From positions 53,603 through 117,602 of the forward strand of contig JALHRQ010000011.1 in NCBI GenBank assembly GCA_022841375.1: a DNA stretch of 64,000 nt. Reading direction: 5' to 3'. The DNA comes from Burkholderiales bacterium (GTDB taxonomy: Bacteria; Pseudomonadota; Gammaproteobacteria; Burkholderiales; SG8-41). The translations under genes were made by a program, and so were the position numbers. Under the pieces are notes generated by a model. That model did no database searches. It worked only from the letters and a program-made list of their open reading frames with translations, and was not told where the DNA came from. Numbering within the stretch: position 1 is the first letter of the stretch; the number at the start of each line of letters is the position of its first letter. This document shows, one piece after another, positions 1 through 64,000 of this stretch.

Positions 1-575
1 ACGCCGCGGTTGAAACCGACGAGTGATGACACCGGCGCGCTGCCCATGAACTGCGTCCACCACTCCACACCCTCATCGGGGAAATGTTCACCGAGCCGGC
101 CGTCCATGGTGCGCCGCGCCCAGTGTTCAGCACCCTTGGTTTCGAATTCCTCGATCAGCGCGGGTATCTGTTCCGCGCCGGGACGCAGCGCCTGCGGTGT
201 GCCCACCACCGTCAGTGACAACATGCGATCGGGGCGGCGTCCTGCAAATGCGCGCGCGATGGTGCCGCCGATTTTGGCGGCGACGAGATGAAAACGTTCA
301 ATGCCCAGACTGTCCATCAGCCGGCAATAGTCATCGACCAGTTTGTCGAGCGTCCATTCATATTCACGCGGCATCGGGGTGGATTGACCGTAACCGCGCA
401 TGTCGGGCCGCACCACGCGGAAATGCCGCGCCAGCAACGGCACCCACGCGTACCACGACAGGCTGCTCTCGGCGTTGCCGTGGAGCATCAGCACCGTTTC
501 CGGTTCAGTCCACGGGTCGGTGAATTGATCGACCTGATAAAACAGTTCGCAGTCGGGTAATCGAAAAATCGGCAT
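1..575 (-). CDS. alpha/beta hydrolase, C-terminus cut off by the window edge
   Basis: The gene reads from an ATG at 575 down to the window edge, giving 191 residues with no stop. It opens MPIFRLPDCELFYQV and has the alpha/beta-hydrolase oxyanion motif LMLHGNAESSLSW and the strand-turn PDMRGYGQSTP. The nucleophile elbow, normally G-x-S-x-G, reads A-A-K-I-G, so Lys101 sits where the catalytic Ser is expected. The likely active-site His lies outside the window. It starts 7 bases after the stop of the MmgE/PrpD gene and is probably co-transcribed with it and with the Bug protein gene. The fold call is firm; the substrate is unknown and ordinary Ser-hydrolase chemistry is doubtful. Confidence 0.85.
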   Translation of the reverse strand, partial: MPIFRLPDCELFYQVDQFTDPWTEPETVLMLHGNAESSLSWYAWVPLLARHFRVVRPDMRGYGQSTPMPREYEWTLDKLVDDYCRLMDSLGIERFHLVAAKIGGTIARAFAGRRPDRMLSLTVVGTPQALRPGAEQIPALIEEFETKGAEHWARRTMDGRLGEHFPDEGVEWWTQFMGSAPVSSLVGFNRG

Positions 576-582
576 GGTGACT

Positions 583-1995
583 TCAGGTGCGGCTGTTTAG
601 TAGTTCCAGCAGGCGGTCGGGGTTGCCGGCCTGCGCGAAGCTGCCGATTTCATTGAGCAGCGTCTCCACCTGCGGCAGCGCGTAACGTTTCAGCATTTCC
701 TGTTTGAAGCGGGCGACATGGTCGTCCATCGTAAACGGCCGCGAAGCGCTGCCCTTGGGCGCTTCGATGAAGCGTTCGACGGTTTTGCCGTTGTTCAGCA
801 CCAGCGTGACTCTGGCGCCCACCGATTGTTCGGTACTGACGCGTTCGGCCTCAGGATCAAGCACGCACTCGACGCGTTTTGAAATCGCCATCACCGACGT
901 ATCCGCCAGCGCGGCTTCGAAATCATCGATATTCATCGTGAACCCCGGCGGCAGATCGGTGCCGCGGGCGATCACCATAGCCATGCAGAACGGCAGGCTC
1001 ATTTGCGCGGCCTGGATGTCTTTGGGTTCATTGACGGTCAGGCGGCCGAGAATGATTTTGGGGATGCCGACGCGAATGGCCTTGATGTCAGCAGCATTCA
1101 ACTGGTGTTCACTGCACAGCGCGGCAGTGGCTTCAATGGCCGACAACACGCGCGCGCTACTGGCGTGAGGCTTGATCGCGGTTTCGAGCAGGCGCCAGGT
1201 GCTGCCGATGCCGGCCAGCCCCTTGTCAAAGTCGTGGCCGTCGGCATAGGCACGTGCGAAACCGTCCTGACCTTCGAGAATATCGGTCGGCCCGGTGAAC
1301 CCGGCCTCAGCCAGCAACGCCGCGTGCACGCCTTCACCCGCAGCATGCGCGGCATGAATGCGTTTGACGGTGGAACCCGAGTGATAAAACTGCGTCAGAC
1401 CGCCGCTGAATGACGCCACCAGGCCGATGGTTTCGGCGATGCGCTGCGCACGGTCCTTGCCGCGGAACAGCAGGCTCGCCGCTGCAGTCGCCGCGCCAAA
1501 ACCGCCGCAGGTCGCGGTGCTCTGGAAGCCGCGTTTGAAATGCGAAGGCTGGATGGCGAGGCCGATGCGGATCATGTTCTCGTAACCCGCAGCGATCGCA
1601 GCAAGAATGCGCTCGCCGGAAAGTCCGCGCGCTTCACCAATGGCCAGCGCCGCGGAAATGACAATGCAGCCCGGATGCAGCATCGAACCCACGTGCACGT
1701 CGTCGGCATCAATGCTGCCGGCGTAAGTGCTGTTGACGAAGGTGGCACGCTCAGGATCGGTGCGGTCCTGCGAAAACAGCACCGTTGCATGTGGGCTGCC
1801 GCCCTGCTCGCGCGCGAGGTTGGTGGCCCAAGCGCTCCACGGCATGCGCTGGCCCAAAGAGGCCACGCGCAGGTAGTCGAGCAGGAAAATCGTCAGCGCT
1901 TCACGGACGTTGTCGGGCAGCGCATCGTAGGTCAACGCAGCGGCGAAGTTGGCGAACTGCCGTGTCGCGGCTACCGGCGTGGTCTGGTCGGGCAT
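583..1995 (-). CDS. MmgE/PrpD family protein
   Basis: This 470-residue protein has the length and layout of the MmgE/PrpD family (2-methylcitrate dehydratase, cis-aconitate decarboxylase and relatives). Visible family features are the early segment LLDYLRVASLGQRMPW, GSIDADDVHVGSMLHPG, the Gly/Ala-rich TCGGFGAATAAASLL and KRIHAAHAAGEGVHAALLA. I chose the ATG at 1995 (MPDQTTPVAATRQF) because it leaves 20 bases after the upstream binding-protein gene and has AGG about 12 bases ahead; a longer frame to 2058 would overlap that gene. Next to a Bug/TctC gene it is probably a lyase or isomerase acting on the imported carboxylic acid; the exact substrate cannot be read from sequence. Confidence 0.88.
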   Translation of the reverse strand: MPDQTTPVAATRQFANFAAALTYDALPDNVREALTIFLLDYLRVASLGQRMPWSAWATNLAREQGGSPHATVLFSQDRTDPERATFVNSTYAGSIDADDVHVGSMLHPGCIVISAALAIGEARGLSGERILAAIAAGYENMIRIGLAIQPSHFKRGFQSTATCGGFGAATAAASLLFRGKDRAQRIAETIGLVASFSGGLTQFYHSGSTVKRIHAAHAAGEGVHAALLAEAGFTGPTDILEGQDGFARAYADGHDFDKGLAGIGSTWRLLETAIKPHASSARVLSAIEATAALCSEHQLNAADIKAIRVGIPKIILGRLTVNEPKDIQAAQMSLPFCMAMVIARGTDLPPGFTMNIDDFEAALADTSVMAISKRVECVLDPEAERVSTEQSVGARVTLVLNNGKTVERFIEAPKGSASRPFTMDDHVARFKQEMLKRYALPQVETLLNEIGSFAQAGNPDRLLELLNSRT

Positions 1996-2015
1996 GGGAT
2001 ATGAACCTGGGTTGT

Positions 2016-2981
2016 TCAGTTGGCTTTGATGTTCGCGGTGGTGATGACCTTGCCCCACTTTTCGTAATCGGCCTTGTGATACGCGGCCAATGCAGCGGGC
2101 GTGCCGCCGGAAGGTTCCGCGCCATCCAGCGCAAGGGCTTTTTTGATGTCATCAGTTACCAGCACCTTGTTGGTCGCGGCGTTCATGCGCTCAACCATCG
2201 GCGCCGGCAATCCGGCCGGGCCATACAAACCCCACCACTGGCTGGATTCGAACCCTTTCAGCGCCGCCTCATCCACGGTCGGCAGTTCCGGCGCCACCGC
2301 GAGACGTTTACCGCTGGTCACCGCAAGCGCCTTCAGGCGGCCGGCGCGCATCTGCCCCGAAACGGTCGGGAATGCGGCAAACAGCACCGAGACATTGCCG
2401 GCAACGGTATCGATCACTGCGGGCGCACCGCCCTTGTACGGCACGTGGAGCATTTTCACGCCGGCGCGCTGTGAAAACAGTTCACCGGTGAGGTGGCTCA
2501 GCGTACCGGCGCCGTTCGAGGCATAGGCCAGCGCGTCGGGCCTGGCCTTGGCAATGGTGATCAGTTCCCTGACGGTTTTCGCCGGCACCGAGGGGTGCAC
2601 GGTGAGCACGTTCGGCGCATCGCCGATTTTGACGATGGGCGTGAAACTTTTCAGTACGTCATACGGCGCCTTGGCGCCGAGGTGCGGATTGATCGACAGC
2701 ACGCTCGACGATGCAAACAGCAGGTTGTAGCCATCGGCCGGCGCACGCGCAGCGATCTCGCCGCCGATGATGCCGCCGGCGCCACCACGGTTGTCGACAA
2801 TGATCTGCTGGCCGATCACCGCAGACAGCCGCGTGGTGACATGGCGCGCCACGATGTCGGCGGCGCCGCCGGGCGGGAACGGCACGATCACGCGCACGGC
2901 TTTGTCGGGGTAGCCCTGGGCCGCGGCAGCGAACGACAGCGTCGCGCCCAGCAGGACCATGAGGGAACGGGATGAAAACAT
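2016..2981 (-). CDS. Bug/TctC family periplasmic solute-binding protein
   Basis: A 321-residue protein with a signal peptide (MFSSRSLMVLLGATLSFAAAAQG, cleavage near residue 22) followed by the family hallmark YPDKAVRVIVPFPPGGAAD and later GGIIGGEIAARAPADGYNLL and the DALAYASNGAGT segment. Bug proteins bind small carboxylates in the periplasm, sometimes for a tripartite TctAB transporter. No TctA or TctB membrane gene is present in the window, which is common for the many orphan Bug proteins of Burkholderiales. It is the first gene of the run continuing into the MmgE/PrpD and hydrolase genes, with GAGAAAGG upstream of the start as ribosome binding site. Confidence 0.93.
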   Translation of the reverse strand: MFSSRSLMVLLGATLSFAAAAQGYPDKAVRVIVPFPPGGAADIVARHVTTRLSAVIGQQIIVDNRGGAGGIIGGEIAARAPADGYNLLFASSSVLSINPHLGAKAPYDVLKSFTPIVKIGDAPNVLTVHPSVPAKTVRELITIAKARPDALAYASNGAGTLSHLTGELFSQRAGVKMLHVPYKGGAPAVIDTVAGNVSVLFAAFPTVSGQMRAGRLKALAVTSGKRLAVAPELPTVDEAALKGFESSQWWGLYGPAGLPAPMVERMNAATNKVLVTDDIKKALALDGAEPSGGTPAALAAYHKADYEKWGKVITTANIKAN

Positions 2982-3016
2982 GGGAAAACCTTTCTCGTGG
3001 TGCCGCGCAAATGAGG

Positions 3017-3039
3017 GCGGGCCGCATCAGGCGGCCCGC
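3017..3039 (-). promoter_or_regulatory. GC-rich hairpin in the leader of the Bug protein gene
   Basis: An 8-base inverted repeat (GCGGGCCG and CGGCCCGC, 7-base loop) lies between the SRPBCC gene and the Bug gene. It has no T-run on either side, so it is not a standard intrinsic terminator. A TATAAT-like hexamer for the minus strand lies just upstream at 3048-3053 but without a recognisable -35 box. The hairpin would sit in the 5' untranslated region if that promoter is used. Confidence 0.4.
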
Positions 3040-3175
3040 GGTTGAAAATTATAGTCCGGTCATGCAACTTCCGGTGCTGACAGTACGTATCGTGGGCACG
3101 AATCGCTTCAGATCATCAGGAATACGCTTGCGTCGAACAGGCATCGTCTGCCAGAAGGTGTTTCCGGACAAACGA

Positions 3176-3808
3176 TCAACCAGAAACGGATTGCGATTCA
3201 ACATGATTTTTCAGCGCATTCAACCGTGCTTCGAATTGCGCCTGATACCGCCCCGCGATGACTCGCAACAGGAAAGTGTGCAGCGCAGTGCAGTCCATGG
3301 TACTCACCCAGTGGACCCTGCAGCTGTTGATACCGGCCTCAATGGCAAGCCTGTGAATCGTCGGATACGCACCACCAATCGACAGCCGACCGTCGTACGA
3401 TGCAGGGGGCAAAACAAGCTCGCGCACCACCACTGCCGCAGGCTCGGTGGCCTCAATGATCTCCCAGCGGTAAACGAACCCGTTCGTCGGGTCGCGCAAG
3501 ATCATCACTGCACCCTTGCCGCTTGCCGGACCCTCGAACTGGAATACCGGTGCGCCCAGAAGCTTGGACGCTGGCGTGCCGGAGGGCATCAATGCGGCAA
3601 CGCGCGGCAGCCATTCGCTCCAACTCCGCAGATTGTTGACCACGCTGAAAACCCGCTCGCGCGGCGCATTCAGAACCATGGCGTGTTCAAAAACCGCGCG
3701 GTCACGACGCAAAGCAAAATACCAGATCACGCCAGCCAGCAGCGCCATGACGGCAATAACAAGCAGGGCCTGCTCCAGGAAATCAGCCATCTTGAAACTG
3801 TATGCCAT
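3176..3808 (-). CDS. membrane-anchored SRPBCC (START/Bet v1-like) protein
   Basis: A 210-residue protein with one N-terminal membrane helix (about residues 10-30, ALLVIAVMALLAGVIWYFAL) and then a domain beginning HAMVLNAPRERVFSVVNNL, the usual start of SRPBCC lipid-binding or polyketide-cyclase-like domains. FVYRWEIIEATEPAAVVVREL and the C-terminal helix with RYQAQFEARLNALKNH complete the fold. The start at 3808 has GGGA at a workable distance; a second ATG at 3790 is possible. It begins 12 bases after the dehydrogenase stop, so the two are probably one operon. The ligand and role are unknown. Confidence 0.75.
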   Translation of the reverse strand: MAYSFKMADFLEQALLVIAVMALLAGVIWYFALRRDRAVFEHAMVLNAPRERVFSVVNNLRSWSEWLPRVAALMPSGTPASKLLGAPVFQFEGPASGKGAVMILRDPTNGFVYRWEIIEATEPAAVVVRELVLPPASYDGRLSIGGAYPTIHRLAIEAGINSCRVHWVSTMDCTALHTFLLRVIAGRYQAQFEARLNALKNHVESQSVSG

Positions 3809-3820
3809 GAAGATCCCGCA

Positions 3821-4855
3821 CTACGTCATCACCAGCGCCGCGCGACCGGTGATTGTTCCGCTTTCCAGCCGCTGATGGATGGCCTCGGCTTCGGTGTAAT
3901 GAACTTTTTCGGTGACCAGCGGCCACAGGTCGCCGCGGGCGACCAGTTCCAGTGATTCGATGACTTCCTGGCGCGTGGCATAACGGCTGCCCATGACTTC
4001 GATTTCCTTGCGCATGATCGCCGGGCCGTCCGCATCAAAGCGCGCGCTGTTGCCGGCGAGCAGCACCAGCCGTCCGCCGACATTGAGGCCGCCGATCGCG
4101 GATTCGATACTCTGTTTGGTGCAGACATAGTCGAACACCACGTCCACTCCTTTGCCGCCGGTCATTTCGATCAGTTGCTCACTGACTTTGTCGTCGCTGG
4201 CGTCGATGGTCGCATCGGCGCCGCTCTTCACGCAGGACTCGAACTTCGAAGCCCGGGTGTCGACGGCAATCACTTTGCGCGCATGCGCCCAGCGCGACAC
4301 CATCAGCATGTGCACGCCGAGGCCGCCGCCGGCACCGATGACCGCGACGGTGTCGGTCGGCATCACCCGGGCCTTGCGCGTGACCTTGAGCGGCGTCGCA
4401 ATGGCGTCGCAGATCACGCCGATTTCGGCGGCATGCTTTTTGTAATTCATGCCTTCCGGCAGCGGGATGAAGTTTTCCGCGGGCAGCTTGATGTATTCGG
4501 CATAACCGCCGTCGCATTCGCGGCCGACGTAACCGCCGAAGTTCTCGCACAACGTTTCGCGGTTGATGCGGCACCAGTAACAATGGCCGCAGGTCAGGTA
4601 AAAGTAGGCCGTCACCGCATCACCGGCCTTGAGCCGGGTGACGCCGGCGCCGGTGGCGACGATTTCGGCGGTGATTTCGTGGCCGAGGATGCGCGGATAC
4701 TGCACCGGCACGCGCCCTGCGCGCACGTGGTGGATGGTCAGGCCGGCACCGCAGGACAACACGCGGGCGACCGCTTCGCCCGGGCCCGGGACCGGATCCG
4801 GCACGGTTTCCAGCACCAGCGGCTGGTTTTTTCCCTTCAACAACATGGCTTTCAT
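3821..4855 (-). CDS. zinc-dependent alcohol dehydrogenase (MDR superfamily)
   Basis: A 344-residue medium-chain dehydrogenase. It has the catalytic-domain motif GHEITAEIVATGAGV, a structural zinc cluster (CGHCYWCRINRETLC) and the NAD(P)-binding segment VAVIGAGGGLGVHMLMV. The proposed catalytic zinc ligands are Cys in LSCGAG, His in GHE and the later acidic region. The start is set at the ATG at 4855 because a strong GGGAGGAAACACC precedes it; an in-frame start further upstream lacks this. Its substrate is not identifiable. It is transcribed toward the SRPBCC gene. Confidence 0.88.
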   Translation of the reverse strand: MKAMLLKGKNQPLVLETVPDPVPGPGEAVARVLSCGAGLTIHHVRAGRVPVQYPRILGHEITAEIVATGAGVTRLKAGDAVTAYFYLTCGHCYWCRINRETLCENFGGYVGRECDGGYAEYIKLPAENFIPLPEGMNYKKHAAEIGVICDAIATPLKVTRKARVMPTDTVAVIGAGGGLGVHMLMVSRWAHARKVIAVDTRASKFESCVKSGADATIDASDDKVSEQLIEMTGGKGVDVVFDYVCTKQSIESAIGGLNVGGRLVLLAGNSARFDADGPAIMRKEIEVMGSRYATRQEVIESLELVARGDLWPLVTEKVHYTEAEAIHQRLESGTITGRAALVMT

Positions 4856-5026
4856 GGTGTTTCCTCCCGGCGGCATCTTAACCCAGCCCTGCGCTGCGCC
4901 GGACGGTGCTGATCGCAGCCAGTACCTTGATTTATGACAAGGCGCCGGGCGAAGGGGTCAGTACCATCAATAGCATCGGGGTAGCCGCAATGCGGCCCGC
5001 CCCCCGGTGTTTATGGAAGAGTGCCG

Positions 5027-6013
5027 ATGAGAGTGGTTGTCGCACTGGGCGGCACCGCGCTGGCAAGGCGCGGTGAGGCACTGGATGCCGAAGTACAGCG
5101 GCGGAATATCGCCCACGCCATAGGCGCGGTTGCCGGCATCGCGCGCACCCATAACGTGATCATCACTCACGGCAATTCGCCGCAAGTTGGCCTGCTGGCC
5201 ATGCAGTCGGAGTCGTATTCGAGCCTCAAACCCTACCCGCTGGACATGCTCGGTGCGGAAACCGAGGGCATGATCGGTTATCTGGTTGAGCAGGAACTGC
5301 GAAATCTGCTGCCGGGCAAACATGTGGTCACGGTGCTGACGCAGGTCGAGGTCAATCGCAACGACGCGGCTTTCCGTCACCCGTCAAAGGCTTTCGGTCC
5401 CGCGCTTGACCAGTTGGAAGCGGAGCGCCTCGCCCATGACCATGGCTGGACGGTCGCACAGGACGGCATGAAGTGGCGACGCACGGTGCCTTCCCCGGAA
5501 CCGCTGCGCATCCTGGAGTTGCCGTCGATCAAGCTGCTGTCCGATGCCGGGGTGCTGGTGGTGTGCGCAGGCGGCGGCGGTATTCCGGTGGCGACGACGC
5601 CCAAGGGCGGTATGCGCGGCGTCGAGGCCCTGATCGACAAGGATCTTTCGGCTTCATTGCTGGCGCACCAGTTAAAAGCCGATGCACTGCTGTTCCTGAC
5701 CGATGTTGAAGCGGTGTATGAAAACTGGGGCATGAAAGGCGCCATGCCGGTCGGTGAAACCACCCCGGCCGAACTGCGCAAAGTCACCTTTGCCGCCGGT
5801 TCAATGCGCCCGAAAGTCGAAGCGGCGTGCCGCTTTGTTGAATCCGGCGGCAGCTTCGCCGCCATCGGCATGCTCGAAGACGCCGGGCAAATCCTCCTCG
5901 GCCAGCGCGGCACCATCGTCCGCCACGGTGAAAGCGGATTGGATTTCACCAATAAAATCAGTGCCAGCGGCGATATTGAGTTCGTCCCGGCAAGCGGCCC
6001 GCCGAAGAAGTAA
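5027..6013 (+). CDS. arcC: carbamate kinase
   Basis: A 328-residue amino acid kinase family protein that interconverts ADP plus carbamoyl phosphate with ATP plus carbamate and ammonia. Diagnostic segments are the N-terminal VVVALGGTALARRGE, THGNSPQVGLLA, VCAGGGGIPV and DKDLSASLLAHQLKAD followed by LFLTDVEAVYENWG. The ATG at 5027 is preceded by GGAAGAG six bases away; a GTG two codons earlier would lie on top of that site. No arginine deiminase or ornithine carbamoyltransferase gene is nearby, so this is not a standard arginine deiminase operon, and the gene stands alone between a divergent dehydrogenase and uvrA. Confidence 0.93.
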   Translation: MRVVVALGGTALARRGEALDAEVQRRNIAHAIGAVAGIARTHNVIITHGNSPQVGLLAMQSESYSSLKPYPLDMLGAETEGMIGYLVEQELRNLLPGKHVVTVLTQVEVNRNDAAFRHPSKAFGPALDQLEAERLAHDHGWTVAQDGMKWRRTVPSPEPLRILELPSIKLLSDAGVLVVCAGGGGIPVATTPKGGMRGVEALIDKDLSASLLAHQLKADALLFLTDVEAVYENWGMKGAMPVGETTPAELRKVTFAAGSMRPKVEAACRFVESGGSFAAIGMLEDAGQILLGQRGTIVRHGESGLDFTNKISASGDIEFVPASGPPKK

Positions 6014-6193
6014 GCAGCGAACTTCATCACCGCAACGCTGTCATGGACATGCACCGGCTTGAACGGTGCGTCCGCGCCGAAACCGGTAGAATCAATAATC
6101 GTTTTGCAGGTCGTGCGCAGCTTCAGCGGCATCCGCGCCTGCACTTCCCCCCTAACTCCCCAGTCGCATCACCCGCGATCACCGATTGCACGC

Positions 6194-9100
6194 ATGGATA
6201 TTCCAGAGCACGAACGTGAACGCATCGTCATCCGCGGCGCACGCCAGAACAACCTGAAGAACCTGTCACTGGATGTGCCGCTCAACGAACTGGTAGTGGT
6301 CACCGGCGTTTCGGGAAGCGGCAAATCGTCTCTGGTGTTCGACACGCTGTACGCCGAAGGCCAGCGTCGTTACGTTGAGACCTTCTCGCCGTACGCACGG
6401 CAGTTTCTTGACCGCCAGGATCGGCCGCAGGTCGATTCCATAGAGGGCATCCCGCCGGCCATCGCCATCGACCAGGTCAATCCGGTGCGCACCTCGCGCT
6501 CGACCGTGGGCACGATGACCGAACTCAACGATCACCTGAAGCTGCTGTTCGCTCGCGCGGCGCACCTGCACTGCAAGGGCTGCGGCACGCAGGTGTCGCG
6601 CGATACGCCGCAGACCATTTTCGACGCGTTGAAAGCGCGCGCGCAGGCCGCGGGCGATCCGCGGCTGGCAATTGCGTTTCCGGTGCCGGTGCCGGCGAAT
6701 TTCAAAGCCGATGAAGTCAAGACCTTGCTCGGTGTGCAGGGTTACACCCGCTTTTTGAGTGAAGAAAAAACCGGCTTTGAAGTGATTCAGGACCGGTTGC
6801 GCATGGCCAATGCCGAACGCAGCCGGGTAGTCGAAGCGCTGGAAGCCGCATTAAAAGTCGGCCAGGGCCGCATCAATGTGCACGTGCTGGAAGCTGACGA
6901 TGCCAACGCCAGCAGCGGCACGGTATGGAAGTATTCCGCTGATCTGCATTGCGCTGAATGCGACATCCATTACGCCGAACCCAATCCCAGCCTGTTTTCA
7001 TTCAATTCGCCGATGGGCGCCTGCGACACCTGCCGCGGTTTTGGCCGGGTGGTCGGCCTCGACTTCGGGCTGGTGGTGCCGGATGAATCGAAATCGCTGC
7101 GTGACGGTGCGGTCAAGCCGTGGCAGACGCCATCAAACAAGGAGTGTCAAGACGACCTGATGAAATACGCGCGGCTGCGCGGCATTCCGGTCGACAAGCC
7201 GTGGCGCGAATTGTCGGTGAAGGAAAAGCGCTGGGTGCTCGACGGCGAACCGGAATGGGAAAACTGGCGCAAATCGTGGCCGGGCATCTGGTATGGCGTG
7301 GCGCGCTTTTTCAAATGGCTGGAAACCAAGTCGTACAAAATGCATGTGCGCGTGCTGCTGTCCAAGTATCGCGCCTATACCGAATGCACCACCTGCGGCG
7401 GCGCGCGCCTTAAAACCGACGCGCTGCTGTGGCGTATCGGCACTGCGGAAAACGCCGAGACCGCGCTGGGTCAGGGCGAGCACCGGCGTACGCGTTACAT
7501 GCCGCATGGCGTGAAGTTCAGCGATGCACAGCTCAACACGCTGCCCGGCCTGACCGTTCATGACGTAATGTTGCTGCCGCTGGAGCGCACTAAAACACTG
7601 TTTGATGCACTGACACTGCCGGCGCCGCTGGATGAGGCCACCGACATGCTGCTCGGTGAAATCCGCACGCGGCTCGCCTACCTGAATCAGGTCGGCCTCG
7701 GCTACCTGACGCTGGACCGCCAGTCGCGCACCTTGTCCGGCGGCGAAGTGCAGCGGATCAACCTGACCACCGCCTTGGGCACGTCGCTGGTAAATACGCT
7801 GTTTGTGCTCGACGAACCGTCGATCGGCCTGCATCCGCGTGACATGGGCCGGGTGATCGGCGTCATGCACAAGCTGCGCGACGCCGGCAATTCGCTGGTG
7901 GTGGTCGAACATGATCCGCAGATAATGCTCGCCGCCGACCGGCTGCTCGATATCGGCCCGGGGCCGGGCTCGAAAGGCGGCGAAATCGTCGCCTTCGATA
8001 CCCCGGCACAGCTGATGAAGTCCAGGAATTCTGTTACCGGCCGTTATCTCGCCGGTGAACTGAGCGCATCGGAAGCGCGCATGGTCAAGGCGCCAGCGAC
8101 CAAGTCGCCGCATATCCGCATCCGCGGCGCGACCGAACACAATCTGAAAAACGTCGATGCCGATTTTCCGCTGGAGCGGCTGGTGTGTATCACCGGCGTC
8201 TCCGGGTCGGGCAAATCAACGCTGGTGCAGGATGTGTTGTACGCGGCACTGCGCAAGGCGCTGGGCCAGCCGACCGAAGCGCCGGGCAAACACGACAGCC
8301 TCTACGGCGTCGACCAGATCAGCGACGTGGTAATGGTCGATCAGTCATCGATCGGCCGCACCACACGCTCGAACCCGGCGAGTTATGTCGGCGCCTTCGA
8401 CACCATCCGCAGCCGTTTTTCGTCCGCACCGCTGGCGCAGTCGCGTGGTTACACCGCGGGCACCTTCAGTTTCAATTCCGGCACCGGCCGCTGCCCGACC
8501 TGCAGCGGCAACGGTTTCGAACACGTGGAAATGCAGTTCCTCTCCGATGTCTATCTGCGCTGCCCGGATTGCGACGGCCGGCGTTACCGCGCCGAGGTGC
8601 TGGAAATCACCATCGCCGGCAAATCAATCGCCGACGTGCTGGAACTGACCGTGGCCGATGCGCTGGCCTTTTTCAACCACGCCGCCGATATCGCGCGTGC
8701 GCTGCAACCGCTGGTGGATGTCGGTCTCGATTACCTGAAGCTGGGCCAGCCGGTGCCGACGCTGTCGGGCGGCGAAGCGCAGCGGCTCAAACTCGCGGGC
8801 TTTCTCGCCGAGGCCACGAGTGGCGGCCGCAATGCGCTGGGCGGCAAGGGCAAACTGTTCCTGTTCGACGAACCGACCACGGGGCTGCATTTCGACGACG
8901 TGCGCAAACTGCTCGGCGCCTTCCACAAGCTGCTGCTCGCCGGGCATTCGATCATTGTCATCGAACACAACCTGGATGTGATCCGCGCTTCGGACTGGAT
9001 CATTGATCTCGGCCCCGAGGGCGGCGACGCCGGCGGCATGATCGTCTGCACCGGAACGCCGGATGTCGTGTCTGAACACGCCACTTCGCACACCGCCAAG

Positions 9101-11848
9101 GCGCTGCGCGATTACGCCGCATCACTGGGCGCGCCGCCGGGGATACCCACAACGCAGCGCGCCGCAGCGCGGCACGGCAACTCAATCAGCGTCAGCCATG
9201 CCCGCGAACACAACCTCAAAAACATCAGCGTCGATATTCCGCGCGGCAAATTCACCGTCGTCACCGGCGTATCGGGCAGCGGCAAATCGACGCTGGCCTT
9301 CGACATTGTGTTTGCGGAAGGCCAGCGGCGTTATCTCGAATCGCTGAACGCCTATGCACGCCAGTTCGTACAGTCGGCGGCGCGGCCCGAAGTCGATGCG
9401 ATCTACGGCATCCCGCCAACCGTGGCGATTGAGCAGCGCACCAGCCGCGGCGGCCGCCGCAGCACGGTGGCGACACTGACCGAGATTTATCATTTCCTGC
9501 GCCTGCTGTATGTGAAGCTGGGCACGCAGTACTGCCCGGACTGCGATGTCGCTATCGAGCCACAGAGCATCGACCAGATCACCGCGCGCATCATGAAAGA
9601 GTGCCGCAACGACCGTATCGGGCTGCTCGCGCCGCTAGTGGTCAATCGCAAGGGTTATTACACCGACCTCGCCAAGTGGGCCGCGGGCAAGGGCCACACC
9701 CATCTCCGGGTCGACGGCGAATTCATTCCGACCTCACCGTGGCCGCGGCTGGCGCGATTCCAGGAACACAGCATCGAATTGCCGGTTGCCGACATTCGCG
9801 TCAAACCGGAAAACGAAGCAGCACTGCGCGCGGGCCTCGCCGCAGCTCTGGAACACGGCAAGGGCGTGGTGCATGTGCTGGGCGGCCTTGATACGCTGGC
9901 TGATGCGATGGCGAAAAAGGATGCACGTCGCATCAAGCTCAGCGAAACCGTTTATTCGGTGAAGCGCGCCTGTCCGTCGTGCAACAAAAGTTTTCCGGAA
10001 CTCGATCCTCGGTTGTTTTCATACAACTCCAAACACGGCTGGTGCGCGACCTGTTTCGGCACCGGGCTGTCGCTGGAAAAAGTGGATTGGGACGAAGAAC
10101 GCGAAAAAACCGGCACCGAAGAGCATGTGCTGGATTCGTGGCTGAACTGGCTGGAAGTCGACGAGCCCTGCCCGACCTGCAGCGGCAAACGACTGAACCC
10201 GACCGCGCTGGCGGTGCGTTACCGCAAACGTTCAATCGCCGAACTGGCGGCGCTGCCGGTGGCAAAACTGGCGCGCGAATTCACTGATGTGTCGTTCAGC
10301 GGTCGTGAAGCGGCGATTGCGCGCGACATCGTCAGCGAAATCCGCAGCCGGCTGAGCTTTCTCGATGAAGTCGGTCTTGGTTATCTGGCACTCGACCGCG
10401 CCGCGCCGACGCTGTCGGGTGGCGAAGCGCAGCGTATTCGCCTTGCCGCGCAATTGGGATCGAATCTGCGCGGCGTTGCCTACATCCTCGATGAACCAAC
10501 CATCGGCCTGCATCCGCGCGACAATCAAATCCTGCTCAACACGCTGGCCAAGCTGCAGACCAAGGGAAATACCCTCATCGTGGTCGAACACGATGAAGAC
10601 ACCATCCGTCGTGCAGACCATGTGATCGATCTCGGACCGGGTGCAGGACGGTTGGGGGGTTACGTGGTTGCTGCAGGCACCGCCGCCGAATTGCAGGCCA
10701 ATCCGCAATCGGTGACCGGCCGTCTGCTGGCGCAACCGCTGCGGCATCCGCTGTATCCGCCGCGCAAGGTCGATGCCAAAACGCCGTCGCTGATCGTGCG
10801 CGATGCCCAGCTGCACAACCTGCTGCGCGTTAACGCACGCGTGCCGCTGGGCCGGCTGACGGTGGTGACGGGGGTATCGGGTTCGGGCAAATCGACGCTG
10901 GCGCGCGACGTGCTGCACGCCAACCTTGTCCGACTGGTCAACAACAAAACAAAATCATCAATAAAAACAACAGGCTGCAAAGAGGTTGCGGGCTGGGACG
11001 CGGTGGGTCGCGTGCTTGAAGTCGACCAGACGCCCATCGGCAAGACGCCGCGCTCCTGTCCCGCGACCTATGTCGGTTTCTGGGACACCATCCGCCGTCT
11101 GTATGCCGAAGCGCCGGAAGCGCGCATGCGCGGTTACACCGCAAGCCGATTTTCGTTCAACACCAAGGGTGGCCGCTGCGAAGCCTGCGAAGGCCAGGGC
11201 GTGCTGAAAATCGAGATGAGTTTCCTGCCCGACGTGAAGGTCCCCTGCGACGTCTGCGGCGGCAAACGCTTCGACGCGGAAACCCTGTCGGTGAAGTTCA
11301 AGGACAAATCCATCGGCGACATTCTGGCGCTGAGCATCGACGAAGCCGTCGATTTTTTCGCCGCGCATCCGCAGATTCATCATGCTCTGCGTCTGCTGCA
11401 GGATGTCGGCCTGGGTTACCTGACACTGGGCCAGCAAAGCCCGACGCTGTCCGGCGGCGAAGCCCAGCGCATCAAGCTGGTCACCGAACTGGCCAAGGTG
11501 CGCAGCAACAGCGGCGAAGATGCCGCGGCGCGGCCGGGCCGCGCCGGCGCGCAACGCCACACGCTGTATGTGCTCGATGAACCGACGGTGGGCCTGCACA
11601 TGGCCGACGTGGAGAAACTGATCCATGTGCTGCACCGGCTGGTCGATGCCGGCAATTCGGTGGTGGTGATCGAACACAACCTCGACGTCATGGCCGAAGC
11701 CGACTGGATCATCGACCTCGGTCCGGAGGGCGGCGACGGCGGCGGACGCATTGTTGCCGAAGGGCCGCCGGCAGAAGTCGTCAAAAAAGCCGCGCGTTCA
11801 CACACCGCGCGCATCCTCGGCGAGTTCCTGCGCGAGCGCGGCGCATGA
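6194..11848 (+). CDS. uvrA: double-length UvrA excinuclease subunit (two UvrA units in tandem)
   Basis: The protein has 1884 residues, twice a normal UvrA (about 940). Four ABC ATPase modules are visible, each with Walker A GVSGSGKS (near residues 38, 666, 1024 and 1559) and an LSGGE signature (near 514, 857, 1409 and 1752). Zinc-finger CxxC pairs occur in both halves (for example CPTCSGNGF with CPDCDGRRY, and CEACEGQG with CDVCGGKRF). UvrA recognises damaged DNA and loads UvrB in nucleotide excision repair; here one chain could mimic the UvrA dimer. Long UvrA proteins of this kind are known in betaproteobacteria. The ATG at 6194 is chosen because homology starts at once ([19 protein letters not shown]). 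A short AT-rich, Lys/Asn/Thr-rich insert lies near residues 1582-1597. Confidence 0.95.
10955..10974 (-). repeat. copy of the TGTTTTTATT motif inside uvrA
   Basis: On the minus strand this stretch reads TGTTTTTATTGAT, the same 13 bases seen after two genes at 22187 and 55600. It lies in the AT-rich insert of the fourth ATPase module of uvrA, where the coding is Asn/Lys/Thr/Ser-rich. Confidence 0.5.
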
Positions 11849-12504
11849 ACCGTCGCACGTTACTCATCGCCCTGCTGCTGACCGCAGCATCGGCCTGGGC
11901 GCAAGCGCCGGAACGCGATCAGGCGCTGATTGCCGCCGCCGGCCGTGGCGACACCACCGCGGTTCAGCAGTCACTGAAAGAGGGCGCGTCGCTGCTGGCG
12001 CGCGATGGCGCAGGCCGTACCGCGCTGGTCGCGGCTGCCTACGGCAACCATGTCGACGCCGCGCGCGTTCTGCTGGAAGCCGGCGCCAGTCCCAATGTTC
12101 GTGACACTGTGGGACGCACCGCCTTCATGGTCGCCGCGGTTTACGGCCATCTCGAACTGTTGCGCCTGACACTGAAGCACGGCGCCGACATCCACACCCT
12201 GAACCAGTACGGCGGCACCGCGCTGATTCCGGCATCCCACTACGGCCATGTCGAGGTCGTGCGCGAACTGCTGAAGACCAAGATCAACGTCAACCACGTC
12301 AACCGACTCGGCTGGACCGCGCTGATCGAGGCAGTGATCCTCGGCGACGGCGAGGCCCGACACACCGAGATCGTGCGCCTGCTGCTGGCCCACGGCGCGG
12401 ATGCCGGCATCGCCGACCGCGACGGCGTGACGCCGCTGGCGCATGCGCGACGCCACGGCTACCGTGAAATCATCCGGCTGCTCGAAAAAACCGGCGCGCG
12501 CTGA
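11845..12504 (+). CDS. exported ankyrin-repeat protein
   Basis: A 219-residue protein with a signal peptide ([20 protein letters not shown]) followed by about five ankyrin repeats, seen as recurring units such as DGAGRTALVAAAYGNHVDAA, DTVGRTAFMVAAVYGHLELL, NQYGGTALIPASHYGHVEVV and DRDGVTPLAHARRHGYREII. Ankyrin repeats are protein-binding scaffolds, and export implies a periplasmic role; no partner can be named. The start overlaps the uvrA stop by four bases (ATGA), so translation is probably coupled to uvrA although a link to DNA repair is not expected for an exported protein. Confidence 0.9.
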   Translation: MNRRTLLIALLLTAASAWAQAPERDQALIAAAGRGDTTAVQQSLKEGASLLARDGAGRTALVAAAYGNHVDAARVLLEAGASPNVRDTVGRTAFMVAAVYGHLELLRLTLKHGADIHTLNQYGGTALIPASHYGHVEVVRELLKTKINVNHVNRLGWTALIEAVILGDGEARHTEIVRLLLAHGADAGIADRDGVTPLAHARRHGYREIIRLLEKTGAR

Positions 12505-12509
12505 GCCGG

Positions 12510-13118
12510 CTAGCTGCCGTGCTTGCCGACGCCGTGCTTCCCTATATTCCAGCCCAGTTTGACGAGGTGTTTTTCGCCGACTTCAACCGGTTCCTCCTCC
12601 AGCGGGGTCGCCATTGAATCGTTCCAGCGGTTGAGGAAACCGAACATCGCCACGCAACCGACGATTTCAACAATCTGGTTTTCGCTCCAGTGTTTAAGGG
12701 CGCGGTCCATCAGTTCGTCGCTCACATCGTTCGGCTGCGACGCCGCGGCCAGCGCCAGGTCCAGTGCAACGCGCTCGGCTTCGCTGAACAAGGGGCTGCT
12801 GCGGTATTCCCATACCGCTTCCATTTTTTGCTCGTCCACGCCCAGCCGGAGCGCCGCCCCGGCAGTGTGCGCCATTCAATAACTGCAGCCGTGCGCCTTG
12901 CTGGCAATGTGCGCGATCAGGCGCTTGAGGCTGACGGACACTTCACCTTCCGGATCCCAGACCGCAGCCGCCATGGCGGCCAGCGCCTTCACCAGCTTGG
13001 GTTTGCGCTGCAGGATCAGTACGCTGTTGGGCACAAAGCCCAGCGCTTTGAGATAAACCTTCCACGAATCCGCGAGCTCGGGAACAGCGTCGATCGGTAA
13101 CGGCTGCAGACGGGCCAT
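12510..13118 (-). CDS. AhpD-like/carboxymuconolactone decarboxylase family protein with in-frame TGA, probable selenoprotein (CxxU)
   Basis: The reading frame from the ATG at 13118 (AAGGAG seven bases upstream) meets TGA at 12878-12876 and continues in the same frame without further interruption to 12510, for 202 residues if TGA is read as an amino acid. The protein matches the carboxymuconolactone decarboxylase/AhpD-like family, with LIAHIASKAHGCSY before the TGA and MAHTAGAALRLGV after it, then VWEYRSSPLFSEAERVALDL and GFLNRWNDSMATPLEEEP. In this family the position is the second Cys of CxxCxxH, so the codon gives C78-S-Y-U81-M-A-H84. A hairpin with the geometry of a bacterial SECIS follows the TGA. 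Such proteins are thiol peroxidases or disulfide reductases. The alternatives are a nonsense mutation of TGC/TGT or a sequencing error; the exact placement on a redox Cys and the absence of other damage favour selenocysteine. Confidence 0.8.
12845..12863 (-). promoter_or_regulatory. SECIS-like hairpin downstream of the in-frame TGA
   Basis: In the mRNA sense, GCCGGG at 12863-12858 pairs with UCCGGC at 12850-12845 (five Watson-Crick pairs plus one G-U) around a 7-base loop GCGGCGC. Eighteen bases separate the UGA from the loop and the loop begins with G. Both features fit the published rules for bacterial SECIS elements (loop roughly 16-37 bases from UGA, a G in the first two loop positions). 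An outer CAC/GUG pairing can extend the stem. This is visual pairing, not a computed fold. Confidence 0.55.
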
Positions 13119-13148
13119 CAATGTTCTCCTTGGGTTTCAGGTTGGTCC

Positions 13149-13179
13149 ATTATAGACAGCGCAGACGGCCGTTTATAAT
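13149..13179. promoter_or_regulatory. divergent -10 boxes between the AhpD-like gene and pirin
   Basis: A perfect TATAAT lies on the minus strand at 13154-13149 and another on the plus strand at 13174-13179, both correctly placed for the divergent genes. Neither has a good -35 box, so dependence on an activator is possible. Start points are not mapped. Confidence 0.5.
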
Positions 13180-13212
13180 CAACAACATTCCACCCGCAAA
13201 GCCAACGCCATC

Positions 13213-14079
13213 GTGATCAGTCAAACTCTGCAGGCGCATACCAAAGACCTCGGTGACGGTTTTGAGGTGCGGCGTCTGTTGCCGGCCGCGACGCGACGCA
13301 CCATCGGTCCATTCATTTTTTTTGATCACATGGGTCCGGTGCGTTTCAATCCAGGCCAGGCCGTCGATGTGCGGCCGCATCCGCATATCGGGCTGGCCAC
13401 GGTGACTTACCTGTTCGAAGGCGCGCTGATGCACCGCGACAGCCTGGGTTTCGTGCAGCGCATTACACCCGGCGACGTCAACTGGATGACCGCGGGACAC
13501 GGCATTGTCCACTCCGAGCGCAGCCCCGACGACGAACGCAACACTGCACGCGGCCTGCACGGTATTCAGGTGTGGATTGGCCTGCCGCAAGCGGATGAAC
13601 AGACCGCGCCATCGTTCACTCACCACCCAAAAGCCACGCTGCCGCGGCTCACCCTTCCTGCTGCGAAACTGCGATTGATTGCCGGCAAGGGCTGGGGGCT
13701 GCGCGCACCGGTACAGACCTTTTCGCCGATGTTTTATGCAGCCATCGAAGCCGGCGGCGCCACGCAGTTTGATCTGCCCTCGGAATATGCCGAACGCGCG
13801 ATTTACGTGGTTGACGGCGATGTCAGCGTCGGCGGCATCAGCATTGTGCCGCGCACGGTCGCGATGTTTGCGCCGGACGTGCCGGTTACGGTCCATACCG
13901 GCGGCGCGGCGCGCATCATGGCCTTCGGTGGTGCGCCGCTGGACGGCGAACGCCATGTGTCGTGGAATTTTGTCGCCAGCAGCCGGGAACGGATTGATGA
14001 GGCGCGCACGCAATGGCGCGAACAACGTTTTCCGGGCGTTCCCGGGGAAACCGAATTCATTCCCCTGCCCGAGCGGTAA
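13213..14079 (+). CDS. pirin family protein
   Basis: A 288-residue bicupin protein. The N-terminal cupin has the pirin metal-binding signature RPHPHIGLATVTYLFEG and the second half GHGIVHSER, supplying the His, His, His and Glu ligands. The C-terminal cupin includes IYVVDGDVSVGG and ends ERIDEARTQWREQRFPGVPGE. Some bacterial pirins oxidise quercetin and others bind regulators, so the role here is open. The start is a GTG at 13213, the first start in frame with the family N-terminus. It is divergent from the AhpD-like gene, suggesting possible shared redox control. Confidence 0.9.
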   Translation: MISQTLQAHTKDLGDGFEVRRLLPAATRRTIGPFIFFDHMGPVRFNPGQAVDVRPHPHIGLATVTYLFEGALMHRDSLGFVQRITPGDVNWMTAGHGIVHSERSPDDERNTARGLHGIQVWIGLPQADEQTAPSFTHHPKATLPRLTLPAAKLRLIAGKGWGLRAPVQTFSPMFYAAIEAGGATQFDLPSEYAERAIYVVDGDVSVGGISIVPRTVAMFAPDVPVTVHTGGAARIMAFGGAPLDGERHVSWNFVASSRERIDEARTQWREQRFPGVPGETEFIPLPER

Positions 14080-14142
14080 AATCACCGCACTGCCGTTTGT
14101 TTCATTCGACTTATTCCCTGTTTCAACGTTGATGGAGTCCCC

Positions 14143-14775
14143 TTGAACCTTAGTTCTCTGCGCCAGGAATACATGCGCGCCAGCCTCAACGAGACCGATG
14201 TTGCGGCCGATCCGTTTCCGCAGTTCCAGAAATGGTTCGACGAAGCGGTGCGCGCCGAATCACCAATGGTCAATGCCATGACCCTGGCCACGGTCGGCGA
14301 CGACGGCGCCCCCTCGGCCCGCATCGTGCTGTTGAAAGGCATCGATGCCAACGGCTTCGTGTTCTACACCAACTATCTCAGTCGCAAGGGCCGCGAACTC
14401 GCGGCCAATCCGCGCGCGACGCTGCTGTTCCACTGGACTGATCTGGAGCGCCAAGTGCGTATCGACGGCCGCATCGAAAAAGTTACGGCTGCGGAATCGG
14501 ATGAATACTTCTCCAGCCGTCCGCTGGGCAGCCGTCATGCCGCAATCGCATCGCCACAGAGCGAGGTGGTTACCAGCCGCGCCGTGCTGGAAGCGCGTTT
14601 TGCCGCTGCGGCGGCAGATCATGGCGAAATGCCAGCACGTCCGGCACATTGGGGCGGCTATCGGGTTATACCGTCTCGACTCGAGTTTTGGCAGGGCCGG
14701 CCCAGCCGGCTGCATGATCGTTTGTTGTATACGCGCACAGGGGGCAGCTGGACGCTTTCCCGGCTCGCGCCCTGA
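14143..14775 (+). CDS. pdxH: pyridoxamine 5'-phosphate oxidase
   Basis: A 210-residue FMN enzyme that oxidises pyridoxine or pyridoxamine 5'-phosphate to pyridoxal phosphate in vitamin B6 synthesis and salvage. Family features are the N-terminal [67 protein letters not shown] and the C-terminal RLAP end. The start is a TTG at 14143 with GGAG five bases before it; the nearby ATG at 14132 runs straight into a stop. Length and motifs are complete. Confidence 0.95.
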
Positions 14776-14788
14776 CTACGGGACCGCC

Positions 14789-15688
14789 TTGCCCGCGCCA
14801 TTGTCAGCACGCGCCTGGGAATCGCTCCTGGCGTGGTATTTCGTATCGGTTTGGGGCTCCGGCTTTCTCGCCACCAAGATCGGGCTGCAGCACGCCCCGC
14901 CATTCACATTCCTGTCGCTGCGTTTTGCCTTCGGCATCTTATGCATGACCCTCCTGGTGATCGTGCTGAAGCCGCGCTGGCCGGCAACACGCGTCGAATT
15001 CGGCCACGTCATCGTCGCCGGATTGCTGATGCATGCGGTGCATCTCGGCGGCAGCCACTATTCACAGTATCTGGGACTGTCCGCAGGTATTACCGCGGTG
15101 CTGCTGTCGGTGCAGCCCTTGCTGACAGCCCTTTTTGCCGGACGCTGGATGCGCGAGCGCCTGAGCGCCGTGCAATGGCTGGGCATTGCCATCGGACTGG
15201 CCGGCGTCACGCTGATCGTCTGGCACAAGATTGATGTGCGCGAAGCGACGCTGGGCGCGCTGACAGCGGTGGCGATCTCCGTCACCGGCGTCACCGCAGG
15301 CACGTTGTATCAACGGGTGTATTGCCCTGTCGTCGATCTCCGTGCCGCTGCGCTCTTGCAATTCGTCAGCACTTTCATCGTGCTGGCGCCACTCGCATGG
15401 CTGGTTGAAGGCGCCGCGGTGCGCTGGTCGTGGACGCTCGCCGGCGTCATCGTGTTCCTGGTGATCGGCGCCTCGCTCCTCGCCGTCAACGCCTTCCATA
15501 CGCTGATGCGCCGCGGTCAGGCGACAAAAGTCACCAGCCTGATTTACCTGACGCCGATTTTTGCCGTGGCCCTGGAATTGCTGATGTTTGATGTGCTGCC
15601 TTCGGTGGTATCACTGGCGGGCATTGTCATCACCTGCCTGGGCGTGGCAATGGTGTCGTGGGCACGACCAGGCCGGGCTGCATCATGA
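14789..15688 (+). CDS. EamA/DMT family transporter
   Basis: About 299 residues with ten predicted membrane helices in two EamA repeats. The first begins LLAWYFVSVWGSGFLATKIG and the second follows GALTAVAISVTGVTAGTLYQ; the family segment LSAGITAVLLSVQPLLTALF is present. Such proteins export small metabolites. The start is uncertain: TTG at 14789 gives a short cytosolic N-terminus and lies 14 bases past pdxH, and TTG at 14801 is an alternative. Its stop overlaps the next start as ATGA, so it is in an operon with the MFS gene. Confidence 0.85.
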   Translation: MPAPLSARAWESLLAWYFVSVWGSGFLATKIGLQHAPPFTFLSLRFAFGILCMTLLVIVLKPRWPATRVEFGHVIVAGLLMHAVHLGGSHYSQYLGLSAGITAVLLSVQPLLTALFAGRWMRERLSAVQWLGIAIGLAGVTLIVWHKIDVREATLGALTAVAISVTGVTAGTLYQRVYCPVVDLRAAALLQFVSTFIVLAPLAWLVEGAAVRWSWTLAGVIVFLVIGASLLAVNAFHTLMRRGQATKVTSLIYLTPIFAVALELLMFDVLPSVVSLAGIVITCLGVAMVSWARPGRAAS

Positions 15689-16812
15689 CCATCCGTTTTG
15701 TGCTGCTGCTGACTGTGATCCTGCATCTGGCGTTCGCCGGCAGCCGGGTCACGCTGTCGCTGCTGGCGCTGCATCTGCAGGCGACGCCGCTGACGGTGGG
15801 CGTGCTGATTTCGCTGCTCGCCGCGGTGCCGCTGGTCTTTGCGGTCGGCTGGGGGCGCACCATTGACCGCATCGGCGTGCGCAAGCCGCTGCTGATCGGC
15901 GCCTGTCTGGTGCTGGGCGCGCTGCTGCTCGCGGCGGCGTTGCCGCGCATTGAAGTGCTGTTTATTGTCAGCGCGGTCGCCGGCAGCGGTTTCATGCTGG
16001 TGCATATCTGCGTCAACCAGGTCGCCGGGCTCCTCGGCACGCCGGAGCAGCGGTCGCGCAATTTCAGCCTGCTCGCATTGGCGTTCTCGACTTCCGGCTT
16101 TCTCGGACCGACGATTTCGGGTTTTGCCATTGACCTGATCGGTCACCGGCTGACCTTTCTGCTGCTCGGCGGCAGTACGGCAATCGGCATTGTGCTGATG
16201 CTGCTGTGGCCGATCCGAATGCCTGCGCACCCGGCATCCGCGACTGGTCATGACCACAAGCGGGTTGGCGATCTGTTCCGCATCCGCGGCCTGCGCCGTG
16301 CATTTGTCGCCAGCGCGGTGCTGTCGATGGCCTGGGACCTGTTCACCTTCGTCACGCCGATCCATGGCACGCGGCTGGGCCTGTCGGCATCGATGATCGG
16401 ACTGATTCTCGGTTCGTTCGGCGCGGCAATTTTCCTGATACGCCTGGTGCTGCCGGCAATCGTGCACCGGCTGAGCGAGTGGCCGCTGCTGATCGGCGGC
16501 ATGCTCGCCACCGGGGTGGCAATGATCATCTTTCCGCTGATCAACAGCGTGTCGCTGCTGATGGCGGTGGCGTTCATGCTGGGGCTGGCGATCGGCGGCA
16601 CGCAGCCGATGATCATGTCGCTGCTCTACAACACGGCGCCACCGGGACGCGGCGGCGAGGTGGTCGGCGTACGCACTTTCCTGCTCAACCTGACGCAGGC
16701 GGGGATGCCGCTGCTGTTCGGCGTCGTCGGCAGCACGATGGGCATGACGCCGGTATTCTGGACCATGGCTGCGGTGCTGCTGCTCGGCGCTGCTTACACC
16801 AGCCGCCGTTAG
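15685..16812 (+). CDS. major facilitator superfamily transporter
   Basis: A 375-residue protein with about twelve membrane helices. The loop between helices 2 and 3 reads GRTIDRIGVRKPLL, a version of the MFS G-x-x-x-D-R-x-G-R/K motif. The second half repeats the pattern after the central loop near HPASATGHDHKRVGDLFRIRG, which carries several His. Function is likely drug or metabolite efflux, but the substrate is not recognisable. The ATG at 15685 overlaps the upstream stop by four bases. Confidence 0.87.
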   Translation: MTIRFVLLLTVILHLAFAGSRVTLSLLALHLQATPLTVGVLISLLAAVPLVFAVGWGRTIDRIGVRKPLLIGACLVLGALLLAAALPRIEVLFIVSAVAGSGFMLVHICVNQVAGLLGTPEQRSRNFSLLALAFSTSGFLGPTISGFAIDLIGHRLTFLLLGGSTAIGIVLMLLWPIRMPAHPASATGHDHKRVGDLFRIRGLRRAFVASAVLSMAWDLFTFVTPIHGTRLGLSASMIGLILGSFGAAIFLIRLVLPAIVHRLSEWPLLIGGMLATGVAMIIFPLINSVSLLMAVAFMLGLAIGGTQPMIMSLLYNTAPPGRGGEVVGVRTFLLNLTQAGMPLLFGVVGSTMGMTPVFWTMAAVLLLGAAYTSRR

Positions 16813-16858
16813 ATGGGATTGGCGGTGCTTCCAAAGCGTAAAAGCAGGACGGAAAAGC

Positions 16859-16886
16859 AAAAAAAACGGGGCGCTTGGGCGCCCCG
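16859..16886 (-). terminator. rho-independent terminator of the SWIB gene
   Basis: On the minus strand a perfect 8-base stem (CGGGGCGC with GCGCCCCG, loop CCAA) is followed at once by eight T residues. It lies 21 bases past the SWIB stop. On the plus strand the hairpin has no T-run, so it terminates mainly the minus-strand transcript. Confidence 0.9.
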
Positions 16887-16907
16887 CTCTTCATAGCGAA
16901 AAACCGC

Positions 16908-17222
16908 TTATTTCAGATGCTTGTTGACCAGTTTGGTCATTTCAAACATCGACACCTGTTTCTTGCCGCCGAAAACTTCTTTCAGTTTCTCGTCAGCATT
17001 GATGTTGCGGCGGTTCTTGCTGTCTTGCAGGCCGTGCTTCTTGATGTAGGCCCAGATTTTCTTGGTGACTTCGGTACGCGGCTGTGCGCCGCTGCCGATC
17101 ACTGCTCCGAGCGCTGCGCTCGGCTGCATCGGTTTCATGAATGCGGCATTGGGTTTACGTTTCGCCGCGGCCTTCTTTTTCTTAGCAGCAGGTTTCTTGG
17201 TAGCTTTTTTCTTTGCAGCCAT
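16908..17222 (-). CDS. SWIB/MDM2 domain protein with Lys-rich N-terminal tail
   Basis: A 104-residue protein. The first 25 residues are Ala/Lys/Pro-rich (MAAKKKATKKPAAKKKKAA and on), like histone H1 tails. The rest is a SWIB domain: MQPSAALGAVIGSGAQPR, then KKIWAYIKKHGLQDSKNRR, then ADEKLKEVFGGKKQVSMFEM ending with LVNKHLK. SWIB domains are best known from chromatin remodelers but occur as stand-alone small proteins in many bacteria; a role in DNA binding or nucleoid organisation is inference. The ATG at 17222 has GGAGAT upstream. A tandem repeat lies just upstream and a clear terminator downstream, so it is monocistronic. Confidence 0.93.
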   Translation of the reverse strand: MAAKKKATKKPAAKKKKAAAKRKPNAAFMKPMQPSAALGAVIGSGAQPRTEVTKKIWAYIKKHGLQDSKNRRNINADEKLKEVFGGKKQVSMFEMTKLVNKHLK

Positions 17223-17655
17223 CGATGGATCTCCCGTTAGGTGACTGAATATAAGTACTGAATACAAGTAATGAGTACAGAGTTCAGGTTAGTCTGCTTT
17301 GCCGTGTATTGCACGGTGTCGAGAGAATGCCGAGGGAAAATGCCTTTGTCAACGCTTTTCCAGAGGGAAAACCAGCCGGTACCGCAGGGAAAATGTCCGC
17401 GCGTACCCAAACGGAATGCCGTCAGAATCCCGTCAGGATGTAATTCGTTTGAATCCGCGCGCGGCTCGCCGCACAATAGCAAGCCCCCGACGGCAGCTCC
17501 GGGCACCATGATCGCGGTGCAAGAGCAGAAACAAATCAATGACCTAGTAGAGGAACTTGAATTGTCTGTCTGCATCATTGGCGTTCCATGTTCAGGCCGC
17601 GCTGCGTTGCCGCACGGTGACACACGACGCCGCCACTCCGGGTAAGCTCCCATCC
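17223..17655. other. 433-base intergenic region between the divergent SWIB and DUF72 genes
   Basis: Apart from the 13-base tandem repeat at its left end, I see no gene. Short similar words recur (AGGGAAAATG near 17335 and 17390, AGGGAAAAC near 17365). Open frames on both strands lack family resemblance and good ribosome binding sites. The region should hold the divergent promoters, but no convincing -35/-10 pair was found. Confidence 0.5.
17245..17270. repeat. 13-base tandem repeat upstream of the SWIB gene
   Basis: CTGAATATAAGTA is followed directly by CTGAATACAAGTA (12 of 13 identical), and a third, weaker unit may extend to 17283. It lies 23-48 bases upstream of the SWIB start, where a promoter or operator would be expected; the unit is AT-rich against GC-rich surroundings. 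Confidence 0.6.
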
Positions 17656-18660
17656 ATGTCGAGACAATTGTCATTGTTCGAGGGTGCGCGATCGGGCATG
17701 CCGCTCGCTGCCGCCATTGTTGCGGCGGAGCCTTCCTCTGAAGCACGCGACCTGGCACGACAGTTGCCTCAGGGCGTGCGGCTCGGCACTTCCTCCTGGC
17801 ATTTCCCCGGATGGCGCGGCATCGTCTGGGCCGACACCGTGGCGCCCGGTGATCTGTCGCGCCAGGGTTTGGTCGCCTATTCACAGCATCCGCTGTTCAG
17901 CAGCGTCGGCATCGACCGCTCGTTTTACGCACCGCTGTCGCCGCGGCAATACGCCGCCTACGCCGAGCAGGTACCGGAGCGTTTCCGCTTTGTTGTCAAA
18001 GCGCCCAGCCTGATCACCAGCCAATGGCTGCCCGGAGAAGGCACTTTCCGCGGCGGCGGCAATGCGCAATTTCTCGACTCGACCTATGCCATTGAACAGT
18101 TTGTCGAACCGGTTCGGGCGGGCCTGGGCACCAAAGCGGGAACACTGCTGTTCCAGTTCCCGCCGCTAGGGCGCACGCTGACCCGATCACCCGAACGCTT
18201 CATTGCCCAGTTGCAGGAATTTCTCGGTCGCCTGCCGCAGGGCCCGCAATATGCCGCCGAAGTTCGTGATGACCGCGTGATTACCCGGCGGTTTTTTGCT
18301 TCGTTGAAGGAAGTGGGCGTGCGATATTGCGTCGGCGTGCATCCGCGGATGCCGCCGGTGGCAGCACAGGCTGCCGCAATGTCGGGTTTCGGTTCCGGAC
18401 CGCTGCTGGTGCGCTGGAACCTGAAAAGCGGCTACACCTACGAAGATGCGCGCAGCCGTTTCACGCCCTTCGATCAGTTGCTTGACGAAGACAGTGCGAC
18501 GCGGGATTCGATTGCGCAGTTGTGCATGGCCACCATCACCGCCGGCCATGAATGCACGATCATTGCCAACAACAAGGCTGAAGGTTCGGCACCGTTGACG
18601 CTGGTCAAGCTGGCGCAGGCCATTGTCACCGCGGCGCGCCATCGCGGACAGGCGGGTTAA
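17656..18660 (+). CDS. DUF72 domain protein
   Basis: A 334-residue protein of the DUF72 (YecE-like) family, which has a TIM-barrel fold and no firmly assigned reaction. Family features are RLGTSSWHFPGWRGIVW near the start, SSVGIDRSFYAPLSPRQYAA, VPERFRFVVKAP, GTLLFQFPP, YAAEVRDDRVI and the C-terminal IIANNKAEGSAPLTLVKLA. I set the start at the ATG at 17656 (MSRQLSLFEGARSG); the frame is open further upstream but without family similarity there. Confidence 0.9.
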   Translation: MSRQLSLFEGARSGMPLAAAIVAAEPSSEARDLARQLPQGVRLGTSSWHFPGWRGIVWADTVAPGDLSRQGLVAYSQHPLFSSVGIDRSFYAPLSPRQYAAYAEQVPERFRFVVKAPSLITSQWLPGEGTFRGGGNAQFLDSTYAIEQFVEPVRAGLGTKAGTLLFQFPPLGRTLTRSPERFIAQLQEFLGRLPQGPQYAAEVRDDRVITRRFFASLKEVGVRYCVGVHPRMPPVAAQAAAMSGFGSGPLLVRWNLKSGYTYEDARSRFTPFDQLLDEDSATRDSIAQLCMATITAGHECTIIANNKAEGSAPLTLVKLAQAIVTAARHRGQAG

Positions 18661-18689
18661 CCGCGCCTCCCACCTTACTTTCTACGCGG

Positions 18690-19250
18690 CTACTTCTTCA
18701 CCCGCGCCGCAAATTTCTGACGGAATTTGGCAACCTTGGGAGCAACAACAAACTGGCAATACGGCTGCCGCGGATTGTGTTCGAAATATTCCTGGTGATA
18801 AGGCTCGGCGACATGAAAGTGCGGCGCCGCGGTGATTTCGGTGACGATGGGACGTGAATATTCCCGTGCCTCGGTCAGGCGTTTAATCGTCGCCTCGGCC
18901 ACCGCTTTCTGCGCCGGTGTATGGAAATAGATCACCGAGCGGTATTGCGTGCCGAAGTCATTGCCCTGGGCGTTAAGGGTCGTCGGATCGTGAATCACAA
19001 AAAACACGTCCAGCAGATCGGCATAACTCAGCACTGCCGGATCGAAAGTGATGCGCACGACTTCGGCATGGCCGGTGTCGCCGCCGCAGATGTCTTCGTA
19101 GGTCGGATTGGCGAGGTGGCCGCCGCTGTAGCCGGATTCGACGGAATCGACGCCGGTCAGCCCGTCAAATACCGCCTCGAGGCACCAGAAACAGCCGCCG
19201 CCGAGCGTCGCGACTTCCCGCGCCGCCGTTTTGCCCGTGGTATCGGTCAT
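18690..19250 (-). CDS. msrA: peptide methionine sulfoxide reductase MsrA (cytosolic)
   Basis: A 186-residue MsrA that reduces the S-epimer of methionine sulfoxide in proteins. The catalytic Cys lies in LGGGCFWCLEAVFDGL; family blocks GYSGGHLANPTYEDICGGDTG (broken here for length at its Gly), HAEVVRI, DFGTQYRSVIYFH and HQEYFEHNPRQPYCQ are present, the last holding a likely resolving Cys. There is no signal peptide. It is followed by fbp on the same strand upstream, and a second exported MsrA lies just beyond fbp. Confidence 0.95.
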   Translation of the reverse strand: MTDTTGKTAAREVATLGGGCFWCLEAVFDGLTGVDSVESGYSGGHLANPTYEDICGGDTGHAEVVRITFDPAVLSYADLLDVFFVIHDPTTLNAQGNDFGTQYRSVIYFHTPAQKAVAEATIKRLTEAREYSRPIVTEITAAPHFHVAEPYHQEYFEHNPRQPYCQFVVAPKVAKFRQKFAARVKK

Positions 19251-19315
19251 TCTGCCTGCTCCTGTTGAGGTTCAATGTCGCATCAGTCGTCACAGGCGGC
19301 TAAACCTGACAACGG

Positions 19316-20311
19316 TCAGCCGGGCTTGTGATAGCCGGTGACGCGTTCGACTTCGTTGCGCGAACCGAGGATGACGCCGACGCGCTGATGCAGTTTGGTC
19401 GGCTGCACGTCAAGGATGCGCTGCGTGCCGTTGGTCGCAGCGCCGCCCGCCTCTTCGATGATCATCGCCATTGGATTGGCTTCATACATCAGCCGCAACC
19501 GGCCTTCCGTGTGTTTGGCGTCCTGCGGATACATGAAAATGCCGCCGCGTGACAGGATGCGGTAAACGTCGGCGACCATCGAGGCCACCCAGCGCATGTT
19601 GAAGTCCTTGCCCAGCGGGCCGGTCTTGCCGGCCAGGCATTCATCGATGTAACGGATAATCGGCGCGCCCCAGTTACGGCGGTTCGACATGTTGATGGCG
19701 AACTCGGCGGTATCAGCCGGTATTTCGATTTTTGGTTGGGTCAGCACCCAGCTGCCCAGTTCGCGGTCGAGCGTGAATCCGGCAACGCCGTTGCCGACAG
19801 TGAGCACGAGGATGGTCGACGGACCGTACACCGCAAAACCCGCAGCCACCTGTTTCGAGCCCGGCTGCAGGAACGCCTGTTCGTCGGGAGTGACGCCTTC
19901 CGGACAGCGCAGCACCGAGAATATGGTGCCGATCGACACATTGACGTCGATGTTTGACGAACCGTCGAGCGGATCCATCAGCAGCAGATATTCGCCGCGC
20001 GGATAACGGTTGGGAATCTGGTGGGGATGCTCCATTTCCTCAGACGCCATCGCCGCAAGGTGGCCGCCCCACTCGTTGGCCTCGAGCAACACTTCGTTGG
20101 AAATGACGTCGAGTTTTTTCTGCGCTTCACCCTGCACGTTGTCGCTGCCGGCGTTGCCGAGGATACCGGTCAGTGCGCCCTTGCTGACGGCATTGCTGAT
20201 CGATTTGCAGGCACGGGCGACCACTTCAATCAGCAGCCGCAGTTCCGCGGAAACAACGCCTTTTTCACGCTGTTGTTCAACTAAATACTGGGTGAGTGTA
20301 ATGCGACGCAT
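19316..20311 (-). CDS. fbp: fructose-1,6-bisphosphatase class I
   Basis: A 331-residue enzyme hydrolysing fructose 1,6-bisphosphate to fructose 6-phosphate in gluconeogenesis. The metal-binding signature [20 protein letters not shown] is intact, and [20 protein letters not shown] with [16 protein letters not shown] marks the sugar-binding half. The ATG at 20311 ([14 protein letters not shown]) has GGAG five bases upstream; an earlier ATG at 20332 lacks this. It is divergent from the exported msrA gene. Confidence 0.95.
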
Positions 20312-20398
20312 GTTTTCTCCACTAATAGGCATCCGACCGGTGCGCCGGGCGGGCGAGGCAGGATTATCCGATATACTGGTTTTCTTCGGGAGACATCA

Positions 20399-21046
20399 AT
20401 GATGTACATGATTTTGAAAGCGATTTTCCGGGCGATTTTGCGGCGTACCGCGCTGACACTGCTGCTCTGCATGCCGCTGCTGGCAACGGCGCAGGCGGTC
20501 AAGCCGGCGGCGCCGGCTGCGGCCACCGCCATCGCCACCTTCGGCGGCGGCTGTTTCTGGTGCGTCGAGGAAGCCTTCGACAAGGTGGCCGGGGTGATTT
20601 CGACCACTTCCGGCTACATGGGCGGGCAACTGAAAAATCCGACTTACCCGCAGGTTTCCGCTGGCGGCACCGGCCACAACGAGGTGGTACAGGTGGTCTA
20701 CGATCCGGCGAAAGTGACTTACGCGCAATTGCTCGACGCGTTCTGGCGCAATATCGATCCGACCCAGGCCAACGGCCAGTTCTGCGATCACGGCTCACAG
20801 TACCGCAGCGAAATCTTTTTCCACGACGATGCGCAGCGCAAAGTCGCGGAGGCTTCGAAAACCGCACTGCAAAAAACCAAACCGTTTGCCGGCGACATCC
20901 GCACGCTGATTACGCGCGCGGCCGAGTTTTATGCGGCCGAGGATTATCACCAGGACTACTACAAGAAAAATCCGATCCGTTACAACTACTACAAGACCAG
21001 CTGCGGGCGGCAGGCGCGGCTGCAAGAGGTGTGGAAAACACAGTAA
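20399..21046 (+). CDS. msrA: exported peptide methionine sulfoxide reductase MsrA
   Basis: A 215-residue second MsrA. An N-terminal signal (residues about 15-33, LRRTALTLLLCMPLLATAQA) directs it to the periplasm. The catalytic motif is FGGGCFWCVEEAFDKVAGV, followed by GYMGGQLKNPTYPQV and HGSQYRSEIFFH; the C-terminal YYKTSCGRQARLQEVW carries the likely resolving Cys. GGGAGA precedes the ATG at 20399. It probably repairs oxidised envelope proteins, while the neighbouring copy serves the cytosol. The next gene starts eight bases on. Confidence 0.93.
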   Translation: MMYMILKAIFRAILRRTALTLLLCMPLLATAQAVKPAAPAAATAIATFGGGCFWCVEEAFDKVAGVISTTSGYMGGQLKNPTYPQVSAGGTGHNEVVQVVYDPAKVTYAQLLDAFWRNIDPTQANGQFCDHGSQYRSEIFFHDDAQRKVAEASKTALQKTKPFAGDIRTLITRAAEFYAAEDYHQDYYKKNPIRYNYYKTSCGRQARLQEVWKTQ

Positions 21047-21053
21047 TGCGGCA

Positions 21054-22181
21054 ATGCCCAGGCGCCTGCTGCTGATCGGCGGCGGTCACACTCATGTCGA
21101 GGTGATCCGCCGCTGGGGATTAAACCCGGAGCCTGACGTCGCGGTCACGCTGGTCAGTCCCGACCGCCACACACCGTATTCCGGCATGCTGCCGGGTTAC
21201 ATCGCCGGCCATTACAGTCACGCCGAATGCCATATTGATCTGGATGCCGTCTGCGCGCAGGCCGGCGTCACGCGCATCGGCGCCAGCGCCAGCGAAATCG
21301 ATTTCGCCGCGCATGTTGCGCGTTGCGGTCATGCGCCCGATCAGCCCTTTGATGTACTGTCGATCGATACCGGCTCGACGCCGGTGCTGGCACCCATTCC
21401 CGGCGCCGAACGACATGGCATTGCGGTCAAGCCGGTCGCGCAGTTTCTTGAACACTGGACGCAGTTGCGCGAAGCGGCGCGTACGGCGCCACGGCCGCTG
21501 CAGGTGGTCGTCGTCGGGGCCGGCGCCGCGGGTGTCGAAGTAGTGCTGGCGATGCGGCACCGCATTGCCGGTGATGGCGGTCATGCAGATTTCACGCTGA
21601 TCGGCGACGGGCCGACGATTCTCGGCGTGCATCCACGACGCGTACAGCAACAGTTCATGAGCATTCTGCAGAATCAGGGCGTCAGCGTGCGCCTTGACAC
21701 GTCCGTTGCGCGTGTGGCCCCCGGAACCTTGTTCCTGGGCGATGGCGAACGGCTGGCATTTGATGAAGTCGTCTGGGTCACCGGCGCCGCAGCGCCGGCA
21801 TGGCCACGCACCAGTGGCTTGCAAACCGATAACGCAGGATTCATTGCCGTGGATAGGCATCTGCAGTCGTTGTCGCATCCGGGGGTGTTCGCTGCCGGCG
21901 ATATCGCTTCGATGCGGGATACGCCACGGCCGAAATCCGGTGTCTACGCGGTACGCCAGGGCCCGCCGCTGTCGGAAAACCTGCGGCGCGCATTACGCGG
22001 TGAACCCCTGGTGGAATATCACCCGCAGCCACGCGCGTTGGCGTTGATCAGCGCCGGGGATCGTTATGCGATGGCGTCATACGGGCCGTTCGCGGTGAGC
22101 GGCGCTTGGGTATGGCGCTGGAAGGATCGCGTCGACCGTGCGTTCATGCAGCGTTACCGGGTTGCCCCAGAAAACATATAA
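21054..22181 (+). CDS. FAD-dependent NDH-like oxidoreductase of the SelD-associated type
   Basis: A 375-residue pyridine nucleotide-disulfide oxidoreductase-like protein. It begins RRLLLIGGGHTHVEVIRRW (FAD-binding Rossmann motif) and continues VTLVSPDRHTPYSGMLPGYI, a second nucleotide-binding motif LQVVVVGAGAAGVEVVLAM and the FAD-closing GVFAAGDIASM. This HxHVEVIRR...SPDRHTPYSGMLPG pattern is, from memory of the family, that of the N-terminal domain fused to selenide, water dikinase (SelD) in many bacteria; here it stands alone. The ATG at 21054 is eight bases after msrA, so the two are probably co-transcribed. Its biochemical role is not established. Confidence 0.85.
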   Translation: MPRRLLLIGGGHTHVEVIRRWGLNPEPDVAVTLVSPDRHTPYSGMLPGYIAGHYSHAECHIDLDAVCAQAGVTRIGASASEIDFAAHVARCGHAPDQPFDVLSIDTGSTPVLAPIPGAERHGIAVKPVAQFLEHWTQLREAARTAPRPLQVVVVGAGAAGVEVVLAMRHRIAGDGGHADFTLIGDGPTILGVHPRRVQQQFMSILQNQGVSVRLDTSVARVAPGTLFLGDGERLAFDEVVWVTGAAAPAWPRTSGLQTDNAGFIAVDRHLQSLSHPGVFAAGDIASMRDTPRPKSGVYAVRQGPPLSENLRRALRGEPLVEYHPQPRALALISAGDRYAMASYGPFAVSGAWVWRWKDRVDRAFMQRYRVAPENI

Positions 22182-22186
22182 CTATT

Positions 22187-22200
22187 TGTTTTTATTGATT
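22187..22200 (+). repeat. TGTTTTTATTGATT motif between convergent genes
   Basis: This 14-base AT-rich word lies six bases after the oxidoreductase stop and four bases before the tyrS stop. The same 14 bases recur at 55600-55613, 13 of them on the minus strand inside uvrA (10955-10974) and the first ten at 42163-42172. It may help termination, since it is T-rich, but no strong hairpin precedes it. Confidence 0.6.
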
Positions 22201-22204
22201 ATTT

Positions 22205-23404
22205 TTAGCTGACGGTGACGCGAGCGAATTTGCGTTTGCCGACCTGCAGCACGACGCTGGCGCCGCGCGCAATCTGCAGCGTTTTGTCGGTGATTTTTTC
22301 ACCATCCATTTTGACGCCGCCCTGCGCCAGCATGCGCAGCGCATCCGAAGTGCTGGGCGTCAGTCCCGCCTGCTTCAACACCGCGGCAATCTGCAATCCT
22401 TCACCGTCGGACTTGAGCGTGAACTCGGGCATGTCGGCGGGAATTTCATCGCGACGGAAACGCGCCTCGAAATCGGCCAGCGCGGCAGTTGCTGCGTCGG
22501 CGCCATGGAAACGCGCGACGATTTCCTGCGCGAAACCGACCTTGATGTCGCGCGGATTGCGACCCGCCTTCACTTCTTCACGCCACTGGCGGATGGTCGC
22601 CAGCGGCTCAAACGACAGCAATTCGATATACCGCCACATCAGTTCGTCGGAAATCGACATCAGCTTGCCGAAGATTTCATTCGGTGCTTCCTGGATGCCG
22701 ACATAGTTGCCCAGCGATTTCGACATCTTGTTGATGCCGTCGAGGCCCTCGAGCAGCGGCATGGTGAGAATGCACTGCGCCGGCTGCCCGTGGTGTTTCT
22801 GCAATTCACGGCCCATCAGCAGGTTGAATTTCTGGTCGGTGCCGCCAAGTTCGATGTCGGCCTTCAGCGCCACCGAGTCGTAGCCCTGCACCAGCGGATA
22901 CATGAATTCGTGAATGGCAATCGGCTGGTTGCCGCGATAGCGCTTGGAGAAATCATCGCGCTCGAGCATGCGCGCCACGGTATGCGTAGAGGCCAGCTTG
23001 ATCATGTCGACCGCGCTCATCGGGTCCATCCAGGTCGAGTTGAACACGACCTCGGTGCGCGAACGGTCGAGGATGCGGAATACCTGCTCGGTATAGGTTT
23101 GGGCGTTGCGCGCGACTTCTTCACGGGTCAGCGGCGGTCGCGTCGCGTTTTTGCCGGTCGGGTCGCCGATCATGCCGGTGAAATCGCCGATCAGGAACAA
23201 TACGTGATGGCCCAGTTCCTGGAACTGGCGCAGTTTATTGATCAATACCGTGTGGCCGATGTGCAAATCGGGGGCGGTCGGATCAAACCCGGCTTTGACG
23301 CGCAAAGGCCGGCCCAGGGCCAGTTTTTCGCGTAATTCCGGCTCACGCAGCAGTTCGTCGCAGCCGCGGCGGATGATCTCGATCTGGCCATCGATGGTAG
23401 TCAT
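22205..23404 (-). CDS. tyrS: tyrosyl-tRNA synthetase
   Basis: A 399-residue class I aminoacyl-tRNA synthetase charging tRNA-Tyr. The HIGH motif is [16 protein letters not shown], the KMSKS motif is [15 protein letters not shown], and a C-terminal S4 RNA-binding domain covers about the last 65 residues ([18 protein letters not shown] to the end). Tyr-binding residues are in [21 protein letters not shown]. The gene is divergent from the M23 peptidase gene; this tyrS-M23-anmK order is common in betaproteobacteria. Confidence 0.97.
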
Positions 23405-23574
23405 GGGTTTCGGAGACTTTTGTCAGGTTTTTTCAGGGCTGCGCGGGGGCAAAAAACGGGTTTTCCGGGTGCGGGGATTCTGATAAGCTTTGGGCAGAAA
23501 TTTTCGCCGCAACCCGGGCCGTCAATTCGACCCCAATCCGTTGCAAATCACGTTTTAAATCAACAAGGAAGCGC

Positions 23575-24891
23575 ATGCCTAACGCGCGATTCGCGATTTT
23601 AGCGCAAAAGCTTGGCGTCCTGCTTCACGGCAGTGCGACTCGTCGCGTCTTGTTCGCGCTGCTGTTGCCGTTTTTCGGCATCATGGCCGCCTTCGGTATT
23701 GCTCCGGACACCATCACCGACACCATTGAACGCAACAACGTGGTTGAACAAATCGCCCTGCCGGCACTGCCGCCCGCCGGCGATGCCACGGAAAGTTACT
23801 GGCGCGAAGCGCGTATTGAACGCGGCGACACCATTGCCTCCATATTGCAGCGGTTGCAGATCGACGACGCCAGTGCCGGCCAGGTGCTGCAACGCACCTC
23901 CGAGGCCCGCCTGCTGTACCGCCTGATTCCCGGCCGCACGATACGCGCCCATACCACCGCCGCCGGTCAGTTGCTTGCGTTGCGATACCTGAACGGCACG
24001 CAATTGCTGAAAATCGACCGCGAAGGCGATGCGCTGGTGATTTCAGAAGGCGCCGCCGAGGTTGAAACCCGTCTGCATATGCGTTCCGGCGAAATCAAAT
24101 CCTCATTGTTTGCCGCCACCGATGCTGCCGGCATGTCGGATGCCGTCGCGGTGCAGATTGCTGAAGTATTCTCCACCGATATCGACTTCCACCGTGACCT
24201 GCGCAAAGGCGACCGCTTCGCCGCCGTCTATGAAGTTCATTACCACCAGGGCGAGCCGGTGAAGACCGGACGCCTGCTCTCCGCTGAGTTCGTCAACAAC
24301 GGCAAGTCCTTCCAGGCGGTCTGGTTCCAGAACCCTGACGGCGAAGGCGGCTACTACACCCCCGATGGCAAAAACATCCGCAAAGCCTTCCTGCGTTCGC
24401 CCCTGGAATTCTCGCGCATAAGCTCCGGTTTCACGATGTCGCGCTTCCATCCGGTGCTGCAGACCTGGCGTGCGCACAAAGGTGTTGATTACGCCGCGCC
24501 GACCGGCACGCGGGTCAAGGCCACCGCGGACGGCATCATCGAATTCGTCGGCCGGCAGGGCGGCTACGGCAACCTGGTTGTGCTGCGCCATCAATCAAAA
24601 TACACCACCTGGTATGGCCACTTGTCCGGTTTCGCCCCGGGCATGCAAAAAGGCAAACGCGTAACCCAAGGCGACGTCATCGGTTTTGTCGGCAGCACCG
24701 GCGTCGCCACTGGCCCGCATCTGCATTACGAATTCCGCACCAACGACGTGCACCAGGATCCGCTGCGGGTCGCGATGCCGCCGGCGCCGCCGCTGGCGCC
24801 GCAACACCGCGCCGCGTTCGATGAAAATGCCCGCCCGCTGGCCGAACGCCTGGCCCTGGTGCGTCAAGTGCGCACCACCGCTGCCCAATAA
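23575..24891 (+). CDS. M23 family metallopeptidase (murein endopeptidase, MepM-like)
   Basis: A 438-residue envelope protein with an N-terminal membrane anchor or uncleaved signal (VLFALLLPFFGIMAAFGIA), an OapA/LysM-like region (ARIERGDTIASILQRLQID), and a C-terminal peptidase M23 domain. The zinc ligands are visible in AHKGVDYAAPTGTRV (H-x(3)-D) and GVATGPHLHYEFR (H-x-H). It probably cuts peptidoglycan cross-links during growth. The ATG at 23575 has AAGGAAG upstream. It lies 11 bases before anmK, so cell-wall cleavage and anhydroMurNAc recycling are linked. Confidence 0.92.
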   Translation: MPNARFAILAQKLGVLLHGSATRRVLFALLLPFFGIMAAFGIAPDTITDTIERNNVVEQIALPALPPAGDATESYWREARIERGDTIASILQRLQIDDASAGQVLQRTSEARLLYRLIPGRTIRAHTTAAGQLLALRYLNGTQLLKIDREGDALVISEGAAEVETRLHMRSGEIKSSLFAATDAAGMSDAVAVQIAEVFSTDIDFHRDLRKGDRFAAVYEVHYHQGEPVKTGRLLSAEFVNNGKSFQAVWFQNPDGEGGYYTPDGKNIRKAFLRSPLEFSRISSGFTMSRFHPVLQTWRAHKGVDYAAPTGTRVKATADGIIEFVGRQGGYGNLVVLRHQSKYTTWYGHLSGFAPGMQKGKRVTQGDVIGFVGSTGVATGPHLHYEFRTNDVHQDPLRVAMPPAPPLAPQHRAAFDENARPLAERLALVRQVRTTAAQ

Positions 24892-24902
24892 TTCCTTCCG
24901 TG

Positions 24903-25991
24903 ATGCCCGGTCTGTATATCGGGTTGATGTCGGGCACCAGCATGGACGGCATCGATGCCGCGCTGGTCGAACTCGCCACCGCTCCCGCATTGCGCGAACT
25001 CGTACACCAGCCTTTTCCGCCGCAGTTACGCGATGAACTGCTGGCGCTGAACACCCCGGGTACCAACGAACTGCATCGCGCGGCGCAGGCGGCCAACGCG
25101 CTGTCACTCGCATATGCCGCGATCGTCAACACGCTGCTGGCGCAATCCGGTGCTGTTGCAACAGATATCGCCGCGGTCGGCTGTCATGGCCAGACCGTGC
25201 GTCACCAGCCGCAAGGCGGCTACACCACGCAACTGGTCAATGGCGCGCTGCTCGCCGAACTCACCGGCATCCCTGTCGTCTGTGATTTCCGCAGCCGCGA
25301 CATCGCCGCTGGCGGCGAAGGCGCACCGCTGGTGCCGGCTTTTCACCAGGCAGTATTCGCATCGCCGCAATGCGCCCGCGCCGTTGTCAACATCGGCGGT
25401 ATCGCCAACATCAGCTTCCTGCCGGTAAATGGAGAAGTCAGCGGCTTTGACTGCGGCCCCGGCAATGCATTGATGGACGGCTGGATCTCGATGCATCGCG
25501 ACCAACCCTACGATGGGAGCGGCGCCTGGGCAGCGAGCGGTCGCATATTGCCGGAACTGGTGGAACGCCTGCTGGCCCACCCGTTCTTCAAGCGCCAGCC
25601 GCCGAAAAGCACCGGGCGCGAAACCTTCAATCTGCAGTGGGTGAGTGGCACACTGTCCGGTCATGAACGCGCCGAGGATGTGCAGGCCACCCTGTGTGAA
25701 CTGACGGCTGCAGGCATCGCCCGTGCGCTGGATGTGCATTGCACGGATACCACCGAGGTTTATGTTTGCGGCGGCGGTGCGCGCAATGACGCGCTGCTTA
25801 AACGTCTCGCGGCGTTGCTGCCGGGGCGCCGCATCGACGTCACCGACCGCCTCGGCATTGCCGCTGAAGCGGTGGAGGCCGCTGCATTCGCCTGGCTGGC
25901 GGCGCGTGCGCTGGCCGGGGAAACCGGCAACCTGCCGCGGGTCACCGGTGCGCGCGGGCCACGCGTGCTCGGCGCCATCTATCCGGCATAA
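24903..25991 (+). CDS. anmK: anhydro-N-acetylmuramic acid kinase
   Basis: A 362-residue ASKHA-fold kinase that converts 1,6-anhydroMurNAc to MurNAc 6-phosphate in peptidoglycan recycling. Signatures are GLMSGTSMDGIDAALVEL at the N-terminus, AAVGCHGQTVRHQP, FDCGPGNALMDGWI and the C-terminal VYVCGGGARNDALLKRLAAL. The ATG at 24903 is used; a GTG lies directly before it. It follows the M23 peptidase gene closely and converges on erpA. Confidence 0.95.
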   Translation: MPGLYIGLMSGTSMDGIDAALVELATAPALRELVHQPFPPQLRDELLALNTPGTNELHRAAQAANALSLAYAAIVNTLLAQSGAVATDIAAVGCHGQTVRHQPQGGYTTQLVNGALLAELTGIPVVCDFRSRDIAAGGEGAPLVPAFHQAVFASPQCARAVVNIGGIANISFLPVNGEVSGFDCGPGNALMDGWISMHRDQPYDGSGAWAASGRILPELVERLLAHPFFKRQPPKSTGRETFNLQWVSGTLSGHERAEDVQATLCELTAAGIARALDVHCTDTTEVYVCGGGARNDALLKRLAALLPGRRIDVTDRLGIAAEAVEAAAFAWLAARALAGETGNLPRVTGARGPRVLGAIYPA

Positions 25992-26001
25992 AGCCCCGCC
26001 A

Positions 26002-26032
26002 CAAAAAAACAACGGGGGCTTGAAGCCCCCGT
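26002..26032 (-). terminator. rho-independent terminator of erpA
   Basis: The minus strand has a 9-base stem (ACGGGGGCT with AGCCCCCGT, three-base loop) followed by GTTG and seven T residues. It lies about 24 bases past the erpA stop. The plus strand has no T-run after the hairpin. Confidence 0.85.
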
Positions 26033-26055
26033 CGGATCAGCAGTGGACTGCTGCT

Positions 26056-26412
26056 TTATGCGGAGAACGACGAGCCGCAGCCGCAGGTGGAACTGGCGTT
26101 CGGATTCTTGATCACGAACTGCGAGCCTTCGACATTTTCCTGATAGTCGATCTCGGCGCCGGTGAGGTACTGCAGGCTCATCGGATCGATCAGCAGCGTG
26201 ACGCCGCTTTTTTGCAGCGCGGTGTCATCTTCGTTGACGACTTCATCGAAGGTGAATCCATACTGGAACCCCGAGCAGCCGCCACCCGTAACGAACACGC
26301 GGAGCTTCAGTTCGGTGTTGCCTTCCTCATCGATCAGTTGGCGCACTTTGGCCGCTGCATTGTCGGTGAAGACCAGCGGTTCCGGCATCACAACTTCAGA
26401 GACTGCATTCAT
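26056..26412 (-). CDS. erpA: iron-sulfur cluster insertion protein ErpA
   Basis: A 118-residue A-type carrier that delivers Fe-S clusters to target enzymes, including those of isoprenoid synthesis. The three conserved Cys are present: one in [14 protein letters not shown] and two in [10 protein letters not shown] at the C-terminus. The start at 26412 ([15 protein letters not shown]) has AGGAG upstream; the frame extends further without conservation. It follows the bactofilin gene and ends at a clear terminator. Confidence 0.95.
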
Positions 26413-26474
26413 GACCTGCTCCTGATTCGGTAATACAAACAATAACCCATTATCACTGTCGCTGCTGCTGCAGG

Positions 26475-26888
26475 TCAATCGGCAGAAGCGGGTTTGAACT
26501 GGACCACCTTGTCGGTCTTGGTGTCATCCTGATAAACCAGCCGGCCCTGCACCACAGCGCCCAGATGCATTTCCAGCGTCCGGTAATAGACATCACCTGT
26601 GACATTGGCTTTGCTCTGAAGTTCGACGTAATCGGCGGCATGCACCGGACCAACCACGGTGCCGTTGATAACCACATGGGAGACACGGATTTCGCCCTCG
26701 ATACGGGCCGCCTCGGAAAGCACCAGAGTCCCGGGTTTACCCTCAATTGAAATAACATTGCCATGAACCCGGCCATCGATACGCAATCCGCCATCGAAAG
26801 TCATGTCGCCCTTGATCTCGGTGCCCGCGCCAATCAGGCAATCGATACGGTTCTGCGGCTTATTGGGTTTGTTTTTGTTGCCAAACAT
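26475..26888 (-). CDS. bactofilin
   Basis: A 137-residue bactofilin (polymer-forming cytoskeletal protein). The core shows the right-handed beta-helix pattern of short repeats: [39 protein letters not shown] and [20 protein letters not shown]. Bactofilins form membrane-associated filaments involved in cell shape and peptidoglycan work. The start at 26888 ([15 protein letters not shown]) has GGAGG seven bases upstream. It is 12 bases past the DUF6776-like gene, with which it is probably co-transcribed. Confidence 0.93.
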
Positions 26889-26900
26889 GGATGCCTCCAA

Positions 26901-27650
26901 CTATGAAATGGTGACGTTGTGGGTCAACTTCGGTGTGTCCGAATTGCCTTCAAAGATCCGCACCTGCAGCCCTTTCACCGTGGCATGGGGCGGAATCCGG
27001 AACAATCCTTCTACGCGCTGAAACAGCTTGAAATTGACCTGATACTCTTTCGCCGCATCAGCACGCCCGGATTCGGGCAACATCAGGGTCACTTTACGAC
27101 CATCCTGTTGCAGGTTCAATACAAACTGCAGCCGGCCATGAAACTCCTTGGCGCGCTCTCCCGCCTGCACCAGCAGCAGCTGATAGCGATATTCCCCCGG
27201 CACTGACTCGGGAATCATGCGAAAACGGTTGACGCTGATGGAACCGTCTTTACCGGTGGCCGTAAGAGATTGAAAAAAGGCGAGATCCTCCTTCAACGTC
27301 GCGTTCTCCTGCGCCAGCGCCTTGACCTGTTTCGCCAGATCACCGTAAGTCGCGCGTTCGATCTGCAACTGGCGCTCGGCTGCCGCCGTACGCGCATTGA
27401 GTTCCGCCAGTTCAGTCTGCTGGCGGCGCACGGTTTCATCCAGCTGCTCGCGCAGTTTGGACGCCTCGCCCTTGCGGAATCCGGCGTATTCCAGTCCGAA
27501 GTCATAAGTAAACCAGGCCACGCCGCAAGTGCCCGCGACGATTACAACCATACCCATCCAGCGCCAGTACCACGGCATGTGCGGACGCACCGACAACTGC
27601 GGCGCATCAATGCCGAACCGGCGCAAAAATGTTTTGAGCTTGCGGTTCAT
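26901..27650 (-). CDS. membrane protein with coiled coil, DUF6776-like
   Basis: A 249-residue protein with one membrane helix (about residues 30-50, WRWMGMVVIVAGTCGVAWF), a coiled coil (about residues 60-120, rich in Glu, Gln, Leu and Ala) and a C-terminal beta-rich domain beginning SISVNRFRMIPESVPGEYRY. I recognise it as the uncharacterised protein usually found between argC and bactofilin in betaproteobacteria. A bactofilin partner or envelope role is inferred from context only. It starts four bases past argC. Confidence 0.8.
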   Translation of the reverse strand: MNRKLKTFLRRFGIDAPQLSVRPHMPWYWRWMGMVVIVAGTCGVAWFTYDFGLEYAGFRKGEASKLREQLDETVRRQQTELAELNARTAAAERQLQIERATYGDLAKQVKALAQENATLKEDLAFFQSLTATGKDGSISVNRFRMIPESVPGEYRYQLLLVQAGERAKEFHGRLQFVLNLQQDGRKVTLMLPESGRADAAKEYQVNFKLFQRVEGLFRIPPHATVKGLQVRIFEGNSDTPKLTHNVTIS

Positions 27651-27654
27651 GCCG

Positions 27655-28695
27655 TTACGGCAGCAACGCGACCTGTTTGAGACCGGCGTCTTCGTCCAGC
27701 CCGAACATCAGGTTCATGTTCTGCACGGCCTGGCCGGCCGCGCCCTTGACCAGGTTGTCAATCACCGACAGCACGACCACCGTGTTGCCGCCCTGCGGGC
27801 GATGCACGGCGATGCGGCAGTGATTGGCACCGCGCACCGAACGTGTCTCGGGATGACTGCCGGCCGGCATCACGTCGACGAAGGCTTCGCCGGCGTAACG
27901 CTTTTCGTAAAGCGCCTGCAGATCGACTTGCTTCGTCAGCTGCGCATACAGCGTGGCATGGATGCCGCGGATCATCGGCGTCAGATGCGGCACAAACACC
28001 AGGCTCACGTCCCGGCCTGCGGCGCGCGCCAGCCCCTGCGCAATCTCCGGATGATGACGATGGCCGGGAACGCCGTAGGCCTTGAAGTTATCGGACGCCT
28101 CGGCGTGCAGGATATGGGTTTCAGCTTTGCGGCCCGCACCCGACACGCCGGATTTGGCATCGGCAATCAGATGATCAAGATCGACACAGCCAGCCTCCAG
28201 TAGCGGTAAAAAGCCCAACTGCACGGCGGTCGGATAACAGCCCGGATTGGCGATGACGCGTGCCTTGCGGATCTGCTCGCGGTTGACTTCGGGCAGGGCA
28301 TACACCGCCTCGGCCACCAGTTCCGGGCAGGCGTGTTTCATCTTGTACCAATGCTCCCACATGGCAACGTCACGGATGCGGAAATCAGCGGCGAGATCGA
28401 CAATGCGCACGCCGGCATCAACCAGCGCGCGTGCTTCCTGCATCGCCACGCCGTTGGGTGTGGCAAAAAAAACGACATCACATTTATCGAGGCCCGCGGC
28501 AGCCGGTTCGCTGAATTTCAGATCGACATGGCCGCGCAAATTCGGAAACATCTCCGCAACCGCCATACCGGCTTCCTTGCGCGAAGTAATCGCACGCAGT
28601 TCGCTGTGCGGATGCTGCGCCAGCAGTCTCAGCAGTTCAACACCGGTATACCCGGTGCCCCCGACGATGCCAACCTTGATGGTCTTCCCAGTCAT
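27655..28695 (-). CDS. argC: N-acetyl-gamma-glutamyl-phosphate reductase
   Basis: A 346-residue NADPH enzyme of arginine synthesis that reduces N-acetylglutamyl phosphate to the semialdehyde. It has the nucleotide-binding start [19 protein letters not shown] and the catalytic Cys in [30 protein letters not shown] and [14 protein letters not shown] complete the family pattern. It leads the run argC, DUF6776-like, bactofilin, erpA on the minus strand, the usual betaproteobacterial order. Confidence 0.96.
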
Positions 28696-28784
28696 GCGCT
28701 GCTCCCTCTCTAACCGGCCAAAACAGCTGATTCAAACGTCGTGCTGCGGCGACCGCACCACAGCGATATTCCCGCCAGAGACGA

Positions 28785-28808
28785 CAAAGCCGCCCTGAGG
28801 CGGCCTTG
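28785..28808 (-). terminator. possible terminator after rpsI
   Basis: The minus strand can form a 9-pair stem (AAGGCCGCC with GGCGGCTTT, one G-U pair, 4-base loop) 28 bases after the S9 stop. It is followed by GTCGTC rather than a T-run, so the call is weak. Confidence 0.4.
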
Positions 28809-28835
28809 TCCGAACTTCGGTTCTTCCAGAACGCG

Positions 28836-29231
28836 TTAACGCTTGGAGAACTGCTTACGCCGCCGCGCTTTGCGCAAACCGACTTTTTTGCGCTCCACTT
28901 CGCGGGCGTCGCGCGTCACCAGGCCTGCTTTACGCAGCACCGGCTTCAGCGTTTCGTCATAATCAATCAGCGCACGGGTGATGCCATGGCGCACCGCGCC
29001 GGCCTGGCCGGACTCGCCGCCGCCGGTCACGTTGACGGCGATGTCAAAGCTGTCGAGCTTTTCGATCAGCACCAGCGGCTGGCGCACAACCATGCGACCG
29101 GTCTCACGCGAGAAAAATTCGTCCACCGGCTTGCCGTTGACGACAATGCTGCCCTTGCCGGGCTTGAGGAACACTCGGGCCACTGCACTTTTGCGGCGGC
29201 CGGTGCCGTAGTTCTTTTGAACTGCTGCCAT
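28836..29231 (-). CDS. rpsI: 30S ribosomal protein S9
   Basis: A 131-residue ribosomal protein. It shows the S9 pattern [18 protein letters not shown] near the start and the basic C-terminal tail [14 protein letters not shown], whose last residues contact P-site tRNA. It lies 12 bases after rplM in the universal L13-S9 operon. Confidence 0.98.
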
Positions 29232-29243
29232 GGTGTCTTATTC

Positions 29244-29672
29244 CTAGATTTCGAGGGTCTTGGGCTGCTGCGCGGTATGCGGGTGATCCGTACCGGCATA
29301 GGCCTTCATCTTTTTCAGCATCGCGTAGCCCAGGGGTCCCTTGGGCAACATGCCTTTGACGGCCTTCTCAAGGACGCGCGCCGGATGTTTGGCCTGCATC
29401 TTCTCGAAGTTGGTCGTGTACAGGCCGCCGGGATAACCGCTGTGACGGTGATACACCTTGTCCTTGGCCTTGTTGCCGGTGACGCGCAGTTTTTCAACAT
29501 TGACCACGACGATGAAATCGCCGGTGTCGATGTGACGCGTGAATTCAGGCTTGTGCTTGCCACGCAGGCGATGCGCGATTTGGGAGGCGAGGCGGCCCAG
29601 CACTTTGTCGGAAGCATCGACAATGTACCAGTCGCGGGTCACTTCGCTCGGTTTTGCGGAATAGGTCTTCAT
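29244..29672 (-). CDS. rplM: 50S ribosomal protein L13
   Basis: A 142-residue early-assembly protein of the large subunit. It begins [19 protein letters not shown] and includes [20 protein letters not shown] and the signature [19 protein letters not shown]. The ATG at 29672 has AGGAA upstream; the frame extends upstream without conservation. A strong promoter lies about 40 bases before the start. Confidence 0.98.
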
Positions 29673-29712
29673 GCTTGTTCCTGCGTGTTCTTGGCGTTCA
29701 GGGAAACCGCGA

Positions 29713-29742
29713 ATTCTATGGGAAATCAAGTGGATGTGTCAA
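29713..29742 (-). promoter_or_regulatory. sigma-70 promoter of rplM-rpsI
   Basis: On the minus strand TTGACA (29742-29737) and TAGAAT (29718-29713) are separated by 18 bases. The predicted transcript starts about 33 bases before the rplM ATG, leaving a short leader with no obvious structure. Confidence 0.85.
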
Positions 29743-29817
29743 ACTGCTGTACTGCAACAAAAAGCGCGGTCAGCGCTCAGGGCTCTGTAGAATTCCATTT
29801 AAAAACATTAAGTTACG

Positions 29818-30585
29818 ATGATTTCCTGGCTGATAACCAACACCTTGACCGCTTTGCTGATCCCACCGGGATTACTTTTTATCGCGCTGGCCGCCGGCCT
29901 TGTATTACAGCGCAGCCGTCCGCGAACCGGCCGGGGGTTGCTGGTTGCCGGCACCACCGGTCTCTATTTGCTGTCAATGCCGCTGACCGGAACCTTCCTG
30001 TTGCAGCAATGGGAAACCAAACCTGGCACGGCGCCCGCATCACCGTCGGCACAGGCCATTGTGGTGCTGGGCGGAGGTCGGTATCCCGACGCACCCGAAT
30101 ACAGCGGCGACACCGTATCTTCGTCGACGCTGGTGCGACTGCGCTACGCCGCCCTTCTTCATCGCCAGACCGGACTGCCCCTATTGGTTAGCGGCGGGAG
30201 TCCCGACGGCAGCAAAATCAACGAAGCCGAGCTCATGGCGCAGACGCTGGAACAGGCATTCCGGGTACCGGTGCGCTGGCGCGAAGGGCGTTCGGCCAAT
30301 ACGCTGGAAAATGCGCGGCTGAGCCGGGAAACGCTCGCCCATGAAAACATCCGCCGTGTCTATCTGGTCACCCACGCCTGGCACATGCCGCGCTCGCTCA
30401 TGGTTTTTGAAGACGCAGGATTTGAAGTCATTCCGGCACCGACGGCACACGCCACCGGCGAGACCGCGGGACTGACCGTGCTGGATTTTCTGCCGAACAT
30501 CACCGGTCTGCGCGACAGTGCGATTTTTTTCCACGAGGCCATCGGTCTGGTCTGGTATCGTTTGCGCCTGCTCGCGCAAGGCTGA
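29818..30585 (+). CDS. YdcF/ElyC family protein (DUF218)
   Basis: A 255-residue protein with two N-terminal membrane helices (TALLIPPGLLFIALAAGLVL and LLVAGTTGLYLLSMPL) and a DUF218 domain: AIVVLGGGRYPDAPEY, LPLLVSGGSPDG, EGRSANTLENARLSRETL and VYLVTHAWHMPRSLMVFEDA. ElyC and SanA relatives affect peptidoglycan or envelope integrity in enterobacteria; the reaction is unknown. It is divergent from rplM and lies 11 bases before the OsmC gene. Confidence 0.9.
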   Translation: MISWLITNTLTALLIPPGLLFIALAAGLVLQRSRPRTGRGLLVAGTTGLYLLSMPLTGTFLLQQWETKPGTAPASPSAQAIVVLGGGRYPDAPEYSGDTVSSSTLVRLRYAALLHRQTGLPLLVSGGSPDGSKINEAELMAQTLEQAFRVPVRWREGRSANTLENARLSRETLAHENIRRVYLVTHAWHMPRSLMVFEDAGFEVIPAPTAHATGETAGLTVLDFLPNITGLRDSAIFFHEAIGLVWYRLRLLAQG

Positions 30586-30596
30586 CGGGAGATTTC

Positions 30597-31022
30597 ATGA
30601 AAGCACGCATCAAGTGGGTTGAAAACGTTTCATTCATCGCTGAATCCGGCAGTGGCCATGCCTTTTTGATGGACGGCGCACCGGAAGGCGGCGGCCGCAA
30701 TCTGGGACCCCGGCCGATGGAAGTGGTATTGATGGGCACCGGCGGATGCACCGCCTACGACGTGGTGCACATCCTGCGCAAGTCACGCGCGCCGGTGACC
30801 GATTGTGTGGTCGAAATCGATGCTGAACGCGCCGAGGAAGACCCCAAAGTCTTCACCAAAATCCATTTCCATTTTATCGTCACCGGCAACGGACTGAAAC
30901 CGGCGCAGGTCGAGCGTGCAGTCCATCTGACGGCGGAAAAATACTGCTCGGCGTCGATCATGCTCGGCAAGACCGCCGCCATCACCCACGACTTCGAAAT
31001 CCGCGAAACGGCCGCGGCCTGA
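30597..31022 (+). CDS. OsmC family protein
   Basis: A 141-residue OsmC-fold protein. It has one conserved Cys in VVLMGTGGCTAYDVVHILRK and the second in AEKYCSASIMLGKTA, the pair that reduces organic hydroperoxides in this family. The spacing fits the YhfA-like branch rather than Ohr. GGGAG precedes the ATG at 30597. It converges on coq7. Confidence 0.92.
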   Translation: MKARIKWVENVSFIAESGSGHAFLMDGAPEGGGRNLGPRPMEVVLMGTGGCTAYDVVHILRKSRAPVTDCVVEIDAERAEEDPKVFTKIHFHFIVTGNGLKPAQVERAVHLTAEKYCSASIMLGKTAAITHDFEIRETAAA

Positions 31023-31035
31023 GCCGGAACTGCGG

Positions 31036-31662
31036 CTACAGAATGTAGGCCGCTCCAGTCATCACTTTCGATGAAACCTGCATGGCCGTCTTGACCGGCG
31101 CCGGCAGTTCGGTGCCGCCATGTTCCAGCGCGGTGGTGGCGTGACGCGCTTCGTCATCACGCATCTGCTCGACGATCGCCCGGCTTTTTTGATCGGCTTC
31201 CGGCAGTCGGCCCAGATGGCCTTCGAGGTGACGCACGACCTGACGTTCGGTTTCCGCAAGAAAGCCCAGGTTCCATTTGTCGCCCAGTAAACCCGCCGCG
31301 GCGCCGATGGCAAATGAGCCGGCATACCACAACGGATTGAGCAGGCTCTTGCGGCCGCCCAGTTCGTTGATGCGGCGTTCGGTCCACGCCAGATGTTCGG
31401 TTTCCTCCTGCGCCGCCTGCTCCAGCGCAGCGCGGGCGCCGCTGTCGCGCGCCGTCATGGCCTGCCCCTGATACAGCGCCTGCGCGCAGATTTCACCACT
31501 GTGGTTGACGCGCATCAGCGCAGCGGCCTGCGCACGTTGCGCCGCATCCATCTCCGCTTCGGGCAAACCCTCACCGGGAATCGGCCGCACGCTGCGCGCC
31601 TGCGCAAATACCGTGCGCAGGCCCTTGTCGAAACCGATAATCAGATCGTCAATACGCAGCAT
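31036..31662 (-). CDS. coq7: demethoxyubiquinone hydroxylase Coq7
   Basis: A 208-residue di-iron oxygenase that hydroxylates 2-octaprenyl-3-methyl-6-methoxybenzoquinol in ubiquinone synthesis. The carboxylate-bridged di-iron ligands are visible as Glu in [15 protein letters not shown], ExxH in [11 protein letters not shown], Glu in [13 protein letters not shown] and ExxH in [11 protein letters not shown]. It lies 16 bases past trpC; whether it shares the trp transcript is uncertain. Confidence 0.96.
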
Positions 31663-31678
31663 TTCAGTCCACCTTGTT

Positions 31679-32476
31679 TCAAGTCATTTTCCCGAACAAC
31701 CGTTCCAGTTCCGCGCCGGGATCGGGTGCGCGCATGAACGCTTCGCCGACCAGGAAACCATACACCTGATGCGCCCGCATCCGCGTGACATCCTCGGGCT
31801 TCAGGATACCGCTTTCGGTGATGACAAGCCGGTCATCCGTAATTTTCGCGAGCAACCCGAGTGTCGTGTCGAGCTTGGTTTCGAACGTGCGCAGATTACG
31901 GTTGTTAATGCCGATCAAAGGCGTCTTCAAACGCAATGCGGTTTCCAGTTCTGCGCCGTCATGCACTTCGACCAGCACCGACAGGCCGAGTTCGATGGCG
32001 ACAGCCTCAAGTTCGCTCAATTTATCCGGAGACAACGCGGCCACGATCAGCAGAATGCAGTCTGCCCCGGCCGCACGGGCTTCATAGATCTGATACGGGT
32101 CCATCATGAAGTCCTTGCGCAGCACCGGTAGCTTGCATGCGCCGCGCGCGGCTTTCAGGTCATCGAGCTTGCCCTGGAAAAACTGGCGGTCGGTCAGTAC
32201 CGACAGGCAGGCGGCGCCATGACGTTCATAACTGGCGGCAATCGCCGCCGGATCGAACGGCTCGCGCAGCACACCCTTGCTCGGGCTGGCCTTCTTGACC
32301 TCGGCAATCACCGCTGATCGTCCTGCGGCAATTCTTGAACGCATCGCGCCGGCAAAATCGCGGGCCGGCGCAGCCGCGCGCGCCGCCGACTGCACCAGCG
32401 CCAGTGACACCTGTGCCTGCGCTGCGGCGATTTCCTCGGCCTTGACGGCGAGGATGCGTTGCAGGATGTCAGCCAT
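31679..32476 (-). CDS. trpC: indole-3-glycerol phosphate synthase
   Basis: A 265-residue TIM-barrel enzyme closing the indole ring of CdRP in tryptophan synthesis. It begins [19 protein letters not shown] and has the catalytic Lys/Glu segment [18 protein letters not shown], then [35 protein letters not shown] and VITESGI. The start overlaps the trpD stop by eight bases, indicating translational coupling. Confidence 0.97.
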
Positions 32477-33491
32477 GGCTCTGCGTGAACGCGACGAATT
32501 GATCGAGCTTTTTGCGCGCGGCCCCGCTGGCAATTGCTGCCAGCGCCTGCTGCACGCCGTCCACCATCGTCGTCGCCTTGCCGGCGATGTAGATGCTGGC
32601 GCCGGCGTTCAGCGCAACGATGTCCCGCGCCGCACCGTCCTTGTTGTCCAGCGCGCCGAGCAGCATGTCGCGCGACTGCTCGACGCCGTCGACACGGATC
32701 GCCGCGTTGTTGTGGGTTTTCAGACCGACGTCCGCCGGCGCCACCATGTATTCACGCACCGCGCCGTCCTTCAGTTCACCCACCGCCGTCGGACCGCTGA
32801 TCGACAGTTCGTCCAACCCTTCCAGACCATGCACGATCATCACCCGGCGGCTGCCCAGACGATGCAATACGCGCGCCTGGATGCCAACGAGGTCGGGATG
32901 AAACACACCCATCACCTGCTGCCTGGCGCCGGCGGGATTGGTCAGCGGACCGAGAATATTGAAAATCGTTTTTACGCCCAGTTCGCGGCGCACCGGCGCG
33001 GCATGTTTCATCGCGCTGTGGTGATTTGGCGCGAACATGAAGCCGATGCCGGTTTCTGAGATCGACTGCGCAACAGCCTCAGGCTTCAGGTTGATGTTGG
33101 CACCGAGCAGTTCCAGCACGTCGGCGCTGCCTGACTTGCTGGAAACCGAACGTCCGCCGTGTTTGGCGATTTTTGCGCCAGCCGCCGCCGCGACGAACAT
33201 CGCTGCCGTTGACACGTTGAAGGTATGTGCTGAGTCACCGCCGGTGCCGCAGGTGTCGATCAGCTCCGGCACGTCAGGAACCGGCACCTGGGTGGCGAAT
33301 TCACGCATAACGGTGGCCGCGGCGGCGATTTCGCCGATGGTTTCCTTTTTCACGCGCAGGCCGGCGACCAGTGCGGCAATCAGCACCGGCGATACTTCGC
33401 CGCTCATGATCTGCCGCATCAGCGACAGCATTTCATCGTGGAATATCTCGCGGTGCTCAATGATGCGCGTCAGCGCTTCCTGCGGTTTCAT
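32469..33491 (-). CDS. trpD: anthranilate phosphoribosyltransferase
   Basis: A 340-residue enzyme joining anthranilate to PRPP. The PRPP-binding motif [18 protein letters not shown] is followed by [20 protein letters not shown] and later [15 protein letters not shown]. The start overlaps the trpG stop by four bases. In this genome the Gln amidotransferase is a separate protein and not fused to trpD. Confidence 0.97.
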
Positions 33492-34060
33492 CGCGGAGCT
33501 TCCTCCAGAAAATTCTTCAGCATCTGATGCCCATGCTCGGTGAGAATCGACTCGGGGTGGAACTGCACGCCCTCAACCGCCAGTGTCTTGTGGCGCACGC
33601 CCATGATTTCTCCGTCTTCGGTCCATGCGGTCACCGACAGGCAATCCGGCAGGCTCGCGCGCTCGATCACCAGCGAGTGATAACGCGTCGCCGAAAACGG
33701 CTGCGGCAGGCCGCGGAACACCCCCGCGCCCTCGTGCTGGATCAACGAAGTCTTGCCGTGCATCAACTGCTTCGCGTGAATGATCTTGCCGCCGAAGGCC
33801 TGACCAATGCTCTGGTGACCAAGACAGACACCGAGGATCGGGATCTTGCCGGAAAACGCCTTGATCGCCGGCACCGATACGCCGGCTTCATTCGGCGTAC
33901 AGGGCCCCGGCGACACCACGATGCGCGCCGGCTTCATTCGCGTGATGTCGTCGAGCGTGATTTCATCGTTGCGATGCACGGCCACTTCCTGGCCAAGCTC
34001 ACCGAAATACTGCACCAGGTTGTAGGTGAAGGAGTCGTAATTGTCGATCATGAGCAGCAT
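33488..34060 (-). CDS. trpG: anthranilate synthase component II (glutamine amidotransferase)
   Basis: A 190-residue class I amidotransferase supplying ammonia to TrpE and probably also to PabB. It begins [19 protein letters not shown]; the catalytic Cys is in [16 protein letters not shown] and the His-Glu pair in [14 protein letters not shown]. Two ATG codons and a GTG lie in a row; I choose 34060 because AGGAGG is five bases away. That ribosome binding site begins directly after the stop of the inserted glycosyltransferase gene. Confidence 0.96.
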
Positions 34061-34074
34061 CATCACCTCCTAAC

Positions 34075-35187
34075 CTAAAGACCAAGCACATTAAATGCTT
34101 GATCAACGTTTTCCAAAGACACCCAAAAATCGGCATCCATTGGGCTTACACCTTTTTGGATTTCTGGACGACATGCGATTTGCACAATTCGTTGCTGCAA
34201 AGCTCCCGCTATGGCCGGACTGACGTTCATTTTGCCTTTGTGCGATATGAACTCAATTACCCCCGCACCTTGGGGGGCAAACATGATCATGCTCATGCCG
34301 GCCCCAATTGGCCCCATGATGACCTCTGCAGATCTGGCGATACTTATTTGTTCAGCCACCGAAATCGAACCCGGATCTATAACTTCAAATCCCTTGCCTT
34401 TAATAAATTTCAGTAACTCCTCCTCGTTCAGCAATTTTCGCCACTTTGCACCTTTCCGCCCTATATAAATGCGTCGCCCGGCATTTCCGGAATTATTTTC
34501 TTTAATTCCCAGCTTGTGTCGAATAAAACGAACCGCCGGTGGAGCCCAATACAAATACTTCTCCCCGGCCAGACCACAAAACGGCATGATTGGGGCCCAA
34601 AGGGTACGAAACCGCGCTATGCGCCCCCTTCGTATTCGTAATATTTTCGAATCATCAAATCCCGCAAGTGCCAGACATTCGAGTTGGTTTTTTGTTATAT
34701 CCTCGCCAACAATAAGGGGGATGCCGTTTGTCGCCGGTACCAGGGAAGTCAGCGCAAGTCTTGCAAAGTGATTCAACATCCAATGACCAAAATTCCCTAC
34801 ATTTCCGATCAATACCCCCGAGTCGTAATCGTCAATACCTGAAAATCGCCCACTAAGCTCAGTTTCATAAACAGTAATGTTTTCCGGATCTTCACCATTA
34901 ATTATTTTCTTAAAACTATTGGGGTTGTGAACAAAAAAGTTCAAGGAAGCAACACCTTCTTGGTTGACTGGAATAAATGTAAGGCCGAAAACCCGCCCCC
35001 CTTCAATTCGCGCCATTAATGGCCGCATCCAATCTCTGGGATTTTGCTCCAAAGCAGTAACATTGGTGGGCGGAACCATGCGTTCCATGGCTAAGCCGTT
35101 CAAGGCTAATTCTGAAAGTGGTTCTTCTTTGTAACAATCAAACGGTACCGCAACCAGCTTACATTTCTCAGTTAGTGCCGTTGCCAT
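34075..35187 (-). CDS. GT61 (DUF563)-type glycosyltransferase inserted between trpE and trpG
   Basis: A 370-residue protein that I assign to the DUF563/GT61 family, which includes capsule and O-antigen glycosyltransferases. Supporting segments are YDSGVLIGNVGNFGHWMLNH, AGRRIYIGRKGAKWRKLLNE, and near the C-terminus SVAEQISIARSAEVIMGPIG with AGMSMIMFAPQGAGVIEFI, the family's nucleotide-sugar region. No signal peptide is seen. It is clearly AT-richer than its neighbours by eye, with AAT, ATA and TTA codons that are rare around it. Its ATG touches the trpE stop (TAAATG) and its stop lies 15 bases before the trpG ATG. It is not a tryptophan gene; it looks like a late, horizontally acquired insertion using the operon's transcription. 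Confidence 0.82.
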   Translation of the reverse strand: MATALTEKCKLVAVPFDCYKEEPLSELALNGLAMERMVPPTNVTALEQNPRDWMRPLMARIEGGRVFGLTFIPVNQEGVASLNFFVHNPNSFKKIINGEDPENITVYETELSGRFSGIDDYDSGVLIGNVGNFGHWMLNHFARLALTSLVPATNGIPLIVGEDITKNQLECLALAGFDDSKILRIRRGRIARFRTLWAPIMPFCGLAGEKYLYWAPPAVRFIRHKLGIKENNSGNAGRRIYIGRKGAKWRKLLNEEELLKFIKGKGFEVIDPGSISVAEQISIARSAEVIMGPIGAGMSMIMFAPQGAGVIEFISHKGKMNVSPAIAGALQQRIVQIACRPEIQKGVSPMDADFWVSLENVDQAFNVLGL

Positions 35188-36684
35188 TTAAGACTGCCGG
35201 TCTTCTTGCGGGAGTCGAGTATCAAGGCCGGCTTCGGCCATTTCCGCCGCCCGCAACAGCGCTCGCGCCTTGTTCTGCGTTTCCTGCCATTCGGCCTCAG
35301 GCTGCGAATCAGCAACCACGCCGCCGCCCGCCTGCACATGCAGTCGGCCGTCCTTGACCACCGCGGTGCGTAGCGCGATCGCCACGTCCATGTTGCCGTG
35401 GAAGCCGAGATAACCGACAGCACCGGCATAAATGCAGCGTTTGACCGGCTCCAGTTCGTCGATAATTTCCATCGCGCGCACTTTTGGCGCTCCGGACACG
35501 GTGCCTGCCGGGAACGTCGCGCGCAGCACGTCAATCGCATTCAGTCCCGGTTTCAGCCGCGCCTCGACATTGGACACGATGTGCATCACGTGGGAATAAC
35601 GTTCAATCACCATCTGCTCGGTGACGCGCACGCTACCGGTCTGCGCGACACGGCCGGCATCGTTGCGACCGAGATCGACCAGCATGATGTGTTCGGCGCG
35701 TTCTTTGGCGTCGGCCAGCAGCTCCTCCGCCAGCGCGGCATCTTCTTCCGGCGTCGCACCGCGGCGGCGGGTGCCGGCGATCGGCCGCACGGTCACGGTG
35801 TCACCTTCAAGCCGCGCAAGAATCTCGGGCGACGCGCCGACGACGTTGAAGTCGCCGCAGTCGAAATAGAACATGTACGGCGACGGGTTCAGCGTGCGCA
35901 GCGCGCGATACAGCGACAGCGGTGTCGCGTGAAAGGGCTTGCTCATGCGCTGCGACGGCACCACCTGCATGATGTCGCCTTCGAAAATATAATGCTTGGC
36001 GCGATCCACCGCCTTGTAATAGGCCGCCTCGCCAAATCCGGATACCGCAGGCTCCGACTTTGTCGGCAGGCTTTCCGGTAATTTGACCGGCGCGCGCAGT
36101 TTGGCCAGCAACTCGGAAAGCCGCTGGCGCGCGGCGGCGTAGGCGCCGGGCTTGCCCGGTTCGGCATAAACCACCAGCGAGAGTTTTCCCGACAGGTTGT
36201 CGACGATGGCGATTTCTTCCGACACCAGCAGCATGATGTCCGGCGTGCCCAGCTCATCGCGTTTGTTCGCGCCGCTGGCCAGCCGTTTCTCGATATAACG
36301 CACGGTGTCATAACCGAAATAACCGACCAGTCCGCCGCAGAATCGCGGCAGGCGCGGATCGGTGGCTACCTTGAAGCGCTGCAGGTATTGATCGACAAAA
36401 GTCAGCGGGTCTTCGGCGCGTTCGCGGGAAACCTCTTGGCCATCGGTGATTTCGATGCAGTCATAACCGCGCACTTCGATGCGGGTGCGCGCGGCGAGTC
36501 CGATGAAGGAATAACGGCCATGGCGTTCGCCGCCGACCACCGACTCCAGCAGATAGGTCTGGGGCTGGTTGGCGAGTTTGAGATAGATCGACAGGGGGGT
36601 GTCGAAATCCGCGTAGGTCTCGAGCACCAGCGGCACGCGGTTATAACCCGCTGCGGCGAGGCGATTGAATTCAGATTCGGTCAT
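35188..36684 (-). CDS. trpE: anthranilate synthase component I
   Basis: A 498-residue enzyme converting chorismate and ammonia to anthranilate. The N-terminal region has [18 protein letters not shown], near the Trp feedback site with its LLES element. The catalytic half shows [50 protein letters not shown] and [18 protein letters not shown]. The ATG at 36684 has GGAG six bases upstream. It is the first structural gene of the trp run. Confidence 0.97.
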
Positions 36685-36736
36685 GTCTTGCTCCACGAAA
36701 AAAGTACGAAAGGGCGGTGCGGCGGCAAACGCGTGT

Positions 36737-36793
36737 TCAGCAACGCCAGCGCCAGGCTCCGGTCCGGATTTCGCACTTCATCGAGAGCAGCAT
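36737..36793 (-). CDS. possible Trp-codon leader peptide before trpE
   Basis: An 18-codon frame ([18 protein letters not shown]) starts directly after the gph stop (TAAATG) and ends 52 bases before trpE. It contains two Trp codons separated by one codon near its end, as expected of a transcription-attenuation leader. There is no strong ribosome binding site, so translation would have to be coupled to gph. A run of six T follows at 36695-36706 but I could not pair a convincing terminator stem. The call is tentative. Confidence 0.35.
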
Positions 36794-37480
36794 TTAAGGC
36801 TTTCTAATCAACGGGATACAGTCAGTCAGCGCGCCTACTATAGCATCAACATCCAGGCTATGCACATCGTGGCCCTCGTTGTAGCCGTACGGCACGCAGA
36901 ACACCGGGCAGCCGGCGGCGCGCGCCGCCAGCGCGTCGTTGCCCGAATCGCCGACCATCAGCATGCGCGCCGGGGCAATACCCAACTGATCGCACACATG
37001 CAACAACTGCATCGGGTCGGGTTTCTTGCGTGGCAGCGTGTCACCGGAAACCGTCTGCTCGAAAAAAGACGCGAGGCCCATACGTTCCAGCAACGGCACC
37101 GTAAACGCGCCCGCCTTGTTGGTGACACAGGCCAGCCGGAATCCGGCGGCGCGCATCTGCTCCAGGCCTTCGCGCACACCGGGATACATCGTGGTGTGGC
37201 GACCGTTGACCTCGGCATAAAATCGCTCGAACACCGGCAGCGCGCGCGCCATGGCCTCGGCACTGGCTTTGCCGTCGATGTCACGCGCCAGCGCGCGTTC
37301 GACCAGACGCGGGATGCCCTTGCCGACAAAATTGCGCACGGTATCCAGCGGCAGCACCGCCTCATCCAGTGCTTCCAGCATCAGGTTGGTGGCGGCGGCG
37401 AGATCGGGGATGGTGTCGAGCAGCGTGCCGTCGAGATCGATCATCACGGCCTCGACAGTCAACGGGAACTGGTTTTTCAT
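36794..37480 (-). CDS. gph: phosphoglycolate phosphatase
   Basis: A 228-residue HAD-superfamily phosphatase removing 2-phosphoglycolate. HAD motif I is MIDLDGTLLDTIPDLAAA, motif II ACVTNKAG, motif III RKKPDP and motif IV MVGDSGNDALAARAAG; the cap domain sits after motif I. It lies between rpe and trpE, an order conserved in betaproteobacteria. Related HADs with other substrates cannot be excluded. Confidence 0.92.
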   Translation of the reverse strand: MKNQFPLTVEAVMIDLDGTLLDTIPDLAAATNLMLEALDEAVLPLDTVRNFVGKGIPRLVERALARDIDGKASAEAMARALPVFERFYAEVNGRHTTMYPGVREGLEQMRAAGFRLACVTNKAGAFTVPLLERMGLASFFEQTVSGDTLPRKKPDPMQLLHVCDQLGIAPARMLMVGDSGNDALAARAAGCPVFCVPYGYNEGHDVHSLDVDAIVGALTDCIPLIRKP

Positions 37481-37535
37481 TTTTGAGGTAACAATTTGCC
37501 CATGCGGTCAGCGCCGCGCGGTAAATACAAAAAAA

Positions 37536-38198
37536 TCAGGATTTGGCGAGTGCCGCGCGCATTGCGGTGATGGTGGCCTTGTAATCCTTGGCACCGAAAA
37601 TCGCCGAACCAGCGACAAACGTGTCGGCGCCGGCTTTGGCGATCTCGGCAATATTGTCGGTTTTGACGCCGCCGTCGACTTCCAGCCAGATGTCACGGCC
37701 GCTGCGCGCGATGCGCTCACGCACGGCCTTGATCTTGGCCAGCGCACCCGGAATGAACGACTGCCCGCCGAAACCCGGGTTGACCGACATGATCAGCACC
37801 AGATCGAGCTTGTCGAGCGCGTGATCAAGATAATGCAGGGGGGTCGCCGGGTTGAACACCAGCCCGGCCTTGCAGCCCTGTTCCTTGATCAGCCCGATGG
37901 TGCGGTCGATGTGCTCGGAGGCTTCGGGATGGAAGGATATGATGTTGGCACCGGCCTTGGCGAAATCCGGAATGATGCGATCGACCGGTTTCACCATCAG
38001 GTGCACATCGATCGGCACCTGCACCAGCGGGCGGATCGCCTGGCAGACCATCGGGCCGATGGTCAGATTCGGCACGTAATGGTTGTCCATCACATCGAAA
38101 TGGATGAGATCTGCGCCGGCCGCGACAACGGCCTTCACTTCTTCACCCAATCGGGCAAAGTCGGCGGACAGGATGCTGGGCGCAATGCGGTGGGTCAT
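37536..38198 (-). CDS. rpe: ribulose-phosphate 3-epimerase
   Basis: A 220-residue TIM-barrel epimerase interconverting ribulose 5-phosphate and xylulose 5-phosphate. It begins [17 protein letters not shown] and has the metal-binding [31 protein letters not shown] and [12 protein letters not shown] chose the ATG at 38198; a TTG at 38216 would add six residues but has no better ribosome binding site. It is divergent from apaG. Confidence 0.95.
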
Positions 38199-38300
38199 GG
38201 CGATATCCGGATTCAATTCAGGGGAATTTTACCTGTTCTGGCGGTCCAATGAAGGCAATGCCAACTTCCGCCGCCGCGCTGTGAATGCGAGAATAGGACC

Positions 38301-38681
38301 ATGACCGAACCCAAATACCAGATCAGCGTATCTCCCCGCGCCTTTTACATCGCGGAGCAATCCGATGCCGACGCCGGACGTTATGCCTTCGCCTACACCA
38401 TCACCATCACCAACAGCGGCGGCGTGCCTGCACAACTGATCAGCCGCCACTGGATCATTACTGACGCCAACAACCAGGTGCAGGAAGTCAAAGGCCAGGG
38501 CGTGGTGGGCGCGCAGCCCAAGCTGAAACCCGGCGAGAGTTTCGAATACACCAGCGGCTCGATGCTGGCGACACCTGTAGGTACGATGCGCGGCAGTTAT
38601 CAGATGATCGCCGACGACGGCACCCGCTTCGACGCGCCCATCCCCGAATTCACGCTGTCGGTGCCGCGCGTGCTGCACTAA
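38301..38681 (+). CDS. apaG: Co2+/Mg2+ efflux protein ApaG
   Basis: A 126-residue protein with a fibronectin III-like beta fold. It has the family pattern RYAFAYTITITNSGGVPAQL, SRHWIITDANNQVQEVKGQG, GAQPKLKPGESFEYTSG and PVGTMRGSYQM. ApaG loss affects Co2+ resistance and Mg2+ efflux in Salmonella; the molecular role is unclear. It is followed by a methyltransferase gene 25 bases on. Confidence 0.95.
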   Translation: MTEPKYQISVSPRAFYIAEQSDADAGRYAFAYTITITNSGGVPAQLISRHWIITDANNQVQEVKGQGVVGAQPKLKPGESFEYTSGSMLATPVGTMRGSYQMIADDGTRFDAPIPEFTLSVPRVLH

Positions 38682-38706
38682 GCGGTCGCGCCCGGATTCC
38701 GCGCGC

Positions 38707-39468
38707 ATGTCGCTCCGCAACAGCTATACACGGCTTGCACCGGTTTACGACTGGCTGGTCGGACCCGCGTTGGCCCGTGTGCGCGCCCACAGTCTGGCCC
38801 GCCTGCCGGCGGCCGGCGCACATATCCTGCTCAACGGCGTCGGCACCGGGCTCGACCTGCCGCTGTTGCCGGCAACAAATCAATACACCGCGCTCGACCT
38901 CACCCGCGCCATGCTCGACCGGGCGCAGCCGCGCCGCGGCAAACTGGATGTGCAATGGGTGCAGGGGGACAGCCAGCAACTGCCGTTACGCGACAACAGT
39001 TTCGACCATGTGCTGTTGCATCTGATCCTGGCTATCGTCCCCGACAGTCGCGCCGCGCTGCGTGAAGCCGCACGGGTCGTGCGCACCGGCGGCAAACTGT
39101 TCGTGCTGGATAAATTCCTGCGTCGCGGCGAAACAGCAGTGCTGCGCCGGATGCTCAATCCGCTGATGCGGCGGATTGCAACCAGAACCGACGTTGTATT
39201 TGAAGATGTGCTCGCCGGCGTGAACGGTTTGCGTGTCATCGATGATCAGCCCGCGATGGCCGGCGGCTGGTTCCGCCTGATTACACTGGAAAAAACAGAC
39301 GCTCAGGATTTTCCCGAAGAATCGGAATCATCGTCATCACGACGCGGCCATGTCAGCCAGACGATGCCGACCAGCAGCGAAACAGCTACCGCCACCTCAA
39401 TCACAAACCACATCAATCCGCTCATTGCGCCCTGTCTTTCACCTGGATTTGCCGATGCACAAGCCTGA
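38707..39468 (+). CDS. class I SAM-dependent methyltransferase (UbiE-like fold)
   Basis: A 253-residue methyltransferase. Motif I is HILLNGVGTGLDLPLLPA, followed by YTALDLTRAMLDRAQPR, LDVQWVQGDSQQLPLRDNSF and HVLLHLILAIVPDSRAALRE, the standard SAM fold. The substrate is unknown. The conserved fold ends near WFRLITLEKTD; the last ~50 residues are Ser/Thr-rich and lie antisense to a small membrane-protein frame at 39303-39425. The stop at 39468 overlaps the mltA start by 14 bases, so coupling is likely. Confidence 0.85.
   Translation: MSLRNSYTRLAPVYDWLVGPALARVRAHSLARLPAAGAHILLNGVGTGLDLPLLPATNQYTALDLTRAMLDRAQPRRGKLDVQWVQGDSQQLPLRDNSFDHVLLHLILAIVPDSRAALREAARVVRTGGKLFVLDKFLRRGETAVLRRMLNPLMRRIATRTDVVFEDVLAGVNGLRVIDDQPAMAGGWFRLITLEKTDAQDFPEESESSSSRRGHVSQTMPTSSETATATSITNHINPLIAPCLSPGFADAQA
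39303..39425 (-). CDS. small single-span membrane protein (40 residues), antisense to the methyltransferase tail
   Basis: On the minus strand an ATG at 39425 opens 40 codons. The first 26 residues form a credible membrane helix (MSGLMWFVIEVAVAVSLLVG then IVWLTWP) followed by RRDDDDSDSSGKS, a positive-then-acidic soluble tail. CAGGG lies seven bases upstream. The layout of Trp-flanked helix plus charged tail is typical of small membrane proteins. Overlap with the less conserved end of the methyltransferase supports it being real, but no homologue is recalled with certainty. Confidence 0.5.
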   Translation of the reverse strand: MSGLMWFVIEVAVAVSLLVGIVWLTWPRRDDDDSDSSGKS

Positions 39469-40711
39469 CTTTAACAAACTGCCGCTGCGGGCGTTGCTCG
39501 CTGCGCTCGCCAGCGCCATTGCGCTGCTGGCCTGTCGTGCCACGCCGGAAAAACCCGTGGAACCACCGGCGCCTGCGCCGGTGGTCGCGCCTGTACCCTC
39601 GCAAACATCAATCGAACCACCGGTGGCCGCACAACCCACCGCGCCGCTCGCGGCGAGTCATCTGCGACGCGGCGCCTGGAACGACCTGCCAGGCTGGCGC
39701 GATGACGATCCGGCGGCAGCGTGGGGCGCGCTGCTGATCAGTTGCGGCGCGTTGAAAGCGCAGGAAGCCTGGCGGTCAGTCTGTGTTGCGGCAAATGCGC
39801 TGCAACGACCCGGCCGTGATCAGGCGCGGCGTTTTTTCGAAACCCAGTTCACGCCTTACCAGTTGCTGCAACCGGACGGCGGCACCGAGGGACTTGCCAC
39901 CGGTTATTACGAACCGCTGTTGCGCGGCAGCCGCGTCCAGACCGCACGCTACCGTTATCCGATTTACGGCGTGCCCGATGACCTGCTCATACTCGATCTG
40001 TCGGCGTTCAGTGCCGAGCCGCGCGATGCGCGCGCACGGGCGCGCATCGACGGCAAACGCGTGGTGCCCTATTACGACCGCGCGCAGATTGAGGCGGGCG
40101 CCGCGCCGCTACGCGGCCGCGAAATCGCCTGGGTCGACGACCCGGTCGAACTTTTTTTTCTGCAAATCCAGGGCTCGGGTCGCCTGGATCTTGAAGACGG
40201 CAGCGTAATGCGTGTCGGTTATGCCGACCACAACGGACATCCCTACCGTTCGATCGGCCGCCTGTTGATCGACCGCGGCGAACTGACTCCTGATCGCGCT
40301 TCGATGCAGGGCATCAAAGCCTGGGCGAAGCAAAACCCCGACAAGCTGCGCGCCGTGCTCGACTACAACCCGCGCTATGTGTTTTTCCGCGAACTGCCGC
40401 CGGGCCTGGGAGGTCCGCTGGGCGCGCAGGGTGTGCCGTTGACAGCGCGCCGCTCGATTGCCGTCGATCCGCGTTTCGTGCCGCTGGGCGCGCCGGTATT
40501 CCTCGCCACCACCTGGCCGCTGAGTGCCAAACCGTTGAACCAGGTGATGCTCGCACAGGACACCGGCTCGGCAATCCGCGGCGCCGTGCGCGCGGATTTC
40601 TTCTGGGGTTACGGCGATGATGCCGGCCGCGAAGCCGGCCGCATGAAACAACCTTTACGGATGTGGGTGCTGTTGCCGGCCGGTTATCCGGTCAATGGCG
40701 CTGCAAACTGA
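39455..40711 (+). CDS. mltA: membrane-bound lytic murein transglycosylase A
   Basis: A 418-residue outer-membrane lipoprotein that cleaves glycan strands forming 1,6-anhydroMurNAc ends. The lipobox LLAC follows a short signal (residues about 10-28), then a Pro-rich linker. MltA features include ATGYYEPLLRGSRVQTARYR, FFLQIQGSGRLDLEDGSVMR, YADHNGHPYRSIGRLLIDRG and the C-terminal 3D domain ending AQDTGSAIRGAVRADFFWGY, with the catalytic Asp. The ATG at 39455 lies inside the end of the methyltransferase gene. Confidence 0.94.
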   Translation: MHKPDFNKLPLRALLAALASAIALLACRATPEKPVEPPAPAPVVAPVPSQTSIEPPVAAQPTAPLAASHLRRGAWNDLPGWRDDDPAAAWGALLISCGALKAQEAWRSVCVAANALQRPGRDQARRFFETQFTPYQLLQPDGGTEGLATGYYEPLLRGSRVQTARYRYPIYGVPDDLLILDLSAFSAEPRDARARARIDGKRVVPYYDRAQIEAGAAPLRGREIAWVDDPVELFFLQIQGSGRLDLEDGSVMRVGYADHNGHPYRSIGRLLIDRGELTPDRASMQGIKAWAKQNPDKLRAVLDYNPRYVFFRELPPGLGGPLGAQGVPLTARRSIAVDPRFVPLGAPVFLATTWPLSAKPLNQVMLAQDTGSAIRGAVRADFFWGYGDDAGREAGRMKQPLRMWVLLPAGYPVNGAAN

Positions 40712-40725
40712 CCCGTTCAAAGAAT

Positions 40726-42111
40726 ATGCGTGAGCGTACGCAGCGCGCCTTGCGCTCGATCCTCGACAGCACCGGCTGGCACAACGCACCGCTGTCAGCG
40801 TTACGGATCGCGCCGTCGCCCAACATGCTGCCGACGTCACTGCCCATCGGCGCACTCGCCGGCGCTGCGCTGAGCGCCACCGGACTGGCCGCCGCGGCGC
40901 TATGGCAATTGCGCAGCGGCAAACTGCAGCAGATCAGGGTCGACACCCGCGCCGCAACGCTGGCGATGACCTCGGCGACTTATCTTCGCGTCAACGGCGA
41001 AGCGGTGAAATCCTGGGATCCGATTACCGGTTATTACCGGGTCAGCAACGGTGAGTGGGTCTACCTGCACGGTAATTTTGCGCATCTGCGCGACGGATTG
41101 CTGAAACTGTTCGACGTGCCCAACGATCCTGAAGCCCTGCGCGCCGCCCTGACAACCTGGTCGGCGGCGGCAATCGAGGATGCCGCAGGTCAGCGTGGTT
41201 TGTGTGGCGTCATCGTCCGCACTGCCGCGGCCTGGGAAGCGCACGCGCAGGCGCGCGCCACGGCGGCATTGCCACTGATTGAAATCAGCCGTATCGGCGA
41301 CGCGCCCCCGCAACCGATGGCCATTGCTGCCCGCCCGCTTTCCGATATCCGCGTACTGGATCTGTCGCGGGTGATCGCCGGACCAATGACCGCGCGCACG
41401 CTGGCCGAACATGGCGCCACTGTGATGCAAGTTGGTGCGCCACACCTGCCGTCGATCGAATCGCTGGTGATCGACACCGGGTTCGGCAAACATTCCTGCG
41501 CGGTTGATCTGGATACAGGATCCGGCGTCAATGCGCTGCACGGCCTGATTGACGACGCCGATATTTTCCTCAATGCCTATCGACCGGGTGCGCTGGAACG
41601 CCGCGGCTTTTCTCCAGAGGCACTCTCCGAGCGACGACCCGGTATTATCTATGTGACGATCAGCGCCTTTTCCCGGGCTGGTCCTTGGGCACAGCGCCGC
41701 GGTTACGACACGCTGGTGGCCGCCGCCAGCGGACTGACCTGGTCAGGCGCCGGTGATCCCGCGCGCCTGCCTTGCCAGCCGCTGGATTATTTGACCGGTT
41801 ATCTGGGCGCATACGGCGCGATGCTCGCGCTGCAACGCCGCGCGCAGCAAGGCGGCTCATGGCACGTGCAGTTGTCGCTGGAACGCACCTCGGCATGGCT
41901 TCGTGAAATGACCGGAACCCTCGGCCGGGAAGACGCAATGGCATCCTTCGTGCCGCCTGCCGCCGAAATCACCGATCTCTACGCGGAATCACCATCCCGC
42001 TTCGGCACGCTGCGCCACCTCAAACCGGTGGTGCAGATGAGCGAAACCCCGGCGCGCTGGGATCGGCAGCCCGTTCCCTTGGGCAGTGATCCGGCGCTGT
42101 GGCCGGCTTGA
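40726..42111 (+). CDS. CaiB/BaiF class III CoA-transferase family protein
   Basis: A 461-residue protein. The second half has the family III pattern DIRVLDLSRVIAGPMTARTL, then GFGKHSCAVDLDTGSGVNAL, DADIFLNAYRPGALERRGF, PGIIYVTISAFSRAGPWA and RRGYDTLVAAASGLTW. These enzymes move CoA between carboxylic acids. The catalytic Asp expected after the Rossmann-like region could not be placed with certainty. The start at 40726 (MRERTQRALRSIL) is 14 bases past mltA; its RBS is weak. Confidence 0.85.
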   Translation: MRERTQRALRSILDSTGWHNAPLSALRIAPSPNMLPTSLPIGALAGAALSATGLAAAALWQLRSGKLQQIRVDTRAATLAMTSATYLRVNGEAVKSWDPITGYYRVSNGEWVYLHGNFAHLRDGLLKLFDVPNDPEALRAALTTWSAAAIEDAAGQRGLCGVIVRTAAAWEAHAQARATAALPLIEISRIGDAPPQPMAIAARPLSDIRVLDLSRVIAGPMTARTLAEHGATVMQVGAPHLPSIESLVIDTGFGKHSCAVDLDTGSGVNALHGLIDDADIFLNAYRPGALERRGFSPEALSERRPGIIYVTISAFSRAGPWAQRRGYDTLVAAASGLTWSGAGDPARLPCQPLDYLTGYLGAYGAMLALQRRAQQGGSWHVQLSLERTSAWLREMTGTLGREDAMASFVPPAAEITDLYAESPSRFGTLRHLKPVVQMSETPARWDRQPVPLGSDPALWPA

Positions 42112-42162
42112 CTGACCGCTGCGGTTCAGTTAAAAGTGAGTGCATACTATTAATTAAGTATA

Positions 42163-42172
42163 TGTTTTTATT
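42163..42172 (+). repeat. TGTTTTTATT motif in an AT-rich intergenic patch
   Basis: The ten bases match the start of the motif at 22187 and 55600. They lie in an AT-rich patch (about 42140-42190) within the 207-base gap between the convergent CoA-transferase and adenylate cyclase genes. A 6-base inverted repeat GTATAT/ATATAC flanks it. A weak bulged hairpin (CTGACCG with CGGTTCAG) lies near the CoA-transferase stop. Confidence 0.45.
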
Positions 42173-42318
42173 AACATTAATATACATCCCTATCAATCAG
42201 GATTTCAGGCGACGATGTAAATTGAGCCGGCGCGGCAGTCGCCGAAAAAATTTCAGGGCGCATACCGGCGGTGAACTTCAGTTTTTGCGAATAAATGAGC
42301 GGCTGTAGAAACCGGGAC

Positions 42319-44676
42319 TCAATCCGCTTTCAACGACCACACGCCATCCCAGTCCGCAGGCGGCGGCGTCTTGCGATAGATTTCGCAGCGCTCGAGATAC
42401 AGGCTGGACGGCCGGTCGGCAGGATTGGCCTTGAGCACTTCGCTGAACAGCCGGCGCGCCTGATCCCAGTTGCGGTCGCGATAGTGGGCGACCGCTTCGG
42501 CAAAGGCGAAAATCACCTCGTCCATATGCGGAAAGCTCTCCGCGGTGTGGTGTTCCAGCACTTCGCACAGGGATACCGGCCGCTGCATGCCGCGGACGCG
42601 AATCAGATCAAGATCACGCATGCGCACCGGCGTGTGCAGCCGCGCTGCCGTGGTCTCGCACATCAGCACGCCCGTGCCGTAATATTTGTTGGCATTCTGC
42701 AGCCGCTCGGCGAGATTGACCCGGTCGCCGATCACCGTATATTCCAGCCTCTTGGGCGAGCCGATGCTGCCGGCCACCACGTCGCCGGTGCTGATGCCGA
42801 TGCCGATGTTGATCTGCTCCTGCCCCACGGCGGCCCGCCGCAGGTTCAGTTCGCGCAGGGCCATCATCATCCGGCTGCCGACCATCACGGCGTTCGCCGC
42901 ATCGTCCTGGCGCGAGCGCACCGACCCGAACACGGCCATGATCATGTCGCCGATGTACTTGTCGAGGATGCCGTTGTGCGCAAAAACGACGTCGACCATG
43001 TCGGTAAAGTAGTCGTTGAGCATGGCCACCGTTTCGCGCGCGCCCAGCCGCTCGGACATGGTGGTAAAACCGCGGATGTCGGAAAACAGCACGCTGACCT
43101 CGCGATTAACCCCGCCCAGCGCCGCGTTGCCCCCTTCCAGCAGCTCATCCATCACGGCTTTGCTCATGTAGCGCGACATCGTGTTGCGCAACCGCTTCTC
43201 GCGCGTAATGTCCTCCATGATCAGCATTGAACCGATGCGTTTATCGCGCATGTCCTGCAGCGGCACCGCGGTCATGTTGACCGACACCGCCTGGCGCACG
43301 CCGAGCACCAGGTCGGAATCGATCGTGCTGTCGGTGCGTCCGGTGCGCTGCACCTTGTCGAGGCTGTTGGTCACCCAGCTGTTGGCGCCACTGAAAACTT
43401 GGCTGATCTCAAGCCCCAGAACATCGCTCTCGGCACGCTGCAGGATGCGCAAAGCCGACTCATTGACCTTGCTGACGACGTTGCCGGCATTGAGTGTGAC
43501 TACACCGTTGCTCATGCTGCGCAGGATGCTTTCGTTGTAATTGCGCGAATCGCTGACGTCTTCAAACAGCTGCGCGTTCTCGATCGACACCGCCGCCTGC
43601 GCGCATAACGCCTCCAGCCGTCGCTGATCGCCTGCAGTAAACGCGCCCTCCTTTTTGTTGAGGATCTCCATCACACCGACCTTATTGCCGCCGCGGGTGG
43701 CGATGGGCATGCACAGGATGTTGCGCGTGCGGTAACCGGTGTCCTTGTCCACGGCCTGGTTGAAGCGCGGGTCGCGATAGGCATCGTCGATATTGATGCA
43801 GTTTCCGGTGGTGAAACATTCTCCGGCAATGCCCACCCCCGCCGGAAAACGGATGACACCCGATCCCTCGCCGCCGGCGACCCGTGACCACAATTCGTTG
43901 CTTGCGGCATCGTACAGGAACAGTGCTCCGCGGTCGGCGCCGAGCAGCTGCGTCGCTGCGGCAAGAATTTTTTCAAGCAGCGGATCAAGCTTGATTTCCG
44001 ATGTGATGGAGCTGACCACATCGAGCAGCAGCGCCTCTTCGCGCTGTGAGCGCTCGACACGTTCGAACATGCGTGCATTTTCCAGCGCGGCGGCGGCCTG
44101 CGAAGCCAGCGCCTCGAGCGCCTGCTGGTCTTCAGTATCGAATTCACCGGCTCGTTTGTTCAGCGCCTGCGTCACGCCGATGACTTCATTGCGATTGTTG
44201 CGGATCGGCACACACAGCAGGTTTCGGGTACGGTAACCGGTTTCGGTATCAACCCAGCGGTTGAAGCGCGGATCGGCATAGGCGTCGGGGATGATTTCGC
44301 CGCGACCGCTGGTGAATACCGAACCCGCAATACCCTGACCGACGGGAAAACGCACCTCGCCCACGGCATTGCCCTGCATCACACGGGAAAACAATTCGCC
44401 AGTTTCGGCATCGTGCAGGAACAGCGAACTGCGTTCGGCGTCGAGCGATGCCGTCACCACCTCCAGCAGACGGGTAAACAGAACATCCAGCGACAGGGTG
44501 TCGGAAACGCGGTTCGCCATATTGACCAGCGCGGTGTTGCGGCGTGCAACGGCGGCAATGCGCAGCAGCAACTGGGCCTTGCCGGCATCCGGCAATTCGG
44601 CCAGCAGACGCTCGACCGCCGCCGGTGCCAGCCGGTGTTCGAGAATGCCACGGACGATTTCGGCGCTGATTTCCAT
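42319..44676 (-). CDS. GAF-GAF-PAS class III adenylate cyclase
   Basis: A 785-residue cytosolic sensor cyclase. Two GAF domains are visible (about residues 40-190 and 215-365, with twin segments DTETGYRTRNLLCVPIRNN and DKDTGYRTRNILCMPIA), then a PAS domain (about 375-490, SILRSMSNGVVTLNAGN) and a class III cyclase domain (about 525-700). The metal Asp residues lie in VLFSDIRGFTTMSERLG and LDKYIGDMIMAVFG, where the Lys, together with Thr in RLEYTVIGDRVNLAERL, fits ATP rather than GTP. The C-terminus is a TPR-like helix pair ending DWDGVWSL. The ATG at 44676 has GGGAG seven bases upstream. It is last in the four-gene signalling cluster and looks active. Confidence 0.92.
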   Translation of the reverse strand: MEISAEIVRGILEHRLAPAAVERLLAELPDAGKAQLLLRIAAVARRNTALVNMANRVSDTLSLDVLFTRLLEVVTASLDAERSSLFLHDAETGELFSRVMQGNAVGEVRFPVGQGIAGSVFTSGRGEIIPDAYADPRFNRWVDTETGYRTRNLLCVPIRNNRNEVIGVTQALNKRAGEFDTEDQQALEALASQAAAALENARMFERVERSQREEALLLDVVSSITSEIKLDPLLEKILAAATQLLGADRGALFLYDAASNELWSRVAGGEGSGVIRFPAGVGIAGECFTTGNCINIDDAYRDPRFNQAVDKDTGYRTRNILCMPIATRGGNKVGVMEILNKKEGAFTAGDQRRLEALCAQAAVSIENAQLFEDVSDSRNYNESILRSMSNGVVTLNAGNVVSKVNESALRILQRAESDVLGLEISQVFSGANSWVTNSLDKVQRTGRTDSTIDSDLVLGVRQAVSVNMTAVPLQDMRDKRIGSMLIMEDITREKRLRNTMSRYMSKAVMDELLEGGNAALGGVNREVSVLFSDIRGFTTMSERLGARETVAMLNDYFTDMVDVVFAHNGILDKYIGDMIMAVFGSVRSRQDDAANAVMVGSRMMMALRELNLRRAAVGQEQINIGIGISTGDVVAGSIGSPKRLEYTVIGDRVNLAERLQNANKYYGTGVLMCETTAARLHTPVRMRDLDLIRVRGMQRPVSLCEVLEHHTAESFPHMDEVIFAFAEAVAHYRDRNWDQARRLFSEVLKANPADRPSSLYLERCEIYRKTPPPADWDGVWSLKAD

Positions 44677-44702
44677 CTCCGCGCTCCCGGCGGTTGAAAG
44701 GC

Positions 44703-46475
44703 TCAAAGATCGGACAGACGTAGTTTTGCCAGTCCCGAACCGCTTTGTTCAAAAATGAGAATGTCCTTCGCGGTCAGCGGCTCGCTGACATGCGCGCCCT
44801 GTACGCGTTCGCAACCGAGGCCGAGCAACGCCACTACCGTCTGCCCGTCGTTGACACCTTCGGCGGTCAGCCTGAATCCGAGATCGCGCGCCAGCCTGAC
44901 CAGCGCGCGCACCAGCTTGCTGTGAATTTCCGAGCGCTGCATATCGGCAACAAAACTCGCGCTCAGCTTCAGTTCATCGAAGGGCAATTGCGCAAGGTTG
45001 CCCAGCGACGAGGCGCCGGTGGCAAAGCCGTCGATGCCCAGACGCACGCCCAGCCGTTTCAGCCTTGCCAGCGCGTCCTTGACCGGACCGAGTTCCCCCG
45101 TAATTGCAGTCTCATGAATGCCGATAACCACGCGCCCCGGCGGCACGCCCCAGGTGCGCAGCGCACGGTCGACGAATTCGGGGAAATCCGGCTGCATCAG
45201 TCCGCTCGCGGAAACCTTGAGACCGAGCTTGCACTCGAGGCCGGCGCGCGCGAACTCGGCGCCCTGACGCAATGCGTTGTTAAAGATCCACCACGTCAAC
45301 TCGCGGATCACGCCGGTAGTCTCCGCGGTTTGCAGCGCCTGAGCTTCGGTGACTTCACCGAGTTCGGCATCGGTCCAGCGCAATATGCAATCAAGGCCGC
45401 CGATGCGACCGGACTTTGCGTCGAGCTGCGGCTCGAACACCAGGCCGAGCGTACCCTGCTCCAGGGCCAGGCGAAGGCGGGATTCGTAGCGCATCTCGCG
45501 CTCCTCGCTGGCGCCATGGGCCGGATCATAAACTGCAGTCCGTCCCGGGGCGCTGCGCGCCTCCCGCGCGGCGAGTTTGGCATTGCGCACCAGCGTCTGC
45601 GGATCGTCGCCATGATCCGGAAACACTGCAATGCCGATCACCGCATCGGTATCGAACGAACGATCACCGAGCGGAATCGGCGCATCCAGCGCACCAAGCA
45701 CCTTGTTGGCCGCAAGTATCGCCACACCCTCGCCGGCGATGCGCGGCAACAGACAGGCAAACTGGTCGCGACTGACACGCCCCAGCTGATCCTGTTTGCG
45801 CAGCACGCCTTCGCGCATGCGGCGCGTCACCCGGAGCATGAACGCCTCGCCTTTTTGCAGGCCCAGTTGGCGGTCGATCTGTTCGGTCTTGCCGACCTGC
45901 AGCAACAATAAAGCCAGGTGTTTGCCGTCCTGCTTGTGGCTTTCGATGGCAGTGCGGAAAATTTCCATGAACGACGCGTATTCCGGCGTCGGCAGCGTAC
46001 GCACCACGCCGCCTTCATCCTGGCCACGCGCCGCCAGCGACGCCAGCAAAGCCAGTTGCAGGAAATTGAAGCGTTGCAGGGCGATCAGGCTGTCCGCGCA
46101 ACGCTCCGGCTCCGCCGCATACAAGCGCAGTGCACCACGGGTCATCGCCGTCTGGAACCGCTGGCAGTCGCGGCGCATCCGTTCCAGCGGTTCGCCCTCG
46201 GCATCGAGCGCCCACTCCCCGAGCGCCGCAATCACCGGCGCCGGATTGGCGCCGGCTTTGGCGAACGCCGCATCCAGAGCGCCGGCGGCCGACACAAACA
46301 GATCGGGTGCGCGCTCACGCACATCGGCCAACACCGCGGCCACGGTCGAAAAGGTGTCGGCACCGGCGCCGAATTCCTCGGCAAGCCGCGCCGTCAGCGC
46401 ATCCAGGCTGGGCGCGGCCTCGGCACCAGCGTCGACCGCTTCAGAGGAAGAATTCGGAGGGATCAATGTTGACAC
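44703..46475 (-). CDS. degenerate GGDEF-EAL protein
   Basis: A 590-residue protein with an N-terminal helical region, a GGDEF-like domain (about residues 165-325) and an EAL-like domain (about 335-580). The GGDEF signature reads GRVSRDQFACLL, so it is SRDQF and unlikely to make c-di-GMP. The EAL motif reads GGLDCILRW, lacking the catalytic Glu, and the metal-binding DDFGTG is IDGFATGASSL, so hydrolysis is also unlikely; AEGVNDGQTV is near normal. It is therefore probably a c-di-GMP-binding or protein-interaction module. The start is a GTG at 46475, overlapping the HD-GYP gene end by 35 bases with GGAG inside that gene; the cyclase gene follows. Confidence 0.88.
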   Translation of the reverse strand: MSTLIPPNSSSEAVDAGAEAAPSLDALTARLAEEFGAGADTFSTVAAVLADVRERAPDLFVSAAGALDAAFAKAGANPAPVIAALGEWALDAEGEPLERMRRDCQRFQTAMTRGALRLYAAEPERCADSLIALQRFNFLQLALLASLAARGQDEGGVVRTLPTPEYASFMEIFRTAIESHKQDGKHLALLLLQVGKTEQIDRQLGLQKGEAFMLRVTRRMREGVLRKQDQLGRVSRDQFACLLPRIAGEGVAILAANKVLGALDAPIPLGDRSFDTDAVIGIAVFPDHGDDPQTLVRNAKLAAREARSAPGRTAVYDPAHGASEEREMRYESRLRLALEQGTLGLVFEPQLDAKSGRIGGLDCILRWTDAELGEVTEAQALQTAETTGVIRELTWWIFNNALRQGAEFARAGLECKLGLKVSASGLMQPDFPEFVDRALRTWGVPPGRVVIGIHETAITGELGPVKDALARLKRLGVRLGIDGFATGASSLGNLAQLPFDELKLSASFVADMQRSEIHSKLVRALVRLARDLGFRLTAEGVNDGQTVVALLGLGCERVQGAHVSEPLTAKDILIFEQSGSGLAKLRLSDL

Positions 46476-47685
46476 TGCCCTGCTCCAGCGTGCGCTTGAT
46501 GCGATAGGGAACGCCCGGCGAGGCTTTCGGTTCCTGCGCCAGATCGAGGATCATTTGCGGATGCAGCGGATTGCCTTTTGCATCGAGCACCACCATCACC
46601 CGCGGCAACAGGCGTCGCACCATGTTCTGCGCGATCACGATACCGACCTCACCGGAATTCAGCTCGACCAGCGCACCGACCGGAAAAATGCCGATGCATT
46701 GCACGAACTGCTCGACCAAAGGACCGTCGAACAGGCTGTTGCGTGCGTTATAAAGATAATTAAGCGCATTAGATGGTGAATACACTTCAGCGTAGGGCCG
46801 CGCATGGATCATCGCGTCGAAACAGTCGACCAGGCCGGCGATCGAACCAAACAGACCGATCTGGTCGCCCTTCAGCCCCTTGTCGTAGCCGCTGCCGTCA
46901 TACCGCTCGTGATGCAGCGCAGCCAGTGCCGGCAGTTCGGAGGGCAGTCCCGGAGTGTCCCTGAGTATCGCCACCGAATGGGTAATGTGACTGCGGCACA
47001 CCATCATTTCGACTTTGCTCAGTGACCCCTTCTTGGTCACCACTTCCTCGGGTACCGCGGTCATGCCGACGTCCTGCAGCAGGCCGACCATGCCCAGCAG
47101 ATCAAGCTGTTCTCGCGGCAATTGCAAAAAACGCCCGAAAGTCAGCATGTAAATCGACACGCCAAAAGCGCGGTCCAGCGTGTGCCCGCCTTTCTGCTTG
47201 AGTTTGGCGAGCAGCATCATCGCATCCGGATTGCGCACCACGCTGTCGGTCATGCTGGTCACCGCTTCCTGCACGCGGGGTGCGTCGAGCGCCTTGCCGG
47301 CCTCGACGTTGCTCATGATCTCCTTGAGCACGATCTCGGTCTGGCGCTGCGCGGTTCGGGCTACCGGCAATTCCTCGTCAACGGTGGCCTGTTCGCGATA
47401 GGTGACCCTGGTCTTGATCGTGGTCAGAACACTGGGGCCCAGGGGCAGCGGCGGCTTCGGCGGCCCGCCCAAATCACCGGTCTGCAACTGACTGCGGTCG
47501 GGAAGATCCGGACCCTTGTCGAGGTCGATATATACTTTTTTGCAGTACTTCTTCAGTGCTTCGAGCTGCTTCTCATTGCTGAGGATGAAGCCCTGGTACA
47601 TGAACGGCGTTTCCGTCCACGGCCGGTCCAGCTCGGCGATGAACACGCCGAATTCGAGTTTTTCTACTGGGACTTCTTTTTTCAT
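46441..47685 (-). CDS. HD-GYP-like protein with altered HD motif, DUF3391 N-terminus
   Basis: A 414-residue protein. The N-terminal DUF3391-type domain begins VPVEKLEFGVFIAELDRPW. The HD-GYP region follows about residue 170: the usual LLHDIGK is LLQDVGM near residue 202, and the early His is replaced in GVSIYMLTFGRFL; HHERYDGSGYDKGLKG keeps HHE and GY but not GYP. Such changes should weaken metal binding, so phosphodiesterase activity is doubtful. The start at 47685 (MKKEVPVEK) has a weak ribosome binding site. The gene lies between the cyclic nucleotide phosphodiesterase and the GGDEF-EAL gene. Confidence 0.87.
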   Translation of the reverse strand: MKKEVPVEKLEFGVFIAELDRPWTETPFMYQGFILSNEKQLEALKKYCKKVYIDLDKGPDLPDRSQLQTGDLGGPPKPPLPLGPSVLTTIKTRVTYREQATVDEELPVARTAQRQTEIVLKEIMSNVEAGKALDAPRVQEAVTSMTDSVVRNPDAMMLLAKLKQKGGHTLDRAFGVSIYMLTFGRFLQLPREQLDLLGMVGLLQDVGMTAVPEEVVTKKGSLSKVEMMVCRSHITHSVAILRDTPGLPSELPALAALHHERYDGSGYDKGLKGDQIGLFGSIAGLVDCFDAMIHARPYAEVYSPSNALNYLYNARNSLFDGPLVEQFVQCIGIFPVGALVELNSGEVGIVIAQNMVRRLLPRVMVVLDAKGNPLHPQMILDLAQEPKASPGVPYRIKRTLEQGSVNIDPSEFFL

Positions 47686-47791
47686 CTTGAAATTGGAATG
47701 CCTGCGGAAATGCCTGCGCCGGATCCGCGGCGCCCCTGTTGGAATTCTCCGTCCTGACCGGCGGACGCGCAAGCCGCGCCCGCATTCCGCG

Positions 47792-48562
47792 TCAGAAGTC
47801 GAAAACCTGGTTGTTATGCAGCAGCCGGGGCGGAACCGGGGTGGAAAGCTCTTCGATCTCCTGCATCGTCAGTTCAATTTCGCTGGGCTTGAGGTGGGTA
47901 ATGTAAACCTCCGCCGGCCGCTTCAGCTTCGCCAGTTCCTCGCCAAGCATCGACGGACACAAATGCAGCGCCAATTCGGCGAGACGGCGATCTTTGTCGG
48001 AAAAAGCAGTTTCAATAATCAGGTATTTCAGGTTGTCGACGCTGTTGACGATCTCCCACAACGCATCGTTCGGACCGGTATCACCGCTGAACACCAGGCT
48101 GCCTTTCCCGCTGTTCAGCCAATAACCGACCGCGGGTACCGTATGGTTGGCCGGCAACGCGGTAATCGTGCGCCCTTTGCCGATATCGATGACGTTGCCG
48201 ACGGCAATTTCCTGATAAAGCATGAACGGTTCCTGTGGGGTCGGAATCACCGTGAAATCGGGCCAGATGTCCCAGTTGAACAGGTTCTTTTTCAGAATCT
48301 CGATCGTCGGCGCCGTGGCATGCACCGTCAGCGGTTTGGGCCGCAGCGCGCCGACGGAATCCAGAATGAAGGCAATGGAATCAACGTGATCCAGATGCGA
48401 ATGGGTAACGAACACGTGGTCAATCAGCGTCAGTTCTGCCAGCGAAAGTTCGCCGACACCGGTGCCGGCGTCTATCAGGATATCCTGATCAACCAGAAAT
48501 GAGGTCGTCCGATGCTGTTGACCGCCGATGCTGCCGGAACAGCCGAGTATGCGCAAACGCAT
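47792..48562 (-). CDS. class II-type 3',5'-cyclic-nucleotide phosphodiesterase (metallo-beta-lactamase fold)
   Basis: A 256-residue metallo-beta-lactamase-fold protein. The metal motif HVFVTHSHLDHVDSIAFIL is H-x-H-x-D-H and resembles the class II cAMP phosphodiesterase signature; further ligands are in LPANHTVPAVGYWL, LVFSGDTGPNDALWE and VYITHLKPSEIE. It is probably the enzyme that hydrolyses cAMP made by the cyclase three genes downstream. Other MBL hydrolases remain possible because the signature after the metal motif deviates. It is first in the signalling cluster, about 107 bases before the HD-GYP-like gene. Confidence 0.82.
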   Translation of the reverse strand: MRLRILGCSGSIGGQQHRTTSFLVDQDILIDAGTGVGELSLAELTLIDHVFVTHSHLDHVDSIAFILDSVGALRPKPLTVHATAPTIEILKKNLFNWDIWPDFTVIPTPQEPFMLYQEIAVGNVIDIGKGRTITALPANHTVPAVGYWLNSGKGSLVFSGDTGPNDALWEIVNSVDNLKYLIIETAFSDKDRRLAELALHLCPSMLGEELAKLKRPAEVYITHLKPSEIELTMQEIEELSTPVPPRLLHNNQVFDF

Positions 48563-48721
48563 GATGTGCCGAACCTAGGAATTTACCGCTGGCGCCCGTG
48601 CGCGCGCGGTACTGGAAACAGCGTTATGGGCCCCTGACGAGGTGCTCATGCTGCGCTTTCGCGAAATGAGAGTGGACGGTAATTTTAACCCAAAGCGCCG
48701 CCATAACCGACGCCAATCCCT

Positions 48722-49336
48722 TCACGATCCGTAACGCAGTTCCAGCAAAATCCGGCACTTGACAGGACGCTCGTCTTTGAAGCCGGGCTCAAACCGGGCT
48801 GCAAGCAGCAACTGGCGGGCCATCAGCGCCAAGGCCGCCGGCGCATCGCCTGCAACCAGGTCCACATCAACCACATTGCCGGCAGCATCGATGGTGGCCC
48901 ACAAGCGCACGATGCCTGCTGGGTTAGTGCCGGCACGCAGTTCCAGCGGCGTCAACGGGACCGGATAACGGTCCAGTTCGCGTGCCGGAAAAATGCGCGG
49001 GTCAGGCATTGCCGCGCCGGCAGATGGCCCGGGCTGCGGCACGATGGCGCTGACAGCCGGCTGCGTTGCGGGTGCAACCGGCGCCGCCGGCTGCGCCGGT
49101 ATCGGCTTCACGTTTTGTTCGCCCGATGCGATCACCGGCACGGCGGGCGGCGCGGCCGGCAATTCCAACTGGGCATGCAGCTGCAAGTTTGCTGATGGAG
49201 CAAGCGGGACGCCGCCGGTTGGAGGCCAGCCTTCAACGATCAGGTAATGGGCGAGCGTCGACATGATCAAGGCCAGCCACAGGCGTCGCCACGGCCAACG
49301 GCAGACCGGGTAAGCATTACACGTGGCGGCGAACAT
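48722..49336 (-). CDS. TonB C-terminal domain protein
   Basis: A 204-residue protein with an N-terminal membrane anchor (LWLALIMSTLAHYLIVEGW), a Pro/Ala-rich spacer (about residues 45-115) and a TonB-like C-terminal domain (about 130-200: AGIVRLWATIDAAGNVVDVD, then LLAARFEPGFKDERPVKCRI). It may act as an energy transducer, but no ExbB/ExbD or TonB-dependent receptor is nearby, so the role is open. The exact start is uncertain. It lies 31 bases past dsbC. Confidence 0.8.
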   Translation of the reverse strand: MFAATCNAYPVCRWPWRRLWLALIMSTLAHYLIVEGWPPTGGVPLAPSANLQLHAQLELPAAPPAVPVIASGEQNVKPIPAQPAAPVAPATQPAVSAIVPQPGPSAGAAMPDPRIFPARELDRYPVPLTPLELRAGTNPAGIVRLWATIDAAGNVVDVDLVAGDAPAALALMARQLLLAARFEPGFKDERPVKCRILLELRYGS

Positions 49337-49367
49337 CGATCAGACCCACTACATAAGTCGACCTGCG

Positions 49368-50078
49368 TTATTTGACCGCGGCCAGCGCCTGCTCGATCTT
49401 GTCGGCCGGCAAATAACCGCCGATCTGCTGACCGTTGGCCAGATAAATCGCCGGCGTACCGCGAACACCGAACCGTTTTGCCAGCGCAGCGTTTTCTTCA
49501 AGGGGCGTCGCGCAGTTTTTCGCGGCGTTGGCCGGTAACGCCGACTTGTTCATCAGATCATCCCAGGTGCGCGCGCGATCCCTGGCGCACCATACCGCCT
49601 TCGATTTTTCGACCGAATCCGGCGACAGAATCGGCAGCAGGAATGTATAGACAGTGACGTCGGTCATCTTGATGAGTTCCTTCTGCAGTTCCTTGCAATA
49701 ACCGCAGTTCGGATCTTCGAAGGTATAAATTATGCGCTTGCCGTTGCCACGCACCCGCTTGATTGCGTTGCCCTGGGCGCCGGCCAGCGAGCCGGTAGCG
49801 ATCTGGTCACGGCGTTCGCGAGTCAGATTGCGCTCCTGCGGCGTGCGCAGGTCAAACAGGTTGCCGCTCATCAGATAGGCAAGCTTTTCGTCGGTGTACA
49901 CCACCTGCCCGTCAAACACGACTTCATACAGGCCGGGGAAAGGTGTGCGCGAGACCGATTCGATTTTCATCTCCGGAAAACGCGACTGAAAATTACGGCG
50001 CACGATGTTTTCGTCGGCCCACGCCTGAAAAACAACAATGAGACCGACGCAGAGCGCCAAAACGTTGCGGATGAACAT
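49368..50078 (-). CDS. dsbC: thiol:disulfide interchange protein DsbC
   Basis: A 236-residue periplasmic disulfide isomerase. It has a signal peptide (MFIRNVLALCVGLIVVFQAWA), the N-terminal dimerisation domain (NFQSRFPEMKIESVSRTPF), and a thioredoxin domain with the active site FEDPNCGYCKELQ and cis-Pro loop FGVRGTPAIYLANGQQ. It corrects wrong disulfides of exported proteins. It starts 46 bases past the hydroxylase gene upstream on the same strand. Confidence 0.95.
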   Translation of the reverse strand: MFIRNVLALCVGLIVVFQAWADENIVRRNFQSRFPEMKIESVSRTPFPGLYEVVFDGQVVYTDEKLAYLMSGNLFDLRTPQERNLTRERRDQIATGSLAGAQGNAIKRVRGNGKRIIYTFEDPNCGYCKELQKELIKMTDVTVYTFLLPILSPDSVEKSKAVWCARDRARTWDDLMNKSALPANAAKNCATPLEENAALAKRFGVRGTPAIYLANGQQIGGYLPADKIEQALAAVK

Positions 50079-50124
50079 GGAAAATTCCCTGAGCCTTAAG
50101 GCTCGTTGTTGAAAGGTGCGGCGG

Positions 50125-51324
50125 TCAGGCCACTGCGTGCTGGATCAGCAGGTTCTTCAGGACCGGCAGGTGATTTAACGCGCCAAGGCCAAAATTGCGT
50201 ACCCCGGATAACAAGACCGATCGCGAGCCGAAAAGTTTCTGCAACGCGTCGGTACTTAACGCAATGGCGGCAATATCCTCGCGTCGCGCCCGTTCGTAAC
50301 GTCGCAACAGCGCCAGATCACCGCAATCCTGGCGCGGCGCTCGGCCCGCCAGCACTTCGGCCAACACACGCACATCGCGAAAACCCAGGTTCACGCCCTG
50401 CCCCGCCAGCGGGTGAACGTTATGGGCGGCATCGCCCGCGAGGGCAAGACGCGCTGACACAAGGCGCGCAATTTCCGCCAGACGGAGCGGGAACGCTGCC
50501 GCCGGCGTCAACAGCTGCAGCGTACCCACGGCACCACCGCTGATCTCGGCCACGCGATCGCACAGTGCCCGCGCATCGAGCGACAGCAAGTTTTGCGACT
50601 GTTCTTCCGAAGTCGACCACACCATTGACACCCGGTTTCCCGGCAACGGTAGCAGCGCGAGTATGCCGTCTTCGAAAAACCACTGAAAAGCGGTGCCGTG
50701 ATGGGGCTTTTCAGTGGCGAAGTTGGCCACCACGCCGGATTGCCGGTAATCGCTGATCTTCGCGTCGATACCCGCCTCGCGCCGCACCAGCGAATCACGA
50801 CCGTCGGTGCCAACCACCAGTTTTGCATCGAGCAAGGATCCGTCGGCCAGCGTCACCCGCGCGGCATCATCCATTACGGCGAGCCCTGTTGCCTGTGCAG
50901 GGCACATCATGCAAATGCCTGGCGCAACGGCGACAATATCGAGCATCGCGCGCTGCATCGCACTGCTCTCGACGATGTAGGCGAGTTCGGGCAGTCCGGC
51001 ATCATAGGCACTGAACTGCAAGCGGCTGTCGCGACGATCACCGGATATGGTCATCGTTTCGACGCGCTGCACGCGTTGTGGATCCATTCGTGACCAGACG
51101 CCCAGACGCGCCAGGAAAGCAGCATTGCCCGGACTTATCGCATAAATGCGGCTGTCCCAGTCTCCTCCCGCCAGCGCTGCGGCTGCGAGCTGCGGCTCGA
51201 CCAGCGCAACATTGAGCCCGATCGGCTGTAATGCCAGCGCCAGGCTGGCGCCCACCAGCCCGCCGCCGATGATGGCGACATCGTGCAGGTTCGCAGGGTT
51301 TCTATTAGCCGTTGCAGTATTCAT
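50125..51324 (-). CDS. UbiH/UbiF/Coq6 family FAD-dependent hydroxylase
   Basis: A 399-residue flavin monooxygenase of the ubiquinone-hydroxylase family. FAD motifs are VAIIGGGLVGASLALALQ near the start, VGTDGRDSLVRREAGI in the middle and LALAGDAAHNVHPLAGQG then VNLGFRDVRVLAEVL, the last being the Ubi-type signature. It probably hydroxylates the quinone ring at one position; which of UbiH, UbiF, UbiI or UbiM it is cannot be settled. The ATG at 51324 (MNTATANRNPANLHD) is chosen over a longer frame. Confidence 0.88.
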   Translation of the reverse strand: MNTATANRNPANLHDVAIIGGGLVGASLALALQPIGLNVALVEPQLAAAALAGGDWDSRIYAISPGNAAFLARLGVWSRMDPQRVQRVETMTISGDRRDSRLQFSAYDAGLPELAYIVESSAMQRAMLDIVAVAPGICMMCPAQATGLAVMDDAARVTLADGSLLDAKLVVGTDGRDSLVRREAGIDAKISDYRQSGVVANFATEKPHHGTAFQWFFEDGILALLPLPGNRVSMVWSTSEEQSQNLLSLDARALCDRVAEISGGAVGTLQLLTPAAAFPLRLAEIARLVSARLALAGDAAHNVHPLAGQGVNLGFRDVRVLAEVLAGRAPRQDCGDLALLRRYERARREDIAAIALSTDALQKLFGSRSVLLSGVRNFGLGALNHLPVLKNLLIQHAVA

Positions 51325-51381
51325 TCGGTTGCGGAGTCGGAAGTGAGGGTGTCTGGAAGTCTGCAAAAACCAGTCAAGGCA

Positions 51382-51402
51382 CGGATTTTTCAAGAAAAAC
51401 CG
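51382..51402. repeat. inverted repeat before the ubiquinone hydroxylase gene
   Basis: CGG-A-TTTTTC and GAAAAACCG can form nine pairs with one bulged A and a 2-base tip. It lies upstream of the hydroxylase start and of the tRNA promoter. Its function, if any, is unknown. Confidence 0.45.
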
Positions 51403-51424
51403 GGGGGTTACGCGGTTTCCCGGC

Positions 51425-51453
51425 TTGACAAGGATACCCTCGCTTCTTAGACT
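51425..51453 (+). promoter_or_regulatory. promoter of tRNA-Ile(CAT)
   Basis: TTGACA (51425-51430) and TAGACT (51448-51453) are 17 bases apart, and the tRNA begins 15 bases past the -10 box. The -35 box is perfect. Confidence 0.82.
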
Positions 51454-51468
51454 GCTCGGCCTTCCCGT

Positions 51469-51544
51469 GGCGAGTTAGCTCAGTGGTTAGAGCAGTGGAA
51501 TCATAATCCATTGGTCCGGGGTTCAAATCCCTGACTCGCCACCA
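51469..51544 (+). tRNA. tRNA-Ile with CAT anticodon (AUA-reading after lysidine modification)
   Basis: The 76-base sequence folds as a cloverleaf: acceptor GGCGAGT with ACTCGCC, encoded ACCA end, D-arm GCTC/GAGC, anticodon loop ATCATAA (anticodon CAT) and T-loop GTTCAAATC. The TTAGCTCAGTGGTTAGAGCA D-arm and TTGGTC variable region resemble the Ile2 tRNA of enterobacteria more than elongator Met tRNA, and it lacks initiator features. TilS lysidine synthetase would convert C34. Elongator tRNA-Met is the alternative. Confidence 0.85.
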
Positions 51545-51605
51545 TTTCTTTTTTGCTGTCAGCCCTTTCGTTGCCGGCTCCCGCCTCTCGTGCTATCGTG
51601 CTGTT

Positions 51606-51920
51606 ATGCGTAAGTTTCTGCTTTTATTGACTTTTTTTCTCGCCTCCAGTCTGGCTTGGGCGCAGCGCACGCTGCCGCCTGACGCCAAGCGGGCCGAAAT
51701 CGGCGCGCAGCAGATGCTGCCGACGGTCATGCTCAACAAGGACGTGCGCCGGCTCGCGCCGGGCGGCATCATTTTTGACACCGCCAACCGCCGCATCACC
51801 CACGGTCAACTGCTGCCGGGATCAGAAGTCATCTATGAACTCGATCGCAACGGCGAAATCCTGCGCATCGTTATCCTGACGCCTGAAGAACAAGCCCGGT
51901 TCGACCGCGCAAAGAAGTAA
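51606..51920 (+). CDS. small exported protein of unknown function
   Basis: A 104-residue protein with a signal peptide (MRKFLLLLTFFLASSLAWAQ, cleavage near residue 20). The mature part is short and beta-rich: TLPPDAKRAEIGAQQMLPTV, KDVRRLAPGGIIFDT, HGQLLPGSEVIYELD and GEILRIVILTPEEQ. I do not recognise a named domain. It ends three bases before miaB and probably shares its transcript. Confidence 0.85.
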   Translation: MRKFLLLLTFFLASSLAWAQRTLPPDAKRAEIGAQQMLPTVMLNKDVRRLAPGGIIFDTANRRITHGQLLPGSEVIYELDRNGEILRIVILTPEEQARFDRAKK

Positions 51921-51923
51921 ACC

Positions 51924-53270
51924 GTGGGCAAGGTTTACATCAAAACCTTCGGCTGCCAGATGAACGAGTATGACTCGGACAAGATGGCGGACCTGCTCCA
52001 TGCCCATCAAGGCCTGACGCAAACCGGAAATCCGGCAGAAGCCGACGTCATTCTTCTCAACACCTGCTCGGTGCGCGAAAAAGCGCAGGAAAAAGTGTTC
52101 AGCGACCTCGGCCGCATCCATGAACTCAAACTGGCCAACCCCGGGCTGATCATCGGCGTCGGCGGTTGCGTCGCCAGCCAGGAAGGTGCCGCCATCGTCA
52201 AACGCGCGCCCTATGTGGATGTGGTATTCGGCCCGCAGACGCTGCACCGCCTGCCGCAGTTGATCGCGGCGCGGCGCAGGTCCGGCCAACCGCAGGTCGA
52301 CACCTCGTTTCCTGAAGTGGAAAAATTCGATCATCTGCCGCCCGCCCGCGTCGACGGCGTCACCGCCTTCGTGTCGATCATGGAAGGCTGCAGCAAATAC
52401 TGTTCGTTCTGCGTCGTACCATATACCCGCGGAGAGGAAATCTCGCGCTCCTTCGACGATGTGCTCACCGAAGTGGCCGAACTTGCCGCACAGGGCGTCA
52501 GGGAAGTCACCCTGCTCGGGCAGAACGTCAATGCCTGGCGCGCCCCTGTCGACGGCGAATCCGACGACGCCGACCTCGCGCTGCTGCTGGAATATGTTGC
52601 GGAAATTCCGGGCATCGAACGCATCCGCTACACCACGTCGCACCCGAAGGAATTCACGCCGCGACTGATCGAAGCCTACGCACGTATCCCGCAACTGGTC
52701 AGCCATGTGCATCTGCCGGTGCAATCCGGCTCCGACCGCGTGCTCGCCGCGATGAAACGCGGTTACACCGCGCTGGAATACAAATCGATCATCCGCCGCC
52801 TGCGCGAGGCGCGCCCGGAGATCAGCATCTCGTCCGACTTTATCGTCGGCTTTCCCGGTGAAACCGAAAATGACTTCGCCGCCACCATGAAACTGATCGA
52901 CGACATCGGTTTCGACGCCAGCTTCAGCTTCATCTACAGTCGCCGCCCGGGCACGCCCGCTGCGGACCTCGCCGATGACACGCCGCCAGCGGTCAAACTG
53001 GAACGCCTGCAGCAGCTGCAGCAGAAAAACGACGCGCAGGCGCGGATCATCAGCCGCAGCATGGTCGGCACCCGCCAGCGCGTACTGGTTGACGGCGTCT
53101 CGCGCCGCGATGCCGCCGAACTCGCCGCACGCACCGACAACAACCGCGTTGTCAATTTCACCGGTCCGCGCGAACTGATCGGCACTTTCACCGAAATCAC
53201 CATCTCCGCCATATCGGCCCACTCGCTGCGCGGCGAGCCCGTCACTGAAAACGGCATCGCCACCCATTGA
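51924..53270 (+). CDS. miaB: tRNA-2-methylthio-N6-dimethylallyladenosine synthase
   Basis: A 448-residue radical SAM methylthiotransferase acting on i6A37 of tRNAs. The N-terminal cluster Cys lie in [24 protein letters not shown] and [11 protein letters not shown], the radical SAM cluster in [17 protein letters not shown], and a TRAM domain covers the C-terminus. The start is a GTG at 51924, matching the family N-terminus [12 protein letters not shown]. The stop overlaps the phoH start. Confidence 0.97.
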
Positions 53271-54229
53271 AACCCACTGAAACCAGTTTCACCCCGGTTG
53301 ATAACCACCGGCTCGCCAACCTGTGCGGCGCGCTCGATGAAAACCTGCGCCAGATCGAAACCGCGCTGGATGTCGGCATCACCCGCCGCGGCGAACATTT
53401 CGCGCTGACCGGCACCGCCGATCGCACGCGCATTGCGGCACGCGTGCTGCGTGACTTCTATGACAAGGCCGGCGAACCGCTGTCGCTGGATGCCATACAG
53501 CTGGCGCTGATTGAAGCCGGTCACAAAGGCGCCGCGCATGCCGCCGTACCCTCACCGGCGCTGATCACGCTGAAAAAAGATCTGCACGGCCGCACGCCGC
53601 GACAAAACGAATACCTGCTGAACATCCAGAAACACGACATTACCTTCAGCGTCGGCCCCGCCGGCACCGGCAAGACCTATCTTGCCGTCGCCTGCGCGGT
53701 GGATGCGCTGGAGCGCGATGCCGTGCAACGCATCATCCTCGTGCGGCCCGCGGTCGAAGCCGGCGAGCGCCTGGGCTTCCTGCCCGGCGACATGGCGCAG
53801 AAGGTCGATCCGTACCTGCGCCCGCTGTATGACGCGCTGTATGACCTGATGGGTTACGACAAGGTCGCCAAGATGTTCGAACGCCAGGCGATTGAAATTG
53901 CACCCCTCGCCTTCATGCGCGGCCGCACGCTGAATCACGCCTTCATCATCCTCGACGAAGCGCAGAACACCACGCGCGAGCAGATGAAAATGTTCCTGAC
54001 CCGCATCGGCTTCGGCAGCAAAGCCGTCATCACCGGCGACGTCACCCAGGTCGATCTGCCCAAGGGCCAGATCAGCGGTTTGGTGGAAGCGCAGGCTGTA
54101 TTGAAAAAAGTCCGCGGCATCGCGTTCACTTTTTTCGATTCGACCGACGTCGTGCGTCATCCGCTGGTGCAACGCATCGTCAATGCCTACGACAAATACG
54201 GCAAGACCGACCCGCGGCGCGGCGACTAG
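53267..54229 (+). CDS. phoH: PhoH-like ATPase
   Basis: A 320-residue PhoH family P-loop protein. Walker A is [16 protein letters not shown], Walker [18 protein letters not shown], with [13 protein letters not shown] and the N-terminal KH-like domain. PhoH proteins are linked to RNA metabolism with YbeY, its neighbour. The start is a TTG at 53267, overlapping the miaB TGA. The stop touches the ybeY GTG. Confidence 0.95.
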
Positions 54230-54708
54230 TGAGTCTGGTGAATAAACAACGTGCGCCGCTGATCGCGGTGCAGAATGCCACCACCGCGCGCAACGTGCCG
54301 ACACCCGCACGCATCCGCCAATGGGCACGTGCTGCGTTAACTGTCGATGCGCGTGTCACCATCCGCATCGTCGGCCGCCGCGAAGGCCGGCTGCTTAACC
54401 GCAGCTACCGTCAAAAGGATTACGCCACCAACGTGCTGACCTTCGTGTTTCGCGATCACGCCCCGCTGGAAGGCGATCTCGCGCTGTGCGCGCCGGTGAT
54501 CACCCGCGAAGCGCGCGCGCAGCGCAAGCCCGTGGCTGCACATTACGCACACATGATCGTGCACGGCCTGCTCCATCTCCAGGGCTACGATCACGAGAAC
54601 AACAGGGATGCCGCGGTGATGGAAAAGCGCGAACGCACCCTGCTCGCCCGCTTCGGGTATCCTGATCCCTACAAACCCCCTGAAACATCCGTCGTCCGCG
54701 GCGGATGA
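54229..54708 (+). CDS. ybeY: endoribonuclease YbeY
   Basis: A 159-residue single-strand RNase involved in 16S rRNA 3'-end maturation and ribosome quality control. The zinc site is in HMIVHGLLHLQGYDHENN (three His), and RSYRQKDYATNVLTFVF is the family N-terminal pattern. The start is a GTG at 54229 overlapping the phoH stop; a GTG at 54238 is possible. corC follows 45 bases on. Confidence 0.95.
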   Translation: MSLVNKQRAPLIAVQNATTARNVPTPARIRQWARAALTVDARVTIRIVGRREGRLLNRSYRQKDYATNVLTFVFRDHAPLEGDLALCAPVITREARAQRKPVAAHYAHMIVHGLLHLQGYDHENNRDAAVMEKRERTLLARFGYPDPYKPPETSVVRGG

Positions 54709-54753
54709 GCCGCAATACAGACCCCGCATTGAAAACCCCGCATTACACCCCCT

Positions 54754-55590
54754 ATGGACGAACCACATAAACCCACGCTGTTCGAACGCCTGTCAGCCTT
54801 CCTGCTGCGCGAACCCGAAGACCGCGAACAGTTGCTGACGCTGCTGCGCTCGGCACATGACAACAATCTGCTTGATGCCGACGGCCTGGCGATGGTCGAA
54901 GGCGTGCTGCAGGTTTCGGAAATGCAGGCGCGTGACATCATGGTGCCGCGCGCGCAGATGGACGTCCTCGACGTCAATGAACCGCCGGACCGTTTTATCC
55001 CGCTGGTGATCGAAACTGCGCACTCGCGTTTCCCGGTGATCGGCGAAGGCAAGGACGACGTCATCGGCATCCTGCTCGCCAAAGACCTGCTGCGTTATTA
55101 CGCCGGCGAAGAAGAGTTCGATGTCCGCGACATGCTGCGCCCGGCGGTGTTCATCCCGGAATCGAAACCGCTGAACGTGCTGCTCAAGGAATTCCGCAAG
55201 AACCGCAACCACATCGCCATCGTCGTCGACGAATACGGCGGCGTGGCCGGCCTGATCACCATCGAAGACGTGCTCGAGCAGATAGTCGGCGACATCGAAG
55301 ACGAATACGATTTCGATGAAGCCGAAGACAACATCGTCCAGGAAAAACGCGGCATCTACCGGGTCAAGGCGCTGACCGAAATCGCCGACTTCAACGAATC
55401 CTTCGGCACCAGTTTCAGCGATGAGGAGTTCGACACCGTGGGCGGCCTGGTGCTCAAACGCTTTGGCCGCGTGCCCAAACGCGGCGAACAGCTGACTGTG
55501 GACCAACTCGGCTTCCGTGTGCTGCGCGCTGACAGCCGCCGCGTCTACCTGCTGCAAGTGACCAAAAAGCTCGACAAGCCGGCCGCCTAA
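54754..55590 (+). CDS. corC: CorC/HlyC family protein with CBS domains
   Basis: A 278-residue cytosolic protein with a CBS pair (about residues 65-185: ARDIMVPRAQMDVLDVN, HSRFPVIGEGKDDVIGILLA, then AIVVDEYGGVAGLITIEDVL) and a C-terminal CorC_HlyC domain (about 200-275). It is tied to Mg2+/Co2+ efflux by name only; in this gene order it is YbeX-like and linked to ribosome maintenance. It continues the phoH-ybeY-lnt operon. Confidence 0.94.
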   Translation: MDEPHKPTLFERLSAFLLREPEDREQLLTLLRSAHDNNLLDADGLAMVEGVLQVSEMQARDIMVPRAQMDVLDVNEPPDRFIPLVIETAHSRFPVIGEGKDDVIGILLAKDLLRYYAGEEEFDVRDMLRPAVFIPESKPLNVLLKEFRKNRNHIAIVVDEYGGVAGLITIEDVLEQIVGDIEDEYDFDEAEDNIVQEKRGIYRVKALTEIADFNESFGTSFSDEEFDTVGGLVLKRFGRVPKRGEQLTVDQLGFRVLRADSRRVYLLQVTKKLDKPAA

Positions 55591-55599
55591 ACAAGCATC

Positions 55600-55613
55600 T
55601 GTTTTTATTGATT
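55600..55613 (+). repeat. TGTTTTTATTGATT motif between corC and lnt
   Basis: The 14 bases are identical to those at 22187-22200 and lie ten bases after the corC stop. Here AAACA upstream can pair with the motif's TGTTT to form a weak 5-base stem followed by a T-rich run, so a weak terminator or attenuator is possible. Confidence 0.6.
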
Positions 55614-55639
55614 TTTTAAAACACCGCCGATTAATCCCG

Positions 55640-57154
55640 ATGCCCGAGCCGACGCCACGCCGCACCGCCGAGTGGGCCCTCGCCGCTGGCCTGGGCGCAC
55701 TCACCGTCATCGGTTACGCGCCGTTCGGGATTTATCCGCTGCCACTGCTGACCTTTGCCGGCCTGTTCCTGCTCTGGCAACGCGCCATTGATGCCCGCGC
55801 CGCCGCTCTCACCGGATTTGCCTTCGGCCTCGGCTGGTTTGTCGCCGGTGTGTCCTGGGTCTATGTCAGCCTGCACACCTTCGGCGCGATGCCGGCGCCG
55901 CTGGGCGGCGCGGTAACCCTGCTGTTCTGCGCCTATCTGGCGCTGCATCCGGCGATCATCGGTTATCTGAGCCGGCGCTTTACGCTGTCCCCGGCGTTGC
56001 ACTGGATCGTATTCGTGCCCGCAGCCTTCACGCTGATCGAATGGCTGCGCGGCTGGCTTTTTACCGGGTTTCCATGGATCAACCCCGGCTACTCGCAGGC
56101 CCCCGCCAGCCCGTTGGCCGGTTATGCGCCGGTACTCGGCCTGCACGGCGTGACGCTGCTGCTGTTCGCCACCGCCGGGGCGTTGTCGATGATACGGATT
56201 GCAGTGCTGCGATCTCACCTGCACAGTCTGTGGCCGTGGCCTGCAGCTTTGATGCTGATCTGGATCGGTGGCGCCGGACTCAAGAGCGTTGCCTGGACTG
56301 AAGCCACCGGTAGCCGCGTCACCGTGAGCCTGCTCCAGGGCAATATCGAACAGGATATGAAGTGGCGCGAAGAGCATCTGCGCAGCACGCTGGAAACCTA
56401 TCTGCAGATGGTGCGCGCCAGCGACGCGCGCCTGATCATTCTCCCGGAAACCGCGCTGCCGCTGTTCCTGCGCGACGTGCCGGTGGATTACCTTGAAGCC
56501 CTTGCCGCACACGCCCGGCGCAACAACGGCGACGTGCTGCTCGGCATTCCGGAGCGTCTGCCGCAGGGCGATTATTACAACAGCGTGGTCTCGCTCGGCA
56601 GCGCCGACCGCCAAAACTACCGCAAGGACCACCTCGTACCCTTCGGCGAATTCATCCCGTTGCGCCCGCTGCTCGGCTTTATTGTTTCGCAACTGGCCAT
56701 CCCGCTGCAGGATTTTGCGCGCGGCGGCAATCAACAGCAGCCACTGGCCGTTGCGGGCGAGCAGGTCGCGATCAACATCTGTTACGAAGACGCGTTTGGC
56801 GAGGAAATCATTCGCCAGCTGCCGCAGGCCACATTGCTGGTCAATGTCAGCAACGTCGCCTGGTTCGGCCGCTCGATCGCGCCGCAGCAGCACCTGCAAA
56901 TCTCACAGATGCGTGCACTGGAGACCGGGCGTTACATGCTGCGCGCCACCAACACCGGCGTAACCGCGGTCATTGCGCCCGATGGCCGCGTCGAAGCCGC
57001 CGCAGCCGAATACACCCGGACTACGCTGACGCGCGACGTTCCGGGCATGCGCGGCACAACACCCTTCGTGCGCTGGGGCAATTTTGCCGCGCTGGCGCTT
57101 TGCGTTTTCGCCATCGGCATCGCCTGGCGCAGCCGCAAACCGCCGGGGAAATGA
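55640..57154 (+). CDS. lnt: apolipoprotein N-acyltransferase
   Basis: A 504-residue inner-membrane enzyme that N-acylates the diacylglyceryl-Cys of lipoproteins. It has about six membrane helices in the first 180 residues and a nitrilase-type catalytic domain. The Glu-Lys-Cys triad is visible in LIILPETALPLF, RKDHLVPFGEFIPL and VAINICYEDAFGEE. A last membrane helix (FAALALCVFAIGIAW) closes the protein. It precedes glyQ by 68 bases. Confidence 0.96.
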   Translation: MPEPTPRRTAEWALAAGLGALTVIGYAPFGIYPLPLLTFAGLFLLWQRAIDARAAALTGFAFGLGWFVAGVSWVYVSLHTFGAMPAPLGGAVTLLFCAYLALHPAIIGYLSRRFTLSPALHWIVFVPAAFTLIEWLRGWLFTGFPWINPGYSQAPASPLAGYAPVLGLHGVTLLLFATAGALSMIRIAVLRSHLHSLWPWPAALMLIWIGGAGLKSVAWTEATGSRVTVSLLQGNIEQDMKWREEHLRSTLETYLQMVRASDARLIILPETALPLFLRDVPVDYLEALAAHARRNNGDVLLGIPERLPQGDYYNSVVSLGSADRQNYRKDHLVPFGEFIPLRPLLGFIVSQLAIPLQDFARGGNQQQPLAVAGEQVAINICYEDAFGEEIIRQLPQATLLVNVSNVAWFGRSIAPQQHLQISQMRALETGRYMLRATNTGVTAVIAPDGRVEAAAAEYTRTTLTRDVPGMRGTTPFVRWGNFAALALCVFAIGIAWRSRKPPGK

Positions 57155-57222
57155 CCGTCCGCGCCTTTGGCGCGGTGCGGCAAAGGCTGTAAAATTCGGC
57201 ACTTAACCCGCCTTGTGCCGCA

Positions 57223-58098
57223 ATGCCCACCTTCCAGCAAATCATCCTGACGTTGAACCAGTTCTGGGACCACCAGGGCTGCGCCCTGTTGCAGCCCTAC
57301 GACATGGAAGTCGGAGCAGGCACCTTTCACACCGCGACCTTTCTGCGCGCGATCGGGCCCGAACCGTGGAAAGCCGCTTTTGTGCAGCCCTCGCGCCGCC
57401 CGAAAGACGGCCGCTATGGCGACAACCCCAACCGTTTGCAGCACTACTACCAGTATCAGGTCGTACTCAAACCATCGCCGACGAACATCCAGGAACTGTA
57501 TCTGGATTCGTTGCGGGCACTGGGCATCGACCCGAAGGTGCATGACATCCGCTTTGTCGAGGATGACTGGGAATCACCCACGTTGGGCGCCTGGGGCCTG
57601 GGTTGGGAAGTCTGGCTCGACGGCATGGAAGTCACCCAGTTCACCTATTTCCAGGAAGTCGGCAGCCTGTCGTGCAAACCGGTGCTCGGCGAAATCACCT
57701 ACGGTCTCGAGCGACTGGCGATGTACCTGCAAGGTGTTGAATCGGTATTCGACCTGACCTGGACGCCAGGCGTTACCTACCGCGACGTTTATCACCAGAA
57801 CGAAGTCGAGCAGTCGCGTTACAACTTCGAACTGTCGGACGTCGACATGCTGTTCCGTCATTTCGGCGAATACGAAACCGAAGCGAAGCGGCTGATTGAA
57901 GCGCAGTGCGTGCTGCCCGGCTACGAAATGGTGATGAAAGCCTCGCACACCTTCAATTTGCTCGATGCCCGCGGCGCGATTTCGGTGACTGAGCGCGCCG
58001 CGTACATCGGCCGCGTGCGCACGCTGTCCCGCGCCGTCGCCCAGGCCTATTACGAATCGCGAGAGAAACTCGGCTTCCCGATGGTGCGTGCATCATGA
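57223..58098 (+). CDS. glyQ: glycyl-tRNA synthetase alpha subunit
   Basis: A 291-residue catalytic subunit of the tetrameric bacterial GlyRS. Class II motifs are [20 protein letters not shown] (motif 2 region) and [20 protein letters not shown] (motif 3). [20 protein letters not shown] is the family N-terminus. The stop overlaps the glyS start by four bases. Confidence 0.98.
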
Positions 58099-60158
58099 CC
58101 GCCGCCACGCTGCTGGTCGAACTGCTGACCGAGGAACTGCCGCCGAAATCGTTGGCCATTCTTGCCGGATGGTTTCAAAAACATCTCTCCAACGACTTGG
58201 CAAGCAGTGGCTTTCTCTTGGGTAACAGCACGTCAAAATTTTATGCAACGCCTCGAAGAATGGCTGTTGTTGTTACCCAAGTACTGCCGGAAACCGCTGA
58301 CTTACACGAAAAACTAACCGGACCTTCAGCAAAAGCCCCTGTAGAAGCAGTCGCTGGATTTGCACGGAAAAATGGTGTGACGGTTGATCAGTTATTCCAG
58401 GTTGATACTGCAAAAGGAAAGGTTTTTGCGGTTGAGCGAACTTTAAAAGGCGCCACTTTGGAAGTGGCACTTGCCCAAAAAGTAACGGCCGCCCTCAAAG
58501 CCCTCCCCATTCGAAAACTAATGCGCTGGGGTGACGGCGACGCGGAGTTCGTGCGTCCGGTGCACGGCCTGGTGATGCTGCACGGCCCATCCATCGTTCC
58601 GGGTACTGTGCTCGGCATCGCTTCAGGCAACACCACGCGCGGCCACCGCTTCATGGGTGAGGCCGCACTGACCATTACCGACGCCGAGTGTTACGAAAGC
58701 ATTCTCGAAGCTTCCGGCAAGGTTGTCGCTGACTTCGCCAAACGCCGCGCCACCATCGACGGCCTGCTGCAGGCTGAAGCAAAAAAACAGCAGGGCACGC
58801 TGGGCACCTACGCCGACCTGCTCGACGAAGTCACGGCGCTGGTCGAACATCCGTCGGTCTATGTCGGTGCATTCGATGCGGGTTTCCTTGAAGTGCCGCA
58901 GGAATGCCTGATCCTGACCATGCGCCAGAACCAGAAATACTTTCCGCTGTTCGACAACGCCGGAAAACTTACCAACCGCTTCCTGATTGTCAGCAACATG
59001 CAGGTTGCCGACCCGGTGCATATCGTCAGCGGCAACCAGCGTGTGGTACGGCCGCGACTGGAAGACGCGCGGTTTTTCTACAACCAGGACCGCAAGGAAC
59101 GCCTGGAAGCGCGGATTTCGCGGCTGGGCAAGGTGGTGTACCACAACAAGCTGGGTACGCAGCTGGAACGCGTGGAACGTGTCGCACAGCTGGCCAGCGC
59201 CATCGCCCGCGCGCTGGGTACTGATCACGTAGCCGCCGGCCGTGCGGCCCGCCTCGCCAAGGCCGATCTGGTCACCGGCATGGTCGGCGAGTTCCCGGAA
59301 TTGCAGGGCATCATGGGCCGCTACTATGCGCTGCACGATGGCGAACCGGTGGAGATCGCCAACGCCATCGCCGAACACTATCAGCCGCGCTTCGCCGGCG
59401 ACAAACTGCCGGAACACCCCATTTCATGCGCGGTCGCCCTCGCCGACAAACTGGAAACCCTGGCGGGTCTGTTCGGCATCGGCCAGCTACCGACCGGTGA
59501 CCGCGATCCATTTGCATTGCGCCGCCATGCGCTGGGCGTCATCCGCATCCTGATTGAACGTGACCTGCCGTTGTCACTGGCCGAACTGATCAAAGAGGCC
59601 TTCGCGGCCTTCCCGAAGGAACTCAAACTCGCCGACGCCGGCGCAGACCTGCAGACCTTCGTGTTCGAGCGCCTGCGCGGCTATTTCGCCGATGCCGGTT
59701 ACACGGCGCAGGAAATCGATGCGGTGCTCAGCCAGCGGCCGCAGTTGCTGCACCAGGTGCCGCTACGCCTCGCTGCGGTACGCGCATTCGCCCGCCTGCC
59801 CGAAGCCAAAGATCTGGCGGCCGCCAACAAGCGGGTATTGAACATCATCAACAAGAACGAAGAGATTGCCCGCAAGACCGTCGCCCCCGATCGTGCGTTG
59901 ATGAACGAAGCAGCGGAAATCGCGCTGATGGACGGATTGGAAAAACTGGCGCCGCAGGCAGAAAAACATTTCAAGGCCGGCGAATACCGGGAAGCGTTGC
60001 AACTGCTGGCGCATATCAAGCCTGACGTAGACCGTTTTTTCACTGAAGTCATGGTGATGGTGGAAGACCCCGCGGTTCGCAACAACCGCGCCGCCCTGCT
60101 GCAACAACTGGGCACACTGATGAACCGCGTCGCTGATATTTCAAAACTCGCCGCATGA
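58095..60158 (+). CDS. glyS: glycyl-tRNA synthetase beta subunit
   Basis: A 687-residue tRNA-binding subunit of GlyRS. Family segments include [16 protein letters not shown] at the start, [56 protein letters not shown] and the C-terminal anticodon-binding region. The frame is intact. Codons about 20-142 (58155-58520) are visibly AT-richer and use codons such as TTA, AAA, GTT and ACT much more than the rest of the gene, suggesting a mosaic. Confidence 0.97.
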
Positions 60159-60201
60159 CATCCTCACTTCTTATCCCTCACTCCTCACTCCTCGCTGCCC
60201 G

Positions 60202-60735
60202 ATGAAACTCGTCATCCTCGACCGCGACGGCGTCATCAACCACGACAGCGCGGCTTACATCAAAAGCCCGGAAGAGTGGAAACCCATCTCCGGCAGCCTG
60301 GAAGCCATCGCTTTGCTCAATCAGGCGGGCTACCGCGTGCTGGTCGCCACCAATCAGTCCGGTGTCGGTCGCGGGCTGTTCGACATGGCCACGCTGAACG
60401 CGATCCACGACAAGATGCACCGTGCGCTGAGCCTGGTCGGCGGCCGGGTCGATGGCATTTTTTACTGCCCGCACACCCAGGACGCCGGTTGTGCCTGCCG
60501 CAAACCCCGCCCCGGCCTGCTCGACGAAATCGCCCGACGTTTCGGCGTCAGTCTTGAAGGCGTGCCGTTTATCGGCGATTCGCTGCGCGACCTGCAGGCC
60601 GGCGCAGCCGTGGGTGCGCAGCCGGTGCTGGTGCTCACCGGCAAAGGCAAAAAAACCCGCAAGGATGGCGATCTGCCGGAAGGCACCGTAATACACGCCG
60701 ACCTCGCCGAGGCCGTGCGCAGTCTGCTGCAATGA
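60202..60735 (+). CDS. gmhB: D-glycero-beta-D-manno-heptose-1,7-bisphosphate 7-phosphatase
   Basis: A 177-residue HAD phosphatase of LPS inner-core heptose synthesis. It has HAD motif I LVILDRDGVINHDSAAYI, the TNQSGVGRG motif II, a zinc cluster CPHTQDAGCACRKPRPG and motif IV FIGDSLRDLQAGAAVGA. Its stop overlaps the plsC start (ATGA). The 40 bases upstream contain a short CTCACTC-type direct repeat without evident function. Confidence 0.95.
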   Translation: MKLVILDRDGVINHDSAAYIKSPEEWKPISGSLEAIALLNQAGYRVLVATNQSGVGRGLFDMATLNAIHDKMHRALSLVGGRVDGIFYCPHTQDAGCACRKPRPGLLDEIARRFGVSLEGVPFIGDSLRDLQAGAAVGAQPVLVLTGKGKKTRKDGDLPEGTVIHADLAEAVRSLLQ

Positions 60736-61445
60736 TTGTGGTCGCGCTCCGCTCCACTGTTTTCGCGGCGTTCCAGATCCTCATCACCCCCGTTTTCGGC
60801 ATCATTGCGCTGCTGACGTTTCCGTTGCCGGCGCTGACGCGTTACCGCATCATTTCCGTGTGGACCCGCTGGGTGATGTGGGCATCGCGCGTGATCTGCG
60901 GCATCCGCTTCCGGGTCATCGGCGCTGAAAACATTCCCAAAGAACCCTGCATCATCCTCGCCAAACATCAGTCGGCGTGGGAAACCATGGGGTTTCAGCT
61001 GATTTTCCCGCCGCAGGTATGGGTGTTGAAAAAAGAGCTGCTGCGGGTGCCGTTTTTCGGCTGGGGTCTGGCCATGCTGTCGCCGATCGCCATTGACCGC
61101 AGTTCGCGCCGTCAGGCGCTGCAGCAACTGGTCGATCAGGGACGGCATCGGCTGGCCGCCGGTTTTTACATCGTCATTTTCCCGGAAGGCACGCGCATCG
61201 CGCCCGGCAAACGCGGCAAGTACCGCGCCGGCGGCGCACGACTGGCCGTGCAGACCGGCACGCCGGTGCTGCCGGTGGCGCACAACGCCGGGCTGTGCTG
61301 GGGCAAGAACTCGTTCCTGAAATATCCGGGAATGATTACGGTCAGCATCGGACCGTCAATCCTGCCCGACGGCGACGCAGAATCACTGGCCAGGCGGGTG
61401 GAAGACTGGATCGAAAACGAAATGCTGCACCTCGATTCACGCTGA
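60732..61445 (+). CDS. plsC: 1-acyl-sn-glycerol-3-phosphate acyltransferase
   Basis: A 237-residue membrane acyltransferase making phosphatidic acid. It has an N-terminal membrane helix (residues about 10-35), the acceptor motif LAKHQSAWETMGFQ (H-x4-E rather than the usual H-x4-D), the FPEGTRIAPGK block III and TPVLPVAHNAGL. The E variant is, as I recall, common in betaproteobacterial versions. It sits between gmhB and a YgjP-like gene. Confidence 0.92.
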   Translation: MIVVALRSTVFAAFQILITPVFGIIALLTFPLPALTRYRIISVWTRWVMWASRVICGIRFRVIGAENIPKEPCIILAKHQSAWETMGFQLIFPPQVWVLKKELLRVPFFGWGLAMLSPIAIDRSSRRQALQQLVDQGRHRLAAGFYIVIFPEGTRIAPGKRGKYRAGGARLAVQTGTPVLPVAHNAGLCWGKNSFLKYPGMITVSIGPSILPDGDAESLARRVEDWIENEMLHLDSR

Positions 61446-62198
61446 ATGGCACACTGCGCGGTCATGGGCACCAGCAACCGGAAAAAAGTCACCACCGTCG
61501 CCGAAGTCAGCATCGAACTCGGCGACCGGCACGTCCACTACACCTTGCGCCGCAGCCCCCGGCGCCGCGCCATCGCCCTGTTGATCGACGAACGCGGTCT
61601 GCGCGTTGCCGCCCCCTTCGCCGCGCCGCAGCAAAAAATTGATGATCTGCTGCGTGAACACGCGGCATGGGTGCTGCGCAAAGTCGGAGACTGGCAACAG
61701 AAACAGCAACCGCCCCGTCAATGGATCGCCGGCGAGAGCATCATGCACGTCGGGAAGGCGCTGACCCTCGTCGTGGAGTCCGGCATCGAAACACCGCAAA
61801 TCGCCGAAGACCGCCTGCTGGTCGGCCCCCCGTCGCTCACCCCCAAAGCTTTCGAAGCACGGGTCAGAAGCTGGCTGCGACGACAGGCGCTGGCGCTGTA
61901 CACGCGGCGTTGCGCGGCGTTCAGCGCACAACTCGGGCTGGCGGCGCCGGTTGTGCGTCTGTCCAACGCGAGGACGCGCTGGGGCAGTTGTCATGCCAGC
62001 GGCCGCATCAGCATGAACTGGCGGCTGATCCAGGCCCCGCTGACATGGATCGACTATGTCGCCGCGCATGAAGTCGCACATCTGCGGCAGATGAATCACT
62101 CGCGGGCGTTCTGGCTTACGGTTGGCGCGCTTGTTCCTGATTACGCTGAACGCCGTGCTGCATTGCGCCGCGATACGCAGCGCTATCTGCTGCTATAA
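61446..62198 (+). CDS. YgjP-like M48 family metallopeptidase
   Basis: A 250-residue protein of the YgjP/DUF45 metalloprotease family. The zinc site is VAAHEVAHLRQMNHSRAFW (HExxH plus a later His), preceded by NARTRWGSCHASGRISMNW, the family hallmark. The ATG at 61446 is adjacent to the plsC TGA; an ATG at 61464 is an alternative. Substrates are unknown. Confidence 0.9.
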   Translation: MAHCAVMGTSNRKKVTTVAEVSIELGDRHVHYTLRRSPRRRAIALLIDERGLRVAAPFAAPQQKIDDLLREHAAWVLRKVGDWQQKQQPPRQWIAGESIMHVGKALTLVVESGIETPQIAEDRLLVGPPSLTPKAFEARVRSWLRRQALALYTRRCAAFSAQLGLAAPVVRLSNARTRWGSCHASGRISMNWRLIQAPLTWIDYVAAHEVAHLRQMNHSRAFWLTVGALVPDYAERRAALRRDTQRYLLL

Positions 62199-62257
62199 AC
62201 CCTGACGGCGCAAGTCGCTGTGCTAAACTTTTTGCCACTCTTCCAGTCGAGTCTGCC

Positions 62258-62413
62258 TTGCATTCCAAGCTGCTTTTTCTGATCGTCGCTGTACTGCTGG
62301 CCGGTTGCGGTCACAAAGGCCCGTTGTATCTGCCATCCGATAAACCGCCGCCCAAGAAACCGGCCACAGCCCAGCCTGCGCCACCGGCTCCGGCTGCGAC
62401 CGTACAGCCATGA
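62258..62413 (+). CDS. lptM: small lipoprotein LptM (YifL-like)
   Basis: A 51-residue lipoprotein starting at a TTG. The short signal HSKLLFLIVAVLLAGC ends in the lipobox LLAGC, followed by GHKGPLYLPSDKPPPKKPAT and a Pro/Ala-rich tail. LptM (YifL) assists LptD maturation in E. coli and is regularly encoded directly before lysA, as here, where its stop overlaps the lysA ATG. It is too short for most gene finders' length limits. Confidence 0.9.
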   Translation: MHSKLLFLIVAVLLAGCGHKGPLYLPSDKPPPKKPATAQPAPPAPAATVQP

Positions 62414-63657
62414 GCCAATTCCAATACCGCGACGGCGCACTGCACGCCGAAAACGTGCCGCTGACGCGCATAGCGGCGCAATACGGCACGCCCTGTTATG
62501 TATATTCACGCGCGGCGCTGACTTCCGCCTGGCGTGACTTTGATGCCGCATTCGCGGGACGCGATCACCTGCTGTGTTATGCCGTAAAAGCCAATCCGAA
62601 CATCGGCGTGCTCAACGTGTTTGCACTTCTGGGCAGCGGTTTTGACATTGTTTCCGGCGGCGAACTGGCGCGGGTCCTGGCCGCCGGCGGCGATCCGCGC
62701 AAAATCGTGTTTTCCGGTGTCGGTAAAACCGCTACTGAAATGCGTGCGGCGCTGCAGGCAGGGATCCTGTGCTTTAACGTTGAATCGGCGCCGGAACTGG
62801 AACTGCTGAACCGGGTGGCGGGCGAACTGGGCGTCATCGCGCCGGTCAGCCTGCGCGTCAACCCGGATGTCGATGCCAAAACCCACCCTTACATCGCCAC
62901 CGGACTCAAGGACAACAAGTTCGGCGTGGCCTACGACGACGCGCTTACGGTTTACCGCCGCGCCCGCGAACTGCCACATCTGCGCATCGAAGGGGTCGAT
63001 TGCCATATCGGTTCGCAACTGACCGAAGTCACGCCGTTCGTCGCTGCACTGGAACGGGTGCTGGCGCTGGTGGATGCGCTGGCCGCCGAAGGGATTGACG
63101 TGCATCACATTGATCTCGGCGGCGGTCTGGGTATCCGCTATCGCGATGAAACGCCGCCACCGGTCGCCGAATATGCAAAATCAGTGATCCAGACGCTCGG
63201 TCAGCGTACGCAAAAACTGCTGTTTGAACCGGGTCGCCTGCTGACCGGGAATGCCGGCGTATTGCTGAGCGAAGTGCTGTATCTGAAACACGGACAGGAT
63301 CGCAATTTCGCCATCGTCGATGCCGCCATGAACGATTTGATGCGCCCGGCGTTGTATGAGGCTTGGCATGATGTGTTGCCGCTGCGCAACACACCGCCCG
63401 GCGGCCGCGTCTACGACATCGTCGGTCCGGTCTGCGAAAGCGGCGACTTCCTCGCGCGTGATCGCCAACTCTCGGTAAATGCGGGGGATTTGATTGCGAT
63501 TGCATCAGCCGGCGCGTACGGCATGAGCATGTCTTCCAACTACAACACTCGTCCGCGCGCAGCGGAAATCATGGTCGATGGCGACCGCGTGTACCCGATC
63601 CGTGATCGTGAAACCATCGCCCAGTTGATTGCCGCGGAGCATCGTTTGCCCGATTAA
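62410..63657 (+). CDS. lysA: diaminopimelate decarboxylase
   Basis: A 415-residue PLP enzyme making L-lysine from meso-diaminopimelate. The PLP Lys is in LLCYAVKANPNIGVLNVFAL, the phosphate-binding region includes GSGFDIVSGGELARVLAAGG, and HIGSQLTEVTPF, DLGGGLGIRY, FEPGRLLTGNAGVLL and GPVCESGDFLARDR follow. It is translationally coupled to lptM and ends the long operon. Confidence 0.97.
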   Translation: MSQFQYRDGALHAENVPLTRIAAQYGTPCYVYSRAALTSAWRDFDAAFAGRDHLLCYAVKANPNIGVLNVFALLGSGFDIVSGGELARVLAAGGDPRKIVFSGVGKTATEMRAALQAGILCFNVESAPELELLNRVAGELGVIAPVSLRVNPDVDAKTHPYIATGLKDNKFGVAYDDALTVYRRARELPHLRIEGVDCHIGSQLTEVTPFVAALERVLALVDALAAEGIDVHHIDLGGGLGIRYRDETPPPVAEYAKSVIQTLGQRTQKLLFEPGRLLTGNAGVLLSEVLYLKHGQDRNFAIVDAAMNDLMRPALYEAWHDVLPLRNTPPGGRVYDIVGPVCESGDFLARDRQLSVNAGDLIAIASAGAYGMSMSSNYNTRPRAAEIMVDGDRVYPIRDRETIAQLIAAEHRLPD

Positions 63658-63670
63658 CGGCGACCGAAAA

Positions 63671-63715
63671 TGCGTACTGATGGTGATTTTTCCGTGCATT
63701 GCGTTGTGGTACGCA
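63671..63715. repeat. 7-base inverted repeat after lysA
   Basis: TGCGTAC (63671-63677) and GTACGCA (63709-63715) are perfect inverted copies 31 bases apart, 14 bases past the lysA stop. They may mark a terminator stem or an operator, but no T-run follows. Confidence 0.35.
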
Positions 63716-63759
63716 TCCCACAACCGGATTCACCAAATCAAATATTCTTTACAAAGGTG

Positions 63760-63789
63760 TTGCAATTTTTTTTCGCCTTAGCATAGAAT
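63760..63789 (+). promoter_or_regulatory. sigma-70 promoter of the Lys-rich protein gene
   Basis: TTGCAA (63760-63765) and TAGAAT (63784-63789) are 18 bases apart in an AT-rich stretch with an eight-T run between them. It lies about 140 bases upstream of the next start, giving a long leader. Confidence 0.72.
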
Positions 63790-63810
63790 TGGCGCACCGC
63801 ACACGGTTTT

Positions 63811-63826
63811 CACCAATTTATTGGTG
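63811..63826 (+). promoter_or_regulatory. palindrome CACCAAT-TT-ATTGGTG in the leader of the last gene
   Basis: A perfect 7-base inverted repeat with a 2-base centre lies about 15-30 bases past the predicted transcription start. It may be an operator or an RNA hairpin. Confidence 0.5.
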
Positions 63827-63874
63827 GAACACAGTAACAGCGATGTGAAATGTTCCAGAGAATCGTGGGATGGT

Positions 63875-63896
63875 AGTGCGGAACAAAAGCCGCACT
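63875..63896 (+). promoter_or_regulatory. leader hairpin upstream of the last gene
   Basis: AGTGCGG (63875-63881) pairs perfectly with CCGCACT (63890-63896) around an 8-base loop AACAAAAG. It lies 36 bases before the start codon and outside the AAGGAG site at 63921. Confidence 0.5.
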
Positions 63897-63932
63897 CAAA
63901 CGATGCCTAAGTTAACTTTCAAGGAGACGATT

Positions 63933-64000
63933 ATGGCAGCGAAGAAAAAAGCGAAAGCTAAAAAGAAAGTAGCCAAGAAGAAGGCAGCCAAGAAGAAGTA
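63933..64000 (+). CDS. Lys/Ala-rich histone H1-like protein, cut off by the window edge
   Basis: From an ATG with AAGGAG seven bases upstream, 22 codons encode only Met, Ala, Lys and one Val repeated as AAKKKAKAKKKVAKKKAAKK. The window ends within the next codon (TA-), which may be a stop or Tyr. The composition matches H1-like nucleoid proteins and the tail of the SWIB protein at 16908-17222. Size and full function cannot be judged. Confidence 0.7.
   Translation, partial: MAAKKKAKAKKKVAKKKAAKKK

Follow-up and report, generated by a model that had tools for sequence, protein, structure and literature searches.

A predicted CxxU selenoprotein with a Bmp8-type motif in a Burkholderiales genome and its relatives

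The window (the whole 64,000-nucleotide stretch of Burkholderiales DNA analysed here) carries a gene for a predicted selenoprotein, read from the minus strand between a divergent and a convergent neighbour. Its features are:

12510..13118, minus strand: coding sequence of a predicted CxxU selenoprotein of 202 residues, start ATG at 13118, stop TAG at 12512-12510
12876..12878, minus strand: TGA codon 81, predicted selenocysteine (Sec), with TGA in 62 subfamily sequences
12885..12887, minus strand: codon of Cys78, predicted partner of Sec81
12867..12869, minus strand: codon of His84, at +3 from the Sec/Cys in 62/62 Sec sequences
12845..12863, minus strand: SECIS-like hairpin, arms 12863-12856 and 12852-12845, loop GGC at 12855-12853
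13126..13131, minus strand: AAGGAG, 7 bases ahead of the ATG, read by eye as a likely ribosome-binding site
13213..14079, plus strand: pirin gene (PF02678/PF05726, profile matches), divergent neighbour
11845..12504, plus strand: ankyrin-repeat protein gene, convergent neighbour

The sole interruption of the 13118-12510 frame is the TGA at 12878-12876, on either side of which the frame is open from the ATG to the TAG, as the earlier note had read it; the context given there, HGCSY-TGA-MAHTAG, also stands, and read-through yields the motif GCSY-U-MAH. The TGA had been placed at the second Cys of a CxxC motif, and it does align with the second Cys of the debrominase Bmp8 and of the best 120 database homologues. 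The read-through protein belongs to the CMD superfamily (PF02627; E 3e-11, 43.6 bits against a Pfam gathering score of 23). No NCBIfam model was matched above its cut-off by the window protein (P0001): TIGR01926, the peroxidase-related enzyme model, gave 73.0 bits, under its curated cut-off of 81.8, the (seleno)protein models NF053654, NF041238, and NF041537 stayed far under theirs, and four further models were likewise matched below cut-off. Counting the window, 11 loci in the set pair a CMD gene divergently with a pirin gene, and a TetR-type regulator gene lies less than 100 bases upstream of the CMD gene in seven loci; the window gene has no such gene beside it. Elsewhere in the window, positions 6059-11848 of the plus strand form a single frame of 1929 residues whose two halves are each of UvrA type, with two UvrA_inter stretches in all.

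Conservation of the TGA was assessed in a family set of 74 genomes, of which 52 hold a homologue at E <= 1e-20 and 41 at least one CxxU gene. The 101 extracted sequences were reduced to 97 distinct ones by merging identical proteins, and the residue table excludes L122 (a partial match), a second partial match at L079, and likewise G020:C94. At the TGA column, the 97 sequences read CxxU (63), CxxS (12), CxxC (9), DxxC (8), SxxS (2), DxxT (2), and AxxS (1); all 63 CxxU sequences have TGA, and neither TAA nor TAG occurs at that column in any of the 97. All CxxU sequences except one, the distant two-domain L081, belong to the subfamily, and the 61 subfamily Sec proteins other than the window's are 54-98% identical to it (median 62%). 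Since 62 different sequences hold TGA at the same codon, chance is excluded. A database search scored 7998 candidates, 5447 of them at E <= 1e-20, and the best 120 of these were all CxxC; given that ordinary gene callers would cut Sec forms, this is silent on how many Sec forms exist.

Five near relatives (92-97% identical), from separate metagenome deposits, share the TGA and have no other stop, so the further frame damage among relatives that would have spoken for decay was not seen; four of their frames are full length and one is ended by a contig edge. Four of the five records are titled Burkholderiales or beta-proteobacteria. Against these relatives, dN/dS is 0.010-0.037 before the TGA and 0.013-0.049 after it, values that indicate purifying selection on both halves of the gene. 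A record titled Bordetella parapertussis (L053, CAMAYE010000009.1) encodes a CMD protein 96% identical to the window's; its species label looks doubtful.

The bacterial SECIS consensus is a hairpin shortly after the TGA with a loop that opens with G, and the window has such a hairpin close behind the TGA, with G first in its loop. A stem of 7-8 pairs starts 12 nt past the TGA; the hairpin and the loop-initial G had been noticed before, and the distance to the loop, earlier put at 18 bases, is 20 if the stem is taken as 8 bp and the loop as the 3 nt GGC. Conserved pairs number 6.73 of 7 in TGA genes versus means of 2.0-3.2 in genes with other motifs (34 genes). Across 57 distinct sequences (L081 domains excluded from the alignment), 96.7% of cells are paired, and sliding the columns by 1-3 lowers pairing to 28-61%. 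Two-sided changes occur in three of the seven pairs, with 13 of the 15 changed cells coming from one pair; of five covariation measures, one fails to exceed shuffled alignments, namely the count of pair types (reached by 491/500). Synonymous variation is at its minimum in codons 87-93, which span most of the hairpin. The folding energy of the single sequence is only moderately special over 40 nt (z -1.45; 18/200 shuffles equally good) and gives z -2.58 over 22 nt (2/200 equally good). No Rfam family scored above its cut-off; Proteo-phage-1 matched near the site at chance level (18.4 bits against 42, E 0.59). Support for the putative hairpin is comparative, and energy by itself is weak.

The window genome (G000; 4.1 Mb, 66 contigs, 99% complete) was searched for the Sec machinery that the earlier note had proposed to look for, and all four components are present. 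Its tRNA-Sec scores above the family cut-off, with the anticodon tca according to ARAGORN; selA and selB both lie less than 6 kb from it on contig C3, and selD, on contig C15, itself has a TGA in the context SHGGG-U-GCK. Among 14 control genomes, the same cut-offs were passed by tRNA-Sec in five, selB in two, selA in one, and selD in two. Presence of selB does not separate genomes with CxxU genes (38/41) from the others (29/33; Fisher p 0.69), and three CxxU genomes, one of them 99% complete, have no selB match at E <= 1e-60. In 2006, according to PMC1794560, no selenoprotein other than FdhA was described for the Sec-decoding alpha- and betaproteobacteria whose sequences were available. Formate-dehydrogenase matches in the window genome lack an internal stop in 24/24 and 20/20 rows for the two models used, and of seven CMD matches two have TGA, namely the window gene and a paralogue on contig C8. 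As selD and the two CxxU genes hold TGA and the formate-dehydrogenase matches do not, the window genome may keep Sec decoding largely for the CxxU enzyme, within the families searched (formate dehydrogenase, CMD, selD, and PrdB-like). The paralogue (G000:C8:167302-167886, L058) is CxxU, 60% identical to the window protein, and has a hairpin of its own.

The conserved TGA, the Sec machinery, the purifying selection, and the covarying hairpin together make it very likely that 13118-12510 encodes a genuine selenoprotein, of a kind already known. The earlier note had called it a probable selenoprotein and advised looking for the TGA in related genomes; the same codon in 62 distinct subfamily sequences, the complete machinery, and the conserved hairpin all support that call.

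A quickly made 119-protein tree, for which the Sec column was removed, 24 of the 120 database homologues included, and the L081 domains excluded, served to compare Sec, Cys, and Ser forms. Parsimony counts three changes for Sec and four for Cys, of which well-supported branches force only one and two, many branches being weak; these counts suggest exchange of Sec and Cys inside the subfamily. The 14 Ser rows fall into a single group, supported at 100 (L081, L086, L090, L094, L096, L098, L107, L110, L111, L113, L114, L115, L116, and L117, the last two with neither Cys), in which the hairpin is not retained. Several Ser-clade loci adjoin genes that we take to encode tripartite-tricarboxylate binding proteins. 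In an order-wide sample, 16/250 genomes match at E <= 1e-60, with CxxU read in families f1, f13, and f6. In a class-wide sample of other genomes, 14/368 match at E <= 1e-45; the loci read beyond the order, from 11 of these 14 (L147-L157, the second match of G658 not among them), are all CxxC, and the TGA counted for L151 terminates its gene. Several loci have arrangements of their own. L081 (10958-12323, minus strand) holds a distant CMD frame of two domains, one reading GCAY-TGA-IAH and the other GAPYS, perhaps another selenoprotein; L064 and L070 hold tandem CxxU-CxxU genes 46 and 56 bases apart; and in L073, L075, L076, and L123 a CMD gene of a CxxC sister clade adjoins a radical-SAM gene, presumably of the arsenosugar biosynthesis kind.

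In some relatives, the gene beside the CxxU gene likely encodes a second selenoprotein, a PrdB-like protein with the UxxC motif LTPV-U-PNC. It scores 102.5 bits against a PrdB model cut-off of 300 and stays below the cut-off of every NCBIfam model it matched. There are 59 PrdB-like matches in 48/74 genomes, 57 of them with one TGA (the site itself was read in two). Eleven of the 59, from as many different genomes, have a same-strand CMD gene no more than 200 bp away, and these neighbours are CxxU in ten cases and CxxC in one. Operons of a CxxU CMD gene and a PrdB-like UxxC gene were seen at L067, L069, L071, L073, L074, L075, L076, L079, L100, and L102; at L067 and L079 the PrdB-like gene is flanked by CxxU genes on either side, and such flanking genes have gaps of 52 and 72 in G054 and of 52 and 333 in G051. 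No PrdB-like gene was matched in the window genome at E <= 1e-60, so the partner would not be needed there, and the operon does not apply as an account of the window gene.

The closest solved protein, in sequence and in predicted fold, is Bmp8 (PDB 6ohi and 6ohj; 31-33% identity), which has also been solved as the first-Cys mutant C82A with tribromopyrrole bound. The window protein carries the Bmp8 motif GCxYC..H with the second Cys replaced by the predicted Sec. Our preferred reading, to which we give a probability of roughly 0.78, is that the TGA encodes Sec with the aid of the hairpin, and that the product is a Bmp8-like CxxU enzyme predicted to reduce a small electrophilic substrate. SelB and tRNA-Sec would decode the UGA; the selenol of Sec81 would then attack the substrate at an electrophilic atom, either the oxygen of a peroxide or, as in Bmp8, a halogen; Cys78 would resolve the adduct to give a selenylsulfide, and thioredoxin or another thiol would reduce it again. 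In the operon forms, the PrdB-like UxxC selenoprotein could exchange electrons or substrate with the CxxU protein, by analogy with GrdA/GrdB, and the window genome, with no such partner, would use a general thiol system instead. Given that the Bmp8 ligand complex is of a first-Cys mutant, Sec may be the resolving residue rather than the nucleophile.

A selenoprotein that acts as an AhpD-type peroxidase or adaptor, reducing a peroxiredoxin such as AhpC, is a serious alternative that we nonetheless lean against. It would fit the membership of PF02627, the helical fold common to AhpD entries, and the name "peroxidase-related enzyme" borne by many named Cys homologues among the best 120. The AhpD relay, however, comprises a Glu that precedes the first Cys by 12 residues and a His four after the second (PMC3141380, in the passage cited). 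Over the 62 Sec sequences (L081 domains left out), the Glu is replaced by Arg in all 62, and the His stands at +3 in every one, position +4 being Thr, Asn, or Ser; Bmp8 is also clearly nearer in sequence and fold. The assignment to a CMD/AhpD-like family in the earlier note thus holds at the level of PF02627, and the nearer placing is a Bmp8-like subfamily.

We regard as unlikely a selenium-dependent reductive dehalogenase on the AhpD fold, a chemical analogue of thyroid deiodinase. The nearest solved structure is that of a debrominase, known also with tribromopyrrole bound, and its dehalogenation has been proposed to oxidise its cysteines to a disulfide with release of HBr (PMC5577590, in the passages cited); against this, identity to Bmp8 is just 31-33%, no halogenase was recognised among annotated neighbours or cluster representatives inspected by eye (no targeted search), and a review describes Bmp8, in its cited part, also as a decarboxylase (PMC7918430). 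Slightly less probable is the fuller version, in which a Sec reductive dehalogenase of AhpD/Bmp8 fold would be a separately arisen counterpart of the deiodinases and, in some relatives, part of a machine of two or three selenoproteins with the PrdB-like UxxC reductase. The Bmp8 mechanism, where it goes beyond the cited passages, and the comparison with thyroid deiodinases are general background.

A pseudogene, or two genes split by a nonsense mutation, is hardly credible: table 11 reads TGA as a stop and the best 120 database homologues have Cys, but the TGA is common to 62 diverged sequences, dN/dS stays low behind it, and the hairpin goes with TGA genes only. Sequencing error is ruled out along with it by the five separately deposited near relatives. 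Equally remote is read-through of the TGA as a standard selenium-free residue (Trp or Cys), a possibility that the Cys or Ser of homologues at the site would allow; the Sec machinery is complete, the hairpin is retained in TGA genes only, and within the window genome TGA is restricted to two of the seven CMD matches.

For the Bmp8-like CxxU enzyme preferred here, three consequences follow: (i) such genes are likely annotated as broken or split, so that an enzyme common enough for 41/74 family-set genomes to hold the CxxU form is easily missed; (ii) with Sec, Cys, and Ser forms occurring naturally in a single subfamily, the contribution of selenium can readily be tested; and (iii) the link to Bmp8 points to a concrete substrate class.

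The selenoprotein literature drawn on here consists of the relevant parts of PMC1088965, PMC2398784, PMC1794560, PMC9312934, and PMC13188914. The earlier note had thought the CxxU form little described; in these parts, AhpD-like selenoproteins usually carry CxxU; they were reported from the Sargasso Sea in 2005 and in GOS as 'AhpD-like 1' (COG2128) and 'AhpD-like 2' (pfam02627), and a 2026 review has a TIGR01926 entry, with CxxU, among its selenoproteins. In the literature searched, we found no debrominase-type selenoprotein, no Burkholderiales metagenomic selenocysteine proteins, and no prior description of the subfamily's closest structure, distribution, or operon. Like the published CxxU proteins, as described there, the window protein combines the CMD/AhpD superfamily, Sec at the second CxxC position, and a SECIS-like hairpin; it differs in its Bmp8-type motif and its sub-cut-off TIGR01926 score and, in relatives, in the PrdB-like partner. 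The GOS groups were compared by description only, and the subfamily may be identical with either. With M. tuberculosis AhpD and P. aeruginosa PA0269 it shares, by prediction, the helical CMD fold with CxxC, and it lacks their relay Glu and His(+4); unlike Bmp8, the window gene has no recognised bromopyrrole genes nearby. In glycine reductase, GrdA (CxxU) works with GrdB (UxxC), as stated in the cited part of PMC13188914. The relatives similarly pair a CxxU selenoprotein gene with a UxxC gene of the GrdB/PrdB kind, except that a CMD protein takes the place of GrdA as the CxxU member.
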